Assembly (NCBI GenBank): GCA_903908245.1
Contig: CAIVRE010000012.1
Location: forward strand, 1 to 33,474
Direction of reading: 5' to 3'
DNA length: 33,474 nt
DNA from: Candidatus Omnitrophota bacterium
GTDB taxonomy: Bacteria; Omnitrophota; Gorgyraeia; Zapsychrales; Fredricksoniimonadaceae
In this document: in pieces, positions 1 to 33,474 of the stretch
How the letters are laid out: the number at the start of each line of letters is the position of its first letter
Position numbering within the stretch: position 1 is the stretch's first letter
Translations under genes and position numbers: made by a program
Notes under the pieces: model-generated
The model's database searches: none
The model's input: only the letters and a program-made list of their open reading frames with translations
What the model was told of the DNA's origin: nothing

Positions 1-264
1 AGATGGGGTAATGGTTACAGTTAATTCAATTCCTGTAGTAACGGTAGCAAGTGATCCTGCAGGACTGGCTATATGGTCCTTGATTCAAGTTTATCCTGGC
101 GTTCGGGAAATATTGCAGCCACATTCGGTATCAGGAACCTGCTGGACAAGCAGTATTCGGAGATGGTCGGGTATGGTTTTAATTCTTCGACGCTTGCTTC
201 GGACCGGTTCTATTATCCCAGCATGGGCAGGAGTTTTGATTTAAGCATGGAGTACAAGTTTTAA
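1..264 (+). pseudogene. TonB-dependent receptor, C-terminal fragment (partial, apparently frameshifted)
   Basis: The last 63 or so codons (about 61-264) encode the end of an outer-membrane TonB-dependent receptor barrel: a strand reading TGYMVLDSSLSW, the family motif GIRNLLDKQY, then a GRSFDLSMEYKF ending. The terminal aromatic residue is the usual barrel-assembly signal. Reading this frame upstream meets TAA at 22-24 and TGA at 52-54, so it cannot simply continue to the left edge. The neighbouring +2 frame is open from base 2 through this stretch, so a one-base shift near 53-66 would join the two. I read this as a frameshifted gene or degraded remnant; a sequencing error is also possible. 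The substrate cannot be told from this fragment. Because metH next door needs cobalamin, a BtuB-like role is tempting but unsupported. Confidence 0.6.
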
Positions 265-280
265 CTTTTTGTCATGTTAC

Positions 281-377
281 GGGCTGCAGCATCCGACCCA
301 ATGCTAGGAAGCCTCGTCCTTTTCTCATAATATTGTAGGCCGAGTCTTCAATCGCATTGGGTCGGATGCTTTCGCCC
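281..377. repeat. Long two-part stem-loop with a perfect 17-bp inverted repeat
   Basis: Bases 288-304 are the exact reverse complement of 354-370. Outside this arm a 3-base interruption is followed by four more pairs (281-284 with 374-377). Inside it, after a 3/4-base internal loop, 308-316 pairs with 341-349 with one mismatch, leaving a 24-base AT-rich apical loop. The whole folds as an interrupted hairpin of about 97 bases. It lies 16 bases after the TonB-receptor stop, in the intergenic space convergent with metH. No target-site duplication and no integron attC core motifs are visible. It could be a REP/MITE-like element, a small structured RNA or an elaborate transcript end. Confidence 0.7.
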
Positions 378-382
378 TGGCA

Positions 383-415
383 AAAGAAAACCGGGATATA
401 TGTCCCGGTTTCTTT
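383..415. terminator. Rho-independent terminator, usable in both directions
   Basis: A GC-rich stem (CCGGGA with TCCCGG) is extended by an A-rich left arm and a T-rich right arm, around a short loop near 397-402. A T-run follows on the + strand (to about 420) and an equivalent U-run would form on the - strand, so it can end transcripts from both the receptor side and the metH side of this convergent gap. Confidence 0.75.
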
Positions 416-476
416 GTTTTAGAAGCGCGCGTGAGTGAGCGGGTGACACCGGAGGCGGGTGCCCTATTTTCATATA

Positions 477-529
477 CGGGACATATTGAATTTCTTTGAA
501 TTCCAGCTCGGGAAATTCTATGTGTCCCG
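477..529 (-). terminator. Imperfect 18-bp inverted repeat just beyond the metH stop
   Basis: Bases 477-494 and 512-529 are reverse complements at 16 of 18 positions, with a 17-base loop. The element starts 12 bases past the metH stop codon. No strong U-run follows on the - strand, so it may be a 3'-end stabilising hairpin backed by the true terminator at 383-415. Confidence 0.5.
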
Positions 530-540
530 ACCCGCATCTT

Positions 541-3500
541 TTATAGTAAAGGCGCCAGCCATTTTTGGGCTTGTTCTGTGGTCCAGCCTTTGCGCCGGGC
601 ATAGTCTTCCAGCTGGTCCTGGCCTATCGATCCGATGTGGAAGTATTGTGCGTCAGGATGGGCGAAATAATGCCCGCAGACCGCGGCTGTTGGCGTCATC
701 ATGAAGCTGTCAGTGAGAGTAATGCCGGTGTTATCCGGTGCGTTAAGCAGCCGGAAGAGCCCGGCTTTCTCTGTATGGTCGGGGGCTGAAGGATAGCCTT
801 GTGCCGGACGGATCCCCAGGTATTTCTCAGCGATCATTTCTTCCGGTGTCAGTTCCTCTGCGTGCGCGTAACCCCAGTATTTTTTGCGGACTTGTTCATG
901 CAGGTATTCGGCCATGGCTTCGGCCAGGCGGTCTGCCAGGGCTTTGGCCATCAGTGTTTTATAGTCATCGCCTTTGAAATGGCTTTCGGCTTTTTCCATT
1001 CCACTTCCGCCTGTAACGGCGAAAGCGCCGATATGGTCCTTGATGCCGCTGGATCTTGGCGCAATGAAGTCGGCCAGGCAGAAATACGGCTGGCCATTGG
1101 CGTTCTTCAGGAGTTGTTGCCGCAGGAATGAAAATTTGGCAGCGACCTTTGCGCGTGATCCGTCGGTGTAGATTTCCACATCATCGCCGATGCTGTTGGC
1201 CGGGAACAGGCCGATCACGCCATGGCATTGCAGCAAGCCCTTGGCAGCGATTTCATCGAGCATTGACTGGCCGTCATTAAAAAGTTTTTGTGCTTCCTGT
1301 CCGTTATCAGGGTTCTGGAATATTTGCGGGTAGCGGCCTTTTAATCCCCAGGTGAGAAAGAAGAAAGACCAGTCGATATATGGTCTCAGTAATTGAATGT
1401 CAACGTTAGTGAATTTCTTAATGCCCGTCATTGATGGCACAGCGACCGTTGCCGTTCTCCAGTTTGGATGGAATCCTTCCCGGCGGGCTGTTTCAAGGCT
1501 TACGAGTTGGCGCCGGCTTTTATCCTGGGCGAAACTGGCGCGCAGGGCGTCCTGTTTGGCGGTATTTTCCGCGATATAGGCACCTTTGAGACTTTGGTCC
1601 ATCAGGTTGCGGCAGACGCCTACGCCGCGCGAGGCGTCTTTTACATGAATGACCGGCCCGTTGTACGCGGGCGCGATCTTGACCGCCGTATGGTTTTCGG
1701 AAGTAGTCGCTCCGCCAATAAGAAGAGGAATGGCAAGCCCGGCTTTTTGCATTTCGGCGGCCACCATGACCATTTCGTCGAGGGAAGGGGTGATCAGGCC
1801 TGACAGGCCGATGATGTCCGCCTTGTGGTCTTTGGCGGCGGCAAGGATCTTGTCGCAGGAGACCATGACCCCGATATCAATGATCTCAAAATTGTTGCAT
1901 GCCAGAACAACGCCTGCGATATTCTTGCCGATATCGTGCACATCGCCCTTGACCGTGGCCATGACGATCCTGCCGGCACTTTTGGAACTGCCGGCTTTAT
2001 CTTTCTCGATCATGGGCCGGAGATAGGCGACGGCTTTCTTCATGACGCGCGCGCTTTTGACCACCTGGGGCAGGAACATTTTTCCCGCGCCGAACAGGTC
2101 GCCCACATGGTTCATTCCGTCCATCAGCGGGCCTTCGATGATCGAAAGGGGCCGGGGATACTGCGTGAGCGCTTCTTCAAGGTCGGTGTCGATAAAATCA
2201 GTGATGCCTTTGACAAGGGCATGGGCCAGGCGCTTGTTGATCGGTCCATTGCGCCATGCCTGTGTTTCTACGGCGTCCTTGTCTTTGGATTTGTAGCTTT
2301 CCGCAAAAGTGACCAGCCGTTCGGTCGCGTCGGGCCGGCGGTTGAGGATCACATCCTCAACGCGTTCGAGCAGGTCTTTGGGGATCTCATCATAAACGCC
2401 CACCATCCCGGCGTTCACAATGCCCATGTCCATTCCTGCCTTGATCGCGTGATAAAGAAAGACCGAGTGCATGGCCTCGCGCATGGGGTCATTGCCGCGG
2501 AAAGAAAAGGAAACATTGCTGACTCCGCCGGAAATGCGGCACAGGGGAAGCGTCCGCTTTATTTCCCGGACAGCGTCAATAAAGTCCAGTGCGTAATTGT
2601 TATGGGCATCGATGCCGGTCGCGACCGCGAAGATATTGGGATCGAAAATAATGTCCTCAGCCGGGAAGCCGACCTCTTTGGTCAGGATCCGGTAAGCCCG
2701 GGTGCAGATATCGATCTTGCGCTCTTTGGTGTCGGCCTGGCCGTCCTCATCGAAGGCCATGACGACAGTCGCGGCGCCATATTTCTTGATCAGTTGCGCG
2801 CGTTCTTTGAACGCCTGTTCGCCTTCTTTGAGTGAGATGGAGTTTACGATCCCCTTGCCCTGGACGCATTTCAGGCCGGCTTCGATCACATCCCATTTGG
2901 ACGAATCGATCATGATGGGTACGCGGGAAATGTCCGGTTCAGACGCGATAAGGTTGAGGAATTTCACCATGGCGGCTTTTGAATCGAGCATGGCCTCATC
3001 CATGTTCACGTCAATGGCTTGAGCGCCGCTTTCGACCTGCTGGCGGGCAACGGCAATGGCTTCTTCGTACTTGCCGTCAATAATGAGCCGGGCGAATTTC
3101 TTGGAGCCGGTCACATTGGTCCGTTCGCCGATATTCATAAAAATAGAGCCGGGATGCAGCGTTAACGGCTCAAGCCCGCTGTAAGAGGAGACAGGCTGGA
3201 TCTTCGGGAGTGCGCGTGGAGTTAAATTCTTGACGGCATCGCTGATGGCCTTGATATGGTCGGGGGTTGATCCGCAGCAGCCGCCGACGATATTTACCAG
3301 TTTGTTCTCGGCGAATTCACGCACCAGCGCGGCCATTTGTTCCGGGGTCTGGTCGTATTGCCCGAATTGGTTGGGGAGCCCGGCATTAGGGTAAGCGCTG
3401 ATATAGCAGTCGGCCAGTTTGGAAAGTTCCGCGATATGTGGCCGCATATCTTTGGCTCCCAGCGCGCAATTGAACCCAAACGCCAGCGGTCGGGAGTGTT

Positions 3501-4221
3501 TAAGGGATATCCAGAATGCTTCTGCGGTCTGTCCGGACAGGGTACGGCCGGAGGCGTCGGTAATGGTTCCGGAAATGATGACAGGAAGCGGGTTTTTCGC
3601 CGACTCATTAAAGGTAAGTGCGGCAAAGACCGCGGCCTTGGCATTGAGCGTGTCGAAGATCGTTTCGATCAGAAGAAGGTCCGCCCCGCCTTGCGCGAGG
3701 GCTTTGATCTGTTCGCCGTAGGCCGTGGCCAGCTGGTCGAAATTGACCGCGCGGAAAGAGGGGTCATTTACGTCCGGCGAGATCGAGGCGGTGCGGTTCG
3801 TCGGGCCGATGGATCCGGCCACAAAACGGGGTTTGCTTGGATCTTTCTTCGTATATTTATCGGCCGCGGCGCGTGCCACGCGGATAGCGCTGATATTCAG
3901 TTCTGATACCAGGCTTTCCATATGGTAATCGGCCATGCTGACGGTATTTGCGTTGAAGGTGTTCGATTCAATGATGTCCGCGCCGGCTTCGAGGTAAAGT
4001 TCATGGATGCCCTGGATAACAGAGGGCTGGGTAATGGACAGAAGGTCGTTATTGCCTTTAAGGTCCGAAGCCCAGTCCTTGAAGCGTCCATTTATGCCGC
4101 CGCGGTAATCGCTTTCGGTCAATTGGTGGCGCTGGATCATGGTGCCCATTGCTCCGTCGAGGATCAGGATGCGTTGGGCTAGCGTATTGGCCAGGGGATG
4201 GCCGGCATGGATTTTATTCAT
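541..4221 (-). CDS. metH: Cobalamin-dependent methionine synthase
   Basis: It transfers the methyl group of 5-methyltetrahydrofolate to homocysteine through methylcobalamin, making methionine in the cytoplasm. All four MetH modules are present in 1226 residues, about the length of the E. coli enzyme. The homocysteine domain (about 1-325) carries the zinc ligands Cys252, Cys315 and Cys316. The folate domain (about 355-620) is followed by the cobalamin cap and binding domain with DVHDIGK around His762, the lower axial ligand. The reactivation domain binds AdoMet ([15 protein letters not shown] motif) and ends in the ARRKG...WLAPLL tail. The ATG at 4221 matches the family N-terminus. A good sigma-70 promoter lies so close that the mRNA probably has almost no leader. 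The gene is divergent from the permease at 4276. Identification is secure. Confidence 0.98.
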
Positions 4222-4228
4222 AGCCTAA

Positions 4229-4257
4229 ACAATAAAGTAAAGTTATATTGATGTCAA
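4229..4257 (-). promoter_or_regulatory. Sigma-70-type promoter of metH
   Basis: On the - strand TTGACA (4257-4252), a 17-base spacer and TATTGT (4234-4229) form a near-consensus promoter. The expected start point, 6-7 bases past the -10, is 4222-4223, next to the metH ATG whose first base is 4221. The -35 overlaps the likely promoter and leader of the divergent permease gene (TATATT at 4244-4249 on the + strand), so the two units may compete. Confidence 0.7.
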
Positions 4258-4275
4258 TAGGATCGGAGTTTAACG

Positions 4276-5316
4276 ATGGTTGACCGTTGTTCATCTTCCG
4301 GGGAGGGCCGAAAGGCTGCCCTGTGGTTTTTCAGGGATAAACTTTTTCTTTTGGCCCTGGCTATTGTCACGGTCCTGGCCGCGTCGTACGGGCTGGCGTG
4401 GCTGGAGCTTTTTCGGTCTTTTTTTGTGATGTATGTCCGGATGATGTTTTGGCCGCTTTGCCTGGGATTGTTGTTAGGCGGGGCCATTGACTATTATGTG
4501 CCACGTGAGTATGTATCGTTGGCCCTGGCCGGGAACCGCAAGCGCAACATTCTTTATGCCGTGACCTGGGGGTTTTTGATGACCCTGTGCAGCCACGGGA
4601 TCCTGGCGCTCGCGATCCAGCTTTATAAAAAGGGGGCTTCACCGTCGTCCGTGGTGGCTTTTCTTTTGGCCAGCCCATGGGCGAATTTTCCGCTCACGCT
4701 GATGCTGGTCGGGTTCTTCGGGTTTGCGAAGGCCGCTTTTATTATCGGTTCAGCGCTGGTGGTCGCTTTTTTGACAGGGTTGGTCTTTCAGTCCATGGAA
4801 GCCGCGGGGATGATCGAGAGAAATCCTGACACTTTTGAGGTGGATCCCCGATTCGATCTTGTGGCCGACCTGAAGATGCGCCGGACCGGTTACAGGTTCA
4901 ATTTTCACAAGGATCTTTCGGGTATTATCAAAGGGGCCGGCGCATTGGCGTCAATGGTCGTGTGGTGGATCCTTCTGGGGATGGTGCTGGCGTCCGCTGC
5001 CGGCGCGTATATCCCGGCGGAGTTCTTTCACCGGTTCATGGGCAATTCGGTTCCGGGCATGTTCGGGACGCTTCTGGCCGCGGTTGTCCTGGAGACCTGT
5101 TCTACGGGGACTGCGCCGTTGGCTTTTGAGATCTACCGTCAGACCAGCGCGCTGGGGAATGCCCTGATCTTCCTTTTGGCGGGGGTTGCCACGAATTATA
5201 CCGCTATTGGCCTTTTGTGGGTTAACGCCGGCCGCCGTACGGCTTTATGGATGCCGGTTATCTGTGTTCCGCTGATTTTTTTATTTGGCACTATCGGGAA
5301 TGCGTTTTTTCGCTAA
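4276..5316 (+). CDS. YraQ/ArsP-family permease (DUF318-like, PF03773)
   Basis: This polytopic inner-membrane protein of 346 residues has hydrophobic helices throughout and a charged central loop at about 178-215. It shows the two-repeat layout of the family: a first half with a CSHG motif (105-108) followed by KKGASPSSVVAFLLASP, and a second half with CSTG (275-278) in a similar setting. The family usually has CSCG in the first motif and includes organoarsenical exporters (ArsP) and uncharacterised YraQ proteins; the substrate here is unknown. The ATG at 4276 follows a GGAG Shine-Dalgarno at 4264-4267. The gene is divergent from metH and followed after 48 bases by the PilZ gene. No arsenic regulator is nearby, so an arsenic role is not supported by context. 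Confidence 0.8.
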   Translation: MVDRCSSSGEGRKAALWFFRDKLFLLALAIVTVLAASYGLAWLELFRSFFVMYVRMMFWPLCLGLLLGGAIDYYVPREYVSLALAGNRKRNILYAVTWGFLMTLCSHGILALAIQLYKKGASPSSVVAFLLASPWANFPLTLMLVGFFGFAKAAFIIGSALVVAFLTGLVFQSMEAAGMIERNPDTFEVDPRFDLVADLKMRRTGYRFNFHKDLSGIIKGAGALASMVVWWILLGMVLASAAGAYIPAEFFHRFMGNSVPGMFGTLLAAVVLETCSTGTAPLAFEIYRQTSALGNALIFLLAGVATNYTAIGLLWVNAGRRTALWMPVICVPLIFLFGTIGNAFFR

Positions 5317-5364
5317 AATAGAGGACATTGAAGCCGGCAGAAGTTTTTTCAGGGAAGGAATAAC

Positions 5365-5712
5365 ATGTCATATTCAGAAGGCTCGAATAATCTTCGTCGT
5401 GACTCTCGTGTCACTGCCGAATTGCCGGCCCGTATCAGCATCGGCTCACAGTTGACACTCAATGGCCTGCTCAAAGACCTGTCGTTGAAAAGCGCGTTCA
5501 TCAGGGTCAAGAACAGCGTTTATGTCCAGCTTAACGATGAGGTCGGGTTTGAGATCCAGTGTTCGATCAATGATCCGCAGGATGTTGTTGTGGGAATGGC
5601 CCGTATTTCCCGTATTGCCGGGGGCGAAGGCCTGGCGATCTATTTTACGAAAATGGAAGAGATATCGCTCAAACGCCTTAAGGAGCTTTTGAAAGAAACT
5701 GGGATATATTAA
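5365..5712 (+). CDS. PilZ-domain protein (cyclic-di-GMP-binding candidate)
   Basis: This small cytoplasmic protein of 115 residues is essentially a single PilZ domain. The first ligand motif is RRDSR at 11-15, which fits RxxxR. The second, normally (D/N)xSxxG, reads DLSLKSA at 38-44 and so has lost its glycine; cyclic-di-GMP binding may be weakened or altered. The rest shows the alternating pattern of a beta-barrel and a C-terminal helix. The start has a strong Shine-Dalgarno (GGGAAGG at about 5350-5357). It lies 23 bases upstream of the TrpB2 gene and is probably co-transcribed with it, although no functional tie is known. No diguanylate cyclase or phosphodiesterase is in the window. Confidence 0.8.
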   Translation: MSYSEGSNNLRRDSRVTAELPARISIGSQLTLNGLLKDLSLKSAFIRVKNSVYVQLNDEVGFEIQCSINDPQDVVVGMARISRIAGGEGLAIYFTKMEEISLKRLKELLKETGIY

Positions 5713-5735
5713 CCCGGATCAAAAAGGAACGGATT

Positions 5736-7127
5736 ATGGACCAGGTGAAGTTCTATCTTGATGAAAAAGACATGCCCAAACAGTGGTATAACATTGCCGC
5801 TGACCTGCCGACACCTATGCTGCCATTGCTTACGCCCGACGGCCAGGTGGTCAGGCCTGAAATGCTGGAGGCGGTTTTCCCCAAGAATCTGATCGAACAG
5901 GACATGTCGACCAAGCGTTGGATCGATATTCCGGAGGAAGTGCGGCAGATCTTTTATCGTTGGAGGCCATCGCCTCTTCGCCGCGCGGTCTATCTGGAGA
6001 AATTCCTTCAGACCCCGGCGCGGATCTATTATAAAGATGAAAGTATTTCGCCTTCCGGGAGCCATAAGACGAACAGTTCCATTCCGCAAGCGTGGTATAA
6101 CAAGCAATTCGGTATTAAGCGTTTGACGACCGAGACCGGTGCCGGCCAATGGGGTACGGCGTTATCGTTCGCCTGTCATATTATCGGCCTTGAGTGCAAG
6201 GTGTTCATGGTGCGGGTAAGCTTCGACCAGAAGCCGATGCGCAAGACATTGATGAACCTTTGGGGCGCGGAGTGTATTGCAAGTCCCTCGCCAGAAACCA
6301 AAGCGGGCCGCGCGATCCTGGCGCAGATGCCCGGGACTCCGGGCAGCCTGGGGATCGCCATTAGCGAGGCGGTAGAGGCGGCGGTGACCGATAAGACCGG
6401 CCGTACGCGTTATGCGCTGGGCAGTGTTTTAAATCATGTGCTTCTTCATCAGACCATTATCGGCCTTGAGGCGAAGAAACAATTAAAGAAGGCGGGCGTT
6501 AAACAGCCGGATATTGTGATCGGTTGTGCCGGCGGCGGCAGTAATTTCGCGGGCATTGCGTTCCCGTTCACGCTCGACAAGATCAACGGGGCGAAGATCG
6601 AGATCATCCCTGTGGAATCCGCGGCTTGTCCTAAAATGACCAGGGGGAAGTTCGCCTATGATCATGGAGATGTGGCCGCAATGACCCCTTTATTGCCGAT
6701 GCATACGCTGGGCAGTCAGTTTATTCCGCCTGCGATCCATGCCGGAGGGTTGCGTTATCATGGTATGGCCCCGTTGGTCAGCCAGGCTATTGTGGAAGGT
6801 TTGATGAAGCCGCACGCGATCGATCAGTTGAGCAGTTATGAAGCGGCCATTATTTGGGCGCGGACCGAAGGGTTTGTGATCGCGCCGGAGACGTCCAACG
6901 CCGTGGCCTGTGTTATTGAAGAAGCGAAGAAAGCGAAAAGAGAGGGGAAGGAGAAGGTCATCCTTTTTAATTTGAGCGGGCACGGGCTGCTCGATCTTGC
7001 CGGATACGACAAGTATTTGAGCGGCAAGCTCGAAAGTTCCCGGGTCCCGCACGATGAGATCAAACGGTCCCTGGCCAAAGTGCAGAAGACATATGCCGCG
7101 GCATCACGCAAGACCGGCAAGTGGTAA
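5736..7127 (+). CDS. trpB: Tryptophan synthase beta chain, TrpB2 type
   Basis: This PLP enzyme joins indole and L-serine to give L-tryptophan. The PLP lysine is Lys111 in SPSGSHKTNSS, the catalytic glutamate is Glu133 in TETGAGQWG, and the cofactor-phosphate loop is GCAGGGSN at 263-270. Its 463 residues and long N-terminal extension are typical of TrpB2, not of the roughly 400-residue TrpB1 that pairs with TrpA. No trpA or other trp gene is nearby, as is common for TrpB2, which is thought to recycle indole or work alone. The start follows AAAAGGAA at about 5722-5730. A GC-rich hairpin after the gene (7147-7167) probably ends this transcript. Confidence 0.93.
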   Translation: MDQVKFYLDEKDMPKQWYNIAADLPTPMLPLLTPDGQVVRPEMLEAVFPKNLIEQDMSTKRWIDIPEEVRQIFYRWRPSPLRRAVYLEKFLQTPARIYYKDESISPSGSHKTNSSIPQAWYNKQFGIKRLTTETGAGQWGTALSFACHIIGLECKVFMVRVSFDQKPMRKTLMNLWGAECIASPSPETKAGRAILAQMPGTPGSLGIAISEAVEAAVTDKTGRTRYALGSVLNHVLLHQTIIGLEAKKQLKKAGVKQPDIVIGCAGGGSNFAGIAFPFTLDKINGAKIEIIPVESAACPKMTRGKFAYDHGDVAAMTPLLPMHTLGSQFIPPAIHAGGLRYHGMAPLVSQAIVEGLMKPHAIDQLSSYEAAIIWARTEGFVIAPETSNAVACVIEEAKKAKREGKEKVILFNLSGHGLLDLAGYDKYLSGKLESSRVPHDEIKRSLAKVQKTYAAASRKTGKW

Positions 7128-7146
7128 GCTTTTCGACAGGAGGTAG

Positions 7147-7167
7147 GGGAGGGTCCCAGGCCCTCCC
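7147..7167 (+). terminator. Hairpin between trpB and the yceI-like gene
   Basis: GGGAGGG (7147-7153) pairs perfectly with CCCTCCC (7161-7167) around a 7-base loop and is followed by a T-rich stretch (about 7171-7180). It fits a rho-independent terminator for the PilZ-trpB unit, although the T-run is broken. Confidence 0.6.
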
Positions 7168-7194
7168 GAACATTTTATTAAATGGGGGATTAAC

Positions 7195-7797
7195 ATGAGA
7201 AAATTATTTTTGTTGTTCATTACGGCGGTTATATCCATCGGGATTAGTACCAGCGCGAGGGCCGCAGATACGTACACTGTTGACGGGGTCCATTCATCGA
7301 TCGGTTTTACGGTCAAGCACATGATGGTGGCAAAAGTTAATGGTGTTTTCGGCGATTTCCAGAGTGATATTAAATTCGATCCTTCCGATCTTGCCGGTTC
7401 GAAGTTCGACTTTGTCATTAAGGCGGCGAGCATTGATACCCGTAACGATGCCCGTGATACGCATTTGAAGAGCGCGGACTTTTTTGATGCCCAGAAGTAT
7501 CCGACGATCACCTTTAAGACCAAAAAGGTCGAGAAGACGGGGGAAGGTGTTTATGCTGTGACAGGGGACCTTACCATGAAGGCCGTGACCAAAGAGATCG
7601 TCATTCCGGTGACAGTGGATGGTCCCGTGTTCAACCCCATGGCCAAGGCGGACGGTATAGGCATCGAGGCGAATTTCAAGGTGAATCGCCAGGATTATGG
7701 GGTCAGCTGGAACAAGACGCTTGATAACGGCGGGGTGGTTGTGGCGGATGACGTTGCCGTCAGCGTGAACCTCGAGGCGCACAAGAACGCACAGTGA
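7195..7797 (+). CDS. YceI-family periplasmic protein
   Basis: This 200-residue secreted protein has a classic signal peptide, with a positive start, a hydrophobic core and likely cleavage after Ala-Arg-Ala at residue 23. The mature part begins DTYTVDGVHSSIGFTVKH, the hallmark opening of YceI, a lipocalin-like barrel that binds polyisoprenoids or related lipids in the periplasm. The family features DTRNDARDTHLKSADFFDAQKYP and the NRQDYGVSWN tail are both present and the length is standard. A GGGGGAT Shine-Dalgarno lies at about 7183-7189. It stands 10 bases before the lipoprotein gene at 7808 and is plausibly the first gene of the envelope/sigma-factor unit. The exact ligand is unknown. Confidence 0.92.
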   Translation: MRKLFLLFITAVISIGISTSARAADTYTVDGVHSSIGFTVKHMMVAKVNGVFGDFQSDIKFDPSDLAGSKFDFVIKAASIDTRNDARDTHLKSADFFDAQKYPTITFKTKKVEKTGEGVYAVTGDLTMKAVTKEIVIPVTVDGPVFNPMAKADGIGIEANFKVNRQDYGVSWNKTLDNGGVVVADDVAVSVNLEAHKNAQ

Positions 7798-7807
7798 TCG
7801 TTTTCTT

Positions 7808-8185
7808 ATGCGGATGAAGTTTATTTTCTTATCCTTGTTGATGATTGTGTTGCCTTGGGCTTCCGGTTGCGCGATGCTTGAGCCGGTGGAAGAGGCAGCG
7901 CCAAAGTTCAAGTCGTCAACGGAGCTTTACAATAAGGCGCTTGATTATTATCAAAAAGGCCGGTATGTCCAGGCCAGGGAATTATTCCGCGCATATATCG
8001 CGCAGTATCCCAACAGTGAATTATTCAGGGTCGCGTTATATTATGCCGGGCATTGTTACCAGATGCTGGGAGACGATAAAGAGGCGCTTGTTATCTATAA
8101 CAGGGTCGTGGCCACTTATGGCGATGCGGATTTCTGGGGAGAGCAGGCCTTTAAACGTATCAGGCAGATCAAAGGCGAAGAATGA
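7808..8185 (+). CDS. Small TPR lipoprotein (YbgF/BamD-like repeat)
   Basis: This exported lipoprotein of 125 residues has a hydrophobic signal ending in the lipobox ASGC, with Cys21 as the lipidation site. The mature part holds about two tetratricopeptide-like helical pairs (about residues 37-110), including a YYQKGRYVQARELFRAYIAQYP repeat typical of CpoB/YbgF and BamD-type outer-membrane lipoproteins. It is too short to be full-length BamD. It probably acts as a periplasmic protein-binding scaffold. Its stop codon overlaps the start of the ECF sigma gene (ATGA), implying translational coupling. An alternative start two codons downstream (7814) is possible, as no strong Shine-Dalgarno separates them. 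Confidence 0.8.
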   Translation: MRMKFIFLSLLMIVLPWASGCAMLEPVEEAAPKFKSSTELYNKALDYYQKGRYVQARELFRAYIAQYPNSELFRVALYYAGHCYQMLGDDKEALVIYNRVVATYGDADFWGEQAFKRIRQIKGEE

Positions 8186-8790
8186 GTGTTGACAGGGGAA
8201 ATGATATTAAACAGGGCCCTGTATCCGATCCGTCCGGATGGGTTGACAAACACGGCGATTATCTTTATCGTTACGCGCTTATGCGTGTGCGTAACCGTGA
8301 GGCGGCCGAGAACCTTGTCCAGGAAACGTTCCTTGCCGCGCTGACGGCCCGCCAATCGTTCACCGGGCGTTCGACCGAGCGCACCTGGATGGTGGGGATC
8401 CTCAAGCACAAGATGATCGATACTTATCGCAAGTCATTCCGTGAAAAGTCCATTTCCGAGATCCAGACCGATGAAGAGCAGACCGTCGACAGTTTCTACG
8501 ATGCGGCAGGCAATCCCGGCAAATATCCGAAAGACTGGCTTCCTGATCCGGAAAAACTCCTCCATTCAAAAGAGTTCTGGGAGATCCTCAAGGATTGTAT
8601 GTCCAGGCTACCTCAGCGGACGGCCGCGGCTTTTTCCATGAGAGAGCTCGATGACCTTGATACCGCGCAGATCTGTAAGGAGCTGTCCATAAGCCCGACG
8701 AATTTATGGGTGATCCTGCATCGGGCGCGGTTACAGCTTCGGGAATGCCTGGAGAGGAATTGGTTCGAAAAGAAAGAAGACAATGTCTAA
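8182..8790 (+). CDS. ECF-type RNA polymerase sigma-70 factor
   Basis: This alternative sigma factor of 202 residues has only regions 2 and 4. Region 2 (about 18-90) includes the core-binding AAENLVQETFLAAL helix and the -10-binding segment with ERTWMVGILKHKMIDTYRK. Region 4 (about 140-195) has LPQRTAAAFSMRELDDL and a helix-turn-helix reading ICKELSISPTNLWVILHRARLQL. The linker of about 50 residues is acidic and rather long. Its start overlaps the lipoprotein stop as ATGA, and its end overlaps the zinc anti-sigma-like gene by 8 bases, the usual arrangement for a sigma/anti-sigma pair. Target promoters are unknown. Confidence 0.93.
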   Translation: MSVDRGNDIKQGPVSDPSGWVDKHGDYLYRYALMRVRNREAAENLVQETFLAALTARQSFTGRSTERTWMVGILKHKMIDTYRKSFREKSISEIQTDEEQTVDSFYDAAGNPGKYPKDWLPDPEKLLHSKEFWEILKDCMSRLPQRTAAAFSMRELDDLDTAQICKELSISPTNLWVILHRARLQLRECLERNWFEKKEDNV

Positions 8791-9076
8791 TTGGGAAGAA
8801 GAGACAAAAGGCCCGCTGATAACATCCTGCAAACAGGCCGCCAGGCTTGTATCCATCGCGATGGAGCGCAGGCTCACGATCCGTGAAAATTGTACAATGC
8901 ATATTCATTTGTGGATGTGCCGGACCTGTGCGCTTTATCGTCGTCAGATCGGGATCCTGCGCAAGGCATTGACCCGTCATGCCGAGGTGCTGGACAATAC
9001 ACCGCCATCCCGATGTGAATGCCTTGATGCCAACGCTAAACAACGGATCAAAGAAGTGCTTACCAAGAGCCGGTAG
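8783..9076 (+). CDS. Zinc-binding anti-sigma-like protein (ZAS / zf-HC2)
   Basis: This protein of 97 residues carries the anti-sigma zinc signature: Cys16 and then H-x3-C-x2-C at His42, Cys46 and Cys49, within a helical segment typical of anti-sigma domains that occlude ECF factors. It has no membrane helix, so it would act in the cytoplasm, unlike most envelope anti-sigmas. A redox- or metal-sensing type, or one needing a partner to pass an envelope signal, would fit. Two further cysteines (CEC, near residue 78) lie in the tail. The start overlaps the sigma gene by 8 bases and has a purine-rich ribosome site. Pairing with the sigma factor is inferred from position. Confidence 0.8.
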   Translation: MSNWEEETKGPLITSCKQAARLVSIAMERRLTIRENCTMHIHLWMCRTCALYRRQIGILRKALTRHAEVLDNTPPSRCECLDANAKQRIKEVLTKSR

Positions 9077-9080
9077 TCGC

Positions 9081-9941
9081 GTGGCTTTCCTTAACAGTTC
9101 CAGTGTCCAGTTAGAATGCGATCCGGTGGGGGGGCGCATTGTTTCTCTGTGTGTTCACGGGCAGGAGTTTTTATGGAAAGGCCCGGATATGAGCGCCCAA
9201 CAGGCAATGGAGGTTGGTGTCAGCGATACCCTTTCCGAAGCGGGTTGGCGCGCGTTGAAACGCCGATGCGGGTTGCGCCTTTTGGGCGGGGACAGGACCT
9301 GGATCGCGCCGGAGAAAGAATGGTGGGAAAAGACCCCGCCGTTGGAACTGGATTCTGGACGCTATGCCGAGCAGGTCACATCGGATATGGTGGTCATGAC
9401 CAGTCCCGCATGCCGGGAAACCGGTTTGCGGGTCGTTCGCTCTGTCAGGCTGATGCCCGATGGCGTTGTGCATTTGCGCGAAGAGATCGAGAATGTTTCC
9501 GATAAGCCTGTTGCGCGAGGCATTTGGAACGTGAGCCGGATACAGCGGCCCTTTACGGTTTATTTTCCCGGGGCCATTGATCAATGGCGGTCGTATCATC
9601 TGCAGGACACTACTTTGCCTGTCCCATCGGTCCGGCTTATGGGCTTGACAGGGAAGGTCGGAGTTCCGTGTATTTCCAAAGAGTGTTATAAATTCGGAGG
9701 GATGCTTTCGCGGGGAATTGCTGTTCTGGTTAAGGGGGATGTTGTCTGGGAAAGGGAGTTCAAGGTTTATCCCGGCTGGACTTATGCGCATTGTTCCATG
9801 GTGGAGGTTTTTAATTCCCATTTATATGATTACGGGGAAGTGGAGGTCCATTCGCCGATCCATCTTCTTGGCCCTGGCCAACGGGCAGTGTTTGACCAGC
9901 AGTGGAGGTTTGGCAAGAACGGAGAATTTTCCTTTTATTGA
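9081..9941 (+). CDS. Galactose-mutarotase-like beta-sandwich protein (DUF4380-like)
   Basis: This is a probable sugar-binding or epimerase-fold protein of 286 residues. It opens with strands ending in GGRIVSLCVHGQEFLWKGPD, the pattern of aldose-1-epimerase superfamily members that frame a sugar pocket. Later segments (VRLMPDGVVHLREEIENVSDKPV, IWNVSRIQRP and the EVHSPIHLLGPGQ tail) match DUF4380-type proteins. No signal peptide is seen. I chose GTG at 9081, four bases after the anti-sigma stop; an ATG at 8979 would add 34 unlike residues inside the anti-sigma gene. The catalytic histidines of true mutarotases are not clear, so enzymatic activity is uncertain. It is probably the last gene of the sigma-factor unit. 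Confidence 0.65.
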   Translation: MAFLNSSSVQLECDPVGGRIVSLCVHGQEFLWKGPDMSAQQAMEVGVSDTLSEAGWRALKRRCGLRLLGGDRTWIAPEKEWWEKTPPLELDSGRYAEQVTSDMVVMTSPACRETGLRVVRSVRLMPDGVVHLREEIENVSDKPVARGIWNVSRIQRPFTVYFPGAIDQWRSYHLQDTTLPVPSVRLMGLTGKVGVPCISKECYKFGGMLSRGIAVLVKGDVVWEREFKVYPGWTYAHCSMVEVFNSHLYDYGEVEVHSPIHLLGPGQRAVFDQQWRFGKNGEFSFY

Positions 9942-9966
9942 CATCTGTTCCAATAAACGCTATATA
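9938..9966 (+). promoter_or_regulatory. Sigma-70-type promoter upstream of the response regulator at 10034
   Basis: TTGACA (9938-9943), a 17-base spacer and TATATA (9961-9966; TATAAT sits two bases later) form a strong promoter that overlaps the stop codon of the preceding gene. It would give a leader of about 60 bases with CGGAGAA before the ATG at 10034. Confidence 0.7.
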
Positions 9967-10033
9967 ATTAGAGCCTTATAAAGTTTTCAGGGCATTGGAC
10001 TGAACAGGCATATTCTAACTATCCGGAGAAAAC

Positions 10034-10411
10034 ATGGCACGTATCCTTATTTGTGACGATGACCCGACGGTCCAGAGAATGGTGGGCGAGTTCCTCAAGC
10101 GCGACGGCCATGATATTACCGTTGCCAAAGACGGCCTTGACGCGCTGGTCATCCTTAAGAAAGACAAGCCGGACCTGCTGGTCCTGGACGTGATGATGCC
10201 CGAGATCAATGGTTATGATGTTTGCCATAGTATTAAGTTCGATGCCCGGCTCAAGGACCTTCCGATCGTGATCCTGACCTCCCGCGACCAGGAGCTGGAC
10301 TCCCGCCTTGGGGCGTTGATGGGGATCGAGTATATGCATAAATCATGTTCTCCAAAGGACTTGACCGACAAGATCAACAAGATCCTTGCTGCCAAACAAC
10401 TTAAGAAATAA
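10034..10411 (+). CDS. Receiver-only response regulator
   Basis: This stand-alone CheY-like receiver domain has 125 residues and no output domain. The acidic pocket is Asp8/Asp9, the phospho-acceptor is Asp52 in LVLDVMMPEING, the switch threonine is Thr82 and the conserved lysine is Lys103. The usual lysine-proline (KP) is replaced by KSCSP, so the loop after the lysine is longer. No histidine kinase is in the window, so its partner is encoded elsewhere. It has a strong promoter of its own and is followed after 30 bases by a secreted-protein gene and the recombination nuclease genes. Signalling to those genes is not shown. Confidence 0.92.
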   Translation: MARILICDDDPTVQRMVGEFLKRDGHDITVAKDGLDALVILKKDKPDLLVLDVMMPEINGYDVCHSIKFDARLKDLPIVILTSRDQELDSRLGALMGIEYMHKSCSPKDLTDKINKILAAKQLKK

Positions 10412-10441
10412 TGCCGTTGCGTGTTAGTGGAGAATATTCTT

Positions 10442-11206
10442 ATGCGCAGGCTTGCAGGTTTTTTTATCGTGTTGTGTTTTCTTTGCCCGCCGGCTTATTC
10501 GGCTGAACCGGTCAACTCCCCGACAGAGACCGGACTTTTCAAGACCTATAACGCGGATATCGACAAGTATGCGTTCACGAAGAATTTTATTCTGAGTGTC
10601 AGCTATTACAAGCGTGTGTCCGACCGGCTTAAAGCGGAAGGGGATATCAAGGCGAAGAATGGCGCCGATCAGAAGCTGATCCTTAAATATATTGAGGACC
10701 GCACGCTGGATAATACGGAATTGCGTATTGCCAGGAATTATTTGACCCGGTTCGTCAAGTCGGATAACGGGCTTATCCGCAAGGTCTCCCGTCAGGCGAT
10801 CGAGGCGTATGACCGGGTGTTGTCGCTGAGCATGCACGAGAGGGCCCTTTGGCAGGATTTATATCGCTTCAAGGTGACGGGCCAGCCGTCGGATTTTGAT
10901 GAACCGCAGTTGATCAAGCAGCAGTTAAGCATTTTTTCCGAGAAGAAAGAAGCGGAAAAGAGCCTCTTGTCTGCCAGTGTGCTGATCCGGATCGTCCTTT
11001 TGAGCGTCGAGCGTTGTGACAGCGAGGACTGCAAGTATCTGGCCCTGACGGACGAAGAACGCCGCAAGTTGACAGGGTTCCTGGATGATTTTGCCCGTGA
11101 CAATTCGGCATGGGGAATAAAAGCCGGCCAGTCGCCGGTCGAGGGCTGCGAGGCGGCCATTCGGGAAGTCCTGGAAGACCAGCTTTATATCAGTCGAGAC
11201 AAGTGA
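10442..11206 (+). CDS. Unknown secreted helical protein
   Basis: I do not recognise this family. The product of 254 residues starts with a signal peptide (MRRLAGFFIVLCFLCPPAYS, likely cut before AEP). The rest is mostly charged helix, with one possible disulfide pair in CDSEDC near residue 195. I chose ATG 10442 because a GGAG Shine-Dalgarno lies 8-11 bases upstream and it begins the signal peptide directly; an upstream ATG at 10421 adds seven residues before it. The stop overlaps the start of the AddA-like gene as GTGA, so a periplasmic protein appears translationally coupled to a cytoplasmic DNA-repair nuclease, which is odd. Confidence 0.75.
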   Translation: MRRLAGFFIVLCFLCPPAYSAEPVNSPTETGLFKTYNADIDKYAFTKNFILSVSYYKRVSDRLKAEGDIKAKNGADQKLILKYIEDRTLDNTELRIARNYLTRFVKSDNGLIRKVSRQAIEAYDRVLSLSMHERALWQDLYRFKVTGQPSDFDEPQLIKQQLSIFSEKKEAEKSLLSASVLIRIVLLSVERCDSEDCKYLALTDEERRKLTGFLDDFARDNSAWGIKAGQSPVEGCEAAIREVLEDQLYISRDK

Positions 11207-14200
11207 GCGTCCGCGGATCGTTCCATTCTCCCGAAGTATTCGTTTGCGAAGCCTCCGCCGGTAGCGGCAAGACCTACGCGCTCGCCGAGCGGTATGTGCG
11301 CCTGATCCTGCATCTGTCGAAGGATTCGCTTCGGCCCCCTGTCCATTCCATTCTGGCTATTACATTCACCAATAAAGCCGCCTTCGAGATGAAAGAACGG
11401 ATCATCCGTTTTCTTAAAGAGCTGGCGCTGGGGGTAATGAACAGGGAGGAAGAGGCCAGGATGATCGATGGTCTGGGGATGGATCAAGCCCAGGTGCGTG
11501 CCGTATCCATGCGGGTCATTGCCGAGATCCTGCGGGGGTATAATTATTTTCAGGTTCAGACCATTGACCGCTTTATCAATACACTTCTGGTCAGTTCGGC
11601 GTTTCAGATAGGGCTTACCTCGGCATTTCGGATCAGGGATGACCCTCGGGAATATCTGGAGCTGGCTATTGACGAGCTTATTGAAGAAGCGAAAGGGAAT
11701 GCGGCGGTCAAGAAGGCTTTTGAGGGCCTGTTGACCAGCCTTTTGCTCGTCGAAGCGCGTTCGGCGTGGATGCCCAAAGACGTGGTCTTCAGTACTGTCC
11801 AGGGCTTGTTCAAGGAATACAATACTTATGCCCTGCCTTTTGCTCGTGGAGGTATTACACCCGAGGATATCCTGCGTGTCAAAGTGGATGTGGTCAATGA
11901 CGTGCGGGCTTTCGTGGAGAACATGCCGGCCGGGATCCATAAAGGGGTCGACAAAGCCCTGCGGAAGTTTGTTGCCGGTGACCGGGGGGCTTTTCTTTTT
12001 AAGGATAGTTTGTCGGCTTATTTTGCCAAGGATGCGCAGGAGATCCCGCGTTTTGATATTTCCGGCTGGCATCTGGATCAATGGGGGAAGATCCGTGCCG
12101 GGTTTGCCCGGGCGGCGGACCTGGAAGTCCGGCATTTGTATGATCCTTATATCGAGGTCTTTGAAAGGGTCCGGGAGAAGCTTGAGCGTGCCTGCCTGAA
12201 GGATGATGTCCTTTTTCTGGCGGAGCTTAATTCCAAGGCCCGTCTTATTTACGAACAGGGCATTGCGCCGCAGGAGTTGTACTACCGTCTGTCCTCCCGG
12301 TTTGAACATTATCTTTTTGACGAGTTCCAGGATACCAGTCTTTTGCAGTGGGAGAATCTCAGGGCATTACCCGAAGATGCCATCGCGCGGGGTGGCACGC
12401 TTTTTTATGTGGGGGATAAAAAGCAGGCGATCTTTTCTTTTCGCGGGGGGGATACGGCGCTTTTTGACGATATCCGCCGGCAATATTCGGCTCCCGGGTA
12501 TAATCTGGTCACGCATACGTTATCCGAGAGCCGCCGCAGTCACAGGGCTATTGTGGATTTCAATAACGCGGTCTTTGGTATGGATAATTTAAAGCGGGTC
12601 ATGGCGGCGGCTTCCGCCCGTCCGCAGGACCTGACGGAGCTTGAGAGGGTTTATGGCAATGCCGGGCAGATCCCCCTTAAACTGGATCCGCCGGGGTTCG
12701 TCCGGGTGGAATTCCTTGGGGGTAAAGATCAGGAAGAGTCATGGCAGGAGTCGCTGGGGCGCACGGTGGCGCTTGTGGAAATGTTGCGGGCCCGGTTCGC
12801 CTTGAAAGATATCGGGATCCTGGTACGCAAGAACAGGGATGTGTCTTTGATGACGCGCGCGCTGCTCGAGGCAGGGATACCGGCGGCATCCGAGCGCACC
12901 CTGAATATCAAGGAGCATCCGCATGTGACGGAGGCCGTGGATTTCTTGCGTTTTCTGGACGCTCCGGCCGACAATGAGTCTTTTGCCGCGGCCGTCCTGG
13001 GGGATCTTTTCTTGAAAGCCGCGGGGATCCCTTTGCCGGCCGTGCAGGACGTGATCGTTACCTGGCGGCAGCAGCGCAATGAGCCGTATCTTTACAGGGA
13101 ATTCCAGAAGGTGTTCCCCGAGGCCTGGGAAAAGTGTATCGGCGAGTTCTTCGCCAATGCCGGGATGTACCCTGTTTATGAGTTGATCGTCAGCTTCTTC
13201 CGTCGCTGGGGAGTGTTGGAATGGTATCCGTCCAGCCGGGGATTTTTGATGTATTTCCTTGAGCTGGTCCGGGCAAAAGAAGGGGATCATCCGTCTTTGG
13301 GAGAGTTCCTGCGTTTTTATGATTCCGGTGAAGGGGAGGCTTTTTATGTTCCTGCCGACGGGACGGATGCGGTCAGGGTGGCAACCGTTCATAAAGCCAA
13401 GGGGCTGGAATACCGGGTGGTGATCCTGCCGTTCTTCACGCTGGGGCTGGAGCGTGGCGGCGCCTCCGGGGTTATGGCGCCGAAATATGTGCTGAGGAAT
13501 GTTGATCAGCAATTGGCCCTGTATCATTTTAATGAGACGCACACGAAGTTCTCGATGTTGGCTGACGAGGAATATGTCCAGGAGAAGATGCTGGGGTTTT
13601 TTAACGAGTTGAACAACGCTTATGTGGCGCTGACCCGCGCGGTGTGTGAAATGTATGTGTTCATTCCGCCTAAAAGCGGCAATGCGCGCAATATGGCGCT
13701 GGAATTTGTCCCGAAAGAGATGCTGGCGGTGGGGCATCCGGCGGATGATTATCCGCGGGATAAGGCCCGGGATTCTGTTTTGCCGGTCGAGGTTTGTCCG
13801 CCTCAATGCCGGGACTGGCTGAATTTCCTGAAGGATGAATTCATTGATGCCGGTGTTCCCGGCCGTGAAGGCCGGGACCTCGGGATAGCGTTGCATGAAG
13901 CTCTGGCGGACCCCGAGGCGCCTGCCTCTGACCATGTCCGGGGGTTGTTAAAGGATTTTCTGTCCGCGCCATCGGTGCGGCCGCTGTTCAGGGAGGGGGA
14001 CGGACGGGTATATACGGAATATGAGGTTGTTGACCGGTATGGGCGTACGCGGCGCATTGACCGGTTGATCGTCGGGGAGGATCGGGTAACTGTTGTGGAT
14101 TTTAAGACCAGCCGTTCCGATGATTTACATGCATGTAAGGGCGGTGGTTTGCCTTCGCCCCTGGCCGGGGTGACCCAGGTCCGGGAATATATCCGCCTGT

Positions 14201-14292
14201 TGCGCGAGGTTTTTCCGGGCAAGGAATTCCGGGGATTTTTGGCGTACATTATCGATAAGGAAGTGGTGGATGTCGAAGATATTCACGGTTGA
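11203..14292 (+). CDS. addA: AddA/RecB-like helicase-nuclease
   Basis: This cytoplasmic subunit of a double-strand-break resection complex unwinds and cuts DNA ends to prepare them for RecA. It has 1029 residues from GTG 11203. The superfamily-1 helicase motifs appear in order: Walker A ASAGSGKT at 17-24, motif Ia AITFTNKAAFEMKERI, Walker B DEFQDTS from Asp373, motif III VGDKKQAIFSFRGGD, motif V ATVHKAKGLEYRVV and motif VI NAYVALTRA. A RecB-type nuclease follows at the C-terminus, with Asp953, Asp966 and Lys968 in RRIDRL...VVDFKTS. The GTG start overlaps the preceding stop and fits the family N-terminus; an ATG at 11110 would add residues lying inside the upstream gene. The end overlaps the addB-like gene by 23 bases. 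Confidence 0.9.
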   Translation: MSVRGSFHSPEVFVCEASAGSGKTYALAERYVRLILHLSKDSLRPPVHSILAITFTNKAAFEMKERIIRFLKELALGVMNREEEARMIDGLGMDQAQVRAVSMRVIAEILRGYNYFQVQTIDRFINTLLVSSAFQIGLTSAFRIRDDPREYLELAIDELIEEAKGNAAVKKAFEGLLTSLLLVEARSAWMPKDVVFSTVQGLFKEYNTYALPFARGGITPEDILRVKVDVVNDVRAFVENMPAGIHKGVDKALRKFVAGDRGAFLFKDSLSAYFAKDAQEIPRFDISGWHLDQWGKIRAGFARAADLEVRHLYDPYIEVFERVREKLERACLKDDVLFLAELNSKARLIYEQGIAPQELYYRLSSRFEHYLFDEFQDTSLLQWENLRALPEDAIARGGTLFYVGDKKQAIFSFRGGDTALFDDIRRQYSAPGYNLVTHTLSESRRSHRAIVDFNNAVFGMDNLKRVMAAASARPQDLTELERVYGNAGQIPLKLDPPGFVRVEFLGGKDQEESWQESLGRTVALVEMLRARFALKDIGILVRKNRDVSLMTRALLEAGIPAASERTLNIKEHPHVTEAVDFLRFLDAPADNESFAAAVLGDLFLKAAGIPLPAVQDVIVTWRQQRNEPYLYREFQKVFPEAWEKCIGEFFANAGMYPVYELIVSFFRRWGVLEWYPSSRGFLMYFLELVRAKEGDHPSLGEFLRFYDSGEGEAFYVPADGTDAVRVATVHKAKGLEYRVVILPFFTLGLERGGASGVMAPKYVLRNVDQQLALYHFNETHTKFSMLADEEYVQEKMLGFFNELNNAYVALTRAVCEMYVFIPPKSGNARNMALEFVPKEMLAVGHPADDYPRDKARDSVLPVEVCPPQCRDWLNFLKDEFIDAGVPGREGRDLGIALHEALADPEAPASDHVRGLLKDFLSAPSVRPLFREGDGRVYTEYEVVDRYGRTRRIDRLIVGEDRVTVVDFKTSRSDDLHACKGGGLPSPLAGVTQVREYIRLLREVFPGKEFRGFLAYIIDKEVVDVEDIHG

Positions 14293-17071
14293 TTTTACGA
14301 AAAGTTTTATTGACGAGCTTGCAGCGTATATGGAACGCGAGTATGGTCCGGCTGGCCGTTCGCTGTCAAGGGTCGCGGTCGTTTTTGGCGGACAACGCCC
14401 GGCGCATTTTCTAAAACGCGCGTTGGGGGCACGGCTGGGCAGGGCTTTTATTCCACCGAAGTTTTATACGATCGACGGGTTGATGAGCGCGATCGCCGAT
14501 ACTTCGGGTGTGTTAAGGCCCTTGTCCGCGGTCGAGGCACGTTATGAGCTTTATTGCCTTGCGCGTGAGTTGACGCCTGAACTGCTGGAAGGCCGGGATT
14601 CTTTTGCGCAGTTCCTGCCGTGGGCGGGAGAGATCCTGGATTTCATCGGCGAGTTGGATCTGGAGGATGTCAGTGTCCAGGCGCTGCAGAATATCGAGGC
14701 TTCTGCCCGCATCGGGTATTCGGTCCCCGAGAACATCAACCGCCTGCTGGAGCGGGTCCTGAAATTGCGGGAGGCTTTTCACCGGCGGCTGCTGTCCGGG
14801 GGGCGTACTTGCCGCAGTCTGCAGTATTTGCGCGCGAAAGAGAATGTCGCCCTGGCATCACTGGATGTGGACGAGGTCATTTTTGCGAATTTCTTCTATT
14901 TTCACCGGACAGAAGAGGCAGTGGCCAAGCATTTTTATGCCAAGGGGAATGCCACTCTTATTTTTCAGGGAGACCAGCGCAAGTGGCCGGTCCTTGATCG
15001 TATAGCCCGGCGTTTCGGCTGTGAATTGCTGGAGGGGGCGGTTCCGACCCCGACAAAATTCCATCTGGATGCTTATTCGGCGTTTGATGCCCATTCCGAG
15101 GCCGCGATGGCGCGCGATATCCTCTCTACTATCGGAGACCTGTCTTCTACCGTGGTCATCCTGCCGGATAGCGGGTCATTGATGCCGTTGTTGTCCGCTT
15201 TTCCGGCAGATATGGCGGAGTTCAATGTATCGATGGGGTATCCGCTTAAACGCGGCAGTTTGTATGTCCTTCTTCAGGGGATCTTCAAGGCGCAGATCTC
15301 GAGCCGCGCGGGGGCGTATTATGCCAGGGATTATCTGGCGGTCCTTCACCATCCCCTGGTCAAAAACCTCCATCATCCCGGGGATGAAGGAGGTTTAATG
15401 CGGGTGTTGACCGGCAAGATCGAGGAATTGCTCAAAGGCAGGATCGTGGGCAGTGTGTCGGGCAAGCTTTTTATCAGGCTTGAGGATATCGCTTCGGACC
15501 CGGTATTGTTCACGGAGGCCGGAAAGGCGCTGGCAGGGATGGGGGTGACGGCTACTCCGCAGGCATTAGGTCAGGCGCTGGAACATTTGCACCGGGTATT
15601 TTTTTCGCAGTGGGCCGGGGTCTGCGGATTGAAACCGTTCGCCGCGGCGCTTGGCCTTTTTCTTGATACGATGCGTTCGTTGAACAGGATGGACGCATAT
15701 CCTTTGAACATGAACATCGCGGCCCGGATGGCCGAGGTCAAGGAAAGCTTTGAGCGTGCGTCGTTTTCCGATGAAAAGTTCACGATCAGCGAGATCATCA
15801 GAATATTTGAGGATACTGTATCCCGGGAAATGGTGAGTTTTTCCGGGACACCGCTCAAAGGTTTGCAGGTCCTTGGGCTTTTTGAAACGCGGGCGCTGAA
15901 TTTTGACAATGTCATTATTATGGATACGAATGAAGGCGTGTTGCCGAGAGTGGAGGCGCGTTCGTCACTCATTCCCCGCGAGGTGATGAGCCAGCTGGGG
16001 GTGGACCGTCTTGAACTTGAGGAAGAGATCCAGCGTTACCAGTTCATGCGGGTGATCTCGTCCGCCAGGAATGTCCATGTGGTCTATCAGCAGAACAGGG
16101 AGAAAGCTCCAAGCCGGTTCCTGGAGGAGCTGATCTGGGAACAGCAGGTCAGGGAAGGGGCCTTGAGGGCATTTCCGACAAAACGTGCGGCTTTTCAGGC
16201 AGGCGCAAGTTCTGTCGGGCGGACAGCGCCGAAAACACCCAGGATGATGGAGTTCCTCAAGGGCTTTTCTTTTTCTGCCAGCAGCGTGAACAGCTATTTG
16301 AAGAATCCGTATGAATTTTATACGCGTTATGTCCTTGGCCTCAGGGAACAGGAAGACCTGCTGGACGAGCCGGATGCCGCGATCATCGGTAATTTCTTTC
16401 ATCAGTTCCTCGAGGAGGCCTATCGCCCTTTTGAAGGCCGCAGGCCTGTATTGGACGATGATTTCGAGGCGGGTTTCAAGGCCCTGTTCGAGAGGCATTT
16501 CAGGGAGGAGTTCACTCAACGGATGCGTTCGGACGATTTTTTGGTCCGGCGGGTGATGGAGCATAAATTGAAGGCGTTCCTGGCTTTTGAACGGGAAAGG
16601 ATGGGAACGGTTGAGCGCCTGGTCGCGGTGGAGCGCGATTACCCCGGCATGCTCGAGCTCCCGTCCGGGAAGTTCCTTTTCAAGACGCGCGTGGACCGGG
16701 TGGAAGAGCTCGCCGGCGGACAGCTTTCGGTGCTGGATTACAAGACCGGATCATCCGACAAACTTCCTTCCAGGCCGCTGGTCCTGTCGGATGCCCCGGA
16801 CAGGGAAGAGATCTTTAATAAGGTCCGTTCCTTCCAGCTGCCTCTTTATATGTACTTTGTCTCAAGGGCCATGCCTGGACGGCTGGTGAATGCGGGCCTT
16901 TATTTGCTGCGCAGTGCCGAGATCAAATATTTTTTTACGGACAGGTTCGCGGCGGTTCCTTTGGAGGATATTATCGCGCCCTATTGGCGTGCGCTCGATA
17001 CGGTCATGGCCGAGATCATGGACCCTGATGTCCCGTTTGAAGACAATGATCTTTCCGGTTTCGAAACTTAA
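14270..17071 (+). CDS. addB: AddB-like nuclease subunit (PD-(D/E)XK, inactivated helicase)
   Basis: This is the likely partner of the upstream AddA-like protein, with 933 residues. The N-terminal two-thirds have a helicase-like layout without a Walker A motif; the first strand leads into GGQRPAHFLKRAL, as in Bacteroidetes-type AddB-like proteins. The C-terminus (about 670-933) is a RecB-family nuclease: SFSASSVNSYLKNPYEFY, GNFFHQFLEEAY, Asp809, Asp823 and Lys825 in VLDYKTG, then QLPLYMYF. Classic AddB has four cysteines holding an iron-sulfur cluster around this domain. Here the first position reads LKNPYEF and no cysteine occurs in the nuclease region, so the cluster is absent. The pair is translationally coupled. 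AddB identity rests on position and domain order. Confidence 0.82.
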   Translation: MSKIFTVDFTKSFIDELAAYMEREYGPAGRSLSRVAVVFGGQRPAHFLKRALGARLGRAFIPPKFYTIDGLMSAIADTSGVLRPLSAVEARYELYCLARELTPELLEGRDSFAQFLPWAGEILDFIGELDLEDVSVQALQNIEASARIGYSVPENINRLLERVLKLREAFHRRLLSGGRTCRSLQYLRAKENVALASLDVDEVIFANFFYFHRTEEAVAKHFYAKGNATLIFQGDQRKWPVLDRIARRFGCELLEGAVPTPTKFHLDAYSAFDAHSEAAMARDILSTIGDLSSTVVILPDSGSLMPLLSAFPADMAEFNVSMGYPLKRGSLYVLLQGIFKAQISSRAGAYYARDYLAVLHHPLVKNLHHPGDEGGLMRVLTGKIEELLKGRIVGSVSGKLFIRLEDIASDPVLFTEAGKALAGMGVTATPQALGQALEHLHRVFFSQWAGVCGLKPFAAALGLFLDTMRSLNRMDAYPLNMNIAARMAEVKESFERASFSDEKFTISEIIRIFEDTVSREMVSFSGTPLKGLQVLGLFETRALNFDNVIIMDTNEGVLPRVEARSSLIPREVMSQLGVDRLELEEEIQRYQFMRVISSARNVHVVYQQNREKAPSRFLEELIWEQQVREGALRAFPTKRAAFQAGASSVGRTAPKTPRMMEFLKGFSFSASSVNSYLKNPYEFYTRYVLGLREQEDLLDEPDAAIIGNFFHQFLEEAYRPFEGRRPVLDDDFEAGFKALFERHFREEFTQRMRSDDFLVRRVMEHKLKAFLAFERERMGTVERLVAVERDYPGMLELPSGKFLFKTRVDRVEELAGGQLSVLDYKTGSSDKLPSRPLVLSDAPDREEIFNKVRSFQLPLYMYFVSRAMPGRLVNAGLYLLRSAEIKYFFTDRFAAVPLEDIIAPYWRALDTVMAEIMDPDVPFEDNDLSGFET

Positions 17072-17102
17072 TTTTTTGTAATGCAAAATCATGATCCCTT
17101 CG

Positions 17103-17108
17103 TATAAT
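17103..17108 (+). promoter_or_regulatory. TATAAT -10 element just upstream of the response regulator at 17117
   Basis: A perfect TATAAT ends 8 bases before the ATG, which places the expected start point at about 17115-17116. There is no purine-rich Shine-Dalgarno, and no good -35 at standard spacing (TTGTAA at 17076 is 21 bases away). A small palindrome ATCATGAT (17088-17095) sits in the spacer and could be an operator. Confidence 0.5.
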
Positions 17109-17116
17109 ATCAAAAC

Positions 17117-17494
17117 ATGAAAAAGACAATTCTGATCGTGGATGATGAGGAAATGGTGGTCGACATGACCCGGCGCAGGCTTGTCCAGGAAGGATATCTG
17201 GCGATCGGCGTTTGTGATGGCGGGAAAGCATTGGAGGTCCTTCGGGAAGGGACGGTCGACCTTATCATTCTCGATGTTGAAATGCCGGGCATGAACGGTT
17301 ATGCGTTCCTTGGCGAGCGGAAAAAGATCCCCGGTGCCGATAAGGCTCCGGTCATCATGCTGACGGCTTTTGACTCTATGGAGCCGATCTTTCGCCGTAA
17401 CGGGGTCGCGGAATATTTAACGAAGCCCGTGCGTTTTGCGGAACTGCTGGTGAAGATCCGCAGTGTGCTGGAGTTTGCCGATGCTCAGGGATGA
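17117..17494 (+). CDS. Receiver-only response regulator
   Basis: This second stand-alone receiver domain in the window has 125 residues. All catalytic positions are intact: Asp9/Asp10, phospho-acceptor Asp53 in IILDVEMPGMNG, Thr83, and Lys103 followed by proline. It has no DNA-binding or enzymatic output, so it should act by protein contact or phosphorelay. The start codon has no Shine-Dalgarno and lies 9 bases after a TATAAT, suggesting leaderless translation. The 3' end overlaps yggS by 14 bases, so it heads the yggS-proC-mtnP group. No kinase is nearby. Confidence 0.93.
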   Translation: MKKTILIVDDEEMVVDMTRRRLVQEGYLAIGVCDGGKALEVLREGTVDLIILDVEMPGMNGYAFLGERKKIPGADKAPVIMLTAFDSMEPIFRRNGVAEYLTKPVRFAELLVKIRSVLEFADAQG

Positions 17495-18170
17495 TCTGGA
17501 TGCTGTCGGGACAAGGATCGCGGATATCTGCCGTCGCTGCGGCCGTGATCCGCTCGAGGTCGTGCTGGTGGGGGTTACCAAGTATTCCGACGCCGTGACG
17601 GTGAATGCCGCTGTTGCCGCAGGGTTGAAAGATATTGCCGAGAACAGGGTCCAGTCCGCCAGGGAGAAATTCCTTCTCGTTAATACGGCGGGGGTCCGCA
17701 AGCATCTCATCGGGCATCTGCAGTCGAACAAGGCGAAAGAAGCGGTGGGGATCTTTGACCTTATCCAGTCGGTGGACAGTATGGGCCTGGTGGATGAGAT
17801 CAACAAGCGCGCCGCGGGTTTGAATAAAGTCCAGGATATCCTTTTGCAGGTGGACATTGCCGGGGAAGAGCAGAAGTTCGGATTGCCTCAGGCGGAGGCG
17901 GGCTCTTTTTGCGGGCATGTCAGCCATTTACGGAATGTCCGGTTGCTGGGGTTGATGACAATGGCGCCTTTGACGCAGGACAGGGAAGCCATCCGTTCGG
18001 TCTTTCGCCGCTGCCGTGAAATGTTTATAGCGATCGGGAAGGACCGGGCCTGTGCCGGCCGCATTGAGATGAAGCATCTGTCGATGGGGATGAGCGGGGA
18101 TTTCGATATCGCCATTGAAGAAGGTGCGACCATGGTCCGTATCGGGAGCCTGATATTTAAACACCAATAG
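17481..18170 (+). CDS. yggS: PLP homeostasis protein, YggS/PROSC family
   Basis: This cytoplasmic PLP-binding protein of 229 residues buffers free pyridoxal phosphate and influences amino-acid and keto-acid balance. It is a single TIM-barrel of alanine-racemase type. The PLP lysine is Lys34 in VGVTKYSD, and further family motifs are ENRVQSAREK, HLIGHLQSNKAK, and LSMGMSGDFDIAIEEGATMVRIGS at the end. I chose ATG 17481 with GGAG seven bases upstream; a GTG at 17463 would only add residues inside the regulator gene. The proC gene follows after 18 bases, and yggS-proC is a widely conserved pairing. Confidence 0.95.
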   Translation: MLRDDLDAVGTRIADICRRCGRDPLEVVLVGVTKYSDAVTVNAAVAAGLKDIAENRVQSAREKFLLVNTAGVRKHLIGHLQSNKAKEAVGIFDLIQSVDSMGLVDEINKRAAGLNKVQDILLQVDIAGEEQKFGLPQAEAGSFCGHVSHLRNVRLLGLMTMAPLTQDREAIRSVFRRCREMFIAIGKDRACAGRIEMKHLSMGMSGDFDIAIEEGATMVRIGSLIFKHQ

Positions 18171-18188
18171 GAAAAGAGGGCTTTGACA

Positions 18189-18971
18189 ATGACAATTGCA
18201 TTCATTGGTGCCGGGAACATGGGCGAGGCAATACTCGCCGGTCTTTACAGGAAGTATTCGTGTGTTGTTTGTGATGCGCGTGCCGACCGGCGGGCTTATC
18301 TTAAAAAGAAATACCGCTGTTCTTTCGCACAGACGCCTGCTTTGGCGGCTGCCGCAGCGGATGTTGTCCTGCTGGCGGTCAAGCCCCAGGACCTGCCTGT
18401 TGCTTTGGCGGATATTAAAGGCGTGGTGAAAAGGCAGCTGTTCATTTCGATCGCGGCCGGGATCACGGCGTCATTTATTGAGAAGGCTTTGGGTGTGAAA
18501 GTCCGGGTGGTCCGCACCATGCCGAACCTTCCGGCCATGATCGGTGAAGGGGTTACAGGGGTTGCGGGAGGTCGGCATGCCACCGCGCAAGATTTGAAGC
18601 AGGCTTGCGATATTTTGGGTGCGGTCGGCCCGGTCATCACTGTTCCCGAGAAGATGATCAATGCGGTTACGGCTGTTTCAGGCAGTGGGCCCGCCTATGT
18701 GTTCCTTTTTGTGGAGTGCATGATGAATGCGGCGCGCAAGCTGGGTTTTAGTGAAAAGGAAGCCAAGGCATTGGTGTATCAGACGCTTTTGGGCAGTGCG
18801 CACATGTTGGCAAAGAGCGAGGACAGCGCGGAAGCCCTTCGCCAGAAGGTTACCTCCAAAGGGGGGACGACCCAGGCGGCAACAGATGTGTTCATGGATA
18901 AAGATATTTTCGGGATGTTCCTGGCGGCGATGAAAGCCGCCCGCACCCGCGCGGCAGAATTGGCAAAATAA
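18189..18971 (+). CDS. proC: Pyrroline-5-carboxylate reductase
   Basis: It performs the last step of proline synthesis, reducing 1-pyrroline-5-carboxylate with NAD(P)H. It has 260 residues. The Rossmann motif GAGNMG is at 7-12, and later motifs are VRTMPNLPAMIGEGVTG, the helical dimerisation segment GSGPAYVFLFVECM, and the family signature TSKGGTTQAA. ATG 18189 has a GAGGG Shine-Dalgarno eight bases upstream; a TTG two codons earlier (18183) is a weaker alternative. It is transcribed with yggS upstream and mtnP 11 bases downstream. Confidence 0.96.
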   Translation: MTIAFIGAGNMGEAILAGLYRKYSCVVCDARADRRAYLKKKYRCSFAQTPALAAAAADVVLLAVKPQDLPVALADIKGVVKRQLFISIAAGITASFIEKALGVKVRVVRTMPNLPAMIGEGVTGVAGGRHATAQDLKQACDILGAVGPVITVPEKMINAVTAVSGSGPAYVFLFVECMMNAARKLGFSEKEAKALVYQTLLGSAHMLAKSEDSAEALRQKVTSKGGTTQAATDVFMDKDIFGMFLAAMKAARTRAAELAK

Positions 18972-18982
18972 AGGAGATCTTT

Positions 18983-19843
18983 ATGGCAACAGTCGGAGTC
19001 ATTGGCGGCAGCGGTCTTTATCAGATCGAAGGGATCACAGATGTAAAAGAGGTCGTGTTGGAAACCCCTTTCGGGCAGGCGTCGGACGCGTTCATTACGG
19101 GGAAACTTGACGGGACACCGGTGGTCTTTCTTCCGCGCCACGGGCGGGGGCATCGTATTTCACCGACCGAGATCAATTATCGCGCCAATATCTGGGGGAT
19201 GAAGAAGCTGGGGGTCAGTGCGATCGTCTCGATCTCTGCGGTCGGGAGCCTGAAGCTTCAGATCAAGCCGACGGATTTTGTCATTCCTGACCAGTTCATT
19301 GACCGTACGGCGCCCCGCAGGCACATGACGTTCTTCTCCGGCGGGATCGTTGCCCATGTCAGCCTGGCGGAACCGGTTTCTGAGCCGCTTACGGAAGTGG
19401 TCTACGACGCGTGCGAACAGGTGGGGGTGACTGTTCACAAGAACGGCACATACCTCAACATGGAAGGCCCTCAGTTCTCGACCAAAGCCGAGTCCAATCT
19501 TTATCGCAGTTGGGGCTGTGACGTGATCGGGATGACGAACCTTCCCGAGGCCAAGCTTGCCCGTGAGGCCGAGATCGATTACTGCACGCTGGCCGCGGTG
19601 ACCGACTATGATTGCTGGCATCATTCTCATGGCGCGGTGACGGTCGATATGATCATTGAATGCCTTAACAAGAACGTGGATAATGCGAAAAAGATCCTCA
19701 AGATCGCGATCCCCCGTATTGGTGCCATGAAAAAGTTCTCTGCGGCCAATGCCCTGCAGAATGCCATCATGACCGATCCAAAGCTTATTCCGGAACAGAA
19801 GAAGAAGGACTTGGAAATAATTATTGGAAAATATTTAATTTGA
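18983..19843 (+). CDS. mtnP: S-methyl-5'-thioadenosine phosphorylase
   Basis: It splits methylthioadenosine, the by-product of polyamine synthesis, into adenine and methylthioribose-1-phosphate, recovering both the purine and the methionine skeleton. It has 286 residues. The phosphate-binding motif GGSGLY is near residue 8, followed by RHGRGHRISPTEINYRAN and EGPQFSTKAES. The substrate-selecting region GMTNLPEAKLAREAEIDY with TDYDCW matches MTA phosphorylases and not inosine/guanosine phosphorylases. A very strong Shine-Dalgarno (AAGGAGA) precedes the ATG. It works in the same sulfur economy as metH at 541, although the genes are far apart and oppositely oriented. Confidence 0.94.
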   Translation: MATVGVIGGSGLYQIEGITDVKEVVLETPFGQASDAFITGKLDGTPVVFLPRHGRGHRISPTEINYRANIWGMKKLGVSAIVSISAVGSLKLQIKPTDFVIPDQFIDRTAPRRHMTFFSGGIVAHVSLAEPVSEPLTEVVYDACEQVGVTVHKNGTYLNMEGPQFSTKAESNLYRSWGCDVIGMTNLPEAKLAREAEIDYCTLAAVTDYDCWHHSHGAVTVDMIIECLNKNVDNAKKILKIAIPRIGAMKKFSAANALQNAIMTDPKLIPEQKKKDLEIIIGKYLI

Positions 19844-19851
19844 TGTAAAGT
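19824..19851 (+). promoter_or_regulatory. Possible promoter for ileS, overlapping the mtnP 3' end
   Basis: TTGGAA (19824-19829), a 16-base spacer and TAAAGT (19846-19851) resemble a sigma-70 promoter. The -10 ends nine bases before the ileS ATG, so the transcript would begin almost at the start codon. No T-box leader fits in the 17-base gap. Confidence 0.4.
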
Positions 19852-19860
19852 ATTCCCCCT

Positions 19861-22680
19861 ATGGACTACCAGAAAACCCTTAATTTACCCAAAACCGATT
19901 TTTCCATGAAGGCGGGGTTGGCTCAGCGTGAGCCGGGCGTTTTAGCAGCCTGGGAAAAGACCGGACTGTATCAAAGCATCCGTTCCAGGTCCGAAGGCAA
20001 GCCTTCGTTCATCCTGCATGACGGCCCGCCGTATGCTAACGGCAATATCCATATCGGCCATGCGCTCAACAAGATCCTTAAGGATTTTATTGTAAAATAC
20101 AAGACCATGCAGGGTTTTGACAGCCTTTATATTCCGGGTTGGGACTGTCATGGCCTTCCGATCGAGCACGCGCTGCTCAAAGAGTTGAAGGCGCGCAAAT
20201 CCGATGTTGATTGTGTCGCGTTCCGCAAGAAAGCCCATGATTATGCCATGAAATATGTCGGCCTTCAGCGCGAGCAGTTCAAGCGCCTGGGGATCATGGG
20301 GGAGTGGGACAAGCCTTATCTGACGCTTTCACCGGGTTATGAGTTTTGGATCCTCAAGTGCCTGGCCGACATGACCCGTAAGGGATATATTTACCGCAGC
20401 CTTAAGCCCGTCAATTGGTGTTTCGATTGTGAAACAGCCCTTGCTGAGGCGGAAGTGGAGCACGAGGACCATTCGTCACCCACGGTTTATGTTCGTTTCC
20501 CGGTCAATAACCCCCGGAGCCTGGACGTGCCCGAGGAGAAGAAAGTTTCCCTGCTGGTGTGGACGACCACTCCCTGGACGCTGCTGGCGAATGTCGCGGT
20601 GGCGGTGAGCCCGGCGTTTGATTATGTATTGGCCGAGATGGGCGATGAGGTCTTGATCATTGAAAAAACACTTTCGGCGAAAGTCCTCGATAAAGAGCCG
20701 GGCAAGAAGCCCTGGCGGGTGATCACGCAGGTCAAGGGGGCGGAACTGACGAAATTATTTTATACGCATCCTTTCGGCAAGAAAGAGAATTGCCGGGTGG
20801 TGGCCGTTGATTATGTGACCAAAGAGGACGGCACCGGGCTTGTGCATACGGCTCCGGGCCATGGGCAGGAAGATTACCAGACAGGGGTGGCCAATCAGCT
20901 GGAGATCCTTATGCCGGTGAACAGCAGGGGTATTTTTACCGCTGCCGGGGCTCCGTTCGAGGGTAAACATGTGTTCAAGGCCAATCCGGAGATCATCGCC
21001 GACCTGGCCGGCCGCGGGCTTTTATTCCATACGGAAAAGATCCAGCATTCTTATCCGCATTGCTGGCGTTGCAAGAATCCGATCATTTTCCGTGCGACTT
21101 TTCAATGGTTCCTCAAGATCGATAATAGCGGATTGCGCGCGAAGATCCAGGAGGCCATCGCGAAGGATGTCCGGTGGTTCCCTCCGGCGGGCGAGGAGCG
21201 GATCAAGGCGATGGTATCGACCCGGCCCGACTGGTGTTTGTCTCGCCAGCGGTATTGGGGCGTGCCTATCCCGGCATTCAAGCTTAAGGGCAAGGACGAA
21301 CAGTTCCTTTTTCCCGAGGTGATCGATCATGTGGCCGCGCTGGTCAGGGAGCACGGCAGTGACATCTGGTTTGAAAAAAGCGTTGCCGAACTCTGGCCGC
21401 CGGATTTTACTGTGGCGGGGCTGAAGGTGGAGGACCTGGAAAAAGCCAATGACATCCTTGATGTCTGGTTCGATTCCGGTGTGAGCCATCAGGCCGTGTT
21501 CCATGAGATGTTAAAAAAGCCCCTGCCGGCTGACTTGTACCTTGAGGGGTCCGACCAGCATCGCGGCTGGTTTCAGTCGTCTATTATTCCGTCGGTGGCG
21601 ATCGATGGCCGCCCGCCGTACAGGCAGGTGCTGACCCACGGGTTTGTGGTGGACGGGGAAGGCCGCAAGATGTCCAAGTCAACGGGGAATGTGATCGCGC
21701 CCGACGACATTATCAAGAACAATGGCGCCGATATTTTGCGCTTGTGGGTCGCATCATCGAGTTATAACGATGATATCCGCCTGTCCAAAGAGATCATGGA
21801 CCGGTTGGTCGATGCTTATCGCAAGATCCGCAATACATCGCGTTATCTGTTGAGCAATCTTGACGGTTTTTGTCCTGACACGGACCTTGTTACGCCTAAA
21901 GAATTGCTTGCGGTGGACCGCTGGGCTTTGAGCCGTTTGAGCGCGCTGATCGAGCGGGTGACCAAGGCGTATGAGGTCTATGAATTCTCATCCGTATATA
22001 AGGAAATATACTCTTTTTGTAATGAGGATTTGTCGGGCTTTTATCTTGACATCCTAAAAGACAGACTATATACTTCGAGCGCTCGATCGCTTAAAAGGCG
22101 CTCTGCGCAGACCGTTCTCTATTATATTGCCGATGTTCTGGCCCGGATGCTGGCACCTGTCCTGAGTTTTACGGCGGACGAGATATATACGTTCATGCCG
22201 AAGGCGGCGGCCAATAAGGATGTTGTTTCGGTCCATTTGCTGGATTGGCCGAGGGCGGACAAGGCCTGGCGCGACCATGCGGTGGAAGAGCGGTTTGCCC
22301 GGTTTTTGGAGTATCGTCCGCTTATTTTGAAGAAACTCGAGGAAAAACGGGCGGAAGGCGGGATCGGCGCATCGCTTGAGGCCAGGGTCCTGATCCAGAC
22401 GGTTTCGGACCGGGACAGGGATTATCTTGATTCTTTGGCGGCCGAGCTTCCATCCTTGCTGATCGTTTCGGAAGTGGAAGTCCGCAAGCTGGACAGCGCG
22501 CAAAAGATCCCCGGGATACAGGGTGCGCCGGCCAATATCATTGTTGAAAAAGCCGGGGGCGTCAAGTGCCCGCGCTGCTGGAATTATAAGAAAGATATCG
22601 GGTCGGATGCGGATCATCCTGAGGTGTGCGGCCGTTGTTCCCGGGCGGTCAAAGGGTTTGACAGTGCGGATATGATCTAA
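19861..22680 (+). CDS. ileS: Isoleucyl-tRNA synthetase
   Basis: It charges tRNA-Ile with isoleucine and edits misactivated valine. It has 939 residues, normal for bacterial IleS. Class-I motifs are HIGH at 64-67 and KMSKS at 603-607. The editing domain contains VWTTTPWTLLANVAVAV, and WFDSGVSHQAV precedes the second catalytic half. The C-terminal zinc finger has Cys903/Cys906 and Cys923/Cys926 (CPRCWNY and CGRC), typical of the standard bacterial type. No Shine-Dalgarno is visible before the ATG at 19861, and a -10-like element lies 9 bases upstream. The lspA/lgt genes follow, an association also seen in other bacteria. Confidence 0.98.
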   Translation: MDYQKTLNLPKTDFSMKAGLAQREPGVLAAWEKTGLYQSIRSRSEGKPSFILHDGPPYANGNIHIGHALNKILKDFIVKYKTMQGFDSLYIPGWDCHGLPIEHALLKELKARKSDVDCVAFRKKAHDYAMKYVGLQREQFKRLGIMGEWDKPYLTLSPGYEFWILKCLADMTRKGYIYRSLKPVNWCFDCETALAEAEVEHEDHSSPTVYVRFPVNNPRSLDVPEEKKVSLLVWTTTPWTLLANVAVAVSPAFDYVLAEMGDEVLIIEKTLSAKVLDKEPGKKPWRVITQVKGAELTKLFYTHPFGKKENCRVVAVDYVTKEDGTGLVHTAPGHGQEDYQTGVANQLEILMPVNSRGIFTAAGAPFEGKHVFKANPEIIADLAGRGLLFHTEKIQHSYPHCWRCKNPIIFRATFQWFLKIDNSGLRAKIQEAIAKDVRWFPPAGEERIKAMVSTRPDWCLSRQRYWGVPIPAFKLKGKDEQFLFPEVIDHVAALVREHGSDIWFEKSVAELWPPDFTVAGLKVEDLEKANDILDVWFDSGVSHQAVFHEMLKKPLPADLYLEGSDQHRGWFQSSIIPSVAIDGRPPYRQVLTHGFVVDGEGRKMSKSTGNVIAPDDIIKNNGADILRLWVASSSYNDDIRLSKEIMDRLVDAYRKIRNTSRYLLSNLDGFCPDTDLVTPKELLAVDRWALSRLSALIERVTKAYEVYEFSSVYKEIYSFCNEDLSGFYLDILKDRLYTSSARSLKRRSAQTVLYYIADVLARMLAPVLSFTADEIYTFMPKAAANKDVVSVHLLDWPRADKAWRDHAVEERFARFLEYRPLILKKLEEKRAEGGIGASLEARVLIQTVSDRDRDYLDSLAAELPSLLIVSEVEVRKLDSAQKIPGIQGAPANIIVEKAGGVKCPRCWNYKKDIGSDADHPEVCGRCSRAVKGFDSADMI

Positions 22681-22682
22681 TC

Positions 22683-22703
22683 GTTAATAAAAAGGATATT
22701 AAC
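22683..22703 (+). promoter_or_regulatory. Small hairpin that presents the ribosome-binding site of the DksA-like gene
   Basis: GTTAAT (22683-22688) pairs with ATTAAC (22698-22703), leaving a 9-base loop that contains AAGGA (22692-22696), the Shine-Dalgarno for ATG 22706. A loop-exposed ribosome site would favour translation. The stem is short and AT-rich, so its stability is doubtful. Confidence 0.35.
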
Positions 22704-22705
22704 AA

Positions 22706-23092
22706 ATGCCAGACAAATTTGATGCCAAGAAGCTCGATCTTTTCAGGAAGCTTTTGCTGTCGATCAAAGCCCAGATCAATGGCGATATCCGCAGTATGGC
22801 AAATGAAAGTGAAGGCGATCAGAATGACAAGGGCGACCTTTCCGGCCACGCGATGCACATGGCTGATGTGGCCACGGATATGTATGACCGCGAATTCAAT
22901 CTGACCCTGGCGTCCAATGACCGTGAGATCCTGCAGAAGGTCAATGCGGCTCTTGCCCGTATTGATAAGGGGTCTTACGGGTTCTGCCTGAAGACAGGAA
23001 AACGGATCCCCGATCAACGCCTGAAAGCCATCCCTTACGCCGAATATTCCCTTGAGGTCCAGGAAGAGATGGATCGCAAGGGCGAGAAATGA
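22706..23092 (+). CDS. DksA/TraR-family protein with degenerate zinc finger
   Basis: This 128-residue protein resembles DksA, which binds in the secondary channel of RNA polymerase with ppGpp, or acts as a general regulator. The N-terminal half is a charged helical hairpin. The C-terminal finger reads SYGFCLKTGKRIPDQRLKAI and has the exact spacing of the C4 finger, but only Cys94 remains; the other three positions are Thr97, Ser115 and Val118, so zinc is unlikely to bind. Zinc-independent DksA paralogues are known. It sits between ileS and lspA, and its stop overlaps the lspA start (ATGA). Confidence 0.85.
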   Translation: MPDKFDAKKLDLFRKLLLSIKAQINGDIRSMANESEGDQNDKGDLSGHAMHMADVATDMYDREFNLTLASNDREILQKVNAALARIDKGSYGFCLKTGKRIPDQRLKAIPYAEYSLEVQEEMDRKGEK

Positions 23093-23619
23093 CCGCAAGG
23101 CCGGATCAAATGATGAAACGCTCGTTCTCCGATATCATCATTTGCCTGGTTACGGTGGCCCTTGTCGTTTCTGTTGACCGCTTGACCAAGATCTTTTTTG
23201 TCACTGTCTTGCATCCGGGGGAGTCGATCCCCGTCATCCGCAATATTTTTCATCTTTCTCTGGTACATAATACGGGTATTGCTTTTGGTTTGTTCAAAGA
23301 TAATAACTTTGTCTTTTTTGTTATTCCTGTCATTGCCATCGGGCTTTTGGTCTATAATATTTATTACTACCATAAGGTCGGGGAGCTTGACCGCCTGTAT
23401 ATCGCGGCTTTTTCGCTGATCCTTGGCGGGGCTATCGGGAACCTTATCGACCGTATGACGCTGGGGTATGTGGTGGACTTCCTGGATTTTCGCGTTTGGC
23501 CTGTGTTCAACGCGGCGGACAGCGCGATCACTGTCGGTGCTTTCTTTATTTTGATCAAATGTTTCCCTCTGGCCAAAGAAAAGAACGATGTGAAGGCCAG
23601 GTCTGTTCTAAAGGACTGA
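23089..23619 (+). CDS. lspA: Lipoprotein signal peptidase II
   Basis: This inner-membrane aspartyl protease cuts the signal peptide from prolipoproteins after diacylglyceryl modification. It has 176 residues and four hydrophobic helices. The family motifs are NTGIAFG at 61-67, then GNLIDRMTLGYVVDF and NAADSAITVG; the catalytic pair is Asp130 and Asp144. I chose ATG 23089, overlapping the previous stop. ATGs at 23110/23113 would remove seven or eight polar residues and are possible. The lgt gene follows with a one-base gap, so the two lipoprotein-maturation steps are translationally linked. The lipoprotein at 7808 is a likely substrate. Confidence 0.95.
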   Translation: MTARPDQMMKRSFSDIIICLVTVALVVSVDRLTKIFFVTVLHPGESIPVIRNIFHLSLVHNTGIAFGLFKDNNFVFFVIPVIAIGLLVYNIYYYHKVGELDRLYIAAFSLILGGAIGNLIDRMTLGYVVDFLDFRVWPVFNAADSAITVGAFFILIKCFPLAKEKNDVKARSVLKD

Positions 23620-23620
23620 T

Positions 23621-24349
23621 ATGTTCCCTGTGATCTGCCACATAGGTCCTGTGCCTGTTTATTCCTACGGGCTTATGCTTGCCCTGGGGGTTTTTGTTTC
23701 TTCGCATTTATTGGCGCGCGATGCGCGGCGGATCGGCATTGCGCCGGATGTTATTTATGACCTGGTGTTCTGGGTCGTTATCTGCGGTATTATCGGGGCC
23801 CGTCTTTTTTACGTCCTGTTGAATCCGGATATTTTTTTTGGCACGCCTCTGGAGATCCTGATGCTTCAGAAAGGCGGTCTGGCATGGCAGGGGAGCTTCG
23901 CGGGCGGAATGCTGGCCGGGGTCGTTTTTATCCGCCGGCATAAATTGCCGCTGTGGCCCTTGCTTGATGCGGTCGCGCCGTATATCGCGCTTGGTTCCGC
24001 GATCGGCAGGATCGGCTGTTTGCTCAATGGATGTTGTTATGGTAAGCCGGCGGCTTGGGGGTTGTATTTCCCGGTATGGGAGGCAAGGCTTGTTCCGACC
24101 CAGGCGTTCATGTCGCTGGGGCAGCTTGCGATTTTTATTATTTTGCGTTGGTTTCAGACGAAAAAGACGGGGCCGGGCCGGGTTTTTGTGGCGTACCTGC
24201 TCCTGAGCTCTGTTGAGCGTTTTGTCATTGAATTCTTTCGGGCGGATCATGTGCTGTATGGGGGCCTGAGCATTTTTCAATATGTTTGCGTCGGTATCTT
24301 TATCGCCGCATTGATCGTTTATAAAAAAATATGTCCACGCATACATTAA
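23621..24349 (+). CDS. lgt: Prolipoprotein diacylglyceryl transferase
   Basis: This inner-membrane enzyme moves a diacylglyceryl group from phosphatidylglycerol to the lipobox cysteine, the step before LspA. It has 242 residues with about seven membrane segments. The signature reads GRIGCLLNGCCYG with Arg130 (E. coli Arg143), and ERFVIEFFR lies near the end. The histidine of the E. coli GGMSFHGG motif (His103) is replaced: here it reads GGLAWQG with Gln90. The cysteine-rich signature resembles the GCC-type Lgt variants of several other phyla, so the change may be a subfamily trait. The gene starts one base after lspA and overlaps the next gene by 19 bases. Confidence 0.92.
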   Translation: MFPVICHIGPVPVYSYGLMLALGVFVSSHLLARDARRIGIAPDVIYDLVFWVVICGIIGARLFYVLLNPDIFFGTPLEILMLQKGGLAWQGSFAGGMLAGVVFIRRHKLPLWPLLDAVAPYIALGSAIGRIGCLLNGCCYGKPAAWGLYFPVWEARLVPTQAFMSLGQLAIFIILRWFQTKKTGPGRVFVAYLLLSSVERFVIEFFRADHVLYGGLSIFQYVCVGIFIAALIVYKKICPRIH

Positions 24350-25233
24350 ATGTCACTGAAGCCGACCATGATATCCGTGTGGATATCTATGTCACCAGGG
24401 CTTTGCCGGATGTTATCCCGTCGAGGATGTTCGTCAAGCGCCTGCTCGATGAAGGCCGCCTGACGGTCAATGGCAAGAAGGTCAAGGCGTGCCATAAAGT
24501 GCAGTCTGGCGACAGCGTAACGGCCGATGTGCGTTTCGAGGATTATCCGGATGAACGGATCAAGCCGGAAAATGTCGCGATCGACATTGTGTATGAGGAT
24601 GACAGCATTATCGCTTTGAATAAAGCGGTCGGGATCACGGTGCATCCGGCGGCCGGGCATTATGGCGGCACTCTGGTCAATGCCTTGGTGCATCATTTCG
24701 GGTCGCTGTCGGATGTGAACGGCGCTAAACGCCCCGGGATCGTCCATCGGCTGGACAAGGAAACATCCGGCATCCTTTTGGTCGCCAAAACAAATATGGC
24801 GCATGCCCGCCTGGCAAAACAGTTCGAAGGGCATACGATCGAAAAGAAATATGTGGCCCTGGTGGAGGGGGTGGTGCAGTTCGATGAGGGGGTTGTCGAG
24901 GTGCCGATCGGCGACCATCCCAGGTATCATGACCTGCGCTGTATCGCGAAAGAAGGGGAAGGTAAAGAGGCTACCACCTATTATAAAGTGGTCAAGCGCC
25001 ATAAGGACCGTACTGCGGTGGCCCTATTTCCGACAACCGGGCGGACGCATCAGTTGAGGCTTCACATGCGTCATTTGCGGCACGCGATCCTCGGGGATGA
25101 GAAATACGGCAATAAGGGAAACTTTTCCCGTTTGGCCCTGCACGCGCAGTCTATTTTTTTCACGCATCCGGCTAGCAAGGCTCCGATGGAAATTTCAGTC
25201 CCGTTGCCTGCTGAATTTTTGCCATATTTTTGA
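24331..25233 (+). CDS. RluD-family 23S rRNA pseudouridine synthase
   Basis: It converts uridines in RNA, most likely 23S rRNA, to pseudouridine. It has 300 residues. An N-terminal S4 RNA-binding domain (about 14-75, with SRMFVKRLLDEGRLTVNGKK) is followed by the RluA-type catalytic domain with GIVHRLDKETSGIL and catalytic Asp142, then GRTHQLRLHMRHL. Domain order and length fit RluD. The choice between RluD and RluC specificity cannot be made from the sequence alone. The start lies inside the last codons of lgt and uses its frame +1, implying coupled translation. A promoter for the next gene begins just after the stop. Confidence 0.92.
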   Translation: MSTHTLNVTEADHDIRVDIYVTRALPDVIPSRMFVKRLLDEGRLTVNGKKVKACHKVQSGDSVTADVRFEDYPDERIKPENVAIDIVYEDDSIIALNKAVGITVHPAAGHYGGTLVNALVHHFGSLSDVNGAKRPGIVHRLDKETSGILLVAKTNMAHARLAKQFEGHTIEKKYVALVEGVVQFDEGVVEVPIGDHPRYHDLRCIAKEGEGKEATTYYKVVKRHKDRTAVALFPTTGRTHQLRLHMRHLRHAILGDEKYGNKGNFSRLALHAQSIFFTHPASKAPMEISVPLPAEFLPYF

Positions 25234-25242
25234 TAACTCTGC

Positions 25243-25270
25243 TTTACATCTCATTTTTGTTTTTTATAAT
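25243..25270 (+). promoter_or_regulatory. Sigma-70-type promoter for the coiled-coil protein gene
   Basis: TTTACA (25243-25248), a 16-base T-rich spacer and TATAAT (25265-25270) form a near-consensus promoter in the 71-base gap after the pseudouridine synthase gene. The expected start near 25277 gives a short leader with GAGG at 25294-25297. Confidence 0.75.
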
Positions 25271-25304
25271 AGAAGTATCGTGAACATGTTTCAGAGGTCT
25301 TTTT

Positions 25305-26159
25305 ATGTCTTCTAATAAGGGCGGTCGTACTGTACTTATCTTTCTGGTCTTGATCGTTATTATCCTTATTTGCGGGGTATCGATCTCTCTTTTCCTTTTG
25401 CAGAAAGAAACCCAGACGCGCAAGGCCACGGAGTCGTCGCTGGAAGAGTCGAATGTCCGCAATTCCAGGATCGAGGCGGCGCTGAAAGAAGCGGAGAAGC
25501 AGATCGATGTCCTTAAAGGCAAGAATAAGGATGCCGATGACAAGATCAACGGCCTGATGGAAGAGCTGGACCTTGAGGCGGCTTTGCGTGACGAGATCAA
25601 GGCGGAGAACAAGAAGCTGAAAGACCTTCTTGAGGCCGAAGGAAAGTCCAAGGTCGAGATGCGCCAGAAGCTTGCAGCCGAGATAGAAGCGGTCCAGGCG
25701 AAATTGACGGCGCTTGAATCCAAGTCGGCAGCGACTTTGGACGAGGCCGCGGCGCTTAAGAAGACAGCCGATGACCTCCAAAAGAAGAATGCCGAACTTG
25801 AGGCGAAGCTGAAGAATGCCGAAGATACGGCCGCGGCGCGCCCGCGCAGCGAGATCCTTCCTGTTCCCGGACAGCCCGGGGACGAGAAGGTGGATCTGGA
25901 CCGTATCGTGATCTCTCCGGGTTCGGCCAAGGAAGGCCGCGTGCTCAATGTCGATACGGAGACTGAATTCCTTATTTTTGACCTTGGGGTGAAGAGCGGC
26001 ATCAAGCAGGGGGATGTGATGTCGATCTACCGCGGGAAAACGTTCCTGGGTGATGTGAAAGTGTCGCGCGTGCAGGAAGACATGGCGGCGGCGGATTTTA
26101 TTCCGCCTTTTTCCAGCCGCAAGGTCCGCAAGAACGACCAGGTCGTTCCCAAACGCTGA
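25305..26159 (+). CDS. Membrane-anchored coiled-coil protein of unknown function
   Basis: This 284-residue protein has one N-terminal membrane helix (about 10-31) with a short positively charged start, then a long heptad-rich coiled coil (about 33-175) of Glu, Lys, Ala and Leu. A small C-terminal domain follows (about 190-284) with GRVLNVDTETEFLIFDLGVKSGI and KQGDVMSIYRGKTFLGDVKV. That pattern resembles small beta-barrel domains in envelope proteins such as the FlgT C-terminus, but the match is by eye. It probably spans the periplasm as a dimer. It has its own promoter and is followed one base later by aroA, with no obvious functional link. Confidence 0.75.
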   Translation: MSSNKGGRTVLIFLVLIVIILICGVSISLFLLQKETQTRKATESSLEESNVRNSRIEAALKEAEKQIDVLKGKNKDADDKINGLMEELDLEAALRDEIKAENKKLKDLLEAEGKSKVEMRQKLAAEIEAVQAKLTALESKSAATLDEAAALKKTADDLQKKNAELEAKLKNAEDTAAARPRSEILPVPGQPGDEKVDLDRIVISPGSAKEGRVLNVDTETEFLIFDLGVKSGIKQGDVMSIYRGKTFLGDVKVSRVQEDMAAADFIPPFSSRKVRKNDQVVPKR

Positions 26160-26160
26160 T

Positions 26161-27441
26161 ATGCGACTTGATATTGCTCCTGTCAGGGCCATACGCGGCT
26201 CTATTATCCTTCCGGCATCGAAATCCTATTCCATACGGGCTTTTTTTGTTGCGGCTTGTGGTGGGGTGTCCCGTGTTATTGGTCCTTCCGACTGTGATGA
26301 TGCGCGGGTGGCGTTGAATGTTGCAAAGTCTTTTGGCGCGCGTGTCACAGCGATCAAGGGGGGCTTTCTGGTTACGGCGCCTGGCCGCAAGACCGGCAGG
26401 CCTTCTATTAAGGTCAATGTTGGCGAATCCGGTACGTCCTTGCGTTTTGTCCTTCCTCTCCTGCCCTTTTTTTGTTCTTCGGCCAAGGTCAATGGCCGCG
26501 GTACTTTGATCGGCCGGCCTAATCATCATTTGTGCGCAACGCTGCGCGCTGGTGGGTTAAAGCTTAAAGGGACGGGGGAAAAAGAATCTGTTCCTGTTGA
26601 ATATGCCGGAGGGACACTGCCAGGCGGCCGGGTGAATATAGACGGCACGGTGAGTTCCCAGTTTATTTCCGCCTTGATGATCGCCGCTCCGTTCAGCCTT
26701 AAAGATACCCGGCTGGTGATGGAGGGGGACATCCTTGTTTCCAGGGATTATGTGGTCATGACCCGTCAGATCCTTGAGCGAGCCGGGATACGCGTGATCC
26801 CCAAAGGCCGTCGGGAATTTTTGATCCCTGGAGGCCAGAGGTATCAAGGGTTAAGCAAATTTCATGTTCCTTCCGATTGGGGTTTGGCGGCTTTCTTTAT
26901 GGTCGCGGCGGCATTGGTCCCCTCTGATATTATTTTGAAAGGTTTCTTTGACGATTCGTTGATCCAGTCCGATGGCGCTATCCTGGGGTTTCTTTCAAAA
27001 ATGGGGTTGAAATATACCCGTACTTCACGCGCGATCAGGATCAAAGGGCCTCAGCTTTTGAAGGGCGGGGTTTTTTCGCTTAAAGATTGTCCTGATCTGG
27101 TACCTGTGATGGCGGTCGCAGCCATGTTCGCTAAAGGCCCAACAAGGCTTAAAGATATTGGGCACGCAAGGGTTAAGGAATCGGACCGGATCAGTGACCT
27201 GCGCGATGAGCTTCTTAAGGTCGGCGCTGATATTCAAGAGAAGGAAGATGAGCTTGTTATTATCCCGAAGCCGGCGTATAAAAGCGGGATGACCCTTGTG
27301 CCGCATCATGATCACCGTCTGGCCATGGCTTTTGCGGTGCTGGGTGGCAGGATAGGCGTGAAGATCACGGATATGCAATGCACGAAAAAGTCTTATCCCG
27401 GTTTTGTTGAAGATCTTTCTGCCGTTACTCTTAACTCATAA
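26161..27441 (+). CDS. aroA: 3-phosphoshikimate 1-carboxyvinyltransferase (EPSP synthase)
   Basis: It joins phosphoenolpyruvate to shikimate-3-phosphate in the pathway to chorismate and aromatic amino acids. It has 426 residues in the two-domain inverse fold. Substrate lysine Lys21 lies in ASKSYSIRAFF. The glycine loop reads GESGTSLRF where most enzymes have GNxGTxxR. SSQFISALMIAAP, ARVKESDRI and DHRLAMAFAVLGG are all present. The asparagine-to-glutamate change in the glycine loop is unusual but the remaining active-site residues are intact, so I expect a working enzyme; its glyphosate class cannot be assigned by eye. It starts one base after the coiled-coil gene and is probably co-transcribed with it. 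Confidence 0.95.
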   Translation: MRLDIAPVRAIRGSIILPASKSYSIRAFFVAACGGVSRVIGPSDCDDARVALNVAKSFGARVTAIKGGFLVTAPGRKTGRPSIKVNVGESGTSLRFVLPLLPFFCSSAKVNGRGTLIGRPNHHLCATLRAGGLKLKGTGEKESVPVEYAGGTLPGGRVNIDGTVSSQFISALMIAAPFSLKDTRLVMEGDILVSRDYVVMTRQILERAGIRVIPKGRREFLIPGGQRYQGLSKFHVPSDWGLAAFFMVAAALVPSDIILKGFFDDSLIQSDGAILGFLSKMGLKYTRTSRAIRIKGPQLLKGGVFSLKDCPDLVPVMAVAAMFAKGPTRLKDIGHARVKESDRISDLRDELLKVGADIQEKEDELVIIPKPAYKSGMTLVPHHDHRLAMAFAVLGGRIGVKITDMQCTKKSYPGFVEDLSAVTLNS

Positions 27442-27460
27442 TTCCTTAAGTACTTACAAT

Positions 27461-27487
27461 TTGACTTCAATCCTTATTTCGTATAAG
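27461..27487 (+). promoter_or_regulatory. Likely promoter of the mreB operon
   Basis: TTGACT (27461-27466) and TATAAG (27482-27487), spaced 15 bases (16 if the -35 is read one base earlier), sit in the 84-base gap after aroA. The leader of about 30 bases carries AGGGGA before the mreB ATG. A palindrome AAGTACTT lies just upstream at about 27447-27454. Confidence 0.55.
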
Positions 27488-27525
27488 ATGCATTCCATAA
27501 TTCAACAATATATTTAGGGGAAAAT

Positions 27526-28599
27526 ATGATCCAGAAGCTCATAAAAATTCTGCAGGATATTAAAGAATATTTTCTCAGTTATTTCTCCACGGACCTTGGC
27601 ATTGACCTTGGTACCGCGACCACGCTTGTTTATGTTAAAGGGCAGGGCGTTGTGCTTTGCGAACCGTCTGTTGTCGCCATTGAAAAGGGGACCAACCGGG
27701 TGGTGGCGGTCGGTGACGAGGCTAAAAAGATGCTGGGCCGCACGCCTGGCAGTATTGTGGCCATCCGTCCCATGAAGGACGGTGTCATTTCGGATTTTGA
27801 AGTGACAGAGGCGATGCTCAAGTATTTCATCAAGAAAGTCCATCCCCGCAAGTTTTTTATCCATCCGTCCGTTGTTATTGCGATCCCTTCGGGGATCACC
27901 GAGGTCGAGCGGCGCGCGGTCATTGATTCGGCGATCCACGCCGGGGCCCGTGATGTTTTTCTGATCGAGGAGCCCAAAGCCGCGGCGATCGGTGTCGGCC
28001 TGCCGGTCCATGAGCCGGGCGGGAACATGATCATCGACATCGGCGGCGGCACAACGGAATTCGCGGTCATTTCACTGGGCGGTATCGTTTACGCCAAGTC
28101 CATTCGCGTCGCGGGCGACGAGATGGATACGGCGGTCATGGAATACCTGCGCAAGACGTATAACCTTATGATCGGCGAGCGTACGTCCGAGGAGATCAAG
28201 ATCCGTATCGGTTCCGGGTATCCTTTGGAAGAGGAATTGACCATGGATGTGCGCGGGCGCGATCTGATCGCGGGACTGCCCAAGACCATTTCGATCACCT
28301 CTGTTGAGATCCGCGAAGCGCTGGCGGATACTGTCCAGGCCATCGTTGACGCGGCAAAATCCACGCTGGAGCATACTCCTCCGGAGCTCGCGGCCGACCT
28401 TATTGACCGCGGTATCGTGATGGCCGGCGGTGGTTCACTGTTAAGGGGCATCGACAAGCGTATCGCCGAGGAGACCGGCCTTCCGGTCCATGTCGCGGAA
28501 GATCCGAACACCGCGGTCGTGCGTGGAACGGGCGAAACGGTCAATATGCCGGCAAGGCTCCGCAAGCGCCTGATGGCCCAGGCAAAACTGGATTTTTGA
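27526..28599 (+). CDS. mreB: Rod-shape-determining protein MreB
   Basis: This actin-like cytoskeletal ATPase forms membrane-bound filaments that guide lateral wall synthesis. It has 357 residues. The phosphate-1 loop is DLGTAT at 27-32, followed by a second nucleotide motif [16 protein letters not shown] and an adenosine loop in [12 protein letters not shown]. The N-terminus before the first strand is about 10 residues longer than in E. coli and forms a strongly amphipathic helix ([20 protein letters not shown]), fit for membrane attachment. It is the first gene of mreB-mreC-mreD-mrdA. Confidence 0.98.
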
Positions 28600-28611
28600 T
28601 CCTAGGGCGGC

Positions 28612-29391
28612 ATGCTTCGAAAACTTCCGAAACAGCTCATTTACGCCGTATTTGTTATCATTCCTTTCTGGCTGCTGTTCTTCAATTCCCCTTTCTTTCA
28701 TGGTGTGAAGATGGGCCTGATGTCTTTCGGTGCGTCATCCGTGGCGGTGGTGCGCTGGCCTGTGGATGAGCTGGGGCGTGTCCTTTCCTACCGTAAAACT
28801 TTCAATGAATATCAGAAGATGAAGCGCGAGGTCGGCGGCATCAGGGCCCGCGTCGTTGCGCTCGAGGAGAATGGCGCGGCGAACAAGCGTTATGTGCGCC
28901 TTCTGGACCTGCGCAACAGGCTTAATTATTCAACGGAGACGGCGCTGGTGGTGGCGCGCGACCCTGTGAACTGGAATTCATCGATGATGGTCAACAAAGG
29001 GAAATCCGACGGATTGCGGCCGGGCATGGCGGTCATTAATTTTTCGGGAGTTGTCGGGAAAGTGGCCGAGGTGGCCGGGGATGTTTCCAAGGTCATTTTG
29101 CTCAATGATTCGGGGTTCAGTGTGGCGGTGGTCAATCAGCGGTCCCGCGAGAGCAGTTTGCTCAGCGGTTCATTGTCGGGGGATTGCCGGCTGCATTATT
29201 TGCCGGAAGACGCGGATATCCGTGTGGGGGATGAGATCGTGACCTCCGCGTTAAGTTCGGTGTTCCCCGAGGGGTTGCGTGTCGGGACCGTGAGCGAGGT
29301 ATATCCCGGCGAGCAGGGGACCCCGCCCAGGGCGGTGGTCGAGCCTGCGGTCGAGCTGAGCAAGGTTGAAGAAGTCCTGGTCATAAAATAA
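28612..29391 (+). CDS. mreC: Rod-shape-determining protein MreC
   Basis: This membrane-anchored periplasmic scaffold links MreB and MreD to PBP2 and activates it. It has 259 residues: an N-terminal membrane helix (about 9-25), a helical coiled-coil region (about 60-95), then the two small beta-barrels of MreC with VVARDPVNWNSSMMVNKG and GVVGKVAEVAGDVSKVILLNDSGF. The stop shares one base with the mreD start (TAATG). It starts 12 bases after mreB, in the standard order. Confidence 0.96.
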   Translation: MLRKLPKQLIYAVFVIIPFWLLFFNSPFFHGVKMGLMSFGASSVAVVRWPVDELGRVLSYRKTFNEYQKMKREVGGIRARVVALEENGAANKRYVRLLDLRNRLNYSTETALVVARDPVNWNSSMMVNKGKSDGLRPGMAVINFSGVVGKVAEVAGDVSKVILLNDSGFSVAVVNQRSRESSLLSGSLSGDCRLHYLPEDADIRVGDEIVTSALSSVFPEGLRVGTVSEVYPGEQGTPPRAVVEPAVELSKVEEVLVIK

Positions 29392-29879
29392 TGCGTCAAA
29401 TACTCCTGATCCCTTTTATTTGTTACCTGGCCCTTCTTGTTGAGTTCACCCTGTTCAACCTTTTCGGCCGCTGGGGGGATCCTCATATCCTTCTGCTGGT
29501 CGTTATATTTTTTAATCTTTATTCCGGTATCCGTTTCAGCCTTTGGGCGGCATTGTGGGCGGGGATCCTGAAAGATTGTTTTAGCACCATGCCTTTTGGC
29601 ACGAATATTTTCGCTTATGTGGTCTGTGCGTATGTTTCGCTGGCCGTGCGGAAATATTGTTATGAGCGCGGGTCGGATATTTCGCGGGTATGGATGGTGC
29701 TGTGTGTGGTCACGGCGCATACGGCCGTGATGGGCCTGATGCATAAAATGGCTTTTGAGGAAGTGCAATGGTTCGACGTGTGGGGCAGCATCTGGTTCCC
29801 GGAGCTTGTTATAACAGCGGTCGTGTCGATCCTGGTCTTTGATCGTCTTCGTGATACGGCCAGGATATTGAAATTCTGA
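29391..29879 (+). CDS. mreD: Rod-shape-determining protein MreD
   Basis: This is an inner-membrane protein of 162 residues with about five or six hydrophobic helices. The pattern WGDPHILLLVVIFFNLYSG followed by WAALWAGILKDCFS is typical of MreD, where the loop after the third helix often carries GLLKD. It completes the elongasome membrane module with MreC and PBP2. Sequence conservation in this family is low, so the call rests on membrane layout, the GILKD motif and its fixed position between mreC and mrdA. The next gene starts after two bases. Confidence 0.92.
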   Translation: MRQILLIPFICYLALLVEFTLFNLFGRWGDPHILLLVVIFFNLYSGIRFSLWAALWAGILKDCFSTMPFGTNIFAYVVCAYVSLAVRKYCYERGSDISRVWMVLCVVTAHTAVMGLMHKMAFEEVQWFDVWGSIWFPELVITAVVSILVFDRLRDTARILKF

Positions 29880-29881
29880 TC

Positions 29882-31573
29882 ATGCGACTGAACATTATCC
29901 GCAACGGTATTCTGGTCCTTTTTCTCCTTATGCTGGGGAACCTGTTCTATCTGCAGGTTATTCGCGGAGGATATTTTGCGCATCTTAGCCTTACGAATTC
30001 CATCCGCGTTGTTCCCTTCGAGGGGGCTCGCGGCCAGGTCCTGGACCGCAACGGCCATGTGCTTGCCGACAGCATCAAGGCCTACCACGCGGTGGTTATC
30101 CCGCAGGATATCCGTGATAAAAAGGCGCTTTTCGCTTTCATAGCCGATGTGCTGGGGGTTGAGACGTCCGTTGTCGAGAAGCGGTACCTGAAGAACAAAT
30201 TGACGCCTTTTTCACCGGTGACGCTTGCCGGCGACCTCAAGCGTTCCCAGGCCATCATGATCGAGGAGAACGCGTTCCGTTTTCCTGGCCTGATGGTCCT
30301 GGAGAAGTTTTCCCGTCGATATCCGGAGGGTGCTGGCGCGGCCCATCTGACGGGTTATGTGGGCAAGGCGGATCCGTTCAAAACGGGCGGGACGGGGTAC
30401 GGGTTGGGCGCGGAAGATGTTGTCGGGTATTCGGGGGTCGAGGAGTATTACGATGCGGTGTTGCGCGGGGAGCCCGGCGGCAGGCAGATCGAGGTTAACA
30501 GCCGCGGGCAGCAGACGCAGCTGCTGAGCGTGAGGGAGCCTTCCGACGGGCGGAGCATTACCCTGACGATCGACAGGAATATGCAGCGCGCCGCGCATGC
30601 GGCGCTCGCAGGGCGCAGGGGGGCTGTTGTTATCATGGACCCGTCCAGCGGCGAGGTTTTGGCCCTGGCGAGCTCGCCTTCGTTCGATCCGAACGCTTTT
30701 GTCGACAAGGAGAGCCGCGAAAGGGTGTCGGAGTATCTTCAGGATCCGGCGTCGCCTTTGTTGAACCGTGCTGTCTCGGGTGCGTTCCCGCCGGGATCTG
30801 TGTTCAAGATCCCGGTTACGATGGGGGGGCTGGAAGAGCGGAAGATCAAGCCGTCGACAACATATGATTGTCCCGGATATTTTCAGATGGGTGACCGGAC
30901 TTATCGCTTCCCGCATGCGTGGGGGATGCAGGACCTGCCTATGGCGCTGGCACATTCGGCCAACGAGTATTTTTTCCATATCGGGCTTTTATTGGGTGCC
31001 GACGGGATGGCCAAATATGCCCGCGTGTTCGGGCTCGGGAGCCGCACGGGGATCGACCTTGCTTTTGAGTCCAGGGGGCGCCTGTCGGGATTAAGTGTTG
31101 GCCGCTGGTATAAGGGCGATACGCTCAATATGGCGATCGGCCAGGGGTATGTGCTGGCGACTCCGGTCCAGCTGGCGCGTCTGATCGCAACGGTCGAGAA
31201 CCTCGGAATGATGCCGCAGCCGCATATTCTTCTTTCAGGAGTTGAGGCGGTTGTCAGGCCGCAGCCGGTGCATGTATCGTTCCGTAAGGATGTCTGGGAT
31301 GCGTTGCGGGCGGGGCTTGATGCGGTGGTGGCGCTCGATACCGGAACGGCTCACGCGCTGGCCAATATTCCCGGTACGGTGACATACGGCAAGACCGGAA
31401 CGGCCCAGGCAGGTCCCGGCAAAGAGGACCATGCCTGGTTCGCGGGAGTTACCCGTACCGATAAGCGTGTTATTGCGTATTGTGTTTTTCTGGAACACGG
31501 CGGTTCCAGTGCTAATGCTGTCATGCTCACGCGCGAATTTCTCACCACTCTGCGCGATCAGGGCAGTATTTGA
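29882..31573 (+). CDS. mrdA: Penicillin-binding protein 2 (elongation transpeptidase)
   Basis: This periplasmic DD-transpeptidase cross-links peptidoglycan during rod elongation and is anchored by an N-terminal helix. It has 563 residues. The dimerisation domain includes GARGQVLDRNGHVLADS and a pedestal with YSGVEEYYDAVLRG. The catalytic motifs are SVFK with Ser306 and Lys309, SAN with Ser359, and KTG at 504-506. It is shorter than E. coli PBP2 (about 630) but complete. It follows mreBCD directly, the usual order; the expected neighbour rodA is not found afterwards. A promoter for the repeat-protein gene begins within 60 bases of the stop. Confidence 0.96.
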   Translation: MRLNIIRNGILVLFLLMLGNLFYLQVIRGGYFAHLSLTNSIRVVPFEGARGQVLDRNGHVLADSIKAYHAVVIPQDIRDKKALFAFIADVLGVETSVVEKRYLKNKLTPFSPVTLAGDLKRSQAIMIEENAFRFPGLMVLEKFSRRYPEGAGAAHLTGYVGKADPFKTGGTGYGLGAEDVVGYSGVEEYYDAVLRGEPGGRQIEVNSRGQQTQLLSVREPSDGRSITLTIDRNMQRAAHAALAGRRGAVVIMDPSSGEVLALASSPSFDPNAFVDKESRERVSEYLQDPASPLLNRAVSGAFPPGSVFKIPVTMGGLEERKIKPSTTYDCPGYFQMGDRTYRFPHAWGMQDLPMALAHSANEYFFHIGLLLGADGMAKYARVFGLGSRTGIDLAFESRGRLSGLSVGRWYKGDTLNMAIGQGYVLATPVQLARLIATVENLGMMPQPHILLSGVEAVVRPQPVHVSFRKDVWDALRAGLDAVVALDTGTAHALANIPGTVTYGKTGTAQAGPGKEDHAWFAGVTRTDKRVIAYCVFLEHGGSSANAVMLTREFLTTLRDQGSI

Positions 31574-31624
31574 TCTTCCTTCCCCGATATTTTTCCGAGG
31601 TTGTAGGTCGAGGAATTGCAGCGG

Positions 31625-31653
31625 TTTACACCGGTTAAATCCCTTTGTAATAT
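31625..31653 (+). promoter_or_regulatory. Promoter of the large repeat-protein gene
   Basis: TTTACA (31625-31630), exactly 17 bases and TAATAT (31648-31653) make a plausible sigma-70 promoter. The predicted start near 31660 gives a leader of about 76 bases that contains the hairpin at 31677-31726. Confidence 0.6.
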
Positions 31654-31676
31654 TTATTACTATTTTATTGAACACC

Positions 31677-31726
31677 CCAACCTGTTTGGTAGGATGAAGT
31701 TGTACATCCCAACAAATAGAGGTTGG
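31677..31726 (+). promoter_or_regulatory. Leader hairpin that buries the likely Shine-Dalgarno
   Basis: CCAACCT (31677-31683) pairs perfectly with AGGTTGG (31720-31726), and a second, imperfect block closes toward an 8-base loop (31697-31704), including GGATG with CATCC. The purine run AGAGG (31718-31722), the only Shine-Dalgarno candidate, lies mostly in the 3' arm. The spacing to ATG 31736 is 13 bases, which is long. A translational switch or an mRNA-stabilising leader would fit. It matches no riboswitch class I know. Confidence 0.5.
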
Positions 31727-31735
31727 ACCTTTTAA

Positions 31736-33474
31736 ATGCCCCTTTTACTTATATATAGAATTTTGAGAAGCGCGCGCTATGCGTGTGTAAATTCTTTTAA
31801 TAAATCTTTACCTTTTTTGACCCGCTCGACCCTTCTGCTATTCTTTTTTATTTTTGTCATGTTTTCTTTTCCTTCCCTGGTTTTTGCTGCGGATATCCAG
31901 GCGATCCTTGATTCCAAGGATGGCACCAGTTCTTTTGCGGTCCAGAACAGCGATTCGCTGGATGTCGCGGCGATCGATTCATTAGGCAATGCGACATTTC
32001 ACAGGAACGTTACGGCCACAGGCCGTGTGATCGCGAATAACGGATTGGTGGTGTCATCCGACGCCACACTTAACGGCGGCCTTTCGGTCGCCGGGCATTC
32101 AACGTTCAGCACAGCAGGGGTCGCGGGGGCCCTTACGGCGGGAGCGACAACGGTCGACAGCCTTTACAGTAAAGGTTCGGTTGGTATCGGAACGCTCTCG
32201 CCCGAGAGCAGCCTGGATGTCCGCGGCGGGGTGCGGGTATGGGACGGGACGTATGATCTGGTGGGGAATACCGGGAAAAAAGGCCTTACATATGCGATCG
32301 GGCCATATGACCTTTACGTGAAAGGCGTGCTGGAAGTCGATGGAGATGTGTATCTGGGCGATTCGGTGGCGAATAATTTGAAGGTTATGGGGAAACTGCA
32401 GTTGCAGGGGGATACGGTGTATACCGGCGGGGTGACGATCGATGTGGACAGCCCGACCGCGTTGCATGTCAAGAACGGCGCGCTTGATGAGTTCATTGTT
32501 GATACTCAAAATCGTGTTGTCAAGGTCCTCAATAATGAAGTGGTTTCGGGGACATTGGCGGCGGGCAGTACGACGGTGACGGGTTTAATGAGTGTGAGCA
32601 ACGGGCTGACGGTGACTTCCGACACGACGGTGATCGGCAATACCCGGGTGTCGGGCTTGACGACGGCGACGGGTGGTTTGGTTGTTTCGGCGGGGACGAC
32701 GTTGGGCGGCAATGCCGCCATTGCGGGGACATTGGCGGCGGGCAGCACCACGGTGACGGGGCGGATGAGCGTGAGCAATGGCCTGACGGTGACCTCCGAC
32801 ACGTCCTTGAACGGGAATATGTTCGTGATCGGCGGGCGTATCGGGATAGGGACAACATCGCCGGTGGCAGGGTTGACGGTGGGCAGTGATGGCACGATCG
32901 ACCTGGCCAAGGGGCCTGATGATGTGTATGTGAAGGGCAACCTGGAAGTGGACGGGGATGTGTATCTGGGGGACGCGACGACCGATAACTTGAGGATCAT
33001 GGGGACCCTGGACCTGACCGGCCAGACGAATTACAACAGCCCGATATCGATCAGTACGGTACATCCCAACGCGCTTTTGGTGAGGCGGACGAGCAGCGGC
33101 GGGAATATTTTTAATGTCAATACGACGTCGGGTTTGGTGACGTTGACCGGCGATATGGATATCAGCGGTTCCGATACGGTGGCGGGGCTGATGAGGGTGG
33201 GCAATGGCCTTATTGTAACGGCCGATACGACCCTTAATGGTAATGCGGCGATCGCTGGCACATTGGCGGCGGGAAGTACAACGGTGAATGGGCTGATGAC
33301 CGTGACCAATGGTTTGACGGTTACGTCCGATACCACGGTGATCGGCAATACATTAGTGACGGGACTGACGACGGCGCGGGGCGGCCTGGTGGTTTCGGCG
33401 GGTACGACGTTGGGCGGCAACGCCGCGATCGCGGGGACATTGGCGGCGGGCAGCACCACGGTGACGGGGCGGAT
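31736..33474 (+). CDS. Large secreted repeat protein, adhesin- or fibre-like (partial, 3' end outside the window)
   Basis: The frame stays open from ATG 31736 to the window edge, 579 codons. A long cationic N-region of about 28 residues precedes a hydrophobic stretch (LLLFFFIFVMFSFPSLVFA) and likely cleavage before AD, as in some autotransporter-type or large surface-protein signals. The mature part is rich in Gly, Thr, Val, Ser, Asn and Leu, with short strands such as NGLTVTSDTTVIGNT repeated many times, suggesting a beta-solenoid or trimeric fibre. Two GIGTxSP motifs (GIGTLSPESSLDV, GIGTTSPVAGLTV) resemble phage tail-fibre and S74-peptidase-type proteins. It has near-identical 59-residue repeats. 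Function and anchoring are unknown; the missing C-terminus would decide between adhesin, S-layer-like protein and tail-fibre-like protein. Confidence 0.8.
   Translation, partial: MPLLLIYRILRSARYACVNSFNKSLPFLTRSTLLLFFFIFVMFSFPSLVFAADIQAILDSKDGTSSFAVQNSDSLDVAAIDSLGNATFHRNVTATGRVIANNGLVVSSDATLNGGLSVAGHSTFSTAGVAGALTAGATTVDSLYSKGSVGIGTLSPESSLDVRGGVRVWDGTYDLVGNTGKKGLTYAIGPYDLYVKGVLEVDGDVYLGDSVANNLKVMGKLQLQGDTVYTGGVTIDVDSPTALHVKNGALDEFIVDTQNRVVKVLNNEVVSGTLAAGSTTVTGLMSVSNGLTVTSDTTVIGNTRVSGLTTATGGLVVSAGTTLGGNAAIAGTLAAGSTTVTGRMSVSNGLTVTSDTSLNGNMFVIGGRIGIGTTSPVAGLTVGSDGTIDLAKGPDDVYVKGNLEVDGDVYLGDATTDNLRIMGTLDLTGQTNYNSPISISTVHPNALLVRRTSSGGNIFNVNTTSGLVTLTGDMDISGSDTVAGLMRVGNGLIVTADTTLNGNAAIAGTLAAGSTTVNGLMTVTNGLTVTSDTTVIGNTLVTGLTTARGGLVVSAGTTLGGNAAIAGTLAAGSTTVTGR
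32549..32725 (+). repeat. 177-bp coding repeat, copy A
   Basis: Encodes 59 residues from GTLAAGSTTVTG to TLGGNAAIA. Copy C at 33257-33433 has the same length and differs at 6 of 59 residues by my alignment. It is followed directly by copy B, which shares the first 24 or so residues and then diverges. Confidence 0.85.
32723..32766 (+). repeat. Exact 44-bp direct repeat, first copy
   Basis: Identical at every base to 33431-33474, where the match is cut only by the window edge, so the true repeat may be longer. It spans the start of the GTLAAGSTTVTGRM unit. Such identity inside a gene suggests recent duplication or gene conversion. Confidence 0.85.
33257..33433 (+). repeat. 177-bp coding repeat, copy C
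   Basis: A second full 59-residue unit, exactly 708 bp (4 x 177) after copy A and immediately followed by the start of another unit at 33434 that runs off the window. Confidence 0.85.
33431..33474 (+). repeat. Exact 44-bp direct repeat, second copy
   Basis: Second copy of the repeat at 32723-32766, 708 bp downstream, in the same reading frame and reaching the window edge. Confidence 0.85.

Follow-up and report, generated by a model that had tools for sequence, protein, structure and literature searches.

Mosaic adhesive trimer (MAT) proteins are displayed on the surface of the predator Bdellovibrio bacteriovorus, where they are used in prey recognition (PMC10769870). These proteins consist of a signal peptide, a conserved beta-rich N-terminal domain of ~130 aa immediately behind it, a trimeric beta-helix, and tips that are either S74 or non-S74 in type; their capping loop follows the pattern V-G-G/N-pi-X-X-P-X-X-X-L (PMC10769870). 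In the literature we searched, mosaic adhesive trimers are described from Bdellovibrio only, strain HD100 having 21 of these proteins. The Omnitrophota are uncultured, and the known candidates for contact with partner cells in this phylum are pili and giant open reading frames (PMC10066038).

Here we describe a gene at the end of a 33,474 bp Omnitrophota contig, which was analysed in its entirety and is referred to as the window. We consider it probable that this gene encodes an exported, MAT-like surface fibre adhesin that is likely trimeric—trimerisation and surface display being read by analogy with Bdellovibrio. The features of the locus are collected in Table 1.

Table 1. Features of the putative fibre locus, with positions in the window.
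Feature	Position	Strand	Basis or remark
mrdA (PBP2), conserved upstream neighbour	29882..31573	+	Pfam, relatives
Leader inverted repeat, near-perfect, over likely ribosome-binding site	31677..31726	+	conserved in 3 species of the genus
Putative secreted MAT-like fibre gene, 5' part	31736..33474	+	open at contig end
Long-n-region Sec signal sequence, residues 1-51, ...FPSLVFA/ADIQ	31736..31888	+	sequence; conservation in relatives
Conserved mature N-cap DIQAILDSKDGTSSFAVQNS...IDSLGN	31889..32035	+	alignment of relatives
Capping-loop motif 1 VGIGTLSPESSLDV	32180..32221	+	loop shared with Bdellovibrio MAT chains
YVKG-LEVDGDVYLGD module, copy 1, residues 187-246	32294..32473	+	sequence, relatives
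59-aa-periodic Gly/Thr/Val strand repeats, residues 267-343, copy 1 of 236-aa super-repeat	32534..32764	+	self-comparison
Capping-loop motif 2 IGIGTTSPVAGLTV	32840..32881	+	motif match
YVKG-LEVDGDVYLGD module, copy 2, residues 391-450	32906..33085	+	sequence
59-aa-periodic strand repeats, residues 503-579, copy 2 of 236-aa super-repeat	33242..33472	+	self-comparison; contig break

The Fibre Gene and Its Protein

The 5' part of the fibre gene (31736..33472, +) comprises 579 codons from an ATG start, with an in-frame TAA at 31733 immediately 5' of this ATG and no stop codon before the contig end. A start further downstream might in principle have removed the signal sequence, as the initial annotation cautioned; the alternative in-frame starts are TTG 31763, TTG 31817, and ATG 31859, and only the last of these would lose most of the hydrophobic core. 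The core and the position of an A-x-A type cleavage site are kept in seven aligned relatives, as judged from sequence. With dN/dS at ~0.25 against the same-genus ortholog in G001 and at 0.11 between the internal repeat copies, the frame is a true coding sequence; the gene is under purifying selection.

The mature protein is rich in Gly (15%), Thr (15%), and Val (12%). The first of its two capping loops carries GIGTLSP (residue 150; 32183-32203), and the second carries GIGTTSP (residue 370; 32843-32863). The top ungapped self-match aligns residues 267-343 with 503-579 at an offset of 236 aa, with 87% identity and a score of 327; the maximum score among 200 shuffles was 81. The main repeat offsets of 59, 177, and 236 aa are one, three, and four times 59. 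Sequence and shuffles thus bear out the description first given of this frame—a long-n-region signal, two GIGTxSP motifs, Gly/Thr/Val repeats, and an open end.

Neither Pfam nor NCBIfam gave an above-threshold match for the window frame, and the weak Pfam matches, bactofilin and IncE among them, were discounted for falling short of their cut-offs. Single-chain AlphaFold models of the shaft and tip had mean pLDDT values of 44 and 38, too low to use, and a Foldseek search of viral models with the second of these models (pLDDT 38) returned nothing at E<=0.001.

The contig breaks within the repeats: its last 30 bases are an exact repeat of 32737-32766, with no other copy in the assembly when three mismatches were allowed. 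Searches of the window's own genome with DNA, protein, a full-length relative, and a C-terminal profile did not recover the missing 3' half.

Genomic Setting

Upstream of the fibre gene the order is mreB (27526-28599), mreC, mreD, and mrdA. Pfam confirms MreB and MreC as well as the dimerisation and transpeptidase domains of the PBP, and the placement after mrdA and the cell-elongation operon stands as originally reported; mreD was assigned from its position between mreC and mrdA and from its likeness in relatives. The 33 kb window holds no phage genes, the neighbours being chromosomal operon genes, and the ordinary prophage tail fibre that was named at the outset as one possible refutation of the adhesin reading did not materialise.

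A separate leader of ~160 bp, in which a promoter-like site occurs, precedes the fibre gene. The inverted repeat in this leader spans the likely ribosome-binding site, AGAGG, and stops 9 nt 5' of the ATG. Three species of the genus have it, as a single copy per genome; searches of other relatives did not detect it, and it could govern translation of the fibre. A riboswitch was considered for the leader hairpin and rejected—there was no Rfam match and no covariation, and the folding energy over 167 nt was unremarkable (z -0.41).

Within the same GTDB family, mrdA orthologs, full or partial, were located in 24 genomes, 17 of which have readable DNA behind mrdA. The fibre is the next same-strand gene in nine of the 17, from six genera (G000, G001, G003, G008, G010, G012, G019, G022, and G030). 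The other eight carry a helicase-like gene (G009, G014), hisS (G017), an enoyl-CoA hydratase-like gene (G016), or genes for other secreted or repeat proteins (G007, G013, G021, G031) in this place; neighbour names beyond those tested with Pfam were read from sequence. Any functional tie to cell elongation implied by the initial annotation is not supported: the linkage is absent in these eight relatives, and the tie between the fibre and the elongation genes is positional only.

The end of the gene can be approached through G001, in which contig C31 likewise breaks inside the fibre, while contig C42 opens with a fibre C-terminus followed by an open reading frame and then hisS. Together with the direct succession of mrdA and hisS in G017, this agrees with a position of the fibre gene between mrdA and hisS; C31 and C42 would presumably join. 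A search for hisS in the window's own genome, run without a positive control on an assembly rated 92.4% complete (G000), gave no match, probably because the contig carrying hisS and the rest of the fibre was not binned.

Relatives in Omnitrophota

Querying genome contigs with the single protein found no relative, and querying with an alignment did. All orthologs begin the mature protein with a common short cap, [DN]I[QE]AVLDSxDGSSxFxVQDS...(I/V)DSxGN, with small variations; the core common to relatives is only ~45 aa. The cap is followed in order by GIGTxSP capping loops, the YVxxxLEVDGxVYLGD module, and the 59-aa-periodic strands. The N-cap is also present in other families of the order and phylum, and 62 of 285 sampled Omnitrophota genomes match a profile of cap plus module at E<=1e-5, many of them through the GIGT module alone. 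The best reading is that the fibre has been carried vertically in this lineage.

Complete relatives measure 1,686 aa (G003, which includes a run of unread bases) and 1,677 aa (G030), and a more distant complete relative measures 2,165 aa. Judged from sequence, the C-terminal tips of these three proteins and of the C42 fragment are all rich in beta structure; three of the four align mutually, and the G003 tip aligns only loosely. The S74 or autotransporter domains that the initial annotation suggested seeking at the C-terminus did not appear—Pfam gave no S74, autotransporter, or YadA-anchor match in the three complete relatives or the C42 fragment. One fragment reached 22.1 bits against PF25692 (phage depolymerase C-terminal beta sandwich), under the cut-off of 25 bits, and no PDB relative of the tips was found.

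Proteins with GIGT-type loops were also observed beyond the syntenic orthologs. Contig C15 of the window's own genome encodes at ~50,028-50,831 (L085:8029-8832, -) a separate protein of 267 aa that has a signal sequence, contains a GIGTxNP loop, and ends in a Peptidase_S74 domain scoring 58.7 bits; this is the sole S74 domain in the genome, and the protein is an exported, fibre-like protein of S74 type, distinct from the window gene. Another Omnitrophota genome (JAHFGL010000030.1, L100:6506-17940) has three tandem exported GIGT-type proteins of 2,165, 938, and 549+ aa that differ in their C-termini. In G025, a genome of the same family, several GIGT-repeat proteins are spread over contigs C21, C62, C91, and C139, one of them 2,980 aa long, which suggests a multi-copy GIGT repertoire in some species. 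A contig filed as viral (IMGVR_UViG_3300031864_000001, L108:7209-10757) encodes a GIGT protein of 1,182 aa whose N-terminus resembles a signal sequence and whose end resembles a coiled coil, and for which Pfam gave no match at E<=0.1; this contig may be bacterial rather than viral.

Relation to Bdellovibrio MAT Proteins

A profile built from the window protein and eight Omnitrophota relatives, run against 177,635 PDB sequences, gave four matches, all of them Bdellovibrio MAT chains: 8OND/bd2133 (5e-9), 8ON4 (2.7e-4), 8OL4 (3e-4), and 8OML (1e-3). The matches can be identified as MAT proteins by the name bd2133 in 8OND and by their label 'cell wall surface anchor family protein', which is also reported for the MAT group (PMC10769870). 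A four-sequence sub-profile again retrieved MAT chains (best 8OND, 4e-7), and one full-length relative by itself matched 8OL4 and 8OJN at ~0.003; the reversed-sequence profile gave no MAT match in the PDB (best E 1.7). The window protein alone matched no MAT chain in a phmmer search of the PDB, so the link requires the profile.

The match spans a GIGT shaft module of ~50-110 aa and neither the N-terminus and cap nor the tip, and the GIGTxSP loop conforms to the MAT capping-loop motif. The PDB contains no structure of the Bdellovibrio N-terminal domain. The fibre thus appears MAT-like and recognisably related to the Bdellovibrio proteins, a relation that rests on the shaft module, not on the cap or tip. 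In this light, the initial proposal of a surface adhesin or appendage is well supported, the protein being exported, fibre-like, non-prophage, and most likely a surface adhesin, while its suggestion of a possibly new family gives way to the relation of the shaft to MAT fibres.

Alternative Explanations

The position of the gene invites the idea that the fibre is a scaffold in the periplasm or cell wall, acting together with the MreBCD-PBP2 elongation machinery. The fibre lies directly 3' of mrdA on the same strand in nine of 17 family genomes, and a weak Pfam match, scoring 15.6 bits where the cut-off is 27.9, points to the bactofilins, which are polymer-forming cytoskeletal proteins; however, the gene is missing from this place in the remaining eight, has its own leader and promoter-like site, and evolves faster than the neighbouring mrdA (dN/dS 0.25 versus 0.08), and where other families have a fibre with this cap, its gene adjoins unrelated genes. 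We consider such a scaffold unlikely. A role in building an extracellular coat or matrix, in place of adhesion through the tip, would account for the length and repetitiveness of the protein and would have company in the giant coat or adhesion open reading frames known in Omnitrophota (PMC10066038). The C-terminal domains differ among relatives, as expected of binding tips, and this makes a coat quite improbable.

Phage databases return a number of matches to the repetitive part of the protein—PHROG tail fibres match the shafts of relatives, weaker matches of PHROGs with unknown function fall on the window frame, cyanophage fibres match the window repeats weakly (E ~1e-4), and a second IMG/VR query gave two shaft matches. 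These could point to a domesticated or resident fibre from a phage, tailocin, or extracellular injection system; yet the phage matches, among those listed, span only residues ~203-562 and never the N-terminus, the tip has no match in phage records, and IMG/VR gave no relative with the N-cap. Phage tail fibres lack a Sec signal, whereas this protein has one, and its gene keeps its place across genera in surroundings free of phage genes, so a phage origin of this kind seems very unlikely. The long-n-region signal and the Gly/Thr/Val repeats also resemble the stalks of autotransporters, and an autotransporter and a haemagglutinin are among the weak plasmid matches. A trimeric autotransporter (type Vc) or another barrel-anchored adhesin could therefore be imagined, with its anchor beyond the contig end. 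The complete relatives of 1,686, 1,677, and 2,165 aa, however, end in other beta-rich tips and have no YadA-anchor or autotransporter match in Pfam, which renders a barrel anchor highly improbable.

Proposed Function and Significance

As a MAT-like surface adhesin, the fibre would be directed out of the cytoplasm by its Sec signal sequence, and the short conserved cap at the mature N-terminus may hold the cell-proximal end, serving as an anchor. The beta repeats and GIGTxSP capping loops would build a stiff shaft, in which three chains most likely intertwine as they do in the MAT proteins of Bdellovibrio, and the beta-rich C-terminal tip would bind a ligand, for which a glycan on a surface or another cell is the most likely candidate. 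Judging by relatives, the full fibre would be ~1,700 aa long and presumably crosses the outer membrane. Trimerisation, outer-membrane crossing, surface display, and adhesion are all inferred here from the Bdellovibrio system.

Parts of the Omnitrophota are thought to be predatory or symbiotic (PMC10066038), so a role in attachment to prey or host cells is plausible, and the fibre may possibly be used on such cells. A bolder idea, which we put forward tentatively and regard as rather doubtful, is that Omnitrophota evolved their own lineage-specific, cap-anchored MAT-like system at a fixed site by the elongation operon for recognising prey or hosts; if true, MAT-like prey-recognition fibres would be common to unrelated predatory or symbiotic phyla. 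A conserved, apparently exported MAT-type fibre offers a concrete candidate recognition molecule for Omnitrophota, and suggests that the MAT architecture extends beyond Bdellovibrio.

Comparison with Known Systems

With the MAT proteins of Bdellovibrio bacteriovorus the fibre shares a signal peptide, a beta-rich shaft, the same capping loop, a C-terminal tip that varies (as seen in its relatives), and surroundings without phage genes. It differs in belonging to another phylum, where a single gene keeps a fixed place on the chromosome, in a short cap with a core of ~45 aa that may or may not correspond to the conserved Bdellovibrio N-terminal domain of ~130 aa, and in tips without a PDB relative. 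The S74 or intramolecular-chaperone fibres of phages, such as the T5 L-shaped fibre and the K1F endosialidase, resemble it in their GIGTxSP-type loops and, by way of the MAT structures, in a beta-helical trimer architecture (PMC10769870); in contrast, the complete Omnitrophota orthologs have no S74 domain, lie away from phage genes, and carry a Sec signal. The giant open reading frames of Omnitrophota likewise encode large proteins that are exported and have been proposed to act in adhesion, in the same phylum; those frames exceed 20 kb and are poorly conserved (PMC10066038), whereas the fibre gene is ~5 kb in complete relatives, syntenic, and marked by a conserved cap and repeat grammar.
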